Part shown: positions 1 to 64,000 of the stretch, one piece after another | How the letters are laid out: each line of letters begins with the position of its first letter | How positions within the stretch are numbered: position 1 is the first letter of the stretch | Assembly: GCF_012396615.1 (NCBI RefSeq) | Contig: NZ_JAAXPV010000007.1 | Span: forward strand, 1-64,000 | Length of the DNA: 64,000 nucleotides | Source of the DNA: Rothia terrae | GTDB taxonomy: Bacteria > Actinomycetota > Actinomycetes > Actinomycetales > Micrococcaceae | Direction of reading: 5' to 3' | Made by a program: the position numbers and the translations under genes | The notes under the pieces: generated by a model | Seen by the model: the letters and a program-made list of their open reading frames with translations, nothing else | Database searches by the model: none | Told to the model about the DNA's origin: nothing

Positions 1-230
1 AGTGCTGGTGGTCTTCCGCCTGGTTTTGCCCAGGTGATATGAGAGGTGAGGGCTGTCAGTAGCGTGGTGAATTGCTGAGGTGTGAGCCCTGTTGTACGCT
101 GGTGGAGCAACGGTTCTTCCGGTATGGTTTGAGGTTATTTGTAGTGATTTAATCCTCTTATTTTTGCCGCTGGTGGGGCCGTTGTCTAGTTGGTGGGGTG
201 TGGGTGTGTTCCTACTTTTGAATAAGCCTC
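1..230 (-). mobile_element. IS5-family element, diverged remnant (transposase 5' end and terminal repeat)
   Basis: This stretch resembles 1713-1945 of the complete IS copy: the transposase start, the leader and the outer end ttttgaataagcctc. The element runs off the left edge of the window, so only its promoter-proximal end is visible. It is clearly more diverged than the two full copies. Minus strand means the transposase would read leftwards out of the window. Confidence 0.75.
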
Positions 231-278
231 GTTGTCTTTTGGTGGGGTGGGGTTGCCCCTCCCTTATGAATAAGCCTC
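181..278. repeat. Diverged tandem duplication of the IS outer end
   Basis: Positions 181-230 and 231-278 are two versions of one unit. Both start gttgtct, pass through ggtggggtg and end in gaataagcctc. The IS terminal repeat therefore occurs twice in tandem, at about 216-230 and 264-278, with roughly 48-bp spacing. Confidence 0.65.
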
Positions 279-292
279 CTTGGGGAATAAGA

Positions 293-652
293 ATGAAAGC
301 ATCATTCTCGATTTTACTAGGACTATTAGGATGTGGTGTTCTAGCAATTATCTCAGCGGGGTTTGCAGATAGTGCGGTTGAGAGGTTAGTCGGGGGACTT
401 CTAGCTCTAGTAGTGTATGCAATTTGTATCATGATTGCAGGTGGAATCATGGATGAACATCAAGTTAGTACAGCTACTCTAACTAAATATTTAGTTGAAG
501 CTGAAAATCCAACACAAGTGAGAGAGATTATTGAGAGAGCTTTAGATGGCGAAAAATTTGCTGTAAAGCAAAAAAGAGAGGGCGATAAATTATTTAAGCG
601 ATATTACCCTAGAGAGATAACATTAGGTTCGCAAAACTCGTCACATCAATAA
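293..652 (+). CDS. Small membrane protein, unknown function
   Basis: A 119-residue protein with two hydrophobic stretches (about residues 4-24 and 31-53) that would form a membrane hairpin, followed by a charged cytoplasmic-looking tail with a Lys/Arg-rich end. The frame is open back to 92, but the upstream part is IS-derived DNA. ATG at 293 follows a GGGGA ribosome site at about 282-286 and is the better start. No family recognised. It is AT-richer than the core genes further right, which fits acquired DNA. The promoter may lie in the tandem IS ends just upstream (inference). Confidence 0.55.
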   Translation: MKASFSILLGLLGCGVLAIISAGFADSAVERLVGGLLALVVYAICIMIAGGIMDEHQVSTATLTKYLVEAENPTQVREIIERALDGEKFAVKQKREGDKLFKRYYPREITLGSQNSSHQ

Positions 653-712
653 GTTAAAACCGCACTCCACCACCTAATAAGCAGACCAACGCGAGAGATG
701 AGGGCCAATGAC

Positions 713-937
713 ATGAAAGTAGGTTATATTCGCGTTTCGGCCTATGAACAAAAAGAATACCTTCAAACACAAAGAGAGCAGTTAACCGCGCACGGGTACA
801 AAAGACTTTTTCACGAAATTGCTTCAGGCGCCAAATCTAAACGTTCTCAACTTCAAGCTGCTTTGGAATACGCACGCGAAAACGACACTATAGTCGTCAC
901 TCGTCTCGACAGACGCCGTAGACTCTGTTACCCCTAG
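713..937 (+). pseudogene. Serine recombinase (resolvase/invertase family), truncated
   Basis: The 74-codon reading frame matches only the N-terminal catalytic region of resolvase/invertase-type serine recombinases. MKVGYIRVS carries the nucleophile Ser9, followed by the EQ...Q region, an SGAKSKR segment equivalent to the family's SG..S.R motif, and TRLDR, normally followed by LGRS. Family members are about 180-200 residues with a C-terminal helix-turn-helix. Here the frame breaks after LDRR and the DNA-binding domain is absent. ATG at 713 is preferred to 698 because AGGG lies just before it and the family starts M-(K/R)-(V/I)-G-Y-(I/V)-R. Probably a dead remnant of a mobile element. Confidence 0.75.
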
Positions 938-1042
938 GAGAGAAGGTCCCTTCCATCCTACTGCTCCAGTATTACTTGGGGATCAGATGGCTTCCCTCTA
1001 CCGAGAAAATTGGAGAAAGAAATAGAGGGAAATCATCACACC

Positions 1043-1945
1043 GAGGCTTATTCAAAAGTCCTCCCAGCCGCATAAAACACCAAACCCCGCACCAGAAGAA
1101 AACACCCGCCGATACAAACTCAACGGCCGCCTAAACCCCGAATAAAGAACCCGCCAGGTCTTCACTTGAGCGATAACCCGCTCCACCACAGCCCGTCATC
1201 TATTGATAATGCGATTATTATCCTTGACACCCTGAGGCACTTTCACACCAGGCTTACGCCTGGTCGGGGTTGCTAACCCCAGGCCTATATAGCCCTTATC
1301 GGCCAGAGTCGAGGAATCCAGTAGCTGATCTAGCCCGTGAGCTGTGAAAGCATGAGCATCATGCCTTGCCCCGGGTAGCGGGTCAGTGATGACTAGGAGC
1401 CTGCCATCGAGGGTGCAGATGACTTGGTGGTTGAAACCGGTTCGTTTATGTTTGCCCGAAAAATTTGTTTTTCCTAGTGAACGCCAGTTCCAGGTGGGTA
1501 CAAGAGTTGCATCGACAACCAAAGAACCTGGTACATCCAGGCTCATTTTCAAAGGCTGTTCTAGAGGTTTGAAGACCTTTGCAAGCGCCTTTTCGATAGT
1601 GTTGATGGTTCGTGAGATGGTAGGTTGCGAGACGGTGAAGATTTCAGCAAGTAGCTCTTCGGTGAGGTTGTGTCGGTGGTAGAGCAGAGTGGTTTTGAGT
1701 GCCTGAGCTGGAGTGAGGGCTGGTGGTCTTCCTCCTGGTTTACCCCAGATGAGTTGGTTGGTCAGGGTTGTCAGTAGTGTGGCAAATTGCGTGGCGGTTA
1801 GGCCGGTTGTACGCTGGTGGTGCAACGGTTCTTCTTGGTGCGGTTTGAGAATATTTGTGGTTATTTATCCTCAAGGTTGCCGCTATGGTGGGGCCGTTGT
1901 CTAGTTGGTGGGTGTGAGGTGTGTGCATACTTTTGAATAAGCCTC
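1043..1945 (-). mobile_element. IS5-family insertion sequence, complete copy 1 (903 bp)
   Basis: It is bounded by inverted repeats: gaggcttattcaaaagt at 1043 and its complement acttttgaataagcctc ending at 1945. It carries one DDE transposase gene on the minus strand. A second, nearly identical 904-bp copy lies at 13925-14828, and a diverged relative starts the window. ACC flanks both sides (1040-1042 and 1946-1948), consistent with a 3-bp target duplication, although the second copy shows no equally clean repeat. Confidence 0.9.
1052..1825 (-). pseudogene. IS5-family DDE transposase interrupted by in-frame TGA at codon 210
   Basis: Read from the TTG start at 1825, the frame gives 209 residues, a TGA at 1196-1198, then 47 more in-frame codons ending at a TGA inside the terminal repeat (1052-1054). 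The N-terminal helix-turn-helix region includes LTEELLAEIFTVSQPTISR (about 54-72). Catalytic Asp105 lies in VVDAT and Asp156 in PGARHDAH. The catalytic Glu would be Glu215 in RAVVER, just after the TGA. The product as read therefore lacks the third DDE residue and the C-terminal helix unless the TGA is read through. The same TGA is present in the second copy, so it is not a random hit in this one. Confidence 0.85.
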
Positions 1946-2009
1946 ACCGCCAAAACAACAATGGCGTAGGCGAAGAGTGCTTGCTACTGGAGATATCTTC
2001 AGCTAGTGC

Positions 2010-2759
2010 TTATCTCGAACACCACTTCCTGACAGCCTCAGCAAATTCTCCCAGACCTGAATGAACAGCTGCTATAACATCACACAACTCCTGAACCGCA
2101 GCTTTCCTCCACTTGTACTGCCACGCGTTCTCTTGCCAATAAAAAGCTTCAAGACTGCCACTCACACCATTGTTATGGGTCCAATGATCAGCATCTGCTC
2201 TGATACCCACACTGCGCATCTTTTCGGTGCTTAGCTTTTGTTCCGGAGCCAGCCACAAATATTTCACCGCATCGTTATCCACTTTTTCCGGGTCTAGCCA
2301 GCACCCATTGGTGTAACAAATTACTTGGTTACTGTAATGGGGGTGCTCGCCCGTAGGGCAATTAACATAATTAATCTGAGCGTTTCCCTTAAGCTCAACG
2401 GCTCCGATGAGTTCATCTTGCTCACTATCAAGATTAGTACGCGTAAGCGCAATATCAGGGCGACGCTGCGTAGATTTTCCGCTAGTAACTTCTGAACCAA
2501 GCAAACCTGAAACGAATGGTTCTGCACTTGAAATCTCTCGTAACCGATAGGCATATCGAGCTGATTTCTTTACCCCCATCTTTTGACAGAAGAAGTTAAT
2601 AGTAACCTCCTCAAGATCCCCAAAGAAGGCGCACATAGCTGCAGAGATATCTCCTTCAAGCATTGTTTCGTTTTCCCACCGTGACCAGCAAGATACAGAC
2701 CATCCTTTGACGTAGCCCTCAAAGAAATAATCCTCATTTTTGAAGATTGAAGTATCCAT
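2010..2759 (-). CDS. Putative PD-(D/E)XK-type nuclease-like protein
   Basis: A 249-residue protein with an apparent PD-(D/E)XK core: Pro101-Asp102 in RRPDIALT, then Glu122-Leu-Lys124 in GAVELKG, each in a predicted strand, followed by SNQVICY (143-149), where a Gln often sits in this fold. An acidic residue upstream, such as Glu35 in LEGD, could supply the helix-alpha acid. No DNA-binding or helicase domain is visible and no methyltransferase is adjacent. Weak GAAAG ribosome site before the ATG. It lies beside an IS copy and between recombinase remnants, so a role in defence or in mobile-element biology is plausible but is inference. The specific family is not recognised. Confidence 0.5.
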   Translation of the reverse strand: MDTSIFKNEDYFFEGYVKGWSVSCWSRWENETMLEGDISAAMCAFFGDLEEVTINFFCQKMGVKKSARYAYRLREISSAEPFVSGLLGSEVTSGKSTQRRPDIALTRTNLDSEQDELIGAVELKGNAQINYVNCPTGEHPHYSNQVICYTNGCWLDPEKVDNDAVKYLWLAPEQKLSTEKMRSVGIRADADHWTHNNGVSGSLEAFYWQENAWQYKWRKAAVQELCDVIAAVHSGLGEFAEAVRKWCSR

Positions 2760-2857
2760 TATCGTTTTCTTTCAATAATTATTTTTAATGCGCAGGTCCC
2801 CTCATAAAAAGTGCACATTAGGAAGGGACCTAAAGATTCTCGGGTAGTAGTAAGTTC

Positions 2858-3589
2858 TTAAAGAATGTTTCCCTGAGCATCAAAGCTGAGCATTCGATGA
2901 GACTCGTGGCCATTCGGCAGAAGAACTGGAGCATGCTTATTCCATTCTTCCGCTTTTACTTCAGCAAACGGCTCACAAACACAATCCTGCAAATTGTGAC
3001 GGTGTTTCGAATGTCCTAAAGGCATCACAGCGACAACATCTTTTGAGGTCGGGCTGGCAAAAGCATAAAATTCACCTCCCTCAATTTTCACGATTGAACG
3101 ATAAGCTACAGACTTTTCCTGCGAAAGACTTACATCGGATACCGGCTCAAACTCTGATTGCGGCATAGTATTCAGTTCACTCAAAATATCTGCACGTTCT
3201 TCAGTCCAATATGAAGTCTGCGCCTCTTCAGTCTGAGCATAAGCATCCAATGATTCCTTGAGCACATCAACTGCAGGAAGAATTTGAATATTAGTTCCTT
3301 CTTTCAAACTGGGACACAAGATTACTAGTGCTTCAACTTTACGAACGCGAGCAGCATACAAAAGAGCTCGGATATCTTGAATCTGTTTTTCGTTCCACCG
3401 ACGTGAAGGGTTCAGAGATTTGGTGATACGGATGCCCAGGTAATTTTTACGATTTTTTTGGTCTGTAATCGACAGCAGATTTTCGCAATCAATATCAGAA
3501 TTCGGCAAGGTGTTCTGACGTACCACAGAGTATCCGTGAGGGAGGCAAAGAGCGTTAATTTTACGTGCAGATGATGCATTGACAGCCAT
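2858..3589 (-). CDS. Hypothetical protein, unknown function
   Basis: A 243-residue soluble protein with no signal peptide or membrane segment. I chose ATG at 3589 (MAVNASSARK), although the frame is open to 3718. The upstream extension is AT-rich and implausible, and GAAAG precedes 3589. A basic amphipathic stretch occurs at about residues 60-95 (RRWNEKQIQDIRALL...), followed by a hydrophobic strand, ALVILC. A His/Cys-rich segment occurs near the end (GHSKHRHNLQDCVC). No family recognised. It is divergent from the 3899 gene across a 309-bp AT-rich gap and codirectional with the nuclease-like gene 98 bp downstream, so these two could share a transcript. Confidence 0.5.
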   Translation of the reverse strand: MAVNASSARKINALCLPHGYSVVRQNTLPNSDIDCENLLSITDQKNRKNYLGIRITKSLNPSRRWNEKQIQDIRALLYAARVRKVEALVILCPSLKEGTNIQILPAVDVLKESLDAYAQTEEAQTSYWTEERADILSELNTMPQSEFEPVSDVSLSQEKSVAYRSIVKIEGGEFYAFASPTSKDVVAVMPLGHSKHRHNLQDCVCEPFAEVKAEEWNKHAPVLLPNGHESHRMLSFDAQGNIL

Positions 3590-3835
3590 GATTTTATCTT
3601 TCGTTTTTGTTTTTCTTAGTCGTTCGAACAAGTTAAACAATACACAACGTAAATATATTATGCAACGCAAAGATAATTTTTTTTCATCTAGTTTTGTACA
3701 TATTTCAAGAGTAACCACACCTGACTAGGGTGAATGATTCGAAAAATATTTTTAGAATTTTTTCACCCCAACCAGGAATGAAGTAGAGGCAGGTGAAAAC
3801 CCATGAAGCCCTTTATGTAAGTACATGGAAATATT

Positions 3836-3862
3836 TTTACTAATCATTATTTGTGATATGAT
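3836..3862 (+). promoter_or_regulatory. Candidate promoter for the 3899 gene
   Basis: TTTACT at 3836-3841 and TATGAT at 3857-3862 are 15 bp apart. They lie in the AT-rich gap (3590-3898) between two divergent genes, about 37 bp before the ATG at 3899. The gap also holds imperfect inverted repeats (TTTTCACC near 3767, GGTGAAAA near 3792). The hexamers are reasonable but short-spaced, so this is tentative. Confidence 0.3.
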
Positions 3863-3898
3863 GATATTGGATAGTAAAAATTTTGCAGAAGGAATATC

Positions 3899-4558
3899 AT
3901 GGCTAGTTACGACGATGAGGGGTACGCTTTCCCTCCCCAGCAAACCCCCAGTTACCTGTCTCTTTCGCAGTTCATCACGCTGTGTAATCAGGGATTAGAG
4001 GAGCACGAAAAGCTCAATCGCAAAGCAGCTGAAGGCATTGCTCTTTCAGGTGTCCTCGATAAGTTTTCAGGGATTGATGGAAGCGTGACTTTAGACCTTA
4101 AAGGTCGACTACAAATAGCACCCGAAGCGGTAGTGCCTCTTCAACGGGTTGAGAAAGTTGATCTTGAAAAGTACCACCAGGTTCATGGTGATCAGGACAT
4201 CCTGAATGTACGAGTCCGTCCTGCGCGAACGGTGGATTCAGATGATGGGGAACGTAAATATATGGGTTGGCATGCCAAGCTCACCGATGAAGAGGCGCGT
4301 TTAGGTGTAACTCGCTGGTGGTCTAAGCCTTACCGAGAAGACATTACAAATATGCCATTTTTAGCTACCATCAATGGTTTTGTAGTCTACAGCGGAGTCA
4401 TCCGAGATATCGAAAAAACCATGCTGGGCTTAGTCGCTTTCGATGTTTGCACTGATGAAGCAGATGCTGAGCTCGGTGAGCAAGTGCGGCATATCCGCGA
4501 GAGTTTCCTTTATAAGCGCGTTGACTCTCCACGAGGTGGAAACATCGCTTACCTCTAA
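3899..4558 (+). CDS. Hypothetical protein, unknown function
   Basis: A 219-residue acidic soluble protein with no signal sequence or membrane segment. The AAGGA ribosome site 6-7 bp before the ATG supports this start. The middle contains a basic patch with RWWSKPYRED (about 139-148) and the C-terminal third looks alpha/beta. No motif is diagnostic. It is followed after 44 bp by the DUF3846-like gene in the same direction with its own good ribosome site, so the two are probably co-transcribed. Accompanying genes of this kind often belong to plasmids, phages or integrative elements, which fits the recombinase remnants on both sides (inference). Confidence 0.55.
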   Translation: MASYDDEGYAFPPQQTPSYLSLSQFITLCNQGLEEHEKLNRKAAEGIALSGVLDKFSGIDGSVTLDLKGRLQIAPEAVVPLQRVEKVDLEKYHQVHGDQDILNVRVRPARTVDSDDGERKYMGWHAKLTDEEARLGVTRWWSKPYREDITNMPFLATINGFVVYSGVIRDIEKTMLGLVAFDVCTDEADAELGEQVRHIRESFLYKRVDSPRGGNIAYL

Positions 4559-4602
4559 AGCCCTATAAAAATAACCATGACTAGTTCAAAGGAGTTTCTC
4601 AG

Positions 4603-4971
4603 ATGAGAATCATGGGAATTCTTATCCCCGAAGACAACACACAACCACCACGTCTTGTGGATGCGGGGGATTATGCAGAAAACATCAAAGAGGTACTAGA
4701 GGTAAGGTCATTTGATATGACGGTGCTACCGGGACGAACCCTTTCTCTTTATTTCGATGCAGAAGGCGCTTACAAGGTAGGTGCTGTAATGAATGAGCGT
4801 GCTAGCACATTTTTTTACCAAGAAAGCAACCGCCTAGCTGGAGTATCTGAAGTATCCGAAACTTTACCTCGTGAAGCCATGATTTTCGGCCCGGTATTAG
4901 TTTTAGGCGGTCCTGATTCTCAGGGGTTAGATACCTCTGTAGGTGCGGAATACATCGAAAGAATCATCTAA
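4603..4971 (+). CDS. DUF3846-like protein
   Basis: A 122-residue protein whose layout resembles DUF3846. It has an N-terminal strand with a proline-rich step, a central 'YFDAEGAYKVGAVMNERA' segment (the family usually has a 'DEeG...N..A' step here), and a 'FGPVLVLGGPDSQG' strand-turn near residue 96-110 like the family's 'G..vv.g.dd.G' end. The function of the family is unknown and it is common on mobile elements. An AAGGAG ribosome site precedes ATG 4603. Probably the second gene of a pair with 3899-4558. The family call rests on motif recall and needs a profile search. Confidence 0.45.
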   Translation: MRIMGILIPEDNTQPPRLVDAGDYAENIKEVLEVRSFDMTVLPGRTLSLYFDAEGAYKVGAVMNERASTFFYQESNRLAGVSEVSETLPREAMIFGPVLVLGGPDSQGLDTSVGAEYIERII

Positions 4972-5052
4972 TTTTAGTGAATGTCCGCACTCGAATTACC
5001 AAAGGTGCACAGCAGATAGGTCGCCCTTTGCATAAGTGGCTTGGACCTCGAC

Positions 5053-5095
5053 AGGTGTCTTAAATTCAAAGTAAGTTTGAGGCACCTATTTTAGT
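5053..5095 (+). terminator. Rho-independent terminator after the DUF3846-like gene
   Basis: A 12-bp stem, 5053-5064 (aggtgtcttaaa) with 5077-5088 (tttgaggcacct), pairs fully in RNA with two G-U pairs and is followed by a T-rich run. It ends the 3899-4971 transcript. Confidence 0.7.
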
Positions 5096-5212
5096 TTAAT
5101 TTCTGGTCCATAATGCATGTTATGTATCATAAAATGGGTTCAGCGGGCCTAGCTACTGTTTTTCGGTGGCATGGGTCTCGAAAACGTGTTTTGCCCAGAA
5201 AGTGTCTCGTGA

Positions 5213-5989
5213 ATGCCCAGCGAACTTGAGATAATCACCAGTGAATCATCAGAGTTGATAGAAACTGACTCAACCCTGCCCAATTTCGTGAAATACCGTG
5301 AGCACATCACCTCCTGGGCCCTCTCCTACGCCTCAGCCAACACTCAACAGGCCTACCTGAATGACCTGAAGATATTCTGCGCCTTTCTCGACGAAGCACG
5401 CGCTGATCTCTTGCAGGTGCGGCGCACCCACCTGGATGTGTTCTCCCGAGTCCACGAAAAGTACACCGATTCGAATGCATCGGTGGCCAGGCGCCTAGCT
5501 GCCATCTCAGCTTTCTACCGATTCCTCTTGCTGGATGAGGTGATTGACAAATCCCCCGCTGACTATATCCGCAGACCACCGGTTGACCCAGATTTCACCG
5601 CCACCCAAGCCCTCACCCAACGCGAAGCCCTACGGTTGCTCGATACAGCAACCGAGCACTCCCTGCGTGCTCAGACACTGGTGGATTTGTTGCTGAGCAC
5701 GGGTCTGCGCATCAGCGAAGCCTTAAATATTAGGGAATCCGACATATCGCAGGGGCGTCTACTCATCACCCGCAAAGGTGGTAAAAATCAGCGGTCTACC
5801 TACCCGAGCATACGCTGCGGAACCTGAGGGATCTGACTCGGGCAACAGGGTTAAGAGCAGAGACTCAAGAAAATGGTGGGGTCTCTTATTACATTTGTTC
5901 GCTGTACCCAGTCCAAGCTGCTGACGCCACATTCCTCTGCACAGGTAGCCCGGGAGATTCTCCAAGCCCAGAGAATGATTACAACGGCG
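5213..5989 (+). pseudogene. XerC/XerD-like tyrosine recombinase, frameshifted
   Basis: The first 190 or so codons are a good tyrosine recombinase: the N-terminal SAM-like domain (ANTQQAYLNDLKIFCAFL, about 44-61) and the start of the catalytic domain with the first catalytic Arg in STGLRISEAL (about 162-171) and the RKGGK turn. At the A5 run near 5777-5781 the frame is lost and stops at 5827. Adding one A restores KSAVYLPEHTLRNLRDLTRATG, the expected continuation. Further on, LTPHS near 5930 resembles the family's 'LTPHxxRH' region in yet another frame. The HxxR and Tyr motifs cannot be read, so the gene is dead unless there is a sequence error. Confidence 0.8.
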
Positions 5990-6013
5990 TAGCCTACAAA
6001 AGAAAATAAAAAG

Positions 6014-6048
6014 ATAGCCCCCTGCCGTGCTACAAGACAGGGGGCTAT
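6014..6048. terminator. Bidirectional hairpin terminator
   Basis: An 11-bp perfect stem: atagccccctg (6014-6024) with cagggggctat (6038-6048). It lies downstream of the minus-strand OYE gene and of the broken recombinase. Confidence 0.8.
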
Positions 6049-6134
6049 TCATATCAAAAGGTGGAAGCAAATAGAAAGTCCACTCCCTCAATAAAATTAG
6101 AGAAAGTACACGGACTATCTATCCATTCAGCAAG

Positions 6135-7214
6135 TTATTCCTGACCTGCCATAGGGTAATCAATGTAACCATGAGGACCCGGGGTATAGAAGGTATCCGA
6201 ATCTATAGGATTCAACGGAAGATCATTCTTCCAACGGTAAGAAAGATCCGGATTAGCAATAATCTCGCGCCCAACCGCTACCCCATCAGCCAGGTCATCC
6301 TCCACGATATGACGAGCCTCGTCCAATTCGGTCTCCGTACCAAAACCTGTATTGAGAATCATAAAACCGCCAAAAGACTCCCGCAAAAAGGCAACGAGGT
6401 CGCTCTCCGCGTCCTGATACAAAACGGAGAGATAAGCGATATTCAAATCAGCGATGCCGTCTAGTAAAGCCTTATAAGTAGCCCGTACGTCATTTTCATC
6501 CTCTTCCATGCAACCTTGGATGTTATGCATAGGTGAAATACGCAGGCCCAGCCGGTCAGCTCCAATTTCATCTGCAATAGAGCGAATAACTTCGATAGCT
6601 AAACGAGCACGATTTTCGGGGCTCCCACCATACTCATCTGTACGGTGATTGGAACTGGGGGCAAGGAACTGATGAAGAAGGTAACCGTTGGCTCCGTGCA
6701 CTTCAACCCCATCCATACCTGCGTCAATGGCACGTCGAGCGCCTTCAGTAAATTTTCTCACGACCCGCTCAATGCCCTCGCTATCGAGAGCTACAGGAGT
6801 AGGTACCTCTTCTCGCCCTTCTGCACCATGCAGAGTAACGCCTGGAGCAATTGCGCTAGAAGATTCACCCTGGTCGAATCCGTTAATGGAGGGAAGAGTG
6901 AGACGGCCTCCATGCATAATCTGCATAACGATCTCGCTACCCTGTTCATGAACAGCCTGGGCAACTTTACGCCATCCTTCTTGTTGTTCGGCAGTGGCGA
7001 TGCCGGGCTGCCCCAAAAATGCACGGTTGATGTCTTCAAAGAATGTACCCTCGGTAACAATCAAACCGTTGTCTGCCCGCTGTTTGTAATATTCGATGTG
7101 CATATCGGTAGGAATACCGTCTTGAGCCGCGCGTGAGCGTGTCAAGGGTGCCATAATAATACGGTTATTGAGGTGGATCGCACCTACCTGGGCAGAATCA
7201 AAAAGACCCGTCAT
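6135..7214 (-). CDS. Old Yellow Enzyme family alkene reductase (NADH:flavin oxidoreductase)
   Basis: A 359-residue FMN-dependent TIM-barrel enzyme of the OYE/NemA class, which reduces activated C=C bonds (enones, maleimides, nitro compounds) using NAD(P)H. The N-terminal strand [14 protein letters not shown] (about 16-29) binds flavin. Substrate-binding His173 and Asn176 and catalytic Tyr178 lie in VHGANGYLL. The OYE signature [24 protein letters not shown] follows at about 181-205. Length is normal for the family. AAGAGAAGA precedes the ATG. It sits downstream of the formaldehyde dehydrogenase-like gene but is separated from it by a terminator, so it has its own promoter. The physiological substrate cannot be read from sequence. 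Confidence 0.92.
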   Translation of the reverse strand: [359 protein letters not shown]

Positions 7215-7354
7215 TCTTCTCTTACTTTCGGTAGAAAATATCGTCTAACTGGATGTACAACACAGATTCGGGAAAAAATATTTCCCCTGCGGTATTAAAA
7301 TTTCCCCACAGATTAATCGGGCCCTCTCAAGGCCCTTCTCATTCACAGAAAAAA

Positions 7355-7390
7355 GGGAGGGAATCGGTCAAACCAATCCCCTCCCCCTAA
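7355..7390 (-). terminator. Terminator of the formaldehyde dehydrogenase-like gene
   Basis: The hairpin gggaggga...tccctccc-type stem (7355-7368 with about 7372-7387) is slightly imperfect. It lies between the adh-type gene and the OYE gene. Confidence 0.6.
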
Positions 7391-7409
7391 TTCTTCTCGG
7401 AGAATTTAT

Positions 7410-8609
7410 TTACTTAGCGGTAGGAATGCTACCGTGCGGATCAATAACATACTTCAATGATGAACCCTTATCGAAGTCCGCGTATGCCTGAGGTGCCTCA
7501 TCAAGGCTAATGACCTTGATGTTGAGCATATCTGAAAGATAAGGCATACGATCCCACAGAATCGACATCATCAATTCACGGTTGTAATGCATAACCGGTG
7601 CCTGACCACCGGCAATACGAGGCGATTTAATCCAAGCATCACCGAAGTTGAGAGAGTAAACACCCTCACGCTCAGCAGGAACAGGAGAAATAGGGTTAGC
7701 ACCATAAACACCGATGATGCCGGTTGCTCCACCGGGGCGGGTTGCATCCAGAACCTGATTGATAGCGTAAGACGATTTGGTCTTCTCAGCTTCTTCGCCC
7801 AGACCGTGTGCTTCGTTGCCTACATAGTCAACTGCGCAGTCAACATAGGGAGTGCCAAGGATAGCTTCAATCGCATCATTGATGGAGTCAACCTTGGAAA
7901 GGTTGATGGTCTCGCAACCATTCTGGCGAACCAGTTCCAAACGATCCTCATAGTAATCACCCACGATGATGCAAGATGCGCCCATGAGGCGAGCAGCAGC
8001 AGCACCACAGCGACCTACCGGACCAGCACCTGCAATATAGACAGTAGAACCAGGCTTCACACCTGCTTCGACCAGACCATGGTAAGCAGTGGGCAAAATA
8101 TCGGAAAGCACTGCAAGGTCTAGAATTTTCTCCATTGCCTGATCCCTGTCAGGGAAACGAAGAAGCTGGAAGTCAGCGTAGGGCACGAACATGTATTCTG
8201 CCTGGCCGCCTGCGAAGCCACCAAGGTTGAAACCGTAGGCTGCACAGGAAACCTCAGGGTTAGTAGTTTCGCAAACCTCGGTGCGTCCGTTGCGGCAGTT
8301 GCGGCAACGACCACACGCTACGTTAAAGGGTACAGAAACGATGTCACCGGGCTTGAGGAACTCAACATCTGAACCGACTTCTACAACTTCACCGGTCATT
8401 TCATGGCCCATCACCATACCTTCGGGTACAGGGAAGGAGCCACGGTAGATGTGCAAGTCACTGCCACAGATATTGGTAGCAATCAGCTTGACGATAACGC
8501 CATGGGGGGCTTTTTTGCCGTTAGGCATTTCTAGCTTGGGGAAGTCAAGGGTATCCACGCGCATATCTTTGACGCCGTGGAATACTACTGCGCGATTTTT
8601 ATCTGCCAT
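7410..8609 (-). CDS. fdhA: Zinc-dependent alcohol dehydrogenase, glutathione-independent formaldehyde dehydrogenase type
   Basis: A 399-residue medium-chain dehydrogenase closest in layout to the Pseudomonas-type formaldehyde dismutase/dehydrogenase, which oxidises formaldehyde or other aldehydes with NAD+. Catalytic zinc ligands: Cys48 (NICGSD), His69 (GHE) and Asp170 (VLSDILPTAYHG). Structural zinc ligands: Cys99, Cys102, Cys105 and Cys113. Rossmann motif GAGPVGRCGAAAA from residue 194. A long insertion after the Rossmann core (GLGEEAEKTKSSYAINQ) is typical of this subfamily and absent from ordinary ADHs. A monocistronic unit with its own terminator. Role probably aldehyde detoxification. 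Exact substrate is inference. Confidence 0.9.
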   Translation of the reverse strand: MADKNRAVVFHGVKDMRVDTLDFPKLEMPNGKKAPHGVIVKLIATNICGSDLHIYRGSFPVPEGMVMGHEMTGEVVEVGSDVEFLKPGDIVSVPFNVACGRCRNCRNGRTEVCETTNPEVSCAAYGFNLGGFAGGQAEYMFVPYADFQLLRFPDRDQAMEKILDLAVLSDILPTAYHGLVEAGVKPGSTVYIAGAGPVGRCGAAAARLMGASCIIVGDYYEDRLELVRQNGCETINLSKVDSINDAIEAILGTPYVDCAVDYVGNEAHGLGEEAEKTKSSYAINQVLDATRPGGATGIIGVYGANPISPVPAEREGVYSLNFGDAWIKSPRIAGGQAPVMHYNRELMMSILWDRMPYLSDMLNIKVISLDEAPQAYADFDKGSSLKYVIDPHGSIPTAK

Positions 8610-8906
8610 GATTTTTCCTCACTGCTTTCTTCTTTGAGGAAGCTCTTAGGGTTGAAGCTAAAACTCTTGACGAGGAATAGTCCCTCAGAAGAGGGAGTGT
8701 TTTATTCATCTCAAGGGGCTTTTAGCTTCTTCGTAAGCTTAGCAGAGGGGAGGGTAAAACAAGATCTTCACCTACCCATTGAAAGAGAACAAAAAATCGT
8801 TGTTACGAATCGACGGGGATAGGCAGTAAAGTTGCAAACGACAAGAAATCACACCGATTTTGAGGCTCCCTGCGCCTTACACAGAAGCGATTGGTCAGAT
8901 TTATCT

Positions 8907-11579
8907 ATGAGCTATTTACACGAACGCGTCACAGACAACGAAACTCACATTCAACCAGATGTTCGAGTACTGGGAGCACGCCAGAACAACCTGCAAAACG
9001 TCGATCTTTCTGTACCGCGCGATGCTCTCGTCGTTTTCACCGGTGTCTCGGGATCGGGGAAATCCTCTCTTGCCTTTGGAACTCTCTATGCAGAATCACA
9101 GCGCCGTTATCTAGAGTCGGTAGCACCCTATGCCCGCCGTCTTATCGATCAGGCAGGAGTGCCCGACGTCGACTCCATTACCGGGATGCCTCCAGCCGTA
9201 GCCCTACAGCAACAGCGAGGTGGACAAAACTCACGATCGACCGTTGGTAGCATCACTACCATCTCAAGTCTGGTTCGTATGTTGTTTTCACGCGCCGGTC
9301 AATATCCAGAGCATCAGAGCATGCTCTATGCTGAGGATTTCTCTGCCAACACACCGCAGGGTGCATGCCCTCAATGCTATGGAATTGGCAGAGTCTATGA
9401 AGTTCCCGAAGATCGCATGGTTCCCGATCCCACCAAGACCATCCGTGAACGGGCCATAGCTTCTTGGCCTACCGCCTGGCACGGGCATCAACTTCGAGAC
9501 GTTTTAGTGGCACTTGGCTACGATGTGGACGTCCCTTGGAAAGATCTTCCGAAAAAAGATCGCGACTGGATTCTTTATACGGACGAAACCCCGCACGTAC
9601 CGGTCTACTCGCGAATGACACTTGCCGAAGCTCAAGCAGCCAAAAAAGCAGGTGCTGAGCCTTCTTACAGCGGCACCTATGTGGGCGCAAAACGCTATGT
9701 ACTGGATACTTTTGCCAACACTAAAAGTGCCTCCATGAAGCGCAAGGTGGCGCAGTTTCTCACATCCATCCCGTGCCCAGCCTGCCACGGTAAACGCATC
9801 AAATCAGAGGCTCTCTCCGTCACCTTTGCAGGGTTAGATATAGCTGATTTCTCCCACCTGCCTCTCCATGAGCTAACCAGTCTTCTTGAAAAAGCTGTTG
9901 AAGATGCTTCCCGCAAAATACCCCTAAATGCAAGGGAGGAAGAAGCGCTGGGGCAAGGCTTGCACCAAAAAACGGGAGAAGAAGCTACAGAGCCCGGCAC
10001 TCCCGCAAATGGACTTACCACTGAGATAGAACCGGAAGCTCTTAAGGCTCCCCCTCAGCCTACTGAAAAACTCGCCGCTACCTCTCGGCTGGCCACTGGC
10101 CTCATTGAGCGTCTTCGCCCCATTATTGACCTCGGCTTAGGCTATCTTTCTCTCGATCGGATGACCCCCACCCTTTCCGGGGGCGAACTGCAACGGTTGC
10201 GCTTAGCTACTCAGCTGACCTCTGAACTTTTTGGTGTGGTCTACGTATTAGATGAACCCTCTGCTGGGCTTCACCCTCAAGACACCCGTGCTCTTCTAGG
10301 CGTTCTTGACGGGCTCAAAGCACGAGGAAATAGTTTGTTTGTGGTGGAGCATTCTATTGAAGTAATGAAACATGCTGACTGGATTGTGGATGTAGGGCCA
10401 GGAGCTGGAGAACATGGTGGTCGAGTTCTTTACAGCGGTGAAGTTGATGGTTTAGCGTACGTCCAGGAATCTCTTACACGCGGTTACCTCTTTGGAGACA
10501 GTGGGCTCGCGCCACATACTCCGCGGAAACCCGAGCAGTGGATAAAACTTTCTGGAGTGAGCCGAAATAATCTCCATAACGTAGATGTACAAATTCCTCT
10601 AGGTATTCTCACTGTGGTCACAGGTGTTTCAGGTTCGGGGAAATCTAGCTTAGTCAGCCAGTGCCTACCTCAACTGGTAGGGCATCGCCTAGGTAAAACG
10701 GCGCAGGTAGATGAATCACCCGTTGAGGGAGATGAAATTCTAAGGGCCGAGCAGACCCCCGAAACGAGGGGAACTGTTGAAGGTGATTTCAGCGGGATAC
10801 GCCGCGTGGTTGCCATCGATCAGAAACCTATTGGGCGAACACCTCGTTCAAATATTGCAACCTACACAGGGCTCTTTGACCATGTACGCCGTCGTTTTGC
10901 CGATACCGCTGAGGCCAAACGCCGGGGATACAAACCAGGCAGATTCTCCTTTAATGTAGCGGGCGGACGCTGCCCCACCTGCGAAGGTGAAGGGTCAGTG
11001 ATGGTAGAGCTACTCTTCTTGCCATCGGTCTATACAAAATGCCCTGATTGCCACGGCACTCGTTATCAGTCGAGCACTTTGGAAATTTTGTGGCGAGGTA
11101 AGAACGTGTCAGAAGTTTTGGAATTGAGTGTGGACGAAGCCTTGGAGTTTTTTGAGGGAGAGTTCGATATTATGCGTTCATTGACTGCGCTGAGTGATGT
11201 TGGATTGGGTTATCTGCGTTTGGGGCAGCCTGCTACAGAGTTATCTGGTGGTGAGGCTCAACGAGTCAAACTTGCCTCTGAATTGCAGAGGGCTCAACGG
11301 GGCGACACTCTCTATGTACTGGATGAGCCCACTACAGGTTTACATTGCTCTGATGCAGACCGCTTGATGTCTCATCTTCAGACCTTAGTGGATTCCGGTA
11401 ACACGGTAGTGATGGTTGAGCTTGATATGCGAATTATTGCAACGGCAGATTATGTGATAGACATGGGCCCTGGCGCAGGAGATGACGGGGGTCAGGTTGT
11501 TGCCGCTGGCACCCCATCGCAGGTGGCGACTTCAGCAAAAAGTGTTTCTGCACCATTTTTAGCGGCGGCCTTGAAGTAA
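8907..11579 (+). CDS. UvrA-like ABC ATPase (UvrA2 type)
   Basis: A twin-ABC excinuclease A paralogue. From a TTG at 8832 it would be 915 residues; from ATG 8907 it is 890, and homology to UvrA begins at [11 protein letters not shown] just after, so 8907 is preferred, though neither start has a strong ribosome site. Walker A motifs GVSGSGKSS occur twice (about residues 46 and 573 from 8907). ABC signatures [12 protein letters not shown] and [12 protein letters not shown] are present, as are zinc-finger pairs CPQC, CPAC, CPTC and CPDC. It is shorter than canonical UvrA (about 940-980). The segment between the first Walker A and CPAC looks reduced, as in UvrA2 proteins that lack the UvrB-binding domain. 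Such proteins are linked to drug tolerance or accessory repair; the role here is inferred. Confidence 0.88.
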
Positions 11580-11822
11580 GAATGTATTCATGGTTTGGAA
11601 GAGTTATTTATAATCCTTCTAAATTAAGTAACGCATTGAACTTTATGGGCTACCTTTCGCCCTCCCTCCCCCGGCTCATCTGGTGATCTTATAGGGGGGG
11701 GTAGCATCTTTTGATCGCGGTAGACCGATTCGGTAACTTCGAAAGAATTTTGTAGATATTCATCTCTCCACTACAGTTAGAACAGTAAGTTTTCTTAGTA
11801 TCACTAGATTCAAGGAGTAACC

Positions 11823-12359
11823 ATGGCTGACCTCAGCAATAAAAAAGTTCTTATTCTCGCTAGCCAGGGCGTAGAGCAGATTGAACTTACCTCACCCCGT
11901 GATGCACTCAAGGACGCCGGCGCGCAGGTTTCACTAGCAGCCCCTCAAGGCAAAGAATTCCAGGGCATGAACGGCGACTGGGAGAAAGCAGATACTTTCA
12001 CCCCTGACCTCGCATTGGCAGACGTTAACGTTGAGGACTTCGATGCGCTTGTTCTCGCCGGCGGTACCCTCAACGCCGATGCAATGCGTATCAACCCTGA
12101 GGCTCGCTCCATTACCGTTCAGTTCTTTGAGGCAGAGAAGCCCGTTGCGGCAATCTGCCATGCACCCTGGTTGCTCATCGATTCCAAGAAGGTTGAAGGC
12201 AAAAAGCTAACCTCCTACACTTCGGTGAAGCTGGACCTTCAAAACGCTGGTGCCGAATGGGTTGATGAAGAAGTTGTGGAAGACGGCAATCTCATTACCA
12301 GCCGTAACCCCGGCGATCTTGAGGCTTTCAACAAGGCGATTATCGCGAAGTTGAGCTAA
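11823..12359 (+). CDS. PfpI/YhbO-type DJ-1 superfamily protein
   Basis: A 178-residue class I glutamine-amidotransferase-fold protein of the PfpI group (annotated as intracellular protease, deglycase or general stress protein). The nucleophile is Cys112 in AAICHAPWLL, followed by His113. Glu18 in GVEQIEL is the conserved acid that contacts the Cys. The nucleophile elbow and GGTLNADAMR (about 80-89) match the family. Strong AAGGAG ribosome site 6 bp before the ATG. Preceded by a 240-bp gap with its promoter and followed by a strong terminator, so monocistronic. A stress role is typical of the family but not shown here. Confidence 0.92.
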   Translation: MADLSNKKVLILASQGVEQIELTSPRDALKDAGAQVSLAAPQGKEFQGMNGDWEKADTFTPDLALADVNVEDFDALVLAGGTLNADAMRINPEARSITVQFFEAEKPVAAICHAPWLLIDSKKVEGKKLTSYTSVKLDLQNAGAEWVDEEVVEDGNLITSRNPGDLEAFNKAIIAKLS

Positions 12360-12423
12360 TTCCTGAATGATAAGCCAGAACTTTCCTTGTTGATATCGCT
12401 TCTACGGTTGCGAGGACAGTAAT

Positions 12424-12466
12424 GTCAAGCCCCGAGCGCACTGATACATGTGCCTCGGGGCTTGAC
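12424..12466. terminator. Terminator of the PfpI-family gene
   Basis: A perfect 13-bp stem: gtcaagccccgag (12424-12436) with ctcggggcttgac (12454-12466), followed by TTATT. Confidence 0.85.
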
Positions 12467-12469
12467 TTA

Positions 12470-12791
12470 TTCACCTGACGCTCAGTGCGTTTGAACTCCA
12501 TAACGGAGTAGTTCGGTAGGCTTGGGAAAGAAAACACCGTCTCTTCAAAGATCGACGGGTGCCGGACAATCTGTATGCAAAACCCGCCAGGTTTTATTCT
12601 GGGCAACGTTCCGCTGAACCATCGAATGCAATCTGTTAATCCGATGATTATCCTATTTCACCGCAACTCTCATCTTCGCTGAGGCCTTCCGTTTTAGTCG
12701 GAGCCAGCAGCCTCAACCCGTAGTATGCTTTCTCTGCCAGCCCCAGCTGGGAGGGTGACTTTGAGGGCTTCAATCAAAACGAATAAGCCTC
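12470..12791 (-). pseudogene. Decayed IS5-family transposase C-terminus with one terminal repeat
   Basis: Read on the minus strand, fragments of a transposase C-terminal half appear in order: AEKAYYGLRLLAPTK (compare ADKGYIGLGLATPTR in the intact IS), then QNKTWRVL-like and a tail resembling the C-terminal tails of other IS5 relatives. It is interrupted by stops and frame changes. At 12781-12791, gaataagcctc matches the end of the IS terminal repeat. This is an old, heavily mutated relative of the two complete copies and explains most of the gene-free gap 12360-12946. Confidence 0.6.
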
Positions 12792-12946
12792 ATATTTTTG
12801 AATTTAATGAACAATAATCCATTCAAAAGTAGATTTAATCATTTTTATTATTTAGACTGTCGCAGTAAGCTAACAGATTCTACCCGCACTCGCAGGTAAC
12901 TTCCTTCAGCATCCCTCATCCCCCTCCCCGAAGAATAGGAATACCT

Positions 12947-13684
12947 ATGTCCCCCTCCCTTACCCGTCGCCAGGTTGCCAAAGGCGCTGTCTGGGCAACT
13001 CCCGTTGTTGTTACTACCGCTGCGGTTCCTGCCTATGCGGCTTCTAAGGACATATGTGCCTTGGATGCAGGAGCGTCGCTTGCCACGGGCTTTGAGTATG
13101 GCGAGAAAATTGTCGATGCAAACACTAACCGCACCACTGAGTACTTCACTCTGGATAGAGGTGGCATGGATGTTTATGGTCTTGATGCGGATGAAACCGT
13201 CACTTCCCTTTCAGTTACTCTTAGCGTTGAAAATGCTAACTCCACCCGCACTGCAGGAAATAATCAAGGTTTTGATGATCCTACACAAAATACAGTAAAT
13301 GTTGACGATTCTGGTTTGGGACCGGGTTGGACCCAGACAAGTGCAGCTCGCGCCCGCACCACTACCATCAATCTAGAAGATGGAGGAACAACCACTCGCA
13401 ATATGTGGTCTGTAACTTTTACCAATGATCCACTCTCCAGCGGTTCATATTCAACTGATGCTAACGGTTGCAAGACATTTGTTTCTAGCGACATCGTTAC
13501 CCGAACTGCAGGATACGCGCTCCAATACCCTAATATGGTGGCATACTCTGGAGACCCTGGAAATCTCATTGTGAGTCAGGTTGTTACCTACACAGCGACA
13601 ACCTCAAAGGGTAATACCATTGTTTACCAAGAATACATTCTCAATAATGATTCTATCCATGGGGTAGTCAAAAATATTACTTAA
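12947..13684 (+). CDS. Tat-exported hypothetical protein
   Basis: A 245-residue protein with a twin-arginine-type leader: TRRQVAKGAVWATPVVV (Arg7-Arg8), a hydrophobic core to about residue 28 and an AYA-AS cleavage site near residue 31. The mature part is Thr/Asn/Ser-rich and beta-rich with only two or so Cys (one early, DIC, and one in NGCKTF), suggesting an extracellular beta-sandwich with a possible disulfide. No catalytic motif. Weak GAAGAATAGG upstream region before the ATG. The leader closely resembles that of the 14963 protein, so the two are distant paralogues separated by an IS. Function unknown; a surface or secreted role is inferred from the leader only. Confidence 0.7.
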   Translation: MSPSLTRRQVAKGAVWATPVVVTTAAVPAYAASKDICALDAGASLATGFEYGEKIVDANTNRTTEYFTLDRGGMDVYGLDADETVTSLSVTLSVENANSTRTAGNNQGFDDPTQNTVNVDDSGLGPGWTQTSAARARTTTINLEDGGTTTRNMWSVTFTNDPLSSGSYSTDANGCKTFVSSDIVTRTAGYALQYPNMVAYSGDPGNLIVSQVVTYTATTSKGNTIVYQEYILNNDSIHGVVKNIT

Positions 13685-13829
13685 AGGTGAGGCCAACTTC
13701 TGAAAGCGCAGGAAATTCTGGTAGACCATACCTGGCGTTCTGGGCGAACAGAGTAACCTAAGCTTTGGAACTTTATGGATTCCATCACCCATGCACACCA
13801 TCTAAGCCGTCTACTGACTTTTATATTGA

Positions 13830-13866
13830 GATGCACGAGAGCCCTATTAAGGAAATCTCGTGCATC
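13830..13866 (+). terminator. Terminator after the Tat-exported protein gene
   Basis: A perfect 11-bp stem: gatgcacgaga (13830-13840) with tctcgtgcatc (13856-13866), followed by an AT-rich tract. Confidence 0.7.
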
Positions 13867-13924
13867 TTCATATTTTAAGATTAAAACCATTTATAGTTAT
13901 AGAAAAATCCTGGAGACGATCATT

Positions 13925-14828
13925 GAGGCTTATTCAAAAGTATGCACACACCCCACACCCACCAACTAGACAACGGCCCCACCAGTGGCAAAAAATTGAG
14001 GATAAATAACCACAAATACTCTCAACACCGCACCAAGAAGAACCGTTGCACCACCAGCGTACAACCGGCCTAACCGCCACGCAATTTGCCACACTACTGA
14101 CAACCCTGACCAACCAACTCATCTGGGGTAAACCAAGAGGAAGACCACCAGCCCTCACTCCAGCTCAGACACTCAAAACCACTCTGCTCTACCACCGACA
14201 CAACCTCACCGAAGAGCTACTTGCTGAAATCTTCACCGTCTCGCAACCTACCATCTCACGAACCATCAACACTATCGAAAAGGCGCTTGCAAAGGTCTTC
14301 AAACCTCTAGAACAGCCTTTGAAAATGAGCCTGGATGTACCAGCTTCTTTGGTTGTCGATGCAACTCTTGTACCCACCTAGAACTGGCGTTCACTAGGAA
14401 AAACAAATTTTTCGGGCAAACATAAACGAACCGGTTTCAACCACCAAGTCATCTGCACCCTCGATGGCAGGCTCCTAGTCATCACTGACCCGCTACCCGG
14501 GGCAAGGCATGATGCTCATGCTTTCACAGCTCACGGGCTAGATCAGCTACTGGATTCCTCGACTCTGGCCGATAAGGGCTATATAGGCCTGGGGCTAGCA
14601 ACCCCGACCAGGCGTAAGCCTGGTGTGAAAGTGCCTCAGGGTGTCAAGGATAATAATCGCATTATCAATAGATGACGGGCTGTGGTGGAGCGGGTTATCG
14701 CTCAAGTGAAGACCTGGCGGGTTCTTTATTCGAGGTTTAGACGGCCGTTGAGTTTGTATCGGCAGGTGTTTTCTTCTGGTGCGGGGTCTGGTGTTTTATG
14801 CGGCTGGGAGGACTTTTGAATAAGCCTC
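13925..14828 (+). mobile_element. IS5-family insertion sequence, complete copy 2 (904 bp)
   Basis: It has the same terminal repeats as copy 1: gaggcttattcaaaag at 13925 and its complement ending at 14828. It is nearly identical throughout and in the opposite orientation. The flanks are ATT and TTT, so no clean 3-bp duplication is seen. It separates two genes for Tat-exported proteins. Confidence 0.9.
14046..14819 (+). pseudogene. IS5-family DDE transposase with two in-frame stops
   Basis: The same 257-codon frame as copy 1, with a TTG start at 14046 and the final TGA at 14817-14819 inside the terminal repeat. Codon 112 is TAG (14379-14381) where copy 1 has TGG (Trp in LVPTWNW), a single-base nonsense change. 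Codon 210 is TGA (14673-14675), exactly as in copy 1. There are no indels between the two genes. Asp105 precedes the TAG; Asp156 and Glu215 follow it. This copy cannot make an active transposase even if the shared TGA were read through. Confidence 0.9.
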
Positions 14829-14962
14829 TTTGGTTTTTATGATTTTTGTGCACGAGATCCTGGTTTTTCGAACTATTAGCGTATGTGAATTAGTGGCAAG
14901 GAAAATATGGGTCACTGTAGTTCACTGGCGCTTTCCCCCGCACTAGAAAAATTAGGGAAATA

Positions 14963-15567
14963 ATGAGCTCACACATTTCACGCCGTTCGCTCGCGAAGGG
15001 CGTCGCCGGGGCAACCCCGGCAGTAATGGCGACGGCGGCGGTGCCGGCGTATGCGTCTTGGCCCAAGGACTACACTTTTACGGCATCTTGGTTCTCTGAA
15101 TACGAAACTTTCAACAATGGGCAGTGTGATATCGGCTCTGGTTATGTTGATTATTTTACTTTTTACACTGATGCTAGTTTCAACGGCGAAGCACCCGGAT
15201 TTGGCGTAACTGAGCTTAATAATTCTCCCACTACCGGAGTAACTCTGAATAATGTTCAGATGCAGGTAGCGTTTCCTGCAAACCTAATTACCCGTTTGAC
15301 CGTAGTTCAGGGAGACTACACGGTTTCAGGTCCGACAACTATTACGATGCCTGGGGCACCTTATAACCAGTACGATGTCTTCACTTTCACCTTCACAGGG
15401 CAAAACACCGGCACAACTTCCCCCACAAACACAACTTGGCCGGGCTCTAACTTGTAACCGACGTAAGTTACTACAATGACGTCTGTGTGCCGAACGGCGG
15501 CGAAAGCTACTACATCCGCTATACCGGTAGCTTCACAACAGATAACGGTGTAACCGTGGTTGGTTAG
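14963..15567 (+). pseudogene. Tat-exported hypothetical protein, probably frameshifted near the 3' end
   Basis: The first frame gives 164 residues (stop 15455-15457) with a twin-arginine-type leader SRRSLAKGVAGATPAVM (Arg7-Arg8) and an AYA-SW cleavage site near residue 31. The mature region is beta-rich, Thr/Asn/Tyr-rich, with a single Cys early (GQCDIGSG). Directly after the stop another frame runs 15451-15567 and encodes YYNDVCVPNGGESYYIRY..., with the expected second Cys and the same residue bias, ending just before a terminator. A one-base change near 15448-15457 would join them into about 201 residues. AGGGAA precedes the ATG. Either a frameshift mutation or a genuine early stop; I favour the first. 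Confidence 0.6.
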
Positions 15568-15605
15568 AAACCAGCTTCATATAGTCATCTATTACCTAAT
15601 ATAGG

Positions 15606-15638
15606 CGGGGCGTTTCTTTAGGGCGACGCCCCGTTTTT
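15606..15638 (+). terminator. Terminator after the second Tat-exported protein
   Basis: The stem cggggcgt (15606-15613) / acgccccg (15626-15633) is followed by TTTTT. Confidence 0.85.
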
Positions 15639-15660
15639 GTGTGTAAAGACTTCCTGCGAA

Positions 15661-15732
15661 GCTAGCGGGCGTCGTAGCCAACTGGCTCGGGGTTGGCGTT
15701 TAAGGGGAAGTTGGCGCACGGCGTCCGCTAGC
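15661..15732. repeat. Long imperfect inverted repeat, unassigned
   Basis: Arms 15661-15674 (gctagcgggcgtcg) and 15719-15732 (cggcgtccgctagc) pair along 14 positions with two G-U pairs in RNA, enclosing a 44-nt loop. It lies in the gene-free stretch between two terminators and has no T-run, so it is not a simple terminator. Possibly a REP-like element. Confidence 0.4.
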
Positions 15733-15845
15733 GCGCCCTCACCCACGAACCTAAAAACCAGCATCCGCATTCTAAAGCAGGATTAGCGCCGTAGAATTAC
15801 AGCAAACAACCCACAGCAATGTTTTAGAGTAAAGCAATACAAAAA

Positions 15846-15881
15846 GGTGGGGCGCCCTCTTGACGAGGACGCCCCACCTTT
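15846..15881 (-). terminator. Terminator of the sucCD operon
   Basis: A perfect 9-bp stem, ggtggggcg (15846-15854) / cgccccacc (15870-15878), 22 bp after the sucD stop. On the minus strand it is followed by TTTTT. Confidence 0.85.
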
Positions 15882-15900
15882 TCGCTGTGTAGAAGCTGGT

Positions 15901-16818
15901 TTACTTAGCTGCGAAGATGTCGCGCATGAGCTGAGCTGCTTCTGACGGGGTCTTGCCGACCTTCACGCCTGCTGCTTCGAGAGCTTCCTTCTTAGCGGCT
16001 GCGGTACCTGATGAGCCTGAGACGATTGCGCCTGCGTGACCCATGGTCTTGCCTTCGGGAGCGGTGAAGCCTGCAACGTAGCCGACAACGGGCTTGGTGA
16101 CGTTTGCCTTGATGAACTCTGCTGCGCGTTCCTCAGCGTCGCCACCGATTTCACCGATCATGACGATGGCTTCAGTTTCAGGGTCAGCTTCGAATGCTTC
16201 GAGAGCGTCGATGTGGGTGGTGCCGATGACGGGGTCACCGCCGATGCCGATTGCGGTGGTGAATCCGATGTCACGCAGTTCGAACATCATCTGGTAGGTC
16301 AGGGTACCTGACTTTGAGACCAGACCAATCTTGCCCTTGCCGGTGATGTTGCCGGGGGTGATGCCTACGTTGGCTTCGCCGGGGGTGATGATACCGGGGC
16401 AGTTGGGTCCGATGATGCGGGTAATCTGCTTGCCGTTAGCGTCGACCTTTGACTTTGCGTGTGCCCAGAATTCAGCTGAATCCTGTACGGGAATGCCTTC
16501 GGTGATGACTACTACCAGGGGAACTTCAGCGTCGATAGCTTCGATGACTGCGTCCTTGGTGAATGCCGGCGGAACGAAAACGATGGAGACGTTCGCACCG
16601 GTCTTTTCTACAGCTTCTGATACTGAACCGAAGACGTCCAGCTCTACTTCTTGGCCGTCCTTGTTGGTGTGGGTAACAGTGGTGCCAGCCTTGCGTGCGT
16701 TCACGCCACCAACAATGTTGGTGCCGTATGCGAGCATGCGTGCGGTGTGCTTTGAGCCTTCGCCGCCGGTGATGCCCTGAACGATGACCTTTGAGTCTTT
16801 GTTCAAAAAGATAGACAT
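15901..16818 (-). CDS. sucD: Succinate-CoA ligase (ADP-forming) subunit alpha
   Basis: A 305-residue alpha subunit of succinyl-CoA synthetase, which with SucC interconverts succinyl-CoA + ADP + Pi and succinate + ATP + CoA in the TCA cycle. N-terminal CoA-binding Rossmann domain with [13 protein letters not shown] (about 13-25). Ligase domain with IIGPNCPG (about 135-142). The phosphorylated catalytic His is His261 in [14 protein letters not shown]. Length and motif order are normal. Second gene of sucCD, 34 bp after sucC, with a strong terminator downstream. The start is supported by AGAAGG upstream. Confidence 0.97.
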
Positions 16819-16852
16819 AGTTTTTACCTTCTAAAAATATCTAACGGCGGTC

Positions 16853-18019
16853 TTATGCGGTGTGAGCCAGTTCAGCTGCCTTGTCGGCACCTGAGTCCAT
16901 GGTCTCTGCCTGGTGTACCAGCGGGTGGTTAGCTTCGTTGAGGATCTTGCGGCCTTCTTCAACGTTGTTGCCGTCGAGGCGTACGACGAGGGGCTTGGTT
17001 GCCTTGTCGCCCAAGATTTCAAGAGCCTTGATGATACCGTTTGCTACAGCGTCGCATGCGGTGATGCCGCCGAAGACGTTGACGAATACAGACTTGACCT
17101 GCTCGTCGTTGAGGATGATGTCGAGGCCTGCTGCCATGACTTCAGCTGATGCGCCGCCGCCGATGTCGAGGAAGTTTGCGGGCTTGACGTTGCCGTGGTT
17201 TTCGCCCGCGTATGCAACAACGTCGAGGGTGGACATGACCAGACCTGCGCCGTTACCGATGATGCCGACTTCACCGTCGAGCTTGACGTAGTTGAGGTCG
17301 TTTTCCTTAGCCTTAGCTTCGAGCGGGTTCTCAGCTGACTTGTCAACGAGAGCTTCGTGCTCTGACTGGCGGAATTCTGCGTTGTCGTCGAGTGAGACCT
17401 TGCCGTCGAGTGCGAGGATCGTGCCGTCGCCGGTCTTGACCAGCGGGTTGACCTCAACGAGGGTTGCGTCTTCCTTGTCGTAGACTTCGCCGAGCTTAAC
17501 CAGAACAGCTGCGACGTCGTCCTGGATGTCTGCGGGGAAGCCAGCAGCCTCAACGATTTCCTTAGCCTTAGCCTCGTTCAGGCCTTCAGCGGGGTTTACC
17601 TCTACCTTAGCGAGTGCTTCAGGACGCTCAGCTGCGAGGGTCTCGATGTCCATGCCGCCTTCGACGGAGCACATTGCGAGGTAGGTACGGTTTGAGCGGT
17701 CGAGCAGGATTGAGAAGTAGTATTCTTCAGCGATGTCAGCGCCCTGGGCGATCATGACGCGCTTTACGGTGTGGCCCTTGATGTCCATACCGAGGATCTG
17801 CTGTGCATATTCAAAAGCCTCATCGGCGGTCTTTGCGACCTTGACGCCGCCAGCCTTACCGCGTCCGCCAACCTTGACCTGAGCCTTGACGACGGTGACG
17901 CCGCCAATCTTCTCAGCAGCTGCCTTCGCTTCTTCGGGAGTAGTGGCCACGATGCCCTGAAGCACGGGTACGCCGTGCTTCTCGAAGAGATCGCGTGCCT
18001 GGTATTCAAACAGGTCCAC
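16853..18019 (-). CDS. sucC: Succinate-CoA ligase (ADP-forming) subunit beta
   Basis: A 388-residue ATP-grasp beta subunit, the partner of SucD. It starts [19 protein letters not shown], the usual opening. ATP-grasp motifs include [18 protein letters not shown] (about 43-60), with nucleotide-contacting Lys/Gly residues. VNPLV (about 206-210) carries metal ligands, and [10 protein letters not shown] (about 282-291) is the conserved glycine-rich succinate/phosphate loop. The C-terminal Rossmann-like domain ends in a short Ala-rich tail. First gene of the sucCD operon. The 355-bp gap upstream to 18374 holds its promoter region and the terminator of the next gene; I see no clear operator there. 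Confidence 0.97.
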
Positions 18020-18300
18020 AGGTTTTGTCCTTCTTCTTCGAAGTTCATGCTCGGGGGCGTCCCAAGCTTCTTACCTTGAAGCACACTGGCATCTCTCGCG
18101 AGAGCGAGAGCTGAAGCACAGTGTGATTCTCCACAGCCCACTTTAGCTGATATGAGCGATGACACCCTAACTCGCTGGCGAAAAAGATGAAATATAGTGC
18201 CACAAAGTAAATATGCGCTTGCAATGTGTGGGCAGGACGCGAGTAAAGCCGATGTGCGGTCGCCCCTGTACCCCTGATTTTCCGGGAAAGTAGATAAAGA

Positions 18301-18353
18301 AAAACCCGGCGCATCTGAGAATGATCAGTCTTAAACTCAGTTGTGCCGGGTTC
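18301..18353 (-). terminator. Terminator of the SoxG-like gene
   Basis: The stem aacccggcgca (18302-18312) / tgtgccgggtt (18342-18352) lies just downstream of the minus-strand 18375 gene; aacccggc/gccgggtt is perfect. Confidence 0.75.
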
Positions 18354-18374
18354 TGGAATTATTTTCTTTGTAAA

Positions 18375-18986
18375 CTAAGAACGGTAGTCCTCAATCGCGT
18401 CGAGCATATTAATGACGAAAGGCGCGGTATCAGATTTACGGGGCACCATCAGGTACTCCTGCTTGCTCAGCTTCCACAGCATCAGCGCAGAATCACCTAC
18501 GCGCACGCGAAAAGCCATGCCGGGCTCAAAATACTTGGGCGATGCGTCCTCGAAAGTTGCATTCGCATCCAGCACCTTGGGCGCGCCAGAACCACTGAGG
18601 TTAATGACCGCACGGTTAGCGGAAACGTCCACCACAAAACCATCGTGGTTACCAAGAGCGGTATCAAGAGCTCGCCCCAGCTTAATCGGATCTACACGGC
18701 TGACCACCAAAAATACGTGAGGTTCTACATTCAAAGTAGCAACCACCTGGCGGGTACCGTACAGAATTTCCTGCGCCAAAGCATCACCATTGACTTCGCC
18801 ACTGTAGCGAGGGAATTCAGTGCCCAGCACCTTCGTCATTCGCTGAGCGCCCTCAGAATCGGGGTCGATCTCAATGCGAAACAAGGTGAGATCTGTAATC
18901 TCGCTGATTTGGACTGTGGTATCTGTAGCCGCGTCCATCGCCTCAGAAAATTCGTCAGCCGGCGATGCTACTGCGTCTTCATGCAT
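18375..18986 (-). CDS. Stand-alone sarcosine oxidase gamma subunit-like (SoxG) protein
   Basis: A 203-residue soluble protein matching the SoxG/GcvT-like fold: a GFVVDVSANRAVINLSGSGAPKVLDAN segment (the family's 'vDvS...l.l.G..A..vL'), then DASPKYFEPG, then a VPRKSD step (family 'vrRSfa') near the C-terminus. SoxG is the small subunit of heterotetrameric sarcosine oxidase, where it helps tetrahydrofolate-linked demethylation, but no soxA, soxB, soxD or glyA is nearby. ATG 18986 is chosen because AGGTG lies 7 bp upstream; a GTG at 18995 is an alternative. It has its own terminator. Function as an orphan protein is unknown, perhaps a folate-binding or YgfZ-like role (inference). Confidence 0.75.
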   Translation of the reverse strand: MHEDAVASPADEFSEAMDAATDTTVQISEITDLTLFRIEIDPDSEGAQRMTKVLGTEFPRYSGEVNGDALAQEILYGTRQVVATLNVEPHVFLVVSRVDPIKLGRALDTALGNHDGFVVDVSANRAVINLSGSGAPKVLDANATFEDASPKYFEPGMAFRVRVGDSALMLWKLSKQEYLMVPRKSDTAPFVINMLDAIEDYRS

Positions 18987-19089
18987 AAATTTCACCTATG
19001 TATGTCATGGGCTTTACTATCAGCGCCCTTGCTAATGACTAACGATTATATGTGAAGAGTTAATTTATTTCTTCGCTTCACAGAAATAG

Positions 19090-21789
19090 CTAGATTTTAG
19101 TAAGCGGCGCGTAGCGAAGCATCAGACGCTTCTCGTCGGTGCCAAATCGTGCTTTAGCAACCGTCTTATCGCCGCTACCTTCCACAGCAATAATGGTGCC
19201 TTCGCCGAATTTCGCATGCTTGACTTTGTCACCCACTGACAGCGCAGGAATCTCTTTGTTCTGCTGAACACGGGAGACGTTCTTTGTTGCGGCTTTAAAG
19301 CCAGAGACGTCGGCAGTGCTGCTGCGACCAAAACGGTCACCGCGTTCTTCGGTGCCGTAGGACGCGTACGATGACTTCACTCCCCCGCTAAAGCGATCGG
19401 TGTAGACGGAGTTACCGTAACCGCCAGAGAAACCGGTTGAGCTCCAGCCTCCTGACTGGGCACCACCGCGCCGCTTCCATTCAATGAGTTCTTCGGGAAT
19501 CTCTTCGATAAATGGTGAGGGCGGGTTGTACTGGCTCTTGCCCCACATAGACCGCATCTCGGCGCGCGTAATGTAGAGGCGTTCCATCGCGCGCGTCAGC
19601 CCCACGTAGGCCAGGCGGCGCTCTTCGCTCATCTCGCTATCATCGGTCAGTGCGCGCTGATGCGGGAAGAGCCCGTGTTCAAGACCGGTCAAGAAGACCA
19701 CGGGGAACTCTAGTCCCTTCGCGGTATGCAAGGTCATCAAAGTAATCACACCCTGCGAGCGCGCCTCAGCAACTTCCGCCGCAATCTGCGCAGCGGTGGG
19801 GCCTTCGCCGTCCTCCCCTACCTTGGGTTTGTTAGGGATCTGGTCAGCGTCGGCGACCAGCGCAACGTGTTCGAGGAAGTCTTCAAGACCTGCTTCTGGG
19901 TTATCGGTCTGGAACTCACGTACCGCTTCGACCAACTCGGAGAGGTTTTCCACGCGTGATTCGTCCTGAATATCGTTGGATTCCCGCAGTGCTTGCAGGT
20001 AGCCGGTCTGCTCCAGTACTGCTTCAAGGCAGGTGGCGGCATCCTCGGTTTCAGCAATCTGCGCGAGATCGTCGATGAGCTGAACAAAACCGACGATTTT
20101 TTTAGCTCCTGCAGCGCCCAGCCCGGGAATATCGGTAGCTGCTCGCGCCGCAGTCATAAATGAGGTGCGCTCACGGGATGCATAATCAGCAACAACACCC
20201 TCAGATTTAGCACCAATACCGCGTTTAGGTTCGTTGAGGATGCGGCGCACGTTGATATCGTCGTCAGGGTTCACAAGTACGCGCAGGTAGCTCAGAGCGT
20301 CCTTGATTTCCTTACGTTCGTAGAAGCGTGTGCCGCCCACGACGCGGTAGGGCAGGCCCACCTTCATAAGAGCTTCTTCAAGTGTTCGTGACTGCGCGTT
20401 AGTGCGGTAAAAGACCGCGATATCGCCGGGCAGTGTCTCGTGTTCATCGCGCAGACGGTCGATTTCTTGAGCAATATAGCGGGCTTCAAGGTACTCAGAA
20501 TCAGCTACGTAACCGGTAATTTTTGCGCCGTCGCCGGACGCCGTCCACAGTTTTTTGGGTCGACGATCCTTGTTGCGCTCAATCACCGCGTTGGCTGCGC
20601 TCAAAATATTCTGTGTTGACCGGTAGTTCTGTTCCAGCAAAATGGTGCGAGCGTTCTTGTAGTCGCTCTCGAAGTCGGTGATATTGCGAATATCTGCACC
20701 GCGGAAGGCATAAATGGACTGGTCAGAGTCACCCACAACGGTGAGTTCTGCAGGTTCAACGACGCCAGGGTACGGGCCTTGCTCATCGTTGCGGCGATGC
20801 GCGCCCACCAGTTCGCGAACCAGCGCGTACTGTGCGTGGTTGGTGTCCTGGTACTCGTCCACCAGAATATGGCGGAAGCGGCGGCGGTAGTATTCAGCGA
20901 CCTGCGGGAATGCTCGCAAGAGGTGCACGGTCTGCGCAATCAAATCGTCGAAGTCCAAAGAATTAGCTGCGCGCAAACGAGCAGTGTAATCCGTGTACAC
21001 CTTTGAAATCGCCGATTCCCACGGGTTAGATTCGCTGACCTGCATGGCGTACTGATCAGCAGAAACCAGCTCATTCTTCAACCCGGAGATCTTGTTGGCA
21101 ATAGAACGCGGTGCGAACTTCTTAGAATCCAAGTTATGTTGCTTAGCGATCAAGGTGATCAGGCGCAGTGAATCAGCGGAGTCATAAATCGAGAATGTTG
21201 TTTTAAGACCCAGAGTTTTAGCTTCACGACGCAACACTCGCACACAGAAAGAGTGGAAGGTAGAAATCCACATATGCTGAGCGCGCGGCCCCACCAGTTG
21301 CTGAATACGTTCACGCATCTCAGCAGCCGCCTTATTCGTAAAGGTGATCGCAAGAATCTGCCCCTGATGCGCGCGTCCAGTTGCCAGAAGATAGGCAATA
21401 CGGTGGGTCAGGACGCGGGTTTTGCCCGAGCCCGCACCCGCAACAATAAGCAGGGGCGAACCAGCATGAATGACGGCCTCTTTCTGCTGCTCGTTCAGCC
21501 CTTCCGTTAAACGCGCAGCAGACGGGGCGACGGACGGCTCAGCAAACTCCTCGTGACGCCCTACCTGGTAGCTGGGCGGCATAAAGTCAGAGAACGCATC
21601 ATCTAGCGCAACAATATCAGCCGGCACCTCAAGATTGGGCGTCGGCTCCTGCTCATACGCAGCGTCCGGCGCGGTAGCATCGTAGAAAGGGTCGTACGGC
21701 GGCTCTTCTACAGGCACCGAATCGCCAGCGGGCTGGCGCGAGTTCTGTGAACGGGCGGGCATAAAGTCATCGTCAAACAAGTGATCCAT
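19090..21789 (-). CDS. pcrA: ATP-dependent DNA helicase PcrA (UvrD/Rep family)
   Basis: An 899-residue superfamily 1A 3'-5' helicase acting in excision repair and in clearing recombination intermediates. An acidic, disordered N-terminal extension of about 95 residues precedes GLNEQQKEAV (Q motif). Walker A GAGSGKT at 118-124, ITFTNKAAAEM (Ia), a DEYQDTNHAQY Walker B (DExx box), GDSDQSIYAFRGA (III), LEQNYRS (IV), TLHTAKGLEFPVVFLTGLEHGLFPH (V) and EERRLAYVGLTRA (VI) follow in order. The C-terminus ends in a PcrA-type tail with GDKVKHAKFGEGTI, the usual RNA polymerase-binding Tudor-like end. It appears monocistronic. A single such gene in the window, so an essential housekeeping helicase is likely. 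Confidence 0.96.
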   Translation of the reverse strand: MDHLFDDDFMPARSQNSRQPAGDSVPVEEPPYDPFYDATAPDAAYEQEPTPNLEVPADIVALDDAFSDFMPPSYQVGRHEEFAEPSVAPSAARLTEGLNEQQKEAVIHAGSPLLIVAGAGSGKTRVLTHRIAYLLATGRAHQGQILAITFTNKAAAEMRERIQQLVGPRAQHMWISTFHSFCVRVLRREAKTLGLKTTFSIYDSADSLRLITLIAKQHNLDSKKFAPRSIANKISGLKNELVSADQYAMQVSESNPWESAISKVYTDYTARLRAANSLDFDDLIAQTVHLLRAFPQVAEYYRRRFRHILVDEYQDTNHAQYALVRELVGAHRRNDEQGPYPGVVEPAELTVVGDSDQSIYAFRGADIRNITDFESDYKNARTILLEQNYRSTQNILSAANAVIERNKDRRPKKLWTASGDGAKITGYVADSEYLEARYIAQEIDRLRDEHETLPGDIAVFYRTNAQSRTLEEALMKVGLPYRVVGGTRFYERKEIKDALSYLRVLVNPDDDINVRRILNEPKRGIGAKSEGVVADYASRERTSFMTAARAATDIPGLGAAGAKKIVGFVQLIDDLAQIAETEDAATCLEAVLEQTGYLQALRESNDIQDESRVENLSELVEAVREFQTDNPEAGLEDFLEHVALVADADQIPNKPKVGEDGEGPTAAQIAAEVAEARSQGVITLMTLHTAKGLEFPVVFLTGLEHGLFPHQRALTDDSEMSEERRLAYVGLTRAMERLYITRAEMRSMWGKSQYNPPSPFIEEIPEELIEWKRRGGAQSGGWSSTGFSGGYGNSVYTDRFSGGVKSSYASYGTEERGDRFGRSSTADVSGFKAATKNVSRVQQNKEIPALSVGDKVKHAKFGEGTIIAVEGSGDKTVAKARFGTDEKRLMLRYAPLTKI

Positions 21790-21878
21790 CGTTATTCCAG
21801 TGTAAACCGAAGATGTGTTCGAACGTTAGACTTCACTCTCAGCGTGCACTCACGGTGAAATTGACGATAATAGAAAGC

Positions 21879-22547
21879 ATGGGTCTCTCTAAAGGTCAAA
21901 AAGAACGTCTGTACGGCAAAGACAAAACGCACGCCCCGGTTGATTCGCATCCTACTCCCCCGGCTGCACGCGCCTCTCGCTACCCCAGCGGCCAGCTATA
22001 TGCAGAGCCCACCAAATCCTCATCCAATATGTACCTGTACGTGGCGCTTGCCGTCGCGGTGCTTTTAGGCGCTTACAACTATTTTTGGTTGCTCCCGCAG
22101 TTCTCTAACTTTGCGGGCAACACCGTCCCCGAGCTCATGTTCACTTTTGGACGCGACCACGTTGCTGCCTTTGCCAACAACATTGGCCCCGATTACCTCG
22201 AGCAGTACAAGGCATACCACCGCGTATCAGCCCTTGTCTTCCCGGTACTCTTCGCTGGAACATGGGTATGCTTCATCTTCGCGGCACACCTACGCGCTAA
22301 GGCACGCAACCTGTACCTCATCATTCCCGTGCTATTTGCCCTGGTATACATCATCGGCGGTTTTGTGCTCAACGCAGCTGTCACCAACCCCAACAGCGGT
22401 GCTGTAGCACTCGCATCCTTGCTCGTTACCTTGCGCTGGGTTCTCTTTTTCGCGATGCTCGCCCAGTTGCTCTACCTTGCAGTGCGACTGGTACGCGGCA
22501 AAGTAGATGCGTTCTCCCGCGGCGAGCTACCCGAACAGCGACGCTAG
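21879..22547 (+). CDS. Multi-pass membrane protein, unknown function
   Basis: A 222-residue protein with a polar N-terminal 50 residues (Pro/Ser-rich) followed by about four transmembrane segments (about 52-72, 115-138, 148-168 and 180-205) and a short basic tail. ATG 21879 follows GAAAGC; the frame is open from 21813, but that extension overlaps the pcrA promoter region and is less likely. No family recognised; the pattern resembles small actinobacterial membrane proteins without assigned function. It is divergent from pcrA with an 89-bp shared promoter region. It is followed by the nested palindrome. Confidence 0.75.
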   Translation: MGLSKGQKERLYGKDKTHAPVDSHPTPPAARASRYPSGQLYAEPTKSSSNMYLYVALAVAVLLGAYNYFWLLPQFSNFAGNTVPELMFTFGRDHVAAFANNIGPDYLEQYKAYHRVSALVFPVLFAGTWVCFIFAAHLRAKARNLYLIIPVLFALVYIIGGFVLNAAVTNPNSGAVALASLLVTLRWVLFFAMLAQLLYLAVRLVRGKVDAFSRGELPEQRR

Positions 22548-22578
22548 GTGGTTGCCCTACCTGCGTCCTATACATATC

Positions 22579-22650
22579 CGCCGAGATCCTGATTTATCGA
22601 CGAGATCCTGTTTTAAATCAGGATTTCGTCGATAAATCAGGATCTCGGCG
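22579..22650. repeat. Nested palindromic repeat built on cgagatcctgatttatcg
   Basis: Arms from 22579 and back from 22650 pair almost perfectly over about 30 bp. The unit cgagatcctg occurs twice on one strand and its complement caggatctcg twice (one with tt), so smaller palindromes are nested in the large one. It is flanked further out by GTTGCCCT (about 22552) and AGGGCAAC (22658-22665), extending the hairpin. A single related unit, cgagatcctggtttttcg, occurs near 14850. No T-run follows, so it is not a simple terminator. Confidence 0.7.
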
Positions 22651-22670
22651 TTAGAGGGAGGGCAACAAAA

Positions 22671-22700
22671 ACCCACCTACTGACAAAAGCAGGTGGGTTT
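22671..22700. terminator. Terminator between the palindrome and tRNA-Arg
   Basis: The stem acccacct (22671-22678) / aggtgggt (22691-22698) is flanked by AAAA and TTT, so it can act on both strands. It lies 6 bp from the 3' end of the minus-strand tRNA. Confidence 0.75.
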
Positions 22701-22705
22701 ATTAG

Positions 22706-22778
22706 TGCCCTCGAATGGATTCGAACCATCGACACCCGCTTTAGGAGAGCGGTGCTCTATCCCCTGAGCTACGAGGGC
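22706..22778 (-). tRNA. tRNA-Arg (anticodon CCT)
   Basis: A 73-nt cloverleaf on the minus strand. 7-bp acceptor stem GCCCTCG/CGAGGGC with discriminator A, D arm GCTC-8-GAGC, anticodon stem CCGCT/AGCGG with loop CTCCTAA (anticodon CCT, plus-strand 22743-22745), 5-nt variable region and a T arm with TTCGAAT loop. CCA is not encoded. It reads AGG codons. Confidence 0.95.
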
Positions 22779-22887
22779 TTATATTTTATTTTTACTCCCC
22801 CGTCATAGCCTCAGGGGATTACTCGCTTGCGCTCGCTTCTACACCTCAATTTTTATCTCCTCGCACGCTCGGAAAATTGACGCGTAG

Positions 22888-22911
22888 CTGAGCTACGAGT
22901 GCTTATCTTTT
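22888..22911. repeat. Partial copy of the tRNA-Arg 5' end and leader
   Basis: ctgagctacgagtgcttatctttt matches 22764-22787 at 22 of 24 positions, covering the tRNA acceptor 5' side, part of the D arm and the adjacent leader. The two are about 124 bp apart in direct orientation. Rest of a second tRNA gene is absent. Confidence 0.5.
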
Positions 22912-22978
22912 TCAAGACTCTCACCAGTATATGTGTTTTCATTTTTTCACCCAAACCAGGTGTGAAAAACTATAAAGT

Positions 22979-23890
22979 ATGGCTATTTTGATTGATCCCC
23001 CGGCGTGGCCGGCTCACGGACGCCTGTTCTCGCACATGGTGTCAGACACCAGTTACGCTGAGTTGCACGCTTTCGCGCGGAATCACTCAATCTCGCTCAG
23101 GGCTTTCGATCGCGACCACTACGATGTACCCGATGACCTTTACAACCGGCTGGTCTCCGGTGGAGCGACCCCGGTAACCGGTGGTGAGCTAACCCGCGCT
23201 CTTATCGCATCCGGGCTACGAGTACCGTTGAAGGAGCGCCCGGAGAAGATTCGAAACACTCTGCTCCGTCAGTGGAACGAGTATTTTCCTTACTTCACTG
23301 ATTTAGGAGAGCATCTTCTAGAGCAGTGGGAACAGCCTCATCGTGCCTACCATAACAGCGCGCACCTGCTTGAAATGCTGACTGTTCTAGAGAAACTTAC
23401 ACCCCTTACCGCAGAGCTAGTTCTGGCGACGTGGCTTCACGATATCGTGTACGACGCGCAACCCGGTAAAGATGAAGAAGCGTCAGCTCGTTTTGCCCGA
23501 GATGTGGGTGCGCCTCTTATCCATCAGGACGCGATTTCCCAGCAACAGATGGACGCGGTTGCAGGGCTCATAGAGGCAACCGCCGCTCATACTGTTGACC
23601 AGTTGCCGCCTGAAATCGCTCAGGCCTTTTCATCTCACGAGGTCCACGCATTTTTTGATGCCGATATGGCAATCCTCGGCGCAAAGACTCCGAGGTACGA
23701 CCGCTATAGCGCGGGCGTCCGCCAAGAGTTTTCTCATTTCAGCGATGAAGATTTTAGGCGTGGTCGCAAACAGTTTCTTGCGGATGCGACCCAGCGTGAG
23801 CAGCTTTTTTATACAGAAAAAGCGCGCCGGCTCTTTGAGGAGCAAGCGCGCGATAACATGCGTCGAGAACTACAAAGTCTATACTTGTGA
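22979..23890 (+). CDS. DUF4031 domain fused to a metal-dependent HD hydrolase
   Basis: A 303-residue cytoplasmic protein of two parts. Residues 1-85 match DUF4031: MAILIDPPAW, SHMVSDTSYAELHAFA, DHYDVPDD and GATPV. Residues 90-300 are an HD-superfamily predicted hydrolase of the COG4339 type: HRAYHNSAHLLEML gives His125 and His129, and TWLHDIVYD gives His154-Asp155 and Asp159; a further acidic motif, FFDADMAILG, occurs at about 220. HD proteins of this group are metal-dependent phosphohydrolases of unknown substrate. A small hairpin (TTTTTCACC...GGTGTGAAAAA, about 22945-22969) sits just before the start. It overlaps the convergent 23879-24115 gene by 12 bp. Confidence 0.8.
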   Translation: MAILIDPPAWPAHGRLFSHMVSDTSYAELHAFARNHSISLRAFDRDHYDVPDDLYNRLVSGGATPVTGGELTRALIASGLRVPLKERPEKIRNTLLRQWNEYFPYFTDLGEHLLEQWEQPHRAYHNSAHLLEMLTVLEKLTPLTAELVLATWLHDIVYDAQPGKDEEASARFARDVGAPLIHQDAISQQQMDAVAGLIEATAAHTVDQLPPEIAQAFSSHEVHAFFDADMAILGAKTPRYDRYSAGVRQEFSHFSDEDFRRGRKQFLADATQREQLFYTEKARRLFEEQARDNMRRELQSLYL

Positions 23891-24115
23891 GCGATGGTCC
23901 TTGGTCTTTTTCTTGAAAGCTATGCGTGAGGCAATAAGACCAATCACCACGCCAAGACCACCGACAATGGATACCCACATGGCAGCGTGACCAAGCGGAA
24001 TAGCAACGAGCAATCCGATAATGATTCCGGGGATGGCACCGGCAATCATGCCGATTGCCATGTACTTGAATTCTTCGTCAGAGCTGGATGTGGGAGATTC
24101 AAACTGTGTAGGCAT
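23879..24115 (-). CDS. Small membrane protein, unknown function
   Basis: A 78-residue protein with two transmembrane segments (about 18-42, with a GAIPGIIIGLLVAIPLG glycine-rich helix, and 45-66) and a basic tail FKKKTKDHRSQV. ATG 24115 is chosen because the frame upstream of it (open to 24250) crosses the nlpC terminator and is not protein-like. Its 3' end overlaps the convergent HD gene by 12 bp. No family recognised; resembles short glycine-zipper membrane proteins. Confidence 0.65.
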   Translation of the reverse strand: MPTQFESPTSSSDEEFKYMAIGMIAGAIPGIIIGLLVAIPLGHAAMWVSIVGGLGVVIGLIASRIAFKKKTKDHRSQV

Positions 24116-24186
24116 ACAACTGATTCTACCCACCCCGAACCTCGGATGCTTTGCATGTTCGCTGTTGAGACAAAAGGGCATAAAAA

Positions 24187-24219
24187 ATGCGGCCCGTGCT
24201 GGTCGTACTGGGGCCGCAT
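24187..24219 (-). terminator. Terminator of the NlpC/P60 gene
   Basis: A perfect 9-bp stem: atgcggccc (24187-24195) / gggccgcat (24211-24219). On the minus strand it is followed by TTTTTT. A small palindrome, ATCGATAAATTATCGAT (24222-24238), lies alongside. Confidence 0.85.
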
Positions 24220-24364
24220 CCATCGATAAATTATCGATCAGCAATTTCAAGACGCATCACCGTCAAGAAATCAAGTTTTAGGTGAGAAGCTCAGATAACG
24301 CTTATAAAGACCAGAACGCTATGCAAGCTCAACTTATTATCGCTGTACTCTCAAAAATTAAGTC

Positions 24365-24967
24365 TTAGAGACCTGCGGTGTAGTAACCGTCAACGGGCAT
24401 GAAGCCGCCGCCGTCAACTGAAGTCAGCTGGGTGCCCTGACCGGGGTTGAGAGCTGAGATCATCTGACCGTTACCAACGTAGATACCTACGTGGGCGTAA
24501 CCGTTGGTGAATACGATGTCACCGGGCTGGGGGTTTGAGGTGGGGGTGAGCTGGTCTTTCATAGTGTATGTGTAAGAATCTACGTTAACACCGCTACGAG
24601 CAAGAACGTTAGCAACGAAGCCTGAGCAATCCCAAGCCTTGTAGGAGTCACCGCCCCAAACATATGCGCCACCGATACCGTCATACGCCGCTGCAACCAC
24701 AGCTGCACGTGAACCTTCAACGTTCTTGATTTCCTGTGACTGAGGCTTTACAGATGAAGTTGAAGCAAGCTGCTGTGAACCGTTGTCGTATGAGTAGCTG
24801 AACTCGGTGGTAGCTGAGTCAAAGCTTGATAGTGAAGGTGCTGAGTAAGTGGTGTTTACCGCAGCGGGTGCTGCCTCTGCGTATGCGTTAGCGGGGAGTG
24901 CTGAGCCTGCAACTGCTGCGGTTGCGATTGCCGCGATTGACGCGTTGCGTACAGTCTTTGAAGCCAT
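24365..24967 (-). CDS. Secreted NlpC/P60 cell-wall hydrolase
   Basis: A 200-residue secreted protein. N-terminal signal peptide MASKTVRNASIAAIATAAVAG-SALPANA (cleavage near residue 28), a Ser/Thr-rich linker, then an NlpC/P60 domain from about residue 90. Catalytic Cys lies in AWDCSGFV (about 122) and His in YAHVGIYVG (about 168). Such D,L-endopeptidases cut peptidoglycan stem peptides. ATG 24967 is preferred because GGAGGAAAAC precedes it by 6-8 bp. The 5' leader is a ydaO-type riboswitch, which suggests c-di-AMP control, the usual arrangement for actinobacterial wall hydrolases. Confidence 0.92.
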   Translation of the reverse strand: MASKTVRNASIAAIATAAVAGSALPANAYAEAAPAAVNTTYSAPSLSSFDSATTEFSYSYDNGSQQLASTSSVKPQSQEIKNVEGSRAAVVAAAYDGIGGAYVWGGDSYKAWDCSGFVANVLARSGVNVDSYTYTMKDQLTPTSNPQPGDIVFTNGYAHVGIYVGNGQMISALNPGQGTQLTSVDGGGFMPVDGYYTAGL

Positions 24968-24979
24968 TTTAGTTTTCCT

Positions 24980-25155
24980 CCAGTGCCTAACGAGGTGAGC
25001 TGTCGGGTTCGAGTAGGAAGTCACTCGGTTGCGTAGTGCAACTTAACCCCAAGGGCTTTGATGTGAAGCCCAAAATTTGGTTCCCCCGCTTCTGCCAAGC
25101 AGTGTTTTATGAATGAGACCCTGATTGCTGCGAACAGTGGCAGAACTAGGCGTGC
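24980..25155 (-). promoter_or_regulatory. ydaO (c-di-AMP) riboswitch
   Basis: On the minus strand, the leader of the NlpC/P60 gene carries the ydaO hallmarks in order: GGCAG-AAGCGGGGGAACCAA (25071-25097 region), TTGGGCTTC...AAGCCC-TTGGGGTTAAG, and the terminal ACTCGAACCCGACAGCTCACC-TCGT-AGGC (about 24982-25015). This aptamer senses c-di-AMP and usually turns the gene off. The downstream part of the leader, close to the start codon, could hold the switching hairpin. The boundaries are approximate; 25156-25636 otherwise holds nothing I recognise except the dtxR terminator. Confidence 0.85.
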
Positions 25156-25573
25156 TGTTCTCAGGGGTGCCGATCCGACCAGTGATTGGCACAGAAGAAG
25201 ACATTACACACGTTTTTAGGAATTGTCACGTTTTGGTCACGAAAATATAAATTCTAGATAAATCCACCGGCGGGCGATGAGGATTTTAAGTGATGTGATA
25301 CATTTTTACCTTGAAAAGCAACTAGCGAAAAGAGCTTCTGACTAGCATCTTTACAAAAAGCATCATAAATAAGCACCCTTCATACCTATTTTAAGCAAGC
25401 TTAATCACACTCATGAGATTCGTCGCCCAGAGACTACTTAAAACAGTCCTATCGTCCCCTTTAAGGTGTCTATACCTCATAAAGTCACGATTAGGTAACG
25501 GAGCATATACGGTCTCGCACTCCGATTCGCCGCCCTTTGGATAAAGCATTCAACGCCGGTTTTCTTTAAAACA

Positions 25574-25603
25574 ACAACCCGCCTGCCTACCGCAGACGGG
25601 TTG
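25574..25603 (-). terminator. Terminator of the DtxR-family gene
   Basis: The stem caacccg-cctgc / gcag-acgggttg (25574-25585 with 25592-25603, one mismatch) lies 34 bp past the minus-strand stop. Confidence 0.65.
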
Positions 25604-25636
25604 CCCAGATAAAACTTTATAAAAATACGTAGCGCC

Positions 25637-26329
25637 CTAGTGACGCTTGACCACAATCGAATCAGCAATCTCTTCGATAAGCTCCAGCCCGGACTGCTGC
25701 CCTTCAGCCGTAACTCGCACTCCGCGAGGCGTCGGAAGAATTGATACTTCAGCACCGTAGACGATTCCAGCCGCCGCTAGCTTACCCAGCAAGTCCATAT
25801 CGGTCTGTACAAACTCTGAGAGACGAGAAATAGTAAAGCGATCATCCTCATCTGAGTCTTTAGCGGCAATAGTCATTGACACGGTCCGCGTATCATTGCG
25901 TTCGCTACTGTCCCCTAGATCTTCAAGACCGGGGATCGCGTTACCGTACGGCGAATACTTGGGGTTATCGAGTAGCTCGAGCAGGCGACGCTCTACTCGC
26001 TCGCTCATTACATGCTCCCACCTGCAGGCTTCGTCGTGAATATATTCAAATTCAAGCCCGATAACGTCCGACAGTAGGCGCTCAGCTAGGCGGTGCTTAC
26101 GCATCACTTCAACAGCCTTGTGACGACCGTCCTTGGTCAACTGCAAAGAACGATCTTTAGCGACCTCAACCAACCCGTGACGCTCCATGCGCGCAACAGT
26201 CTGCGAAACAGTGGGTCCAGAATGGTCCAGGCGCTCAGCAATGCGAGCGCGCATAGGCACAATTTCTTCTTCTTCAAGTTCAAGAATCGTGCGCAAGTAC
26301 ATTTCAGTAGTATCAATAAGATCTGTCAT
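25637..26329 (-). CDS. dtxR: DtxR/IdeR-type iron-dependent transcriptional repressor
   Basis: A 230-residue metalloregulator that, with Fe2+, represses iron-uptake and siderophore genes. N-terminal winged helix (LIDTTEMYLRTI..., Met10), recognition helix SGPTVSQTVARMERHGL. Metal-site residues His79 (MRKHRLAE), Glu83, His98, Cys102, Glu105 and His106 in HDEACRWEHVM. The dimer domain is followed by NPIPGLEDLG-like AIPGLEDLG and a C-terminal SH3-like domain (LLGKLAAAGIVYGAEVSIL...). The motif set and order match DtxR and IdeR rather than MntR, which lacks the SH3 domain. Likely regulon member: the dihydroxybenzoate operon at 37 kb (see box at 37714). Confidence 0.92.
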   Translation of the reverse strand: MTDLIDTTEMYLRTILELEEEEIVPMRARIAERLDHSGPTVSQTVARMERHGLVEVAKDRSLQLTKDGRHKAVEVMRKHRLAERLLSDVIGLEFEYIHDEACRWEHVMSERVERRLLELLDNPKYSPYGNAIPGLEDLGDSSERNDTRTVSMTIAAKDSDEDDRFTISRLSEFVQTDMDLLGKLAAAGIVYGAEVSILPTPRGVRVTAEGQQSGLELIEEIADSIVVKRH

Positions 26330-26577
26330 GTCTGTGCTCTCTTATCCAGATACGTGCACCGGCACGTGGGGTTTCTTTAGATATTTATTCTAATGCTGAT
26401 TTTTATTTTCATGGTCAGCTTACTTTGTGAGCGTACGAGATTGTGTGTTTGCGTTTCACTCTTTTATCTCACCATTCGAAAATTTGCCGGTTTGTTCTGC
26501 CTTCGTCGCTTTCACAGGCACAATAGAGAGTATTCGAGCCCGTTCCCTCACCCTTTACGCTGGGCTCACAACCATAA

Positions 26578-27711
<1,134 letters not shown>

Positions 27712-27757
27712 TTTCAATCATCGTAGCTCCTACCCGGTTCTTTATTGTCACTGCATC

Positions 27758-27798
27758 GGTGCCCGCGTCCTGGCAACACTGTCAAGGACGCGGGCACC
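27758..27798. terminator. Bidirectional terminator between serC and the MFS gene
   Basis: A perfect 14-bp stem: ggtgcccgcgtcct (27758-27771) / aggacgcgggcacc (27785-27798). Confidence 0.85.
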
Positions 27799-27816
27799 TG
27801 CGTACACAAGGGATGT

Positions 27817-29202
27817 TTAGCGGGGCTCTTGGATGTCGATAGCCGCTGTCACAGCGGGTGGTTCAGTGTCATTGTCAGCCGTATCTTCTTCGTGCTTACG
27901 AAGAACAAATTTAGTGTGAGCAGAACGGTCAAAGACAAGGTGGAGTTGCTGCGAGCGCATATACCACCCAATGCCGATAGCAGCTGCTAGCAAACTTGCG
28001 ATGACGGCAACGCCTAATCCCCAGCGAGCACCAAAGACGTCGTTAACCATACCCACCAACGGTGCGCCGATGGGTGTGCCGCCCATGAAAACAGCCATGT
28101 AGAGGCTCATGATGCGACCGCGCATCAGTGGCTCGGTGGTGACCTGCACGTAGGCGTTGGCGCTGGTGATGAGCGTGAGGGCCATGAGTCCCATGGGAAC
28201 AAGCGCAATGGCAAAGACCCACATGTTGGGTGAGATAGAAGCGAAGAAGCATGCGAGACCAAAACCAGCGCAAGCACCGAAGATGTACCGCAAACGCGGC
28301 ACTTCGCGTCGTGCAGCTAAGAGTGTGCCCGTCACCGAGCCGATAGCAAGAATTGAGTTGAGAAAACCGAATTCACCGGCACCGTGCCCAAACTCGGTGG
28401 TTGCCATAGCGGCAATGTTCATAGCTGAGTTAAGCCCGAAGGTACCCACCAAGAAAACCGCTACCATAACGGCGAGGATGTCCGGCCGGGTTTTGAGGTA
28501 GCTCAGACCATCTCGCAGGCGGCTTTTAGCTTTGGACGCGCGTTCAAAGTGTCTGAGCTGATCGGTGCAGATGATGAGAATGGCGGTGATCATGGCTACG
28601 AAGGTCACGGTGTTAATCAGAAAGACCGGGCCGGAGCCAACAGCAGCCACCATCACACCAGCAATCGCTGGGCCTATCATGCGGGCTGAGTTGAAAGACA
28701 TCGAGTTGAGCGCCACCGCGTTGGGCAGATCTTGATCAGATACCAGCTCTGATACAAAGGTCTGACGCACCGGCGAATCAAGAGCAGTTACCACGCCCAA
28801 GGCTAACGCAAAGAAGTAAACATGCCACAGTTGAGCTAGCCCCGAAATGGTCAGCAACCCCAGCCCCAAGCTCAAAAGACCCATGCCGCTTTGCGTCCAC
28901 AACAGCACCTTACGGCGGTCATAACGATCAGCAACCACACCCGCATAAGGGGCAATCAGAAGCTGAGGAGCGAACTGCAACGCCATGACAATACCCATCT
29001 GGGTAGAATCCTGGTCGCTCAGCTCATTGAACACTAACCAGTCCTGAGCAATGCGTTGCATCCATGTGCCGATATTTGAAACTAACGCACCGACAAACCA
29101 AATGCGGTAGTTCATAATCCACAAGGATCTAAAGGTCGTAGATTTATCTACCACCGGTTGCGGGCCTTGCATACTCTGTACCTGACTCGTTGCGCTCACC
29201 AT
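27817..29202 (-). CDS. MFS exporter (MFS_3/DHA3 type)
   Basis: A 461-residue 12-TM major facilitator with the DHA3/EntS-like opening FRSLWIMNYRIWFVGALVSNIGTWMQRIAQDWLV (about 24-57) and loop motif GVVADRYDRRKVLLWTQ (about 99-115), with an Asp and basic residues as in motif A. The family includes drug and siderophore exporters (EntS, TetV and others). The C-terminal tail is long and acidic-polar. Start: ATG 29202 has a weak ribosome site, and a second Met (residue 11) after AGG is possible. No operon partner. With the nearby iron genes a siderophore role is conceivable, but nothing in the sequence proves it. Confidence 0.85.
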   Translation of the reverse strand: MVSATSQVQSMQGPQPVVDKSTTFRSLWIMNYRIWFVGALVSNIGTWMQRIAQDWLVFNELSDQDSTQMGIVMALQFAPQLLIAPYAGVVADRYDRRKVLLWTQSGMGLLSLGLGLLTISGLAQLWHVYFFALALGVVTALDSPVRQTFVSELVSDQDLPNAVALNSMSFNSARMIGPAIAGVMVAAVGSGPVFLINTVTFVAMITAILIICTDQLRHFERASKAKSRLRDGLSYLKTRPDILAVMVAVFLVGTFGLNSAMNIAAMATTEFGHGAGEFGFLNSILAIGSVTGTLLAARREVPRLRYIFGACAGFGLACFFASISPNMWVFAIALVPMGLMALTLITSANAYVQVTTEPLMRGRIMSLYMAVFMGGTPIGAPLVGMVNDVFGARWGLGVAVIASLLAAAIGIGWYMRSQQLHLVFDRSAHTKFVLRKHEEDTADNDTEPPAVTAAIDIQEPR

Positions 29203-29303
29203 CCATCTGCTGTTGTATCTAAAGTTTTACTATGCTTTTTTGTTCACTTAAAGTCACGCAATATTTAACAAATGCGCTGATAGCTCACTAGCAGAGGATA
29301 AAG

Positions 29304-29336
29304 TAAAGCGCTCCCCCTTTACGGGCGAGCGCTTTA
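29304..29336 (-). terminator. Terminator of the DUF3027 gene
   Basis: A perfect 10-bp stem: taaagcgctc (29304-29313) / gagcgcttta (29327-29336). Confidence 0.7.
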
Positions 29337-29352
29337 TCTCTAGCTATTTGTG

Positions 29353-29907
29353 CTATTCGGCCTCTGATTCACGGGCTTCTTGTTCTGAGCTCTTGGTTTC
29401 TAGCTGGTTTACCGGCGCATCTTCATCAACGTCCTCGGCATCTACGATATCGGTAGTGTCGTAATCGTCATCGCTCTCGGTGTCTTCAGGGCGAACTCGG
29501 TCGGACCATGGAACCCACTCAGGGGCCAGTAAAGCGTCGTCACCGGGCAACAAACCAACTTCGCAAACAGTAACGTGCTTGGAACGGGGTGCGCGGGCAA
29601 GGGTAGCAAACCAGAACCACCCGCGGTAACCGGGCAGAGCACACTCAAATAGATGAGTGCTCAATCGCTCTTCTTCACCGCGCACGTGATGAACAGGACC
29701 AACTGACTCAGAATTTGTAATTTCAAGAATCCCAGTCAGCGCAAGATCTTTAGCTGCAGCAATAACCTCATCGACCTTTTCGGTACGGCGACGACGCACC
29801 GGCACACCCAGCGAAGGATGCTCATCGGTGCTCTCTGTAGAGTCGAAGGTCGATACGGCGTTCTCAGGCGTCGAAGTATCGATAGCCTCGGGAGCAAATT
29901 CTGACAT
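29353..29907 (-). CDS. DUF3027 family protein
   Basis: A 184-residue protein restricted to actinobacteria. The N-terminal half has VDEVIAAAKDLALTGILEI and the conserved VGPVHHVRGEEERLSTHLFEC, followed by a WFWFATLARAPRSKHVTVCEVGLLPGDDALLAPEWVPWSDRV block, which is the DUF3027 core. The C-terminus is a long acidic tail (DTESDDDYDTTDIVDAEDVDEDA). No signal or membrane segment. Function unknown. ATG 29907 is preceded by AGGAGTATG, a good ribosome site. Stands alone, with its own terminator. Confidence 0.85.
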   Translation of the reverse strand: MSEFAPEAIDTSTPENAVSTFDSTESTDEHPSLGVPVRRRRTEKVDEVIAAAKDLALTGILEITNSESVGPVHHVRGEEERLSTHLFECALPGYRGWFWFATLARAPRSKHVTVCEVGLLPGDDALLAPEWVPWSDRVRPEDTESDDDYDTTDIVDAEDVDEDAPVNQLETKSSEQEARESEAE

Positions 29908-30038
29908 ACTCCTATTAAAGCGTGAAAATCGCTCAAACGTTTAACTCGGCCTTTTAGATAAGTCATATATGTCGAAGAAAGATTCCCGATTTTACCTGTA
30001 GGAATCCGGTATCGAGAAGGCCTTGATACGGTAAGTAC

Positions 30039-30272
30039 ATGACTACAAAAGACGTACTGCCCTACGCCGGCACCATTCGTGCGCTCGGTGTAACCGGCGC
30101 AATTCTTGCCATTATCAGCACCATCAGTGGAGTTCTCATGCTCTGGATGAAGTGGACCGGAGCATCCACCCCAAACATTTTGACGCAGATTCCGCTGCTT
30201 CTCTTCCCCCTCGCATTCATCGCACTGATGATTGCCATGGTGTTCCTCGTCCTTCAGCGTCGCGCGCTGTAG
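30039..30272 (+). CDS. Small two-TM membrane protein
   Basis: A 77-residue protein with two hydrophobic helices (about 13-37 and 49-72) separated by a short WMKWTGASTPN loop and ending in a basic QRRAL tail. No family recognised. The promoter lies in the 131-bp gap to the divergent DUF3027 gene. It is 98 bp before the response regulator gene and may be part of the same transcript. Confidence 0.7.
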   Translation: MTTKDVLPYAGTIRALGVTGAILAIISTISGVLMLWMKWTGASTPNILTQIPLLLFPLAFIALMIAMVFLVLQRRAL

Positions 30273-30370
30273 CCATAACACCGCGTCCTGCCATTGAGTC
30301 AAGGGAGAAAATCAGCAGACGGTAGAGATTGTCACAGCAAACTTTCAGCTAAAAGGGAGATTATTAAACC

Positions 30371-31075
30371 GTGAAAAAGCAGACTGAAGCAAAACTACTA
30401 GTAGTAGACGACGAGCCCAACATTCTTGAACTGCTCGCTACCTCCCTGCGTTTTGCAGGCTTTGAAGTAGTGACCGCATCGAACGGGCGCGAAGCACTCG
30501 ACAAAGCACAGACTGAATCTCCCGATCTCGCTGTACTCGATGTCATGTTGCCCGATATGGACGGCTTTACCGTCACCCGCAAGCTCCGCGCATCAGGGCG
30601 CCTGTTCCCGGTGCTCTTCCTAACAGCTAAAGACGACACCGAAGATAAGGTCACCGGACTGACCGTTGGCGGCGACGATTACGTGACCAAGCCCTTTAGC
30701 TTGGATGAGGTTGTAGCGCGCATCCGCGCTGTTCTACGCCGCACCGCAGCTCACGAAGAAGAAGATTCACGCCTGCGCGTTGACGATCTTATTCTCGATG
30801 ACGACGCGCACGAGGTGTTCCGTGGCGACCGCGAAATTGACCTTTCGCCCACCGAGTTCAAGCTCTTGCGTTACCTCATGCTCAATCCCAACCGTGTGCT
30901 GTCCAAGGCTCAGATTCTTGACCATGTTTGGGAATACGATTTCAACGGCGACGCCTCAATCGTGGAATCCTACATCTCGTACCTGCGCCGCAAGATTGAT
31001 AACAATCCGGAGCTCCCCTCGCTCATTCACACCAAGCGCGGTGTGGGCTACCTGCTCCGCACGTCTAAGAAGTAA
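30371..31075 (+). CDS. OmpR-family response regulator (PhoP/MprA-like)
   Basis: A 234-residue two-component regulator. Receiver domain: Asp13-Asp14 in VVDDEP, phospho-acceptor Asp57 in VLDVML, Thr in FLTAKD, and Lys107 in YVTKPFS. The receiver's LRFAGFEVVTASNGREAL and LTVGGDDYVTKPFSLDEVVARI segments resemble mycobacterial PhoP. The C-terminal winged helix-turn-helix binds DNA (SPTEFKLLRYLMLNPNRVLSKAQIL...VESYISYLRRKID, GVGYLLR). Start is GTG 30371 after AGGGAG. It is 10 bp before the sensor kinase gene, one operon. Signal and regulon unknown. Confidence 0.93.
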   Translation: MKKQTEAKLLVVDDEPNILELLATSLRFAGFEVVTASNGREALDKAQTESPDLAVLDVMLPDMDGFTVTRKLRASGRLFPVLFLTAKDDTEDKVTGLTVGGDDYVTKPFSLDEVVARIRAVLRRTAAHEEEDSRLRVDDLILDDDAHEVFRGDREIDLSPTEFKLLRYLMLNPNRVLSKAQILDHVWEYDFNGDASIVESYISYLRRKIDNNPELPSLIHTKRGVGYLLRTSKK

Positions 31076-31085
31076 TTTTTAGTAG

Positions 31086-32552
31086 ATGATGCGTCAACGT
31101 ATTCTTCGCTCCCGACTGGGTTCGCTGTCATTGCGAACCCAGTTGGTTGTTTTAAGCTCGCTCCTTATTGCTCTTGCTATTGCGGTGACAGCGCTCGTTG
31201 CTATTTCAGCGATGCGTAGCCACCTCACTAGCCAGTTGGATGAAGAAATTCAGTCCAATGCCGGCGTGATTACCAGCAATCTTCTGCCTTCCGGCAGTGA
31301 GATTAATTCGACGCCGCGGCTGGCTTACACCGCTTTCCTGTTAGATTCTGAGGGCAACGTGGTGCACCAGTTCTCCACCGCCGATGAAAGTGAGTCCACC
31401 CCTCTGACGGGCACGTGGCCGCGAGATCGCGTAGAAAAGCTATCAGCAACGGGCTTTACCGTGCCGTCGGTATCGGGGCACACACAGTGGCGCATCATGC
31501 CCTTTTCAACGGATTCTGACCAGTACTCCGTCATCATCGCAACCCCGCTAACGCAAACTAATTCAACGGTGGCGCTGGTGGGTATGCTGACAATCGCCTT
31601 CGGTATGGCGACGCTGTTCGCGGCTATCGCCATGAGCTGGGTACTCGTTACCAGAGCCTTCGAGCCGCTCGCCCGCGTCGAACAAACAGCAGCCAAAATC
31701 GCCTCGGGCGACCTCTCTCAGCGCATCGTCAATTACAATCCCTACACCGAGCTGGGGCACCTCTCAAACTCACTCAACCAGATGCTGGCGCACATTGAAG
31801 AGGCCTTCGATACCCGCAAGCGCTCTGAAGAAAAGATGCGCCGCTTTGTGGGCGATGCATCGCACGAGTTGCGCACACCTCTGGTTTCAATTCGCGGGTA
31901 TTCAGAGCTCTACCGTCACGGTGCCCTACAAACTCCGGAGGACGTTGGCAAGGCGATGGCGCGCATCGAGGCAGAATCTAAGCGCATGGGCCAGCTGGTT
32001 GAAGATTTGCTGACGCTTGCCCGCATCGATGAGCGTCGCGTCAACGAAAATACAAACGTTGATTTGCTCAAGCTCGCTCAGGACGCTGCTGCCGACGCCT
32101 TTGCCATCGCACCCGATCGCGAAGTTATTGTGGTGGGCTTGCAGGATCCCGACAGCGACGGCACCACTGCCCCTGTCATGGGCGATGAATCGCGCTTGCG
32201 TCAGGTGGTAGCTAACCTGATGACCAACGCTATCCGCTACACGCCCGAGGGCTCTCCCCTCGAAATCGCTGTGGGAACTGACCGAGGCCCCAACGGGCTG
32301 CTGTCGGTGCTCAAAGTACGCGACCACGGCCCCGGTATCCACGGCGAAGACCGCGAGCGCGTCTTCCAGCGTTTCTACCGCGCAGATACGTCAAGGACGC
32401 GAGAGACCGGCGGCACCGGTCTGGGGCTGGCGATTGTGGCGGCTATTATTGCGCAGCACGATGGAACCATCGATATTGAAGAAACTCCCGGTGGTGGCGC
32501 GACCTTTGTGTTGAAGATTCCGGCGTCGGCAGAAGCGCTCACGGAGCGTTAA
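31086..32552 (+). CDS. Membrane sensor histidine kinase
   Basis: A 488-residue partner of the upstream regulator. Two transmembrane helices (about 20-42 and 158-180) bracket an extracytoplasmic sensor of roughly 115 residues. A HAMP domain (RVEQTAAKIASGDLSQRI...) follows. The phospho-accepting His is His260 in DASHELRTPLVSI (HisKA). HATPase_c motifs are NLMTNAIRYTP (N box), VRDHGPGIHGEDRERVFQRFYRAD (G1/F) and GGTGLGLAIV (G2). The length and order are those of class I kinases. Two adjacent ATGs start the frame (31086). Overall nearest to PhoR/MprB-type kinases. Confidence 0.93.
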   Translation: MMRQRILRSRLGSLSLRTQLVVLSSLLIALAIAVTALVAISAMRSHLTSQLDEEIQSNAGVITSNLLPSGSEINSTPRLAYTAFLLDSEGNVVHQFSTADESESTPLTGTWPRDRVEKLSATGFTVPSVSGHTQWRIMPFSTDSDQYSVIIATPLTQTNSTVALVGMLTIAFGMATLFAAIAMSWVLVTRAFEPLARVEQTAAKIASGDLSQRIVNYNPYTELGHLSNSLNQMLAHIEEAFDTRKRSEEKMRRFVGDASHELRTPLVSIRGYSELYRHGALQTPEDVGKAMARIEAESKRMGQLVEDLLTLARIDERRVNENTNVDLLKLAQDAAADAFAIAPDREVIVVGLQDPDSDGTTAPVMGDESRLRQVVANLMTNAIRYTPEGSPLEIAVGTDRGPNGLLSVLKVRDHGPGIHGEDRERVFQRFYRADTSRTRETGGTGLGLAIVAAIIAQHDGTIDIEETPGGGATFVLKIPASAEALTER

Positions 32553-32592
32553 AGAGACGTTAGGAATGTGGACACACGCCAACTGAGGACAG

Positions 32593-32642
32593 AAAAATCT
32601 GTGGATATCGTAGTTTGAGGGCTACTTATCCACAGATTTTTT
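32593..32642 (+). terminator. Terminator of the two-component operon
   Basis: The long stem aaaaatctgtggata (32593-32607) / tatccacagatttttt (32627-32642) ends in a T-run. The stem contains TTATCCACA, a DnaA-box match, which I regard as incidental. Confidence 0.85.
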
Positions 32643-32781
32643 CTTTAAGTAGTTTTCCGGAGTGCCCAAGACATACCGTAGTGTCAGGAGGTTAGCTCGC
32701 AACTTTTCAGCGTAGGATTTCTCAGCCTAAACAGCGTGTTAACCTCTGCATCAATCCCAACTCTTTTGAAAAGGAACCACC

Positions 32782-33072
32782 ATGGCACAGTTTGTTGTTG
32801 ACTCAGACCTCATTGCTTCAAAGAGCGCTCAGGCACGCGCCCACGTCGATTCGATTATTGCCGAGGTCAACGGTATGACGAGTTCTCTGCAGGATTTGCA
32901 GAACTCGTGGACCGGCTCTGCGTCCGTGAATTTTCAGGGCGTTTTGAGTAACTGGCGTGCTACTCAACGTCAGGTTGAAGAGGCTATCGCGCAGATTAAC
33001 GATGCCCTTTCCAAGGCAGGTATGAACTACGACGACACCGAGTCCGCTAACGCAGCGATGTTCTTAGGCTAG
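32782..33072 (+). CDS. WXG100 family protein (ESAT-6-like)
   Basis: A 96-residue helical hairpin protein with the WXG motif at residues 44-46 (NSWTGSAS), roughly half-way along as is usual, and flanking amphipathic helices (about 10-40 and 50-85). It has no signal peptide and would be a substrate of a type VII secretion system. AAAGGAACC ribosome site before the ATG. There is no second WXG100 gene, EccC or EssC gene in the window. Its promoter lies in 32643-32781. A YxxxD/E export tag is hinted at: a Tyr-Asp-Asp sits in the tail. Confidence 0.93.
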   Translation: MAQFVVDSDLIASKSAQARAHVDSIIAEVNGMTSSLQDLQNSWTGSASVNFQGVLSNWRATQRQVEEAIAQINDALSKAGMNYDDTESANAAMFLG

Positions 33073-33209
33073 ATCGGCGCACGGCGGTACACAGGTGTAG
33101 GTCTGTAGGCTTGTACCAAGCGTCCTTTGTGCAGCGACCAGCGCGAAGACCGGCTCTCGGCACCAGCAAGGAAGCTCAGCGCCTGCACCTGTTACGCCTA
33201 GAAACTTAT

Positions 33210-34223
33210 CTACGTTGCGCTCTCTTGACGAAAACGCAGGAGCCAAGCGCCAATTTCATTGCGGTAGTTCTCGCGAACCCACCAGCTGGTGCGCACCACT
33301 TGACCGCGTTTAGTAAAGACTCGTGACACCACTAGCGCCGTCGACTCATTGAGCATATCGGTCTCGATAATCTCGGGAGTGCCTTCCACATGGAAAGCTC
33401 TCTCGCGGTGCTCAATGACTTCTTGACGAGACACAATGACGCCGCGAGGTGTCACCCACGAAAATTCGGGAGCTAGAAAAGATTCCAGCTTGTGCGCATC
33501 CGCGTAATTCTCGGCGCGCAAGAGAAGCTCTTCTTGGTGAGCGGCCAGGCGGTCAGGTCCAATCTGGGCAATGCGCGCGCTGTGCGCTTCTTCCTCGGCA
33601 CGGTCCTGTTCTTCTAAGGCATCGCCGGAACGATAGTTTGTAGGATGCGCGCGCCGTGCCTCTGCTTCGGCTTCGCTCATACGGTTTTGCGGTGACGGGA
33701 ACAAATCCACCACAGTGTGTTCGTCTGATTCGATGCTGTCAGCATCATCGGTAAAACCGGGGCCTGAGTTAGGCTTTTTTCCATCGCGGTAGGCTGTTGC
33801 CGCCGCACGTGCACGCTCATCAGCGGCTTCGTTCAGTGCGTGGCCCGCGTGGCCTTTCACCCACTTGAACTCGTAATTTCGCCCTGACAAAGCAGCGTCC
33901 AACGCCTTCATCAAATCCTGGTTCTGCACAGGCTTACCGTCGGATTTCTTCCATCCTTTCTTCTTCCAACCGGGCATCCACTTGGTCAAAGAGTTGATGG
34001 TGTACTGGCTATCGCACAGCACCTCAAGTTTTCTCTCGGGAACATGCGCCGTTGCTTCGAAAAGATCGAGCACTGCTTTGAGCTCGCCCATGTTGTTGGT
34101 GCCGTGCTTCCAGCCACCGGCAGCCCACGTATCATCATCGATATACCACGCCCAGCCTGCAGGGCCGGGGTTACCCAGCGCAGAGCCGTCAGCGGCGGCA
34201 ATAATTGGTTCTTTAGTTCCCAT
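33210..34223 (-). CDS. rnhA: Ribonuclease HI fused to a C-terminal NTF2-like (DUF4440) domain
   Basis: A 337-residue protein, about twice the usual RNase HI length. Residues 5-145 carry the full catalytic set: Asp12 (ADGSALGNPG), Glu47 (NNMGELKA), Asp71 (LCDSQY), His125 (WVKGHAGH) and Asp135 (NEAADERA). A basic hybrid-binding region WKKKGWKKSDGK is present. An acidic, probably disordered linker (about 150-225) is followed by a DUF4440/SnoaL-like domain (about 228-337): HQEELLLRAENYADAHKLESFLAPEFSW..RGVIVSRQEVIEHR..., ending in WWVRENYRNEIGAWLLRFRQES. The frame has no break, so this is a true fusion. RNase HI removes RNA from RNA-DNA hybrids; the added domain's role is unknown. Confidence 0.9.
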   Translation of the reverse strand: MGTKEPIIAAADGSALGNPGPAGWAWYIDDDTWAAGGWKHGTNNMGELKAVLDLFEATAHVPERKLEVLCDSQYTINSLTKWMPGWKKKGWKKSDGKPVQNQDLMKALDAALSGRNYEFKWVKGHAGHALNEAADERARAAATAYRDGKKPNSGPGFTDDADSIESDEHTVVDLFPSPQNRMSEAEAEARRAHPTNYRSGDALEEQDRAEEEAHSARIAQIGPDRLAAHQEELLLRAENYADAHKLESFLAPEFSWVTPRGVIVSRQEVIEHRERAFHVEGTPEIIETDMLNESTALVVSRVFTKRGQVVRTSWWVRENYRNEIGAWLLRFRQESAT

Positions 34224-34307
34224 GCAACTAACCTTAGCGAATAAGTAGCTCTGACCTGTATTTCAGTGCAAGAACCGCATTCATAAAACTTCAGTAGAAT
34301 TGCGTTC

Positions 34308-35084
34308 ATGAGTAATATGACGCAGCAGCCCGCTACCGCGGTGGAGCTTTTTCTGCTTGATCCTGAGATGCTACGTTCCGGGTACGGCGTGAGTTGGCTT
34401 GCCTACGTAGGCTTCGAGGAACAACGCCGAGCCGCTGAATTTACTCACCCTGACGATGCCATGACCTACGCGGCGCAACACGCCCTGATGCGTACGATTG
34501 CGGCCACCACCCTCGGAGTGCTCCCCACTGGTGCGGCAGCAATCCCGGTGGATCGTTCGTGTTCTTTATGCGACAGCGGCGCTCAGCACGGTAAGCCCAC
34601 CATTGAGGGCGTCAACCTCAACATGAGCCGCACACAGGGCTTAGTCATTGGAGGTTTCACCCGCGACCACCAGTTGCTACTCGGCATTGACGTTGAGAAA
34701 TCTCGCGGATCTCTTCACAACGGCTTTGATCGCATCGCCCTGGCTCCCAGCGAAAGAGAGTTCCTTGCTACCCTTGACTCCCAGTCAGCGCAGCTGGTGC
34801 GTATGCTTTTGTGGAATGCTAAAGAGGCGGTGCTCAAAGCAACCGGTCACGGTCTCTCGGTAGACCCGCGAAGCGTCGTGGTAACAATGAGCGATGACAG
34901 TGCGCCCTTTAGCCGCGCACACGCGTCCTTCGCAGACCCCTCGACCGACCGTAAATATAGCTTTGACGTGCACTGGTACACGAAGGGCGAACACTACATC
35001 TGCGTTGCAGCGTCCGCCCCTGTATCTGTTGCTATGCATCGGGTAACAACACCCAAAATGGTGCGCGATCTTCTAGCGCCCTAA
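34308..35084 (+). CDS. 4'-phosphopantetheinyl transferase (Sfp type)
   Basis: A 258-residue enzyme that attaches the 4'-phosphopantetheine arm of CoA to carrier proteins of NRPS, PKS or siderophore assembly. It has the Sfp signature pair: GIDVE at 126-130 (metal-binding Asp128 and Glu130) and WNAKEAVLKATGHG at 169-182, the WxxKEAxxK motif with Lys172, Glu173 and Lys177. Length is right for the family. ATG 34308, although a second Met four codons later is possible. It is convergent with entC, whose stop is 4 bp away, which supports a function in dihydroxybenzoate siderophore assembly (inference). No carrier-protein gene is in the window. Confidence 0.93.
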   Translation: MSNMTQQPATAVELFLLDPEMLRSGYGVSWLAYVGFEEQRRAAEFTHPDDAMTYAAQHALMRTIAATTLGVLPTGAAAIPVDRSCSLCDSGAQHGKPTIEGVNLNMSRTQGLVIGGFTRDHQLLLGIDVEKSRGSLHNGFDRIALAPSEREFLATLDSQSAQLVRMLLWNAKEAVLKATGHGLSVDPRSVVVTMSDDSAPFSRAHASFADPSTDRKYSFDVHWYTKGEHYICVAASAPVSVAMHRVTTPKMVRDLLAP

Positions 35085-35087
35085 GAC

Positions 35088-36230
35088 TTAGCGGGTACTG
35101 ATTCCCAGCACCTTGCCGAAAGTACCCAGCTTGGTAGCGGTTTCAGCGTGCTCGCTCTCAGGTTGCGATGCGCGCACAATACCTGCACCCGCGAAAAGAG
35201 TTGCACGGTGCGGTCTCACTCGGGCGCAACGTAGCACCAGCGCCCACGAGCCATTGCCGTCCGCATCCATGTAGCCCACTAAGCCACCAAAATAGCCGCG
35301 GTCAAAGTCCTCGTACTCGCGGATGCTCTCTAGCGCAATATCGCGCGGAGTACCGCAAATCGCTGGCGTGGGGTGGATAGCCCGGGCACCATCTAGCGAG
35401 CTCAGATGCCCTTTGAGGACGCCGGTAATTTTGGTTCCCAGGTGCCAGAGCTGCGGGGTGGTCATGAGCTCGGGAACAGCGGGAGCATCAAGTTCCTCTG
35501 TTAAAGGGGCAAGACGCGAGCGGATATCATCAATGACGGTGGCGTGTTCGGCGCGGTCTTTAGCGGAGCGCATCAGCTGCTCACCAATTTGCATATCTTC
35601 AAGGTCGCCGGGGTGCGCAGAACGCTGAGCCGAACCGGCCAAAGGATGCGTGTTGAAGCGTCCGCCGGCTTCTGTCTTAAACACGAGTTCGGGAGAAGCT
35701 CCCATGAGGTACTCATCGGAATCCGGCAATTTTACGGAGAACGTGTAGGCGCGAGGCTGTTGCAGGGTCAGGTTATCGTAAACATCAGCAATTTTAAGCG
35801 GCTGGTCGTAGTGGGCGGTGAGGGTGCGTGCCAGCACGACCTTGTCGAACTCGCCGTTGTTCATGCGCGCAACCGCATCCCCTACAGCCTGACGATAGCG
35901 CGGGTTATCAATGCCCTCGACGCGGCTGGGAGCTGGGAAGTTATGCGAGCCGTCGGTAGCAGTGTCAGCGTCCTTTCGCTCTTCGACCGTGTAACTTTGC
36001 GGAACCCACAGGGTTGCAGGACGAGACGGATCAAACGGCACCAGCCCCATCACAATAGATTTCTGTGCGCGCGCGGTTTCAAGCGCTGTTTCTTCAGTAA
36101 CAGCAGTTAGCGCACCGGCGCTGGTGATGCTCTGGTGGCCCACACTCATCACAAAATCAGCAAACGGTTGCTCAATACTCACGGGCGAAAACTTTCTTTC
36201 TCGAAGCGCATTCGTTGTTAGTGTACTCAT
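35088..36230 (-). CDS. entC: Isochorismate synthase
   Basis: A 380-residue chorismate-binding enzyme converting chorismate to isochorismate, the first committed step of 2,3-dihydroxybenzoate siderophores. Family blocks: RYRQAVGDAVARMNNGEFDKVVLARTL, YLMGASPELVFKTEAGGRFNTHPLAGSA and STPAICGTPRDIAL-like PTPAICGTPRDIALE (C-terminal). The Glu/Lys metal-site residues lie in SIREYEDFDRGYFGGLVGY. It resembles EntC/DhbC more than menaquinone MenF by the neighbours. Third gene of entB-entA-entC; its start abuts the entA stop. No terminator obvious in the 3-bp gap before the convergent pptase gene. Confidence 0.92.
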   Translation of the reverse strand: MSTLTTNALRERKFSPVSIEQPFADFVMSVGHQSITSAGALTAVTEETALETARAQKSIVMGLVPFDPSRPATLWVPQSYTVEERKDADTATDGSHNFPAPSRVEGIDNPRYRQAVGDAVARMNNGEFDKVVLARTLTAHYDQPLKIADVYDNLTLQQPRAYTFSVKLPDSDEYLMGASPELVFKTEAGGRFNTHPLAGSAQRSAHPGDLEDMQIGEQLMRSAKDRAEHATVIDDIRSRLAPLTEELDAPAVPELMTTPQLWHLGTKITGVLKGHLSSLDGARAIHPTPAICGTPRDIALESIREYEDFDRGYFGGLVGYMDADGNGSWALVLRCARVRPHRATLFAGAGIVRASQPESEHAETATKLGTFGKVLGISTR

Positions 36231-36998
36231 CTAAAACGTTGCACCACCATCGACTGTTAGCTCCTGCATTGTCACGTGACGGGAGCGTGAATCTACGAGA
36301 AACTCGATGACAGCTGCAATGTCCTCAGGCTCAGCGATGCGTCCGAGCGGAATACCGAGCCTGAAATTCTTGCTGTTACCTTCAACCGGCTGGTGAGATA
36401 AGTCTTCACCGCGCCAGGCGTCGGTAATCATTGGTGTGCGTGTGGTTCCCGGGCACACGGTGTTCACTCGAATACCGTACTGTGCCAGTTGCAAACCAAA
36501 ACTTAAACTTACACTCGATGCAGATGCTTTAGAGGCACCGTATGCACCGAATTCCGCTCTGGGCGTGTGTGAGGCGTTAGAACTCACCGTGACAATACCG
36601 CGTGCGTTAGTGCTATCTTTCGGGTTCTGTTCAATCATGAGCTGCGCAAATTCGCGGATCACGAGAAAGACTCCGGTGGAGTTCACCGCGTGCAACTGCT
36701 GCCAGCTTTCGAGCGAGGTTTCTAGTAGCGGCTGGCTGTGAGCGATGCCGGCGCACAGCGCAAGCCCCTGCAATTCTACTCCTAGTGATTGAACCGAAGA
36801 TCTAAGAGCGAGGATGCTGTCTGCCCGGCTCATATCGGCTGGGAAGTAGGGAGTATTCGACTCTTCACCAAAGTTCTCTCTCCACTGCTGAGCGCTCAGC
36901 ACATCTGTTGCGACTACCCCGTAGCCAGCTAAACGGAGAGCCTCGGTGGTGGCGCGTCCCACTCCCCCGGCAGCGCCCGTCACAAGAACATATTTCAT
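36231..36998 (-). CDS. entA: 2,3-dihydro-2,3-dihydroxybenzoate dehydrogenase
   Basis: A 255-residue short-chain dehydrogenase. NAD+ binding motif VTGAAGGVGRATTEAL (about 5-20). Catalytic Ser and the YxxxK motif lie in TVSSNASHTPRAEFGAYGASKAS (Tyr about 153, Lys about 157). NxxG and GTTRTPMI occur C-terminally. It oxidises 2,3-dihydro-2,3-dihydroxybenzoate to 2,3-dihydroxybenzoate. The EntA assignment rests on position between entB and entC and on the sequence class. It overlaps entB by 4 bp (ATGA type), so translation is likely coupled. Length and motif spacing are normal. Confidence 0.9.
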   Translation of the reverse strand: MKYVLVTGAAGGVGRATTEALRLAGYGVVATDVLSAQQWRENFGEESNTPYFPADMSRADSILALRSSVQSLGVELQGLALCAGIAHSQPLLETSLESWQQLHAVNSTGVFLVIREFAQLMIEQNPKDSTNARGIVTVSSNASHTPRAEFGAYGASKASASSVSLSFGLQLAQYGIRVNTVCPGTTRTPMITDAWRGEDLSHQPVEGNSKNFRLGIPLGRIAEPEDIAAVIEFLVDSRSRHVTMQELTVDGGATF

Positions 36999-37651
36999 GC
37001 GGCGCCCCTTACGCGAGTTCCGCTACCGAGCTGATCCAGTGCTTGCTGGGTAGAGCACACAAGACCGCATCGTGAGGCAACATAGTCGCAGGCCATCTGA
37101 TGCTTTTCAAGGCTGAAATCAGCGAGCGCATCGTGAATAAAGAAGGGCTGGGTCTCGTGCATGAACGCGTCAAGAGCGGTCGTCATGCAACCGATATGAG
37201 CGTACACACCGGTAATCAAAAGCTGGTCGCGACCCCAGCTCTTCATCTGCTCACGAAGATCGGTGTGCGCGAAGGCTGAGTAACGCCACTTGGTCAAGAG
37301 CTCCGATTCTTGTGCCTGTAGCTCTTCAATGATGGCAGCGGCTTCATCGCTTTGCAGACCGGTACCCCAAAAATCTGTCAGTAGCGCGCGTTTTTCTGCC
37401 GTTTGACGCGGTGGTTGAGCTGAAAAAACTACGGGAATATCTTGCTCGCGTGCGGCGGCAATAAGCGCTGCGATGGAATTAATAGCAACGTTGATTTGAG
37501 CAGAAGAATCGGAGCGATCGAATGCGTTGATGAAGTACTGCTGCATATCGTGCACAAGCAACACGGCGCGGGCAGGATCCAGCGTCCACTCAACGGTGTT
37601 GGTGAGGTTTGCGGGCGTATATCGATAGCCGGAAATCTGAGGTAGAGCCAT
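36995..37651 (-). CDS. entB: Isochorismatase (stand-alone EntB-type domain)
   Basis: A 218-residue isochorismate lyase/isochorismatase domain that makes 2,3-dihydro-2,3-dihydroxybenzoate from isochorismate. Active-site motifs: AVLLVHDMQQYF (Asp about 36) and VYAHIGCMTTALDAFMHETQPFFIHDALADFS near the C-terminal half, very like EntB/DhbB. Bifunctional EntB is about 285 residues and ends with an aryl carrier domain; this protein ends right after the isochorismatase domain, so the carrier must be elsewhere. ATG 37651 is preferred to 37711 because GGAGAAAGC precedes it and the residues before it are not conserved. First gene of the operon. Confidence 0.93.
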   Translation of the reverse strand: MALPQISGYRYTPANLTNTVEWTLDPARAVLLVHDMQQYFINAFDRSDSSAQINVAINSIAALIAAAREQDIPVVFSAQPPRQTAEKRALLTDFWGTGLQSDEAAAIIEELQAQESELLTKWRYSAFAHTDLREQMKSWGRDQLLITGVYAHIGCMTTALDAFMHETQPFFIHDALADFSLEKHQMACDYVASRCGLVCSTQQALDQLGSGTRVRGAA

Positions 37652-37713
37652 GCTTTCTCCTAGAGACTGTGGTTTTGTACCGGTGACCAGAGAAAACACT
37701 AACACACTCAAAC

Positions 37714-37727
37714 TTAGGTTTACCTAA
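37714..37727. promoter_or_regulatory. DtxR/IdeR iron box upstream of entBAC
   Basis: TTAGGTTTACCTAA is a perfect 14-bp palindrome, close to the core of the DtxR consensus (TTAGGTTAGCCTAACCTAA), 63 bp before the entB start. A second related site, TTAGGTTTAATGAAATTAGCC, lies at about 37736-37756. The DtxR-type regulator gene is in the same window. Iron-dependent repression is inferred. Confidence 0.65.
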
Positions 37728-37921
37728 TTAAGTGATTAGGTTTAATGAAATTAGCCTTAAGCTGCACCTTATCAAAATGTTCCTATACTGCGAATTGGAA
37801 CGGCTTACGCTAGACACGTTTTTTACACAGCCCCACATAACCTCATTTAGTGAAGTGAGGCACATACCATGACGGTATACATTCACTTATTTTTCGAACC
37901 ACACTTTTAGAAAGTACCGTC

Positions 37922-38746
37922 ATGCCCCGCAAGCTCTTCTGCGAGATCTCTCCGCTCACCTACCAAATCTCCCGCCGCAAAAGCATCCTCACTCGACAGA
38001 TCAAAGACCGCCTCAGCAAAGAACATTTTGCAACCGCTAAAAGCAATGAAAAACTGTCGGTGGTGATCTACAAGCACAATTCTCTGATTCGCCGCCAGCT
38101 CGGCAATACGCGCATGGACCTTCAAGAAAACAAGGCGCAAAACCTCAAAATCTGCACTCCGCTCGTCAACGGCGTGCTTATCAAGCCCGGCGAAGTCTCT
38201 TCACTCTGGAAGCTCGTTGGTGAATGCACACCGAAGAAAGGCTATAAAGAAGGGCTGATGGTTGGACGCGAAGAGGACGCCCAGTCCGGTATTGGCGGCG
38301 GCATGTGCCAGTTCTCAAACCTTATCCACTGGATGGTGCTACACACCCCCTTTGGAATCGTGGAACACCACCACCATGACGGTGTTGATATGTTCCCTGA
38401 TTTTGGTCGCAAAGTCTCTTTCGGCACCGACACCTCGATTGTTTACAACTACCTCGATTACAGGTTCCGCAACACCACCGATAAGACCTACCAGCTCATC
38501 ACCTACACCGATGACGAATACCTCTACGGTGAATTGCGTTCCACCGAGCACCAAGACTTCAAATACCGCATCAAAGTCGAAGACGAGTTCTTCAGCAAAG
38601 AAAACGGCACGGTCTACCGCAACTCCAAAATTTACAAGCGAACCATCGACCGCGCCTCCGGCAATGATGTCGAAAAACAGCTCATCAAAACCAACCACGC
38701 AAAGGTACTCTACGATACGAGCAACCTTGAGATTATAGAGATGTAA
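37922..38746 (+). CDS. VanW family protein
   Basis: A 274-residue soluble protein of the VanW family, found in vanB-type clusters and widely in Gram-positive bacteria, function unknown. The diagnostic core is SLWKLVGECTPKKGYKEGLM and the GIGGGMCQFSNLIHWMVLHTP segment (about 120-145), followed by HHHHDGVDMFPDFGRKVSFGTDTSIVYNYLDYRFRN. No signal peptide or membrane segment at the N-terminus. No vanA/B ligase, vanH or vanX nearby, so it gives no evidence of vancomycin resistance. AGAAAG precedes ATG 37922. Confidence 0.9.
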   Translation: MPRKLFCEISPLTYQISRRKSILTRQIKDRLSKEHFATAKSNEKLSVVIYKHNSLIRRQLGNTRMDLQENKAQNLKICTPLVNGVLIKPGEVSSLWKLVGECTPKKGYKEGLMVGREEDAQSGIGGGMCQFSNLIHWMVLHTPFGIVEHHHHDGVDMFPDFGRKVSFGTDTSIVYNYLDYRFRNTTDKTYQLITYTDDEYLYGELRSTEHQDFKYRIKVEDEFFSKENGTVYRNSKIYKRTIDRASGNDVEKQLIKTNHAKVLYDTSNLEIIEM

Positions 38747-38834
38747 GTACGACCGCGTATTACCCCGATACTCGTGTAGTTCTGCCCGAAAAGAGTAGGG
38801 TGAAAGTACCGGCCTCTACGACAAAGGAGTAACC

Positions 38835-39251
38835 ATGGCAAGCAAAAACGAACAAGAAGTTAAGAACAGTCTTTTCGGTTTCGGTGAGCCCAATGAGGCT
38901 TTTGGCCAGTACTTTATCGGTCAGAGCTTCCTCAAAGGGCTAGTGAATGAAGACGACGTGGACGTCATGGTCGCAAACGTCAGCTTTGAACCTGATTGCC
39001 GCAATAACTGGCACAAACATGTGGGTGGCTACCAGATTCTGCTGGTGACCGAAGGTGAAGGCTGGTATCAGGAGGACGGCCAGGCAGCTCGTAAACTCAC
39101 CGCAGGTGACGTCGTTGTGACCAAGGACGGTGTCAAGCACTGGCACGGCGCAACCAAGGATTCGTGGTTCAACCACGTTGCCATTACCGCTGGCGAAGGT
39201 GAATGGCTTGAGCCCGTTGACGATGATCACTACAACGCTTTAGAAGGCTAA
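38835..39251 (+). CDS. Cupin-domain protein
   Basis: A 138-residue single-domain cupin. Metal-binding motif 1 has His60 and His62 in NNWHKHVGG, with Gln67 in YQILLVTEGEGWYQEDG where Glu is common; motif 2 has His102 and His104 in DGVKHWHGAT. The shape is that of the carboxymuconolactone decarboxylase-associated cupins. Strong AAAGGAG ribosome site 6 bp before the ATG. It is followed by a perfect long terminator, so it is a monocistronic unit. Substrate unknown. Confidence 0.88.
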   Translation: MASKNEQEVKNSLFGFGEPNEAFGQYFIGQSFLKGLVNEDDVDVMVANVSFEPDCRNNWHKHVGGYQILLVTEGEGWYQEDGQAARKLTAGDVVVTKDGVKHWHGATKDSWFNHVAITAGEGEWLEPVDDDHYNALEG

Positions 39252-39270
39252 AGACCTTCCCCGCAGAATA

Positions 39271-39340
39271 GCCCCGCCCGATATTGCTCTTACGCATGCG
39301 GTTTGCATCCTCGGTAGCAATATTGGGCGGGGCATTTTTT
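39271..39340 (+). terminator. Terminator of the cupin gene
   Basis: An 18-bp stem: gccccgcccgatattgct (39271-39288) / agcaatattgggcggggc (39316-39333), followed by ATTTTTT, with one G-U pair. Confidence 0.85.
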
Positions 39341-39355
39341 ATTTGAGCTACGCCT

Positions 39356-40048
39356 TTAGGACGCGGGTTTGTTCAGCAGTGCCTCGCGAACAATCTGCCC
39401 CACCGCGCGTGCCGACTGCGGGTTTTGGCCGGTGATGACGCGTCCGTCAACCTGAGTGAACGAGGTGTAAGGAAGCGCCGCCTTGGTGTAGTTGGCACCC
39501 ACTTCTTTGAGGCGATCTTCAAGCAGGAACGGCACATGCTTGGTACGCATAGCCAGCTTCTCTTCAGTGTTCGAGAAACCTGTGATGGTCTTACCTGCAA
39601 TAAGAGCGCGGCCATTGATGCTGACCGTGCTCAACGCACCAACACCGTGGCACACGGCCGAGACGAGTCCGCCGTTACTGTAAATTTTCGCAGTGAAAGC
39701 ATCGAGCTCGGGATTGCCCACAAAATCAAACATGGTGCCGTGACCACCGGTGAAGTAAATAGCGCTGAAGTCATCGGGGTTGAGGTCTGAGAGCTTAGCT
39801 GTTTCGCGCAACGCCTTGCGGAAGGCAGGATCTTTGAAGTGTTTTTCGGTTTTTCCGTCCACAAACATTTTGCCCAGGCTCACCGGGTCGAAAGGAGTGT
39901 TTCCACCCTGCGGGCTGGCGATCACTACGGGAATTTCAGCATTCACTTCATCATAGAAATGCGTCAGTTCGCTAAACCACAGGCCGGTGGGAGTATCAAA
40001 CTTTTCGTATTTTTCGGTGTTGGTAACCACCGCGAGAACCGGTTTCAT
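39356..40048 (-). CDS. DJ-1/PfpI superfamily protein (HchA/YajL-like class I amidotransferase fold)
   Basis: A 230-residue protein of the type 1 glutamine amidotransferase-like group. Motifs: the N-terminal GLWFSELTHFYDE with Glu27, IYFTGGHGTMFDF (about 97-109), and the nucleophile elbow VSAVCHGVGAL with Cys133 and His134. The C-terminal half has TGFSNTEEKLAM, as in yeast/bacterial HchA-type chaperone/glyoxalase III proteins. AAGGAG lies 6 bp before the ATG. It is a second DJ-1 family gene in the window (see 11823), from a different branch. Role: glyoxal/methylglyoxal detoxification or stress response is typical of the family. Confidence 0.88.
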   Translation of the reverse strand: MKPVLAVVTNTEKYEKFDTPTGLWFSELTHFYDEVNAEIPVVIASPQGGNTPFDPVSLGKMFVDGKTEKHFKDPAFRKALRETAKLSDLNPDDFSAIYFTGGHGTMFDFVGNPELDAFTAKIYSNGGLVSAVCHGVGALSTVSINGRALIAGKTITGFSNTEEKLAMRTKHVPFLLEDRLKEVGANYTKAALPYTSFTQVDGRVITGQNPQSARAVGQIVREALLNKPAS

Positions 40049-40086
40049 TTTTCTCCTTGCAACAATTAGTAATTACACTTACCAAT

Positions 40087-41217
40087 TTACGCGCGTTGCA
40101 ACAATACCGCCACTTCATAGTGATTCGTATGCGGGAACATATCAAAAACACGCCCCTCCACAGGCTTCAGCGAGGGCATCTTCTCAAGATCTTTCACCAG
40201 CGAGCGCGCATTACAGCTGGAGTAAACAACCGTTTGAATTCCCGAGTGCTCCAGCCACTGCGCTAACTGCTCACCAATACCGCGTCGCGGCGGATTGACA
40301 ACAACGCACTCGGGTAACTCTTGAGCATCAACGGCAAAAGTCGTGGCGTCCTGCGCAATGAAAGTCAGGTTATCAAGCCCTTTTTCATCCACAGTGCGTT
40401 GCGCAGAAGCAATGGCTTCTTCACTAATTTCAATACCGGTAATGGACGCGTCAGGTAAAGCCTGCGCGCTATGCAGGGCAAAACCGCCAACCCCGCAATA
40501 GAGATCCCACAGCGTGTGCGGTGCGGCATCCGCTACCCACTGCGCACCTTGAGCATAAAGCGCCTCGGCAATAGCGGTATTTGTCTGAAAGAAGCTTTGC
40601 GGGCGCAGGTGCAAATCCATGCCGTTAACCTGCATCGGCAGGGTTTGCTGCTCGGTCAGAATAATTTCTTCCCCACCCTCAACCACCGCTTTATGCTCGC
40701 GCAAAAGGTTGATAGAAACTACGCTAATTGCCGGATTCCGTTGTTGCAACCACGAGATTTCGCGACGAATAGGCACCAGAAGTTTTTTAGAGCGCAACAC
40801 AAAACGGAGCATCAGCTCACCGCTGGGGCTGGCTGTTACCAGAATATTTTTCAGCTCGCCTTTTCGTGCGGGCACGCTATAGGGCGTTAAGGATGCCCGC
40901 TGAATCAGCTCGCGAAGAACCGGCATCAGCGCCAGAATATCGAAGGTATACAGCGGACATTCGCTCAGATCAACACCGTTGCCCTCCCGATTAAGAATGC
41001 CCAAGACAGGGTTCTGATGCGTGCCAGAAACAACAATTTTTGCCTTGTTACGGAAAGCTGATTCTTTACTGGCTACCGGCGAGAGCCAGCGCAACTGAGC
41101 GTGCTTGTGAAGCAGTGCTTTCGCATCCGCATCCTTAGACTCAAGTTGCGTAGCGTAGGGCACACGAATTTGGGTGCACGAGCGGCACACACCGGCATCA
41201 AAATAGTCACACTGCAT
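40087..41217 (-). CDS. rlmC: 23S rRNA (uracil747-C5)-methyltransferase RlmC
   Basis: A 376-residue SAM-dependent RNA m5U methyltransferase of the RumA/RlmC type. An Fe-S cluster is suggested by the Cys residues at the N-terminus (MQCDYFDAGVCRSCTQI, with a fourth Cys in DLSECPLY). Catalytic domain: the QSFFQTNTAIAEALYAQ, LWDLYCGVGGFAL SAM-binding motif, VVNPPRRGIG, and the catalytic Cys in VVYSSCNARSL (about 349). It lacks an N-terminal TRAM domain, as in RlmC (and RumB), in contrast to RlmD. Length is normal. Monocistronic by position; the MFS pseudogene lies 11 bp upstream in the same orientation. Confidence 0.9.
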   Translation of the reverse strand: MQCDYFDAGVCRSCTQIRVPYATQLESKDADAKALLHKHAQLRWLSPVASKESAFRNKAKIVVSGTHQNPVLGILNREGNGVDLSECPLYTFDILALMPVLRELIQRASLTPYSVPARKGELKNILVTASPSGELMLRFVLRSKKLLVPIRREISWLQQRNPAISVVSINLLREHKAVVEGGEEIILTEQQTLPMQVNGMDLHLRPQSFFQTNTAIAEALYAQGAQWVADAAPHTLWDLYCGVGGFALHSAQALPDASITGIEISEEAIASAQRTVDEKGLDNLTFIAQDATTFAVDAQELPECVVVNPPRRGIGEQLAQWLEHSGIQTVVYSSCNARSLVKDLEKMPSLKPVEGRVFDMFPHTNHYEVAVLLQRA

Positions 41218-41228
41218 AGGGCACCATT

Positions 41229-42545
41229 CTACCGGTCCATCGCAGTCGGTCCCGTACGCGCATAGTTGATGGTCTTTTCTATGCCCGAGACACCGATGAG
41301 CACGCAGGTAAACCAGATAGCGCCAGCTGGCCCCAATGGCGATGCCACGGCACCGGCAATCAGCGGGATAGTGACCTGCCCAAGACGGTTACCCAGCAGA
41401 CGCACGGCAAGGGCCGGCGAGCGCCAAGAAACAGGAACCTCTTTGACAATCATGGTCATCGTCAGCGGTTGGGCAATTCCTACAAAGAAACCACCGATGA
41501 GCATCACAATCACCGAAATAGTCACATTGTTGATGGTGGGTGGAATCAGCGCGATGAGCACGGCGCTCACGAGCAAAGAGGTAATCACTAGCTGACTTCG
41601 ATTCCATCGACGGCTCAAGGACGACAGTGAAAAACGAGAAACGATTGTGGCAGCAGAACGAATAGCTAGCAGGAGGCCGATCCACGCGGGCGAAACTCCG
41701 GCCGCCTCACCCACCAGCGGCATGAAGGAGATCAAGATATCGGTTACCGACAGCATGCCCAACGAGGCAAACATATTTGAGACAACGCCGTGCCGACGCA
41801 TAATTTTGAGAGTGGTCGCCTTGCCAGGATTGCTATCCGAGGCACCGGCAAGAGGCTTTTCGCCCAGAACCTCCGCTGTGGACTCCTGCGGTACCTCTTC
41901 GACCTGCGCCGTTATCGGAATTTCCGAGGTCAGTGCTGGCATTTCTTTCAAACGCACAGGCCAGAGCATGAGCGGCACCGACACTATCGCGAACACAGCA
42001 CCCAGCCACAAAGCAAGATTAATCAGGTGCATACGATCACCACCTGTACTGTCACCCAGCAATAAGCCACCCAGTAAGGGGCCCAGCAACTGCCCGGCAG
42101 CAATGCCGGCTGTCTGCCAGCCAAAACCTTTATCAAGCGTCGCATCCGTAGAGTAACGGGTTACCGATGCCTGCTATGAAATCACAAAGATAAGATGACC
42201 AAAGCCCAGCAGGACGCTCGCACACGCAACACCAAAAACGGATGGCACCAGCGCCATCAGCACCGCACCAATACCGATGAGCAAACCGCCCGCCATCACG
42301 GTATGCCGCAGATTTTTGACCCGCTCGGTGTAGCGTCCAAACCAAATCGCCAGAAAGACAGGAACCAGCGCGTATAGAGCCGTCAATGCACCGATCAAGG
42401 CCTCGCTAGCACCCAGCTCAATGAGCTTATAGCTCATCTGCGGACGTGCCATATTCAAGGCGGTTTGCGAGGTCAGCGAGAAAGCAACGAGAGTCCACAG
42501 CCATGCTTGAGGCCTGGATGCTGATGCGGCGGATGAGTAATTCAC
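41229..42545 (-). pseudogene. MFS transporter with one in-frame amber codon
   Basis: A single reading frame of 439 codons from GTG 42545 (ribosome site AGGAG) to the stop at 41229, interrupted only by TAG at 42174-42176. It is read as FVIS-stop-QASVTRYSTDATLDKGFGWQTAGIAAGQLLGPLLGG, so the tag replaces what is likely Gln. Two sets of six transmembrane helices and the MFS loop (GRYTERVKNLRH, about residue 76-87) are present. Apart from the stop the gene looks healthy: either a recent nonsense mutation, a sequence error, or a rare suppressed reading. Substrate unknown. Confidence 0.85.
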
Positions 42546-42610
42546 AGCGGCTCCTAGGCAGGCTAAATTTTTCTGTGCGCGATGACCCAGGGTATACCCC
42601 GTAACGAAAA

Positions 42611-42665
42611 CCACCGGCGACTAGATGGTCAAGAACCTATAGAAGGTTCTTCTAGTCACCGGTGG
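42611..42665. terminator. Terminator of the UhpT-like gene
   Basis: A stem of about 15 bp with two mismatches, ccaccggcgactaga (42611-42625) / tctagtcaccggtgg (42651-42665), with an inner stem aagaacct/aggttctt. Confidence 0.8.
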
Positions 42666-42692
42666 TTTTACCCTCGGTAAGCAGACAGCGGC

Positions 42693-44102
42693 TTAAGCAA
42701 TCAATTCGTTACGTTCTTCTGCTGCCTGCAGTCGGCGGATGCGTCGTTCTTCGCCGTAAGCAACAATGAGCAAGCAGATAATGCCCAGCACCAAAGCTGC
42801 GTAGAAAACGGTGAATACTGCGCCCCAGCCGTGCAAAAGGTGACCGAAAACGGTAAGACCGTCGCGTTCGGGGTCCGCAATTGCAGCCAGCCCAACCTTC
42901 GCCATGGAGTCACCAAAAAGGTAACCGAAAGTACCGGTCATACCGTTTGCAACACTCACCGCACGCTTGGGCACAAAGCCAACCAGCGAGACACCGATCA
43001 GTAGCTGCGGGCCAAAGATCAGTGCGCCCAGGCAGAAGAGCGCAATGTTCACGGTCATCACGTTGGTTGCGTTCTTGTACATACCCACCGCGAAGAAAAT
43101 AAGCAGCATACAGCCGACCGCAACCACCGCGCGTCGTCCCTTGAGAAGGTCAGAGACGTAACCCCACAGCAAGCTGGCAACCAGCGCACCGATTTCAAAG
43201 TAGAAAATCGTGTTAACGGCATCGCCCTTATCAAAGTGCAGTGCCTCAGTGACATAGAGCGGAGCCCAGTTATCAATGCCGATGCGCACAATGTACACAA
43301 AGATATTTGAGACACACAGCAACCAGATCCACGGGTTTTTGAGAACGTAGGTGGTGAAAATCTGCCACTTAGTCAGCGACTCAGCTTCGGTATTCTCGGC
43401 CTCGATAGCCTCACCCCAGATTTCTTCGCTGCGGTTCCAGCCCAGCTCCTCGGGGTCGTCCTTGCCGATGAATAGACCTGCAATACCGATAGCCAAACCA
43501 ATCAGCGCGGGGAAAATGAACATACCAACAACGTGACCGTTGAAGAAGATGTTAGCGCCCCACAGTGCAAGACCACCGGCGATTGCGCCACCCACGTTGT
43601 GCGAGGCATTCCAGAAGCCTAAGAAGCGTCCGCGCTTAGTACGCGGCGCCCACCGAGAAATAGTCGAGTAGGACGCCGGACCACCCGCAGCCTGGAACAG
43701 GCCGTTCAATCCCCACAGCACGATAAAAATACCGATAGCTGAGCCGAACGCGCTGAGCAAAAGCCCCATGGTAAGAACCATGAGCGAGGCGAGAATCAGC
43801 AGTGCTGAGACCAGCTTTTTGGAATTCTTACCGTCGACGAAGTATCCGACCAGAGTCTTGCCCAGACCATAGGTAATAGAAAAAGCAAGACCGATATAAC
43901 CCAGCTCTAGGGTGCTAAGACCATACTCTTCTTTGAGCAGAGGCTGAGCGGCCTTGAAATTGTTACGGATAAGGTACATGGACATGTACACGAAGAACAC
44001 AACGAAAAAGGCTTTAAGAAACTGACCGAGCCACTGCTTACGCTGTACAGAAAGAGGGATTCCCTTATTGGGAACCTTGTTAACTTCAAAGAATTGAAGC
44101 AC
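42693..44102 (-). CDS. uhpT: UhpT/GlpT-family organophosphate:phosphate antiporter
   Basis: A 469-residue 12-TM MFS member closest to UhpT. Conserved segments: MYLIRNNFKAAQPLLKEEYGLS, LGYIGLAFSITYGLGKTLVGYFVDGKNSKK, LNGLFQAAGGPASYSTISRWAPRTKRGRFLGFWNASHNVGG and GHVVGMFIFPALIGL. Arg residues equivalent to the substrate-binding pair of GlpT/UhpT lie in YLIRNN and in a TM7-region helix. It exchanges hexose-6-phosphates (possibly others) for phosphate. It is not next to a UhpABC sensor system. A terminator lies downstream. Start ATG at 44102. Confidence 0.9.
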   Translation of the reverse strand: MLQFFEVNKVPNKGIPLSVQRKQWLGQFLKAFFVVFFVYMSMYLIRNNFKAAQPLLKEEYGLSTLELGYIGLAFSITYGLGKTLVGYFVDGKNSKKLVSALLILASLMVLTMGLLLSAFGSAIGIFIVLWGLNGLFQAAGGPASYSTISRWAPRTKRGRFLGFWNASHNVGGAIAGGLALWGANIFFNGHVVGMFIFPALIGLAIGIAGLFIGKDDPEELGWNRSEEIWGEAIEAENTEAESLTKWQIFTTYVLKNPWIWLLCVSNIFVYIVRIGIDNWAPLYVTEALHFDKGDAVNTIFYFEIGALVASLLWGYVSDLLKGRRAVVAVGCMLLIFFAVGMYKNATNVMTVNIALFCLGALIFGPQLLIGVSLVGFVPKRAVSVANGMTGTFGYLFGDSMAKVGLAAIADPERDGLTVFGHLLHGWGAVFTVFYAALVLGIICLLIVAYGEERRIRRLQAAEERNELIA

Positions 44103-44312
44103 GATAGCACTCCCTATGAATGTGAATGGTGTGTGAGAACAACTGTTCTTACTGCCAGCTTAAACCCGAATTTATACCAAACGGTTCATTTTCCTGCTTC
44201 TGGATTTTGTTCCAAAATTTGGCGATAAAGAAGTGAAAATACTTTCTAAACATTCGATGTACCCACGAAAATAAATAGAAATTTCCCCCGCACTTTTTAT
44301 TTCTAGGGAAAC

Positions 44313-44344
44313 AAAAATCCCCTCACCGAAGTGAGGGGATTTTT
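44313..44344 (-). terminator. Terminator of the secreted LGFP-like protein gene
   Basis: A perfect 14-bp stem: aaaaatcccctcac (44313-44326) / gtgaggggattttt (44331-44344), ending in T-runs on both strands. Confidence 0.85.
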
Positions 44345-44353
44345 GAGATCTAT

Positions 44354-45436
44354 TTACTTAACAGCGTTGCGTAGCGCCCACTTGAGCGGAGTAACAAGCT
44401 GATCCTGCGCCGAGGCTGACAAGGTGCCATCGGGGTTTACCTGAGCCTGAAGACCGTACGTGCTCACCCAGCCCCGAGTAGACACAAAACGAGCACCGGA
44501 GTTACCCGCGACAGCCTCAAGTCGCTGGCTCAATTCGTTGAGCTTCGCGTCGTCGCTAGTGGAAGGAACATCGCTGACCACGATGCGCGCATTCGGGTAA
44601 ACCTTCTGCAAGGTCGCAATGGTCTCACGCAAATCGGATTCCAGCGTTGCAGGGTCAACATCAGCATCAGCCGCCGACGCCTGAATATCCACGATCCAAG
44701 GAGTACCGATACCCAGAGCCACTGCGTTATCAACCACCATGTTCTTGATGGACAAACCATCTGCACCGGTAGCTGAGATACCCGCACCAGCTGCAGTGTA
44801 TTCGTTGGCAGAGTAACCGGCAGCCTGCAGACCCTGCGCAACATAACCGGTGTTCCAGCTAGGAATAACAGCGGAATCACCCAGCACAACAGACTCATCC
44901 CAGTCGATAGCGTCATCTGCGTACTGCCACCATGAGCGGTCCATGACCTTACCTGCAGAAGGAGTGTAGGCGAGAGTCGAACCGTACATGTCATCGCCCG
45001 ACTCGCGGTAAAAACGAGTGAGAGGCCCCTGGCTCATATGACGCCAGTAATGGTTAGCAGTCTCGGTTCCGGTGGGATAACCGTAGCGCGCAACCTGAGC
45101 CTCAAAAGAGATAGCGGGGCTGTTAGCACCCGTCCAGAAATCATAAACTTGCGGGCTCATGGCGCTCTGGTACGAAGTATTGCCATCGGTATAGTTCACC
45201 ACGTAACCGCGTTCGTACTTCTGCGCTCTTGCCTTAGAATCAAGCTCAATGGCGCTTCCCACACGCTTGCCCAACCAATGGCGAGCTGCTTCAGCATCCA
45301 TCTTAGTTGCGGTGTCCTCAGCAACAGCAACCTGAGCGGCAGGTGCCGGTGTATCTGCTTCTGCAGCGTGAGCAGGTACAAACCCAGATGCCAGCAAAGC
45401 GAGAGTGCCCATAGATAGAGCGATAGTCTTTTTCAC
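44354..45436 (-). CDS. Secreted protein with LGFP-repeat-like region and SGNH/GDSL-like domain
   Basis: A 360-residue secreted protein. Signal peptide MKKTIALSMGTLALLASGFVPAHA-AE (cleavage near residue 24). Residues 55-135 contain two or so LGFP-like repeats (GSAIELDSKARAQKYERGYVVNYTDGNTSY, and RYGYPTGTETANHYW). The C-terminal 180 residues carry a GDS motif (SVVLGDSAVIPSWNTGY, about residue 190) like block I of SGNH hydrolases, but I cannot see the DxxH of block V, so catalytic activity is doubtful. Such proteins bind or modify the cell envelope. No neighbours suggest a pathway. Start ATG 45436 has a GGGGAAGAC region upstream. Confidence 0.65.
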   Translation of the reverse strand: MKKTIALSMGTLALLASGFVPAHAAEADTPAPAAQVAVAEDTATKMDAEAARHWLGKRVGSAIELDSKARAQKYERGYVVNYTDGNTSYQSAMSPQVYDFWTGANSPAISFEAQVARYGYPTGTETANHYWRHMSQGPLTRFYRESGDDMYGSTLAYTPSAGKVMDRSWWQYADDAIDWDESVVLGDSAVIPSWNTGYVAQGLQAAGYSANEYTAAGAGISATGADGLSIKNMVVDNAVALGIGTPWIVDIQASAADADVDPATLESDLRETIATLQKVYPNARIVVSDVPSTSDDAKLNELSQRLEAVAGNSGARFVSTRGWVSTYGLQAQVNPDGTLSASAQDQLVTPLKWALRNAVK

Positions 45437-45640
45437 GTCTTCCCCTAAATCGCGAAAATAGATTGGCTCCTCATCGAAGAGCCGAATAAATATTGAGTTA
45501 TAAACCTAGCGAGTTTATTTTTATATTTACAGAGCATAAGACTGTTTGTAGGCTTAAATAAGGTCAAAAGCCTGCCGACTTTCTTTTAGTTTATGGTTTA
45601 CATCATACGAATTCTTTTATTCTGCGTAACCGGTACAAAA

Positions 45641-45690
45641 AAGGACGCGGCGCCCCTCACCAAGAGGGACGCCGCGTCCTTCGCATATCG
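45641..45690 (-). terminator. Terminator of groL
   Basis: A perfect 12-bp stem: aaggacgcggcg (45641-45652) / cgccgcgtcctt (45670-45681). On the minus strand it ends in TTTTTTT. Confidence 0.85.
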
Positions 45691-45737
45691 CGTGAATGAG
45701 GTGAAAAGTTTTAGCCTCTCACCGCTATTTCACGTGA

Positions 45738-47399
<1,662 letters not shown>

Positions 47400-47527
47400 T
47401 TACCGGTGCCCGCGACGGACGGTGCATCGAGCGTCCGGCGTCTCTTTTAGCCGGATGCGTGCACCTCACCGATAAACGAAAAGTTTTACTTGAGTGAGCC
47501 ACCAGAACCACAAAACTAGCACTATGT

Positions 47528-47554
47528 TTAGCAGTTGGCGGCATCAAGTGCTAA
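47528..47554 (-). promoter_or_regulatory. CIRCE-like HrcA operator upstream of groL
   Basis: TTAGCAGTT-N9-AAGTGCTAA, with one mismatch between the 9-bp arms, compared with the consensus TTAGCACTC-N9-GAGTGCTAA. It lies in the groL promoter region. Other parts of the gap 47361-47714 hold nothing else recognisable. Confidence 0.8.
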
Positions 47555-47714
47555 TTACAATCTTGGCACTATGGCACAGCGAGCGCAAACGTCTTACGGT
47601 TTTTGGTACCGGTTAATCGCCTACAGCGCATTTAGAGGTGCGCGCAGCTCAGTACGGATGCGTGTTTGCAGGTTATTACGGCGAAAAGTAGCGCTGAATA
47701 CAGAAGAGAGCGTA

Positions 47715-48329
47715 CTACTGATAATCTGTTGCAGATGCGGTTGCTGAGGGGTCTGTTGCCTCGTCGGTACGCAGTGATGAAAGCACGTATTCAGGGCCGA
47801 GCACGGCGACAACGGGGCTATCTTGCTCTGTGGATTCTTCGGTATAGTCCACCCCGAGAATTTCAGCGACGGCCGTAGCTTTCTGCTCGTTGCCAGCAGT
47901 GTAGTAGATGGTGGAAACGTTGACGGGCACACCGTGCCAGTTACCTACCTGGGTAATCTCAACATTCTGCTCCGAGTTCATCAGCAGGTTCATGGCGTCC
48001 GACGCCGCCCCGGTCACGCCACCGGAGTTGTAAATCTCTACAACATAGGGTTCGCCTATAGGTTCGGCAGATGCAGTTTCAGAGACGCTGGGAGTTGAGG
48101 ACGCGGTTGCTTGGGTAGCTGCCTCGGGTGAGGCGTTTTGCGGTGAGAATACGTACATGAAGCCGCCCAGAATCAGCGCGGCCAAACCCGCGCCAATCAG
48201 CGCTAAAATTGAGCGCTTGTCCCGAGCAGCGTTTGGGTTTATTGCGCGATAAACGCCGCGTCGTTTTGAGTCTTCATCGACATCGTCAAACTCATCGTGC
48301 GGGTACTTATTCACGCGTTTTCTCCTCAA
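47715..48329 (-). CDS. LytR C-terminal-domain (LytR_C) protein
   Basis: A 204-residue membrane-anchored protein. Short cytoplasmic N-terminus (MRRKRVNKYPHDEFDDVDED), one transmembrane helix (about 40-60, SILALIGAGLAALILGGFMYVF), a Ser/Thr/Ala-rich linker, then a LytR_C domain (about 93-185): YVVEIYNSGGVTGAASDAMNLLMN...VEITQVGNW, ISTIYYTAGNEQKATAVAEILGV and a VVAVLGPEY strand. The domain is common at the end of LCP-type and actinobacterial envelope proteins; alone its function is unknown. It is 97 bp upstream of the DUF3263 gene's end; both point the same way. Confidence 0.82.
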   Translation of the reverse strand: MRRKRVNKYPHDEFDDVDEDSKRRGVYRAINPNAARDKRSILALIGAGLAALILGGFMYVFSPQNASPEAATQATASSTPSVSETASAEPIGEPYVVEIYNSGGVTGAASDAMNLLMNSEQNVEITQVGNWHGVPVNVSTIYYTAGNEQKATAVAEILGVDYTEESTEQDSPVVAVLGPEYVLSSLRTDEATDPSATASATDYQ

Positions 48330-48426
48330 ATCGACTAATGGATGTTTCTAGGCTACACGGTTGACCTCGGGTTTAAATCCACATTCTCATAGCGCGCAGA
48401 GAGTGTCTTGCGCCTTCGCCCCGTTG

Positions 48427-48675
48427 CTATACCTCGGAGTCGCGGTGCTCGCGCAATCGGCGCGTAAGGGCGGGTTCTTGTTCGATAACGCGCGGATTAT
48501 CAATTAGCCGGTTAAGCTGCTGGTAGTACGCAACTGCGCTCATGCCCAGTTCGCTACGGACAGCCTGCTCCTTAGCGCCCTGATACTTCCAGCGTCGTTT
48601 CTCAATAGAAATAATCTTCTGCTCTTGTTCGGCGAGCGGATTTTTCGGCTCGTTAGGGGTAGCGTCTTCGCTCAT
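48427..48675 (-). CDS. DUF3263 family protein
   Basis: An 82-residue protein of actinobacteria. Conserved core: [35 protein letters not shown] (about 27-61), which looks like a helix-turn-helix with an aromatic YYQQLNRL pattern. The acidic N-terminus and charged tail flank it. Function unknown, possibly DNA binding. It precedes the LytR_C gene in the same direction (97-bp gap), an arrangement I recall from many actinobacteria; probably one transcript. It is divergent from ung. Confidence 0.85.
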
Positions 48676-48740
48676 GGCAACCTCATCTAGGTATGATCGT
48701 GTGCATACTTACTGTAGTACGAAGGGTAAAAGTTTTTTCC

Positions 48741-49418
48741 ATGCCAGCACAACCGCTTAACGACATCATGGCAGAAGACTGGGCGCAGGCACTCGCCCCC
48801 GTCGAAGAGAACATTCGGGCAATGGGCAACTTTCTCCGCGCAGAACATGCCGCCGGACGCCAAACGCTCCCACCAGCGTCCAACATTTTCAGAGCCTTTG
48901 AGCGCCCCATGAAAGACGTTAAAGTCCTCATCATCGGACAGGACCCCTACCCCACCCCGGGTCACGCTGTTGGGCTGTCGTTCTCGGTCGAACGTCATGT
49001 TCGTCCCGTACCGCGTTCACTGCAGAACATTTACAAAGAACTTCAGTCTGACCTGGGCATCGATGTTGCTGAGCATGGCGACCTCAGCGCGTGGAGCGAC
49101 CAGGGCATCATGCTGCTCAACAGGGTGCTCTCCGTCGAAGCAGGCAACGCCGGCTCGCACCGCAATAAAGGCTGGGAAACCATCACCACCTGCGCGATCT
49201 CAGCCCTCGCTGAACGCGGCACTCCCCTCGTCGGTATTTTGTGGGGACGCGACGCCCGCAACTGCCGCCAGCTCATCAGCAACTATCCGGTGGTTGAGTC
49301 GGCGCATCCTTCGCCGCTCAGCGCATCCCGCGGATTCTTCGGCTCAAAGCCGTTCTCACGCACCAACGAGCTACTCGTGCAACAGGGCGCTCAGCCGGTG
49401 AACTGGCAGCTGAGTTAG
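48741..49418 (+). CDS. ung: Uracil-DNA glycosylase
   Basis: A 225-residue family 1 uracil-DNA glycosylase (base excision repair). Catalytic motifs: [18 protein letters not shown] (catalytic Asp in DPYP), [21 protein letters not shown] and the uracil-specific [24 protein letters not shown], with the catalytic His in the HPSPLS loop. Uracil-binding Asn is expected in LLN. The frame opens at 48693, but ATG 48741 (MPAQPLND) fits the family length best; the ribosome site is weak for either. It is followed by a strong terminator. Confidence 0.95.
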
Positions 49419-49440
49419 AGAGCAGCACATAGACGGCGTA

Positions 49441-49479
49441 CAAGAGGGCGGACGCTGCCACCGAGCGTCCGCCCTCTTG
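49441..49479. terminator. Bidirectional terminator between ung and the ThrE-type gene
   Basis: A perfect 16-bp stem: caagagggcggacgct (49441-49456) / agcgtccgccctcttg (49464-49479). Confidence 0.9.
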
Positions 49480-49492
49480 CCTCCCCGCATTG

Positions 49493-51235
49493 TTAGCGGT
49501 CGAAGGTAGCCAGCCGCACAGCGCGCGCACTGTCTCTAGCGGCTCGCCATTGAATGAGGTACTGCATCAGGTAGCCGCCCAACACAACACCGCCGGCTAG
49601 AGCAACAATCGTCGATAAAGCAGAGACAATTCCCGCAACACCGGCAGTGGGATCAGATGAGACGCTAAAGGCATAGAAGCCCTTGAAGAAGGTCAGGCCG
49701 GGGAGCAGAAACATAATGCCGGGAACCGCAAATATAGCTCTCGGGGAATGTAACCTGTTGGCAAGATAAGCACTTACAGCACCCACCGTCAACGCCGCAA
49801 GAACCGTATTGACTCGGCTCATCTCAGCTCCTGTAAACGTGCTGTAACCATAATAAACAGCCTGCCCCAAGCCCGAAATCACAACGACCCAGCCCATGTT
49901 GGCAAGCGTCCCATGCACCACAGAGGCACACATGACGCTACCAATAATCATGCCGGCAATACTCATCCATAGAGGCGGTGGATTAAACACTACAGCCTGC
50001 ACGTCAATCTCGGTGGCACCCAAATACCCCATCACCTCGGTAGCAGTGGCAATGCCGATAATCAGTCCCAAAAAGGTCATCGCGGTTGAAACCATTTTAC
50101 CGGCAGAGGTCAGCGGAAAACCGTTAATCGCGTCCTGAACCGATGACACCAAAAAGAAGGTCGGCATAAACATCATCAGCCCACCACCGATGACGTGCGG
50201 GGCAGAAACCACAAAGCCTACATCACCAAAGAACAATGAATAGTCACTGATATACAGTGCTAGACCCGTCATCACACCGGCGTTGATAATCATACGGAAA
50301 AATCCAGGCAACCCGAATTTAGCGGCCCACTGCCCCGTCGTATGTAAAACAAGAAATACGAACACGGCAACCAGTGCACCGCGCCAGCTACCACCCACAC
50401 CAAAGGTAAAACTCGCAGCCATTAGCAGGTTGAACAGCAATACCTTAAACGGCGAGTTCAACTTGGGAGTGTCATTAATTTCTTGTAAACGCTTCTGCGC
50501 TTTCTCACGCGGCAATCCCTGCTCGGTGATGCTGTGAATCAGTTTGTAGACCTGAGACAGCGCGGCGTAGTTTTCAGACATCGAGCGCATCACGCGCACC
50601 GCAGTGTGGCTAAACCTAAGATCATCGGTGGTCTGAGTAAACGGCGAGTAGCTACCGCGATCCACGTCAGACACATAGTTGAGAATAATCGACTGGTTCG
50701 TCACGTTTGCTTCGACGTTCTCGAGCCCGTAGGCCGCGCAAACACCCACGATGGCAGCGTCAACGTCCATCGCATCGGCACCGTAATGAAACATGGTCTC
50801 GGCAAGGCGAACCGTAAAGTTCAAAACGTCGCGAGCCTGTTCTTTTTCTTGGACAAAGCCTTCGCGACGAATCTGCGCGCGCACCGAAAACTGTTTTTGA
50901 GCAACACGCGCCAGCCCTCGAATCGGCGCTGTCGGTGTTTGGTCACCCCTCATCCACTGCGCAAACTGTGTTCGAGGTTTACGGGCCGGGACGGGCGCAG
51001 GCACAGCCGAGGGGTAGGAAGCCTGCGGCAACTCGCCCTCAGTGGTGACGGACGGTGTTGAAAACTCGTGAAGAGCTACCGGAGTCTCAAATTCCGCGGC
51101 CGCTTCTGCTACCTCATCAGCCGTTGCGGAAATCCCCTGAGCCAGCGGCAGAGAAACCTCTTGACCGAACGCAGACACGGGGCCGGTGTTCTGAGGTGAG
51201 TTCTCAAAGGGATGAGCCGACGGGTGTGAGCTCAT
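49493..51235 (-). CDS. ThrE-type threonine/serine exporter family protein (second of pair)
   Basis: A 580-residue integral membrane protein. Disordered N-terminal region (about 1-100) followed by the DUF1212/ThrE domain: RDVLNFTVRLAETMFHYGADAMDVDAAIVGVCAAYGL (about 138-175), and LPREKAQKRLQEINDTPK. Then about ten transmembrane segments split into the DUF1212 and DUF3815 halves, with VSSVQDAINGFPLTSAGKMVSTAMTFLG, a typical central motif. Corynebacterial ThrE exports threonine and serine by proton motive force; substrates here are unproven. The gene overlaps its upstream paralogue by 4 bp (51232-51235), indicating coupled translation. Confidence 0.9.
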   Translation of the reverse strand: MSSHPSAHPFENSPQNTGPVSAFGQEVSLPLAQGISATADEVAEAAAEFETPVALHEFSTPSVTTEGELPQASYPSAVPAPVPARKPRTQFAQWMRGDQTPTAPIRGLARVAQKQFSVRAQIRREGFVQEKEQARDVLNFTVRLAETMFHYGADAMDVDAAIVGVCAAYGLENVEANVTNQSIILNYVSDVDRGSYSPFTQTTDDLRFSHTAVRVMRSMSENYAALSQVYKLIHSITEQGLPREKAQKRLQEINDTPKLNSPFKVLLFNLLMAASFTFGVGGSWRGALVAVFVFLVLHTTGQWAAKFGLPGFFRMIINAGVMTGLALYISDYSLFFGDVGFVVSAPHVIGGGLMMFMPTFFLVSSVQDAINGFPLTSAGKMVSTAMTFLGLIIGIATATEVMGYLGATEIDVQAVVFNPPPLWMSIAGMIIGSVMCASVVHGTLANMGWVVVISGLGQAVYYGYSTFTGAEMSRVNTVLAALTVGAVSAYLANRLHSPRAIFAVPGIMFLLPGLTFFKGFYAFSVSSDPTAGVAGIVSALSTIVALAGGVVLGGYLMQYLIQWRAARDSARAVRLATFDR

Positions 51236-53346
51236 CGATCAAGAACCTGGGTGTTTTCTTCGTTGGTTCGGGCAGGTTTAAAGGTTTGAACGAGGTACTG
51301 GGTGATGTAGCCGCCCAGCACAACACCCGATGCCATCGACAGGATAATTGCCATTGCCGCGATAATTCCGGGAACGCCCAGCGCCGAATTGGATTCCACG
51401 GTAAACGAATACAAACCGCGGAAGATTGAAAGACCGGGCAACAGGAAGGTCAGTGACGGAATTGAAAATATAGCCTGCGGGGCATGAAAGCGATGCGCGA
51501 GATACATACTCAAAAGACCGACCACAAAGGCAGCAACAGCAGTATTACCGCGTCCGCTACCCGTACCGAAGACGGCGGTGAAACCGTGGTACGTTAGCAG
51601 GCCAGCCAATGTAACAGCCATAATCCACATCAAAGTACTCTTACGTGCCTGCGTGGTAATACCTATTGCCAACGTACCAATCATCATGAAGGTAATGTTG
51701 ATCAGCGGGGCAGGAAATTCAAAAGCACTTTGCGAAACATCCAGAGGCTGTGCGCCCACAAACCCCAACGCCGTCACGCCCGTTGCTAGACCAACCACAA
51801 GCCCTAAGAAGGACATACCGGTAGAAACCAACCTACCTGCAGCCGTCAGCGGGAACCCGTTGATAGCGTCCTGCACCGACGACACCAATTTGAAGGTGGG
51901 CACCAGCATAATCAAACCGGCAGCCACAATATGCGGCGCCGAAACCGGCAGGCCAACCCTCGTCAAGAACGAATTCTCATCACCTAAAGATATAGCCGCA
52001 AAGGTAATAAAGGCGGCGCTAGCGGCCATATGGAAGAAGCTCGGCATCTGTAGCTTGCTCAAGAACTGATCAAGAAAATAGACGCACAAGAAGAGAATCA
52101 GCGACACAACACCGGCTCGCCAGCTACCACCAATACCGATGGTCAACGCACCCGCGGCAACCGCGTTGCCTAACAGAACAACCAGCGGCGGGTACAGCTT
52201 TTTCGCGTTGTTAATCTTTTGCAGCTGTTTATCGGCCTGCTCACGCGTCAGACCTTCTTCGGTAATCGAATGAATAAGCTTGTAAATATCGGCAAGCGCC
52301 GCGTAGTTCTCAGACCACGAACGCACCACGCGCACCACGGTGTGGCTAAAGCGTTCGATGGACGCAGAGGATCGAGCGTTGACGCCCTCGGAGCTAAAGA
52401 CGTCATCGATGTCTGAGACGTAGTTGATAATCACTGACTGGTTAGTGATATCCACTTCGACATCGTCCAAACCGTAGGCGGCACAAACTGCAACAATGGC
52501 GGAGTCAACGTCCATGGCGTCTGCGCCATAATGGAACATGATCTCTGACAGGCGCAGAGTAAAGTTCAGTACTTCGCGGGCTTCTTCTTTCTCACGAACA
52601 TAGCGTTCGCGGTGACGACGCGAAGACAGCGCAAATTGACGCTGCGAAATACGCTCCAACCCACGAATGGGGCGGGTTAGCGACTTATCTGCCTGAACAA
52701 AGGACTTCAGCGAAGATTTAACACGGGACACCGGCTTGTGCGCGGGAGTGACCGTGGGGATGCTGATGGTCGCGGGAGCGACAGAGGGGTAGGACGCTTG
52801 CTGGATGCCCTGCGATGAGGCAACCGGTAGCGTAGTGGTTGCCAGCGGAATTGCGGATGTCAGCGGTGCTATTTCGTTGACCGGGCTCGCTGCGGGTTCG
52901 AAGGGGCTGGAGACAGGATCAGCTGGTGCGGTGGGACTAACAGGTAGCTCAGGCGCCGTACCGAAAGCCTGCGTGGTGTCTTCTGCAGGCTTTTCAGTCT
53001 CCGTTTGCGTGAGCAGGTACTCTCGCAGTGAAGGATCTTTGACCTGCGACATTGAGATCGCGGGCAGTCCTTGCCCAAACGCATCCGCCGCCGAGACCGA
53101 ATCGCTATCTGCAGGAGCAAACGCATCAGTCGCGTCCTCGCTCGTTACAGCAGGCGAAGGCTCTACAGCCGCTGGGGCGGGCTCAGTTACCAGCTGACGT
53201 GGCAAAACATCGGTAGACCCAAAAGCACCGAATGCAGAGGTAGAAGCGCTCGTACTCTGCTCAAAAGCAGAAGGGTACGCTTTTTGCTGCAGTTCAGTCT
53301 TTTCTGCAGGACTCACGATGTTGCCGGCCTCCTTCTGCTGACGCAA
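51232..53346 (-). CDS. ThrE-type threonine/serine exporter family protein (first of pair)
   Basis: A 704-residue paralogue of the downstream gene. The N-terminal ~225 residues are low-complexity (Ala, Pro, Ser, Thr and Glu rich; repeated ATxxFGS-like stretches) and look disordered. The membrane region repeats the same features: EVLNFTLRLSEIMFHYGADAMDVDSAIVAVCAAYGL, VSSVQDAINGFPLTAAGRLVSTGMSFLG and about ten TM helices. The membrane parts of the two proteins are similar throughout, so they arose by tandem duplication and probably form a heteromeric or paired exporter (inference). The frame is intact. Promoter in 53347-53483, which also holds the femX terminator. Confidence 0.88.
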   Translation of the reverse strand: MRQQKEAGNIVSPAEKTELQQKAYPSAFEQSTSASTSAFGAFGSTDVLPRQLVTEPAPAAVEPSPAVTSEDATDAFAPADSDSVSAADAFGQGLPAISMSQVKDPSLREYLLTQTETEKPAEDTTQAFGTAPELPVSPTAPADPVSSPFEPAASPVNEIAPLTSAIPLATTTLPVASSQGIQQASYPSVAPATISIPTVTPAHKPVSRVKSSLKSFVQADKSLTRPIRGLERISQRQFALSSRRHRERYVREKEEAREVLNFTLRLSEIMFHYGADAMDVDSAIVAVCAAYGLDDVEVDITNQSVIINYVSDIDDVFSSEGVNARSSASIERFSHTVVRVVRSWSENYAALADIYKLIHSITEEGLTREQADKQLQKINNAKKLYPPLVVLLGNAVAAGALTIGIGGSWRAGVVSLILFLCVYFLDQFLSKLQMPSFFHMAASAAFITFAAISLGDENSFLTRVGLPVSAPHIVAAGLIMLVPTFKLVSSVQDAINGFPLTAAGRLVSTGMSFLGLVVGLATGVTALGFVGAQPLDVSQSAFEFPAPLINITFMMIGTLAIGITTQARKSTLMWIMAVTLAGLLTYHGFTAVFGTGSGRGNTAVAAFVVGLLSMYLAHRFHAPQAIFSIPSLTFLLPGLSIFRGLYSFTVESNSALGVPGIIAAMAIILSMASGVVLGGYITQYLVQTFKPARTNEENTQVLDR

Positions 53347-53375
53347 CGCCTCACACGGTTGAAAAATGACTCCGA

Positions 53376-53424
53376 CGGTTGCCGTACTTATCTTTTATCA
53401 ATATAAAAGATGAAGACGCAACCG
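53376..53424 (-). terminator. Hairpin downstream of the FemABX gene
   Basis: The outer stem cggttgc (53376-53382) / gcaaccg (53418-53424) and inner stem tcttttat (53391-53398) / ataaaaga (53403-53410). It separates femX from the exporter pair. Confidence 0.55.
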
Positions 53425-53483
53425 CCGAAGCCTATTTCTAAGATACTTTGATACACCTGCACAGCAAGCGCTTAGATCTTTGC

Positions 53484-54584
53484 TTAGTAGAAAGGCTGAC
53501 CAGTCTTACGAACCCACAGCTGGCGCATAACCTTCTCAGCGAAGTTGGTCCACAGTTTGTACTTAGCGGGTGAAATAACCTGATCGTAGACACCCACAAA
53601 ATCTACAACGTTCTTAGTGAATGATGTCTTGAACAGGCCCAAACCGTAGTAGTTGTGCTCCTTGTTCTTCAGCTGATCGCTCGGCGGAGTACCGCAGAAA
53701 TCATATTCTACGATTCCGTGTTCCTTCATAAGGTCGGTCAGAGCGGTCCACTGAACCTGGTGCGAATCGCCGTACTGCTTACGACGCGGCTTTGAACCGC
53801 CATCCTTGTAGGTGCCCTTATTGCCGTAGTTAATAACGTAGGCGCCCACTGAAGGCTCACCGTCTTCGTAGGTGAAGTACAGGCGTCCCTGACCAGCCTT
53901 TTCGAAGGTGGTCCAGAAATCACGGTAGTAGTCGAATGAACGCAGGTTCACATTAGCAGTACCCTGGCCGACGGTGTCCATGAGAGCGTACATCTTGCGC
54001 ATGTTCTCTTCGGTCAGCTCGACGCGGGTTACTTCGCAACCTTCGCGCAGTGAACGGCGCACAGCATTGCGGCCGCGTGAGCTCAACGACTTCAAAACGT
54101 CGTCTTCACTCTTGTTGGTATCAAGAATCGCGGTGGAATCATTGGGCTGAATGTTGAATGACTTCACCAAGCCGGTGCGTGCCAAGAACGCGTTCGTTGA
54201 CTCAGAAGCCACGATATCCGGCTCGATCTTTACTGCAAATACGCCAAGCTTGTTCTCTTCAATGAACTTCTTGTTCGCATCCAAAATCTCGGGGATTTCC
54301 TCAACGCTGTATACGTCGGGGCCCTTAATCATGTACCAGATTTTGCCGACACCGGGAACAGCTTTTTCAAGCACCAGGTTGTAGCTGGTGAAAGGCGCCT
54401 GTTCACCTTCACGTACAGTAGTGCCCTCGTAGACAAGGTACAGCGGCTTCCAGCCGTGCTTAGCTTTTACTGCTGCGAAGGACGCCGACTGCAGCAGGTT
54501 GCCGCCATTAGGGTTCGCGGTGACGTGGGAATCCCACTCCGCGATTTCTTCTGCGGTTGCAAAGCGTGCGGTAAATTCTCGCAA
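53484..54584 (-). CDS. FemABX-family peptidoglycan bridge aminoacyltransferase
   Basis: A 366-residue aminoacyl-tRNA-dependent peptidyltransferase of the Fem/MurMN type that adds an amino acid to the stem-peptide lysine of lipid II to build interpeptide bridges. Duplicated GNAT-like fold: LLQSASFAAVKAKHGWKPLYLVYEG (about 31-55) and RSLREGCEVTRVELTEENMRKMYALM, then SFDYYRDFWTTFEKAGQGRLYFTYEDGEPSVGAYVINYGNKGTYKDGGSKPRRKQ (about 218-272), a typical FemX C-terminal block. Two or so acidic and Tyr residues near the end, EYDFCGTPPS, match it. Rothia-type peptidoglycan has Lys-Ala bridges, so an alanyl transferase is likely (inference). Divergent DNA to 54866 is otherwise unremarkable. Confidence 0.88.
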   Translation of the reverse strand: MREFTARFATAEEIAEWDSHVTANPNGGNLLQSASFAAVKAKHGWKPLYLVYEGTTVREGEQAPFTSYNLVLEKAVPGVGKIWYMIKGPDVYSVEEIPEILDANKKFIEENKLGVFAVKIEPDIVASESTNAFLARTGLVKSFNIQPNDSTAILDTNKSEDDVLKSLSSRGRNAVRRSLREGCEVTRVELTEENMRKMYALMDTVGQGTANVNLRSFDYYRDFWTTFEKAGQGRLYFTYEDGEPSVGAYVINYGNKGTYKDGGSKPRRKQYGDSHQVQWTALTDLMKEHGIVEYDFCGTPPSDQLKNKEHNYYGLGLFKTSFTKNVVDFVGVYDQVISPAKYKLWTNFAEKVMRQLWVRKTGQPFY

Positions 54585-54804
54585 GGAGCCTCAACTCTAT
54601 CTTTCAGGCGCACTCTCAATGCGCGGTACATTTGCTCTCCCACAAGTTTAGCGATGATACCGGCAGGTTTACAGCTTTCACGCGCGTGAGCTACACGTTA
54701 TCGTTCATACCCCTTACTTTTGGCGTCCTGTGGATGCGGATTGGCGGGTTCGCTAGATACCGTACGCAGCACCGCTGTAGTGCGGCCAAGCTTGGGCATA
54801 AAAA

Positions 54805-54846
54805 TATCGCCCCGGCTCTCACATCCTTGCGGGAGCCGGGGCGATA
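54805..54846 (-). terminator. Terminator of ptsH
   Basis: The stem tatcgccccggctc (54805-54818) / gagccggggcgata (54833-54846) lies 21 bp past the ptsH stop. Confidence 0.85.
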
Positions 54847-54866
54847 CTAACCGATAGAGCTAAGAA

Positions 54867-55145
54867 TTACTCAGCGTCGTGGTCGGTTTCGAGGATCTTG
54901 ACGAGGGAGTCAAGTGCTTCTTCAGCACCTTCACCTTCAGCGCGCAGAACAACCTTGTCGCCGTGCTTTGCACCGAGCGACATTAGTGAGAGGATTGACG
55001 CTGCGTCCATAGCCTCGTCTGCGGGCTCGCCTTCAGCTGCGATGGTTACCTCAACGGGCAGGTCGCCTGCTGCTTCTGCGAAGATAGCTGCGGGGCGTGC
55101 GTGCAGGCCAACGCGGCTTGCGATGGTGGCAATACGTTCTGCCAT
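54867..55145 (-). CDS. ptsH: Phosphocarrier protein HPr
   Basis: A 92-residue HPr, the histidine phosphocarrier between Enzyme I and the EIIs. Active-site His15 lies in GLHARPA, and the regulatory-type Ser region is AASILSLMSLGAKHGD (Ser at about 49), as in HPr of Gram-positives. The C-terminal helix is acidic. Excellent AAAGGAG ribosome site. It is last in the fru-pts block. The gap of 125 bp to ptsI may hold a separate promoter. Confidence 0.97.
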   Translation of the reverse strand: MAERIATIASRVGLHARPAAIFAEAAGDLPVEVTIAAEGEPADEAMDAASILSLMSLGAKHGDKVVLRAEGEGAEEALDSLVKILETDHDAE

Positions 55146-55270
55146 GATGATTCTCCTTTATGGGAATGTTGTGGAATATGTTCTTCCACTATCGAGTCTA
55201 AAGCAGGTTTCGCACATTTTGGGTACGAAACCACGCCTTTTTGACTCACATTACAAAGTGTTTTTAGTGT

Positions 55271-56968
55271 TTACAGACCGAGTTCATCCAGAACAGGGAG
55301 CATGTCGCGAGCTGCTGCCTTAGCCTCAGCTGATGAGATCTGTGACAGAGCCTCAACCGCAATCTGCTGCGCCTTTTCCTTGGTAACGCTCTTGAGAACC
55401 GCTGAAACCGCTGCGATAGCGCCAGCGTTCATCGAGAGGGTATCTACACCAAGACCAACCAGAACAACTGCCAGAGCCGGATCAGCTGCAGCTTCACCAC
55501 AAACCGAAACGTACTTCTTGGTACCGGTTGCGGTGGATGCGCGGCGTGCACCCTCAACAGTCAGCTTGATCATCTTGAGAACAGCGGGCTGCCAGGGGTT
55601 GTTCAGGTGAGCGAGATCGCCGAGCAGTCGGTCTGCTGCCATGGTGTACTGGGTGAGGTCGTTGGTACCGATTGACACGAAGTCAACTTCGCCCAAGATA
55701 GCTTCAGCGTTGACAGCTGCAGCCGGGGTCTCAACCATAACACCGCGGGTTTCCAAGCCAACTTCCTTGAGCATGTTCGCAAAGTTGCGAGCCTCGGAGG
55801 TGGTTGAAATCATCGGAGCCATAACCCAGATGTCAGCGTCTGAACCCTCTGATGCCTTCTTGATTGCCTCAAGCTGGCGGGTCAGAACACCGGGAACGGT
55901 CCAGTCGGTACGGAAGCCACGAACACCGAGTGCGGGGTTCTCTTCTTCCTTAGTGTTCAAGAACGGCAGGGGCTTGTCAGCACCAGCGTCCAGGGTACGA
56001 ACGACAATGTGCTTACCGGGAAAAGCGTCAAAGACTGACTTGTAGGTTTCAGCCTGGGTTTCCACTGAAGGCTCAGCGTCGTAGCCCAAGAAGCCGAACT
56101 CGGTGCGGAGCAGACCAACACCTTCAGCCTTAAGGCCGGCAGCCTTTTCAGCGGACTTGCCGTCGCCAACGTTTGCGTACAGCGGCACGTGGGTGCCATC
56201 TGCCAGAACGCCTTCGCCGTCGAAGTCAGCCAGGGGCTTGCGGTTAGCGTACTTTTCAGCAGCTTCGCGGTCTTCGTCGGTGGGCTCAGTGTTAACAACG
56301 CCCTCGTTGGAGTCAACGTAAACAATGGTGCCGTTTTCAATTTCAGTAACACCCTTTGCCGCAACGATTGCAGGCAGACCAAGGCCGCGAGCAAGAATTG
56401 CGGTGTGAGCCTGAGGACCACCGTCTGAGGTAATCAAAGCGATAACCTGCTCGGGGTTCAAGGTTGCGGTATCTGCCGGAGCAAGATCAATCGCTGCCAG
56501 AACGAAAGGCTCATCTGAGGTAGGAATACCGGGGGTGGGCTGGCCGGTCAGCTCTGCAACGATGCGTGCGCGAACGTCGTAGATATCGGTCACGCGCTCA
56601 GCCATGTAGCCGCCCAGTGCCTGCATCTGGTCTGCGAATGAAGTCGCTGCTTCCCAAATAGCGCGCTCGGGAGCTACACCCTGGTTCTCAACGAGCTTGA
56701 TAGCGCCCTTGAGCAGTGCGCGGTCGGTTGCCATCTGAGAAGTTGACTTCAAAACAGCTTTACCGTCGCGAGAAGCGTGTTCAGCACGATCCAGCAGATC
56801 AGCCTTTACAGCCTCAGCTGCTGCCTTGATGCGTTCTGCAGCCTGCTCACCGGTTTCGTTCGGGTTGAGCTTGAGGTTAGCTGCCGGTTCGCCGATGGGC
56901 TCGGGCATCTGAAGAACGGGGCCAATAACGCGGCCTGCGTAGACGCCTACGCCTTTATAAGTAGTCAT
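55271..56968 (-). CDS. ptsI: Phosphoenolpyruvate-protein phosphotransferase (PTS Enzyme I)
   Basis: A 565-residue Enzyme I, the soluble first protein of the PTS, which autophosphorylates from PEP and passes phosphate to HPr. N-terminal HPr-binding helical region, phospho-His188 in GGPQAHTAILARGLGLPAIV, linker, then the PEP-binding TIM barrel with LLRTEFGFLG (metal/PEP site), VRTLDAGADKPLPFLN, the GVMVETPAAAVNAEAIL signature and active-site Cys in YVSVCGEAAADP (about 495). The N-terminus begins MTTYKGVGVYAGRVIGPV. It is 47 bp after fruA, in the same direction. Confidence 0.97.
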   Translation of the reverse strand: MTTYKGVGVYAGRVIGPVLQMPEPIGEPAANLKLNPNETGEQAAERIKAAAEAVKADLLDRAEHASRDGKAVLKSTSQMATDRALLKGAIKLVENQGVAPERAIWEAATSFADQMQALGGYMAERVTDIYDVRARIVAELTGQPTPGIPTSDEPFVLAAIDLAPADTATLNPEQVIALITSDGGPQAHTAILARGLGLPAIVAAKGVTEIENGTIVYVDSNEGVVNTEPTDEDREAAEKYANRKPLADFDGEGVLADGTHVPLYANVGDGKSAEKAAGLKAEGVGLLRTEFGFLGYDAEPSVETQAETYKSVFDAFPGKHIVVRTLDAGADKPLPFLNTKEEENPALGVRGFRTDWTVPGVLTRQLEAIKKASEGSDADIWVMAPMISTTSEARNFANMLKEVGLETRGVMVETPAAAVNAEAILGEVDFVSIGTNDLTQYTMAADRLLGDLAHLNNPWQPAVLKMIKLTVEGARRASTATGTKKYVSVCGEAAADPALAVVLVGLGVDTLSMNAGAIAAVSAVLKSVTKEKAQQIAVEALSQISSAEAKAAARDMLPVLDELGL

Positions 56969-57015
56969 GTGCTTATCCTTTGACAGATTGTCGTTGCCTA
57001 AATTCTACAAGAGAT

Positions 57016-59157
57016 TTAGGCGTCTACTTTGTTCTTGGAGCGTGCACTCTTGAGTGCGATGTACACAAGAGCGGTGACAACAGTACCGGCGATGACCGAT
57101 ACAAGGAACATAGGAATGTTGGTTGCAAGACCGATAATCCAGATACCACCGTGCGGGGCAGGTGATGCAACGCCCGATGCCATGGAGATTGCGCCAGCTA
57201 CAGCTGAGCCTGCCATGGATGCGGGGATGACGCGAGCGGGGTCTGCAGTCATGAAGGGAATCGCGCCTTCAGAGATGAAGGATGCGCCGAGCAACCATGC
57301 TGCCTTGCCGTTTTCGCGTTCGGGTTGGGTGAAGAGCTTACCGCGCAGGGTGGTAGCAAGTGCCATACCCAGCGGAGGGGTCATGCCGGCGATAATAACG
57401 GCTGCCATGATTTCGCGTGATGCATCGGTGTTAGCTGCAAGACCAGCGGTTGCAAAGAGGTAGGCTGCCTTGTTGACGGGGCCACCCAGGTCGAAGCCCA
57501 TCATGAGGCCGAGGATGATACCCAGAAGAACTGCGCTGGTGCCGCTCATGGAGGTCAACCAGTTGTTCAGTGAAGTGGTAATCCACGCGATGGGGCCACC
57601 GAGAATCAGAAGCATCAGACCTGCTGAGAACAGGGTTGCAATCAGCGGAATAATAACAACGGGCATCATAGAGCCGAGCCAGCGCGGTAGCTTGAGCTGC
57701 TGCAACCAGTAAGCGCAAAGACCAGCAAGAAGACCGGCGACGATACCGCCAATGAAGCCGCCACCAACGGTAACAGCGATAGAACCGGCGATGAAACCGG
57801 GTGCAATACCGGGACGCTGTGCCAAACCGTATGCGATGTAAGCAGCGAGTGCCGGAATCATGAGGCCAAGACCGGTTGAACCGATGGTGTGCAAAGCTGC
57901 ACCCAGGTAGAGGCTCAGCGGAACACCCTGCAGGTTGAACAGACTACGGCCTGATTCACCGTTGAGGTCAAGGATTGCCTTGGGGTCTACTTCGCCCAAG
58001 TTAGGCATGGTGATGGCCTCGAGCATGAAGCCGATTGCCAAGATGATACCCGCCGCAGCAACGAAGGGAATCATGTAAGAGACACCGGACATCAGCGCCT
58101 TGTAGATGCGCTTGCCCCATGAACCGTTTTCATCAGCGGAATCAGCGGTTTCTGAGGCAGCACCCGCGCCCGATACACGACGACCTGAGGGGTTATCGGC
58201 TTCTGCCAGAGCGTTCTTAATGAGCTGCTCGGGTTCATCGATACCGCGCTTGACGGGTACCTCAACGTAGGGCTTGCCCGCAAAACGCTCGCGTCCACGA
58301 ACGGGAACGTCAACAGCGAAGACAACGGCGTCAGCAGCGTCAATGTCAGTCTGAGTGAGCTTGTCACCACCGGAAGAACCCTGCGGCTCTACCTTGAAGT
58401 CAACGCCCATGTCTTCAGCGGCATATGTCAGGCCGTCTGCTGCCATGTAGGTGTGCGCGATGCCGGTGGGGCATGCGGTGATAGCTACAACCTTACGACG
58501 TGCGCCAGAAGCTACGGGGGTTGCGTTCGCCTCGGTGGATGCTACGCCCGCGGTGTTATCGGCAGTGTGAGTATCTGCGTTAGCACCTGCTGCAACAGAA
58601 CCCGCAGCCACAGATGCGGCACCGGCAGTAGCAGCGCCAGCCGAGGTAGTTGAGGGTGACTGCTGGGCAGCTGCCTGCTCAGCGGTGCGCTCAGAACCAT
58701 CAGCGTTAACGCCGAGGGCATCATTCACCAAATCTACGACTTCCTGCTCAGTCTGAGCTTCGCGTAAAGCCTTAGTGAAAGACTTCTTCATCAGTGAGCG
58801 AGCCATCTTCGACAGAATTTTCAGGTGAGCCTGATCGCCATCTGCAGGAGCAGCAATGAAGAAAATAAGGTCGGCTGCGCCGTCCTTAGCACCAAAATCA
58901 ACGCCGGGGTTAGGACGGGCCATCGCCAGTGTCGGTTCGGTAACTGCCTCGCTACGGCAGTGAGGAATCGCAATACCACCGGGAATACCGGTATCGGTCT
59001 TTGATTCACGTGCTTTTGCGTCCGAGTACAGTGTTTCAAAACTGTGCGCGCGACCAGCATTCACAACGGATGTCACCAGGTGTTCAATCACGTTAAAACG
59101 TGATTCACCGAGGTTCTTGTCGAGCGTGACAAGATCCGCAGTGATAAGTGCAGACAT
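57016..59157 (-). CDS. fruA: PTS fructose transporter subunit IIABC
   Basis: A 713-residue fusion permease importing fructose as fructose-1-phosphate. EIIA domain (1-145) with phospho-His66 in GIAIPHCRSEA. A low-complexity Ala/Thr/Ser linker (about 150-220). EIIB (about 221-320) with phospho-Cys229 in ITACPTGIAHTYMAA. EIIC (about 350-705) with about nine or ten TM helices, including GVSYMIPFVAAAGIILAIGF and the GFIAGSIAVTVGGGFIGGIVAG loop. The domain order A-B-C is that of Gram-positive FruA. It is between fruK (69 bp upstream) and ptsI. Confidence 0.96.
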   Translation of the reverse strand: MSALITADLVTLDKNLGESRFNVIEHLVTSVVNAGRAHSFETLYSDAKARESKTDTGIPGGIAIPHCRSEAVTEPTLAMARPNPGVDFGAKDGAADLIFFIAAPADGDQAHLKILSKMARSLMKKSFTKALREAQTEQEVVDLVNDALGVNADGSERTAEQAAAQQSPSTTSAGAATAGAASVAAGSVAAGANADTHTADNTAGVASTEANATPVASGARRKVVAITACPTGIAHTYMAADGLTYAAEDMGVDFKVEPQGSSGGDKLTQTDIDAADAVVFAVDVPVRGRERFAGKPYVEVPVKRGIDEPEQLIKNALAEADNPSGRRVSGAGAASETADSADENGSWGKRIYKALMSGVSYMIPFVAAAGIILAIGFMLEAITMPNLGEVDPKAILDLNGESGRSLFNLQGVPLSLYLGAALHTIGSTGLGLMIPALAAYIAYGLAQRPGIAPGFIAGSIAVTVGGGFIGGIVAGLLAGLCAYWLQQLKLPRWLGSMMPVVIIPLIATLFSAGLMLLILGGPIAWITTSLNNWLTSMSGTSAVLLGIILGLMMGFDLGGPVNKAAYLFATAGLAANTDASREIMAAVIIAGMTPPLGMALATTLRGKLFTQPERENGKAAWLLGASFISEGAIPFMTADPARVIPASMAGSAVAGAISMASGVASPAPHGGIWIIGLATNIPMFLVSVIAGTVVTALVYIALKSARSKNKVDA

Positions 59158-59226
59158 GTGCTCCTCCTTAGAAGATGTCTCTCATAGGGGTGGTGCGCGC
59201 ACAAAGACGCGCGAAAGATTGAAGTT

Positions 59227-60189
59227 TTACAGCGACAGCTCGCGTACCGTGACGGCCTCGGGAGTTGTCTGGGCAAGGGTGGGCACCTGAGTGCCGGGCA
59301 AAGATGCAGCAGCTGAGCCGTGTGCAACTGCCTGAATCAGGCAATCCACGGGAGCTTTACCCTGCTCGCTTGCAATCAGGTAACCTGCCAACGATGAATC
59401 GCCCGCGCCCACAGTGGAACGCACCTTTACGGGAGCGTGCTGAGCGTGCCAAGCACCGTCTTTAGTCACCAGAACTGCGCCCTTGCCGCCCAAGGTCGCC
59501 AAGACAACATCGATGCCGCGCTCCACAAGTTCGCGCGCAGTGCGGGCAGTAAGTTCAGGGTTGCCTTCTAGCTCATCGGCTGCCTCGGGACGGCCAACGA
59601 GCTCCGCAAGCTCCTCAGCGTTGGGCTTGATGAGGTTGGGCATACCGTCCTGACCGTTGACCGCATCGCGCAACGCAGCGCCAGAGGTATCAACAGCAAT
59701 AGAGGGTGCCTTCTCCCCCAGTGCCTCGCGGATAGCGCGACCAACAACGGAGTAGTAATCGCTCGGGATACCGGGAGGCAAGGAGCCAGCTAGAACCAGC
59801 CACGATGCGTCCTGAGTCTCCTGGATCAGAAGACGAGTGAGCTGCTGCTGGGCAACATCATTCAGCGGAGTACCCGGCGCATTGATCTTGGTGGTGGTGC
59901 CATCGGGCTCAACAATGGTGATGTTGGAGCGAATGGGCTCGCCAGTTGGCAAGTTCTCGCACGCAACATTGTCTTCAGCCAGGCGCACCAACACAGCGTC
60001 GGTATCATCACCGGGCAAAACGGCGGTGGTTTCAAACCCTGAGTTCTGAAGCGCACGAGAAATATTGACGCCCTTGCCACCCGGGTCTTCAACAGCACGC
60101 TCAGCACGGATAACTGCATCGCGGGTGAGAACGCCGGGAATCTCTACAGTGCGGTCCATGCTCGGATTCGCGGTTAGTGTAACAATCAT
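59227..60189 (-). CDS. fruK: 1-phosphofructokinase
   Basis: A 320-residue PfkB-family kinase converting fructose-1-phosphate to fructose-1,6-bisphosphate with ATP. N-terminal MIVTLTANPSMDRTVEIPG and PGGKGVNISRALQN (about 37-50), the substrate-side signature. The ATP-side motif TVGAGDSSLAGYLI with catalytic Asp264 is a standard PfkB signature. It overlaps fruR by 4 bp and precedes fruA by 69 bp, so the fru genes are one transcription unit. Annotation is supported by context as well as motifs. Confidence 0.96.
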   Translation of the reverse strand: MIVTLTANPSMDRTVEIPGVLTRDAVIRAERAVEDPGGKGVNISRALQNSGFETTAVLPGDDTDAVLVRLAEDNVACENLPTGEPIRSNITIVEPDGTTTKINAPGTPLNDVAQQQLTRLLIQETQDASWLVLAGSLPPGIPSDYYSVVGRAIREALGEKAPSIAVDTSGAALRDAVNGQDGMPNLIKPNAEELAELVGRPEAADELEGNPELTARTARELVERGIDVVLATLGGKGAVLVTKDGAWHAQHAPVKVRSTVGAGDSSLAGYLIASEQGKAPVDCLIQAVAHGSAAASLPGTQVPTLAQTTPEAVTVRELSL

Positions 60190-60977
60190 GCGATGAGCAC
60201 CTCTACATTTGATTCTTCGAGGGCAGCAGCAAGCTCGCCCTCCGGGGCTTTATCGGTGATGAGGGTATCGATATCCTCAAGACCTGCAAAACGAACGAGT
60301 GACTCTTGAGCGAACTTGGCAGAATCGCACAGAAGAACAACTCGGCGCGCTGATTTTACGATTGCTGTTTTCACGATTGCCTCGTTCAATCCCGGGGTGC
60401 TAAGACCAAATTCGGGATCGAGACCGTTCACGCCGATGAAAGCGATGTCGGGTCGAATCGTTGAAAAATGCTCAGCAGCGCGCGCGCCCACTGCTGCCCA
60501 CGTCATCTTGCGTAGTTGCCCGCCCACGAGGTCAAGGACGACGCCGTCCGCCTCTGCAAGCTTGACAGCAATGTGCAGAGCGTGGGTAATAATCAGGCGA
60601 TCAGCACCTGACTTTAAACTGAAATTTTCACTCGCGATACGGTCGGCAAGAATCTCGATAGTGGTACCGGCGTCCAAGACAACAGCGCCAACATCTGAGT
60701 CTCGCAACAGCTCGTATGCCTTATGAGCGATACGCTGCTTCTCGGGTGTGTTCATGCTCTGGCGTAGAGCTATTGAAGATTCAACCGAGGTGGACTGTTC
60801 AACAGTTACAGCACCACCGTGCACACGACGTAACTTGCCCTCAGACTCTAAAGCGGCCAAGTCACGACGCACGGTTTCCATCGTGACTTCGTATCGTCGT
60901 GCCAAATCAGCACCGTTAACGCGTCGAGCGGAAGCTACGAGCTTCGCTATTTCAGCACGGCGTTCTTCAGCGAACAT
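60186..60977 (-). CDS. fruR: DeoR/GlpR-family transcriptional regulator, probable fructose operon regulator
   Basis: A 263-residue DeoR-type regulator. N-terminal winged helix-turn-helix: EERRAEIAKLVASARRVNGADLARRYEVTMETVRRDLAALESEGKLRRVHGGA (about 4-57). C-terminal sugar-phosphate sensor domain with VVLDAGTTIEILA, ADRLIITHALHIA, DLVGGQLRKMTWAAVG and DIAFIGVNGLD. These domains bind phosphosugars; fructose-1-phosphate is the probable inducer. It is the first gene of the fru block and overlaps fruK by 4 bp, so it is likely autoregulated. Its promoter lies in the 98-bp gap to the VanZ gene. Confidence 0.93.
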   Translation of the reverse strand: MFAEERRAEIAKLVASARRVNGADLARRYEVTMETVRRDLAALESEGKLRRVHGGAVTVEQSTSVESSIALRQSMNTPEKQRIAHKAYELLRDSDVGAVVLDAGTTIEILADRIASENFSLKSGADRLIITHALHIAVKLAEADGVVLDLVGGQLRKMTWAAVGARAAEHFSTIRPDIAFIGVNGLDPEFGLSTPGLNEAIVKTAIVKSARRVVLLCDSAKFAQESLVRFAGLEDIDTLITDKAPEGELAAALEESNVEVLIA

Positions 60978-61075
60978 GAAACTACCTTTTGTGTGGAGTT
61001 TGACCTTTAGAGCGGTCCTTATACATTTGATTTTATGTGGGTTTTTGTTGTTCAGTCAATGCGAAGCGCGCTGAT

Positions 61076-61552
61076 TTAACCTTTTCTTGGTTGCGTTTTT
61101 CGCGGATTATGTTGTTTTTTCACTCGAGTTCTTAAGCTATTGAGCACCCACGCCAATAAAGCTCCTACGAGCGCACCCAAAGTATTGGCCATGATATCCC
61201 ACCAGGAACTTGTTCGCTCCGGCATAAAAAACTGTACTGACTCGATAAATACAGAAGCACAAAAACCACACACGGCGGCTATAAAACGCAACCGCGCGGG
61301 CAACACAAAAAACAACAAGAAACCAAACGGAACGAACATCACCACGTTGGAGAGCCATTCGATACTCGAATAGTCCACCCATCCCGGTAAAAATCCTTCG
61401 GCGCGTCCTCGATCGATAAAATCAACCAGCGCACCGCCAGCGGCATTGTCATCGACGTGAGCTGGCCAGAACACGACAAAAACTAGCGCTATCGCATAGA
61501 GCGATAACGCTAGATGAAGCATTTTTTGAGGTCGAGGTAACGACGCTGCCAC
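61076..61552 (-). CDS. VanZ-like membrane protein
   Basis: A 158-residue protein with about four transmembrane segments (about 13-31, 66-86, 88-107 and 124-144). The VanZ-like motif set is WLSNVVMFVPFGFLLFFV (about 65-82), then SVFIESVQFFMPERTSSWWDIMANTLGALVGALLAW (about 100-135). VanZ proteins give low-level teicoplanin resistance in enterococci, but most homologues are of unknown function. It overlaps the 61552-62154 gene by 1 bp and follows it, likely one transcript. The C-terminal tail is Lys/Arg-rich. Confidence 0.88.
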   Translation of the reverse strand: MAASLPRPQKMLHLALSLYAIALVFVVFWPAHVDDNAAGGALVDFIDRGRAEGFLPGWVDYSSIEWLSNVVMFVPFGFLLFFVLPARLRFIAAVCGFCASVFIESVQFFMPERTSSWWDIMANTLGALVGALLAWVLNSLRTRVKKQHNPRKTQPRKG

Positions 61553-62154
61553 TAGACCTTCAGCATCGGTTCGTTATCGACGTCCCACGCGAACAGACCG
61601 TCCAGCGGCATATCATGAGGAATCGCGTTTTCGATGGGCGAAGGTACTTCTGCTCCGCGGGCTGCTGAGAGAGTACGACGAATTAGGCTGCCGTGCGATA
61701 CAGCAATGACGCGTTTTCCCGGGTAGTCACGCACGATTTGGCGCAGGGTGCGAACGCCGCGGGTAAAGACATCGCGTTCTGGCTCAACGCCGCTGTAGAA
61801 CTTTTCTGGATGCGCGCGTTGCTCAGCGGGAATATCAAGCCCCTCCGCCTCGCCGTAGGAACGCTCTTCAAGACCGGGGTAAGTGCGGTCAACTTCTAGC
61901 CCGAAGTAGCTGCCAATAACCTGCGCGGTTTCGTATGCACGAGACAGCGGTGAAGAAACCAGCACATCGAATTCAAAACCCTCTTCAACCAGCTTTTTGC
62001 CGGTTTCATGGGCTTGTTCGCGTCCTCGATCATTCAGCGGGATATCGCTGGAGCCCTGCATCTTCTTCGCTTTGTTCCAGTCTGTCTGACCGTGGCGAAT
62101 CACTAGCAGGGCGCCGCCGCCTAAATCTTTGGTCAGTTCTTCAGCTCGTACCAT
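61552..62154 (-). CDS. Histidine phosphatase / phosphoglycerate mutase family protein
   Basis: A 200-residue member of the RHG phosphatase family. Catalytic His21 lies in VIRHGQTDWN, followed by DIPLNDRGREQA, SPLSRAYETAQVIG with the conserved Arg, LEERSYGEAEG with the acid, and a second His in VIAVSHGSLIRR. It is typical of broad-specificity phosphatases or 2,3-bisphosphoglycerate-dependent mutase relatives; the substrate is unknown. AAGGAAAG precedes the ATG. It is one of two related genes in tandem with the VanZ gene downstream. Confidence 0.9.
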   Translation of the reverse strand: MVRAEELTKDLGGGALLVIRHGQTDWNKAKKMQGSSDIPLNDRGREQAHETGKKLVEEGFEFDVLVSSPLSRAYETAQVIGSYFGLEVDRTYPGLEERSYGEAEGLDIPAEQRAHPEKFYSGVEPERDVFTRGVRTLRQIVRDYPGKRVIAVSHGSLIRRTLSAARGAEVPSPIENAIPHDMPLDGLFAWDVDNEPMLKV

Positions 62155-62180
62155 GTGTTCTTTCCTTCTACGCGTGTGGC

Positions 62181-62768
62181 TTATTGACCGTTCAATAGCT
62201 GTTTTTTAGATTCTGCGGTGAGCTCAGTGACGCTGGCGTTCGCGGGAACCTCGAAGACCTCACCCACCAGCGAACTCATTGTTTTGGCAATCCACATGCC
62301 GTGGGTGACGATAATCAGGTTCTTGTCGCCATGTTGCTCAAGAACCTGACGCAGAGCCTCAAGGTTTCGTTGCACGAAGGCGTCCATCGGCTCAATGTCA
62401 GCAAAATTTTCATCCATGTGTTGCCAGTTCTCGGGCGTTACCACCTGCCCTTCAGCCTCGCCAAAGAAGCGCTCCATCAAACCATCATGAGTACCGATGA
62501 CAGGAAGCTCAAGAGACTCAGCAATAATCTGCCCGGTCTCAGCTGCCCGCGATAACGGCGAGGTGAGAACAGCATCCCACGCAAAATCAGGCTCGCTCTG
62601 TGCCCGCATCAGCGCAAAATCACTCAAGTGAGCGGCAGCCTCAGCAGCCTGCTCCCGTCCCGTAGCATTCAAAGGAATATCAGACTGTCCCTGAAAACGA
62701 TGTTCGAGATTCCAGTTGGTTTGACCGTGACGAATAAATACGTGAGTTTTCTCGTGGAATTGAGGCAT
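62181..62768 (-). CDS. Histidine phosphatase / phosphoglycerate mutase family protein
   Basis: A 195-residue paralogue of the downstream gene. His14 lies in FIRHGQTNWN, then DIPLNATGREQAAEAAAHL, SPLSRAAETGQIIA, LMERFFGEAEG and LIIVTHGMWIAK with the second catalytic His. Homology to the neighbour runs through the whole length, so the pair arose by duplication. Substrate unknown. It starts MPQFHEKTHVFIRHG and the gap to the downstream gene is 26 bp; the two are probably co-transcribed. It is divergent from the HAD gene (62866). Confidence 0.9.
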   Translation of the reverse strand: MPQFHEKTHVFIRHGQTNWNLEHRFQGQSDIPLNATGREQAAEAAAHLSDFALMRAQSEPDFAWDAVLTSPLSRAAETGQIIAESLELPVIGTHDGLMERFFGEAEGQVVTPENWQHMDENFADIEPMDAFVQRNLEALRQVLEQHGDKNLIIVTHGMWIAKTMSSLVGEVFEVPANASVTELTAESKKQLLNGQ

Positions 62769-62865
62769 ACAAGCATTATCGCATTTAAGTTATATCCACC
62801 GCATACAGCGCAGAGCGTAACCTATACCTCTATTCTCCTCGCGTAAACATGAAACAATAGAGACT

Positions 62866-63582
62866 ATGTTTGAGCTTTCTACTCCCTCTGACTGGTACCC
62901 CACCTGCGCAGTCTTTGATTGCGACGGTGTTCTCCTTGACTCAGAATCCACATGGCAAGAAGTACAAGATGAGTTGTGCGCTCACTATAACGTCACCTTT
63001 GACGCAGAAACTGAGGACGCTCTCGTCGGCTCAGCAGCGATTGACTTCGCCAAAACCCTCGCTGAATTTTCTCAGCCCGAAGGTGCCAGCGCCGAAGAGA
63101 AAAAAGCTCATGAAAAGAGCGTGATTGACCACGTGTTTGAGGTCGAATCAGAAATGCTCAAGCGCGATATTGACCCTGTCGAAGGTTCACTCGAAACTAT
63201 TGCTAAGCTATCGCGCATCATTCCGGTGGCAGTTGCTTCTAACTCATCGGGTGAACTCCTGACCCATAAGATGCAGACCTTCGGTTTCGATCAGTACCTC
63301 ACCACCTGGGTTTCGGCAGATGACGTAAAAAACCCCAAGCCCTCCCCCGATATGTACCTTGAAGCGGTGCGACGCCTGGGCGGAGATCCTCAGTACGCGC
63401 TCACCGTTGAAGATTCCAAAGCCGGTGCACGCGCTGCGCAGGGTGCTGGAACTCAGACCATGATTTACGTGGGGCACGGCGAGACCGGTGCGCAAGGTAA
63501 CGGTATCTTCAGTTCGTTCAACGACCCCGACTTCCAGGCTCAGATTGATGAATGGTTGGAAAAGTCCGAAGCTAACAAGTAG
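62866..63582 (+). CDS. HAD-superfamily phosphatase (beta-phosphoglucomutase-like)
   Basis: A 238-residue HAD hydrolase. Motif I DCDGVLLDSE has Asp18 and Asp20; the cap domain follows (about 35-100). Motif II is VASNSSGE, motif III Lys lies in KNPKPSPDMYLEA, and motif IV is VEDSKAGARAAQGAGT. The order fits class I subtype I enzymes such as phosphoglycolate phosphatase or beta-phosphoglucomutase. Substrate unknown. No ribosome site is strong. It is followed 39 bp later by the partial gene at 63622. Confidence 0.92.
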   Translation: MFELSTPSDWYPTCAVFDCDGVLLDSESTWQEVQDELCAHYNVTFDAETEDALVGSAAIDFAKTLAEFSQPEGASAEEKKAHEKSVIDHVFEVESEMLKRDIDPVEGSLETIAKLSRIIPVAVASNSSGELLTHKMQTFGFDQYLTTWVSADDVKNPKPSPDMYLEAVRRLGGDPQYALTVEDSKAGARAAQGAGTQTMIYVGHGETGAQGNGIFSSFNDPDFQAQIDEWLEKSEANK

Positions 63583-63621
63583 CACCAGGCTACGCTTTTA
63601 TTTTTCACAAGGAGGTGAAAC

Positions 63622-64000
63622 ATGAGCTCTGATAAAGATGCCAACGCCAACCCACGCCCGGCAACTAAGTACGGGTTGCGCTATGAAGATTTGAGCGACG
63701 AAGACCGCGAGTTCTTCAGACCTTTCTGGCAAGAGCCAGAACCGCACCCCAACTTTGTAGTACACGATGAGAACCTGGTGCGTGCCCGCGTCCGCATGGC
63801 AACGGGGCTCAGTTTCACCCTGGTTCTGGTTGGAATACTGCTCACCCTCGCGCTCGCTGCCTCTCAGCTACCGTTGTTGGCGGGGGCAAGCGTCGTTGTA
63901 GCGGGGCTAGGTCTCTTTGGGCTGGTTGCTGTTCGACGACGCTTGTTCGCGTGGTTACGTGTGCCAGGTTCTCCACCGCCTACCAGGAACAAGAAGGCGC
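63622..64000 (+). CDS. Membrane protein, partial (runs off the right edge)
   Basis: The first 126 codons of a gene with a near-perfect AAGGAGGTG ribosome site 6 bp before the ATG. The N-terminal half is acidic and hydrophilic (YEDLSDEDREFFRPFWQEPEPHPNF, about 23-47). Two hydrophobic segments follow (about 68-86 and 90-108), then a basic stretch with VRRRLFAWLRVPGSPPP. The 3' end is outside the window. No family recognised; it could be a short two-TM actinobacterial protein. Probably co-transcribed with the HAD gene. Confidence 0.7.
   Translation, partial: MSSDKDANANPRPATKYGLRYEDLSDEDREFFRPFWQEPEPHPNFVVHDENLVRARVRMATGLSFTLVLVGILLTLALAASQLPLLAGASVVVAGLGLFGLVAVRRRLFAWLRVPGSPPPTRNKKA

Follow-up and report, generated by a model that had tools for sequence, protein, structure and literature searches.

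E. coli RnhA-type RNase HI, of about 155 residues and with no extra domain, shares its catalytic domain, fold and invariant acidic residues with the protein described here, in which a linker and a further folded module follow at the C-terminus. The nearest actinobacterial fusions are Rv2228c, MSMEG_4305 and SCO2299 (RNase H-CobC/acid phosphatase), likewise type I RNases H with a C-terminal domain after a linker (PMC7466739). Their second domain is a phosphatase/CobC, whereas ours is NTF2-like, and the RNase H parts are distant, Rv2228c (3hst) matching our protein only at E 4.6e-4. As described for RNase H-CobC, the second domain of such a fusion may be dispensable (PMC7466739). RNases HI with a hybrid-binding domain (HBD/dsRHbd; eukaryotic RNase H1 and some bacteria) also carry an accessory non-catalytic domain on the chain (PMC1950709). 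In our protein the accessory domain is C-terminal and NTF2-like, and an N-terminal hybrid-binding domain was absent in Pfam at E up to 1, RNase_H beginning at residue 8 with no extra family. With DUF4440/NTF2-like proteins (SgcJ 4ovm, 2r4i, 3fsd and the CaMKII hub) the protein shares a fold at low identity. As a domain combination it is an RNase HI variant for which open-access text, mostly at listing level, yielded no paper, nor was one found there on RNase HI at the sliding clamp.

The gene lies in a 64,000-nucleotide stretch of the Rothia terrae genome (the window), where an ATG starts a 337-residue open reading frame. The features discussed below are as follows.

33210..34223, minus strand: whole gene, RNase HI plus C-terminal NTF2-like (DUF4440) domain, 337 aa (ORF, Pfam)
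33798..34202, minus strand: RNase HI catalytic domain, residues 8-142 (Pfam, alignment, Foldseek)
33624..33755, minus strand: linker, residues 157-200, disordered, mildly acidic (pLDDT, composition)
33699..33707, minus strand: D173-L174-F175 in HTVVDLFPSP, weak candidate sliding-clamp-binding motif, no Q at position 1 (sequence, family statistics)
33213..33608, minus strand: C-terminal domain as modelled, residues 206-337, NTF2-like fold (Pfam, model, Foldseek, VIA)
33240-33536, minus strand: Pfam DUF4440 match, residues 230-328 (E 8.7e-9)

The Pfam RNase_H match (residues 8-142, E 3.8e-30) scores 105.4 bits against a curated cut-off of 25.8 and spans positions 5-140 of the 141 of the profile. 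D12, E47, D71, H125 and D135, which we take to be the catalytic residues of RNase HI, are invariant across the 45 aligned orthologues; the catalytic domain is thus complete, as a first, sequence-only reading had held. Among NCBIfam models PRK06548 (ribonuclease H) scores best, over residues 3-160 and at 176.6 bits, below its cut-off of 280. The nearest solved sequences to the 337-residue protein are E. coli RNase HI entries, and the full-length model matches E. coli RNase HI in Foldseek at E 8.7e-15; the 50 matches listed in this fold search are RNases H and are uninformative on the C-terminal part. We infer that the enzyme strips RNA from RNA-DNA hybrids (R-loops, primers) in the cell. The genome contains a single full-length match to the protein. 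Since the only other RNase_H match (41.9 bits) falls in a 451-residue ORF of different make-up, the window gene is, judging by sequence, probably the orthologue of the housekeeping RNase HI. The divergent match (G000:C23:66918-67334; L211 748-2103) adjoins an ATPase-like ORF and is possibly part of a mobile or defence-type gene.

In the full protein DUF4440 matches residues 230-328 at 36.2 bits against a cut-off of 25.2, and the C-terminal 156 residues scanned alone give 38.1 bits. Both domains named by the sequence-only reading are therefore present on one chain, and the C-terminal part ends ...WWVRENYRNEIGAWLLRFRQESAT, as that reading described. Predicted in isolation, the C-terminal domain reaches pLDDT 91.5 and pTM 0.82. 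The full-length model, built on the 45-sequence alignment, has a mean pLDDT of 86.6 with both domains confident, and its pTM of 0.54 fits two domains that would lack a fixed arrangement. NTF2-like structures head the Foldseek matches of the C-terminal domain (3fsd, E 3.2e-6; SgcJ 4ovm, 3.6e-6; SgcE6 4i4k, 4.1e-6; 2r4i, 5.2e-6). VIA-align superposes it on 2r4i with Z 14.9 (110 residues, 2.0 A) and on the CaMKII hub with Z 13.9, and a profile search of solved sequences picked up a putative CaMKII association domain, 3ksp (E 4.9e-4). The natural rows of the fold comparison are at about 13-23% identity. Model, Foldseek and VIA neighbours agree, so that the NTF2-like fold of the C-terminal domain is confirmed for the predicted structure and a different fold is ruled out. 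A histidine phosphatase/CobC domain gave no Pfam match at E up to 1, and a phage origin of the C-terminal domain is unsupported by PHROGs, with no match at E up to 0.1. Only G261, W315 and Q333 are invariant in this domain, against several dozen residues in positions 1-156 of the 45 sequences. The tryptophan and glutamine are retained in 43/43 aligned C-terminal domains, an alignment from which L034 and L047 were omitted on account of their long linkers.

A scan of 84,980 species genomes confirmed 194 relatives, of which 80 were retained, and many of these match over the full length in one open frame. A read error fusing two genes is ruled out, because the same joined frame recurs across many independent genomes. 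Full-length matches come from Rothia, Kocuria, Arthrobacter, Glutamicibacter, Paeniglutamicibacter, Sinomonas, Brachybacterium and Propionibacteriaceae; one metagenome bin labelled Corynebacterium and one labelled Dietzia also have the architecture, and these labels may be wrong. Within Micrococcaceae the query was matched in 178 of 245 genomes, some rows being the RNase H part only. In a phylum survey at E <= 1e-45, 5 of 296 genomes matched and the close class was unseen outside the order.

The first alignment comprised 45 sequences drawn from 110 loci, and DUF4440 was found in 40 of them at E <= 0.01 (Pfam). The larger sample started from 180 distinct RNase HI tails, reduced to 165 complete ones (score >= 190) and to 143 after a redundancy filter. 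A profile search with the C-terminal domain detected the NTF2-like domain in 115 of the 165 complete orthologues. The fusion marks a clade-wide class of RNase HI, shared by Micrococcaceae and related families, and is not a one-genome oddity. The sequence-only reading had called the partner unusual, which holds against RNases HI in general but fails within the clade, where this is the commonest form. In the Rothia mucilaginosa-type orthologues L034, L047, L181 and L182 the linker ahead of the NTF2-like domain is far longer, their tails measuring about 300-340 residues.

In 29 of the 80 loci compared, a gene for a protein similar to the window's histidine kinase is oriented convergently with the RNase HI gene, and this gives no functional clue. 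Beside the RNase HI gene in the window is a 96-residue ORF (32782-33072, plus strand) that is WXG100 (EsxA-type)-like by eye. Also beside it, at 34308-37711, are a Sfp-type phosphopantetheinyl transferase and isochorismate synthase-like, short-chain dehydrogenase and isochorismatase-like genes, which by eye would form a catecholate siderophore cluster. The ORF at 37922-38746 (plus strand) is VanW-like by eye, has a codon flavour unlike its neighbours and was possibly acquired.

The linker lies between the two folded parts and its residues 161-184 and 193-198 have pLDDT under 50 in the full-length model. It had been described as acidic; a linker it is, and its acidity is only mild (10 D/E against 4 K/R over residues 157-200). 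Across the 45 sequences the linkers vary in length and are unalignable, and a motif nevertheless recurs in orthologue linkers, often as [QE]PDLF followed by acidic residues (PDLFSEL, QPDLFSVL, DDLFSLF, SLFSFDD, ALFDFDD). LF occurs in 77 of the 143 non-redundant tails, against a mean of 16.2 and a maximum of 29 over 500 shuffles, which preserve composition but not kinship. Of the 95 non-redundant NTF2-type linkers, 46 contain DLF (0.84 on average over 500 shuffles, at most 5) and 25 contain [QE]P[DSAG]LF (shuffled mean 0.05, maximum 2), whereas the reversed pair FL is found in 2 of the 95 against a shuffled mean of 9.4. The commonest 3-mers of these linkers are DLF (46) and LFS (42), which exceed APA and AAA. 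A broader pattern, written after the data had been seen, is present in 94 of 162 tree rows (shuffled mean 10.6, maximum 19). The ten residues following LF are 30% acidic, compared with 17% over the whole linker.

The motif is not confined to orthologues with the NTF2-like domain. Based on profile classes, 11 of the 13 orthologues without either folded module terminate exactly in LF (the exceptions are L155 and L157); the alternative, regular-expression class of short LF tails is partly defined by LF, and L065, L069, L070, L071 and L077, five of these 11, are closely related to one another. The regular-expression classes also put L193, L196 and L199 outside the NTF2 class, and the profile finds the domain in them. 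Among the 14 lower-scoring rows (L167 to L180), L172 and L176 end in or near LF. LF lies within the tail of 18 of the 37 orthologues with a ribbon-helix-helix-like (RHH-like) tail. It is missing from the other 19 and from 60 of the 115 NTF2-type orthologues, and thus cannot be essential. On the RNase H tree LF requires 12 changes against 54 for shuffled labels, from which it follows that LF is inherited by clade. The case for a function therefore rests on its survival in unalignable linkers and across module loss.

To follow the C-terminal module we used a tree based on the RNase H domain alone (162 distinct cores, 138 columns), in which bootstrap support was not settled and the states NTF2-like (112 rows), RHH-like (37) and none (13) require 8 changes where shuffled labels average 46. 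A strongly supported group of 24 Microbacteriaceae-type rows (RHH-like 18, none 6) is placed among NTF2-type Micrococcaceae rows, and the Brevibacterium-type rows sit elsewhere on the tree. Based on these placements, the NTF2-like module looks to have been replaced in at least part of the non-NTF2 lineages. The assignment of the alternative tail as RHH-like is weak: of six such proteins scanned with Pfam, four gave RHH-type families (NikA-like, RHH_1, FitA-like), all below cut-off, and a profile search of the PDB matched FitA at E 1.1. Aligned with each other, the two alternative-tail types score a probability of 95.7% over 31 columns, using profiles from rows picked by eye. The top rows of the PDB profile search were dTor designs, which look like repeat artefacts; no stretch passes alone. 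The Brevibacterium-type tails (L039, L054, L139-L149, L152, L161-L166) end TTVVSCRVPxxVADELVxRAxAxGxHPQEFLAxLIGRSLE, which is RHH-like, and are without the LF motif; a DNA-binding dimer on an RNase HI would be odd. The recurring linker motif and the between-family swap of the C-terminal module were overlooked by the sequence-only reading; within the finding, it is the motif that lends itself better to testing and holds more interest.

Clamp-binding motifs are described as Q-aliphatic-x-[LM]-[FL], with QLDLF as the strongest pentapeptide, some of them C-terminal and with acidic residues or a free carboxyl end behind (PMC11139829). In the same genome DnaE contains the candidate AAGQFDLFGDM, and YGVQGSLFEEN occurs in one Y-family polymerase; no such motif is seen in a further Y-family protein. 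The RNase HI linkers have in common with clamp-binding motifs the [LM][FL] core, a site in a disordered tail or at the C-terminus, and an acidic or free end behind. Unlike those motifs, they often replace Q by E or a different residue, and position 2 is often P and not aliphatic. Among 49 LF-bearing linkers, position 1 is occupied by E in 20 and by Q in 12; the other 17 carry a different residue, and 12 of them read L where the second LF of LFSLF was scored. Exchange of Q for E in the QLDLF peptide is reported to reduce affinity greatly (PMC11139829). The words RNase and ribonuclease have 0 occurrences in the main text of that clamp review, and a mycobacterial DnaE1 motif was not found in print in open-access text.

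The window's own copy is a weak candidate for a clamp-binding motif. It reads VVDLF (VVDLFPS), without the glutamine of clamp motifs at position 1, and its [LM][FL] core, L174-F175, lies inside the stretch of pLDDT under 50. In the clade of the window protein 22 of 23 rows are without LF, near variants being VSIF (L082) and DSIF (L003). By chance DLF would appear about once per hundred shuffled linkers (0.84 of 95), and the DLF of the window protein may be a remnant or chance.

The reading that we favour, tentatively and at somewhat less than an even chance, is that a housekeeping RNase HI is tethered to the replisome by its linker and carries a C-terminal module for oligomerisation or docking. 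Through the LF motif of its disordered linker the RNase HI would bind a partner in replication, with the sliding clamp DnaN as the likeliest, much as polymerases do through their clamp-binding peptides. The NTF2-like module would have no enzymatic role and would serve oligomerisation or protein docking, thereby raising local concentration or avidity. The fold of the C-terminal domain says nothing on function; its neighbours in structure and profile comparison include SgcJ and the CaMKII hub, which is an oligomerising domain, and the suggestion of the sequence-only reading that the domain dimerises or targets the enzyme is plausible. In the wider family the LF-centred motif outlasts loss or replacement of the folded module. 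That the RNase HI is a sliding-clamp client through a QPDLF-type tether, with exchangeable NTF2-like and RHH-like modules that oligomerise it so that two motifs or active sites cooperate, is possible but doubtful; the RHH-like module would then be the exchangeable oligomeriser of Microbacteriaceae and Brevibacterium.

The main alternative for the C-terminal domain is that it is a passenger, an NTF2-like fold fused once and kept by drift with no effect on RNase H. Such a history would agree with the low conservation of the domain (three invariant residues), with its loss or replacement in several lineages (the 8 label changes on the tree), and with MSMEG_4305 of M. smegmatis, in which removal of CobC hardly affected growth and fixation by drift was proposed (PMC7466739). 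The stable fold, the tryptophan and glutamine kept throughout and the presence of the domain in most complete orthologues argue for selection, however, and drift alone would be predicted to leave broken copies; we regard a passenger as unlikely. The sequence-only reading had also raised sensing, in which the NTF2 pocket would bind a small ligand and switch RNase H activity. Many structural neighbours are pocket proteins, but nothing pointing specifically to sensing emerged, no ligand-related conserved neighbour gene was found among gene clusters named by eye, and we consider such a switch rather improbable.

Two other explanations concern the linker motif. It could bind a partner other than the clamp, for example by mimicking the C-terminal tip of SSB and filling SSB-tail pockets, including the enzyme's own. 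Some tails do end acidic then hydrophobic at the C-terminus (DEIAPLF), like SSB tips, and in E. coli the enzyme is bound to the SSB tail and found at the replisome (PMC11253446). Mimicry fits less well given that the SSB of the same genome ends ADDEPPF, not LF, and most LF motifs are internal whereas the SSB tip is terminal; a non-clamp partner is quite unlikely. The motif could instead be inherited residue similarity without function, consistent with its absence from whole clades, including that of the window, and with its clustering on the tree. Against this, the surroundings are unalignable and of variable length, yet the motif exceeds the commonest low-complexity 3-mers, and it is exactly C-terminal in short-tailed orthologues of separate clades. 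A motif without function is improbable in our view.

For E. coli it is known how RNase HI gets to R-loops and primers close to the fork, namely through the SSB tail (PMC11253446), and this sets a precedent for localisation of RNase HI at the fork by another route than the one proposed here. If the module of the Micrococcaceae-type enzymes is idle, they would add to the domain fusions that persist without effect, as has been argued for MSMEG_4305. If the proposed docking is true, a clamp-docked, oligomeric RNase HI would be a second, independent solution in another phylum, one that is testable with peptides and single deletions.
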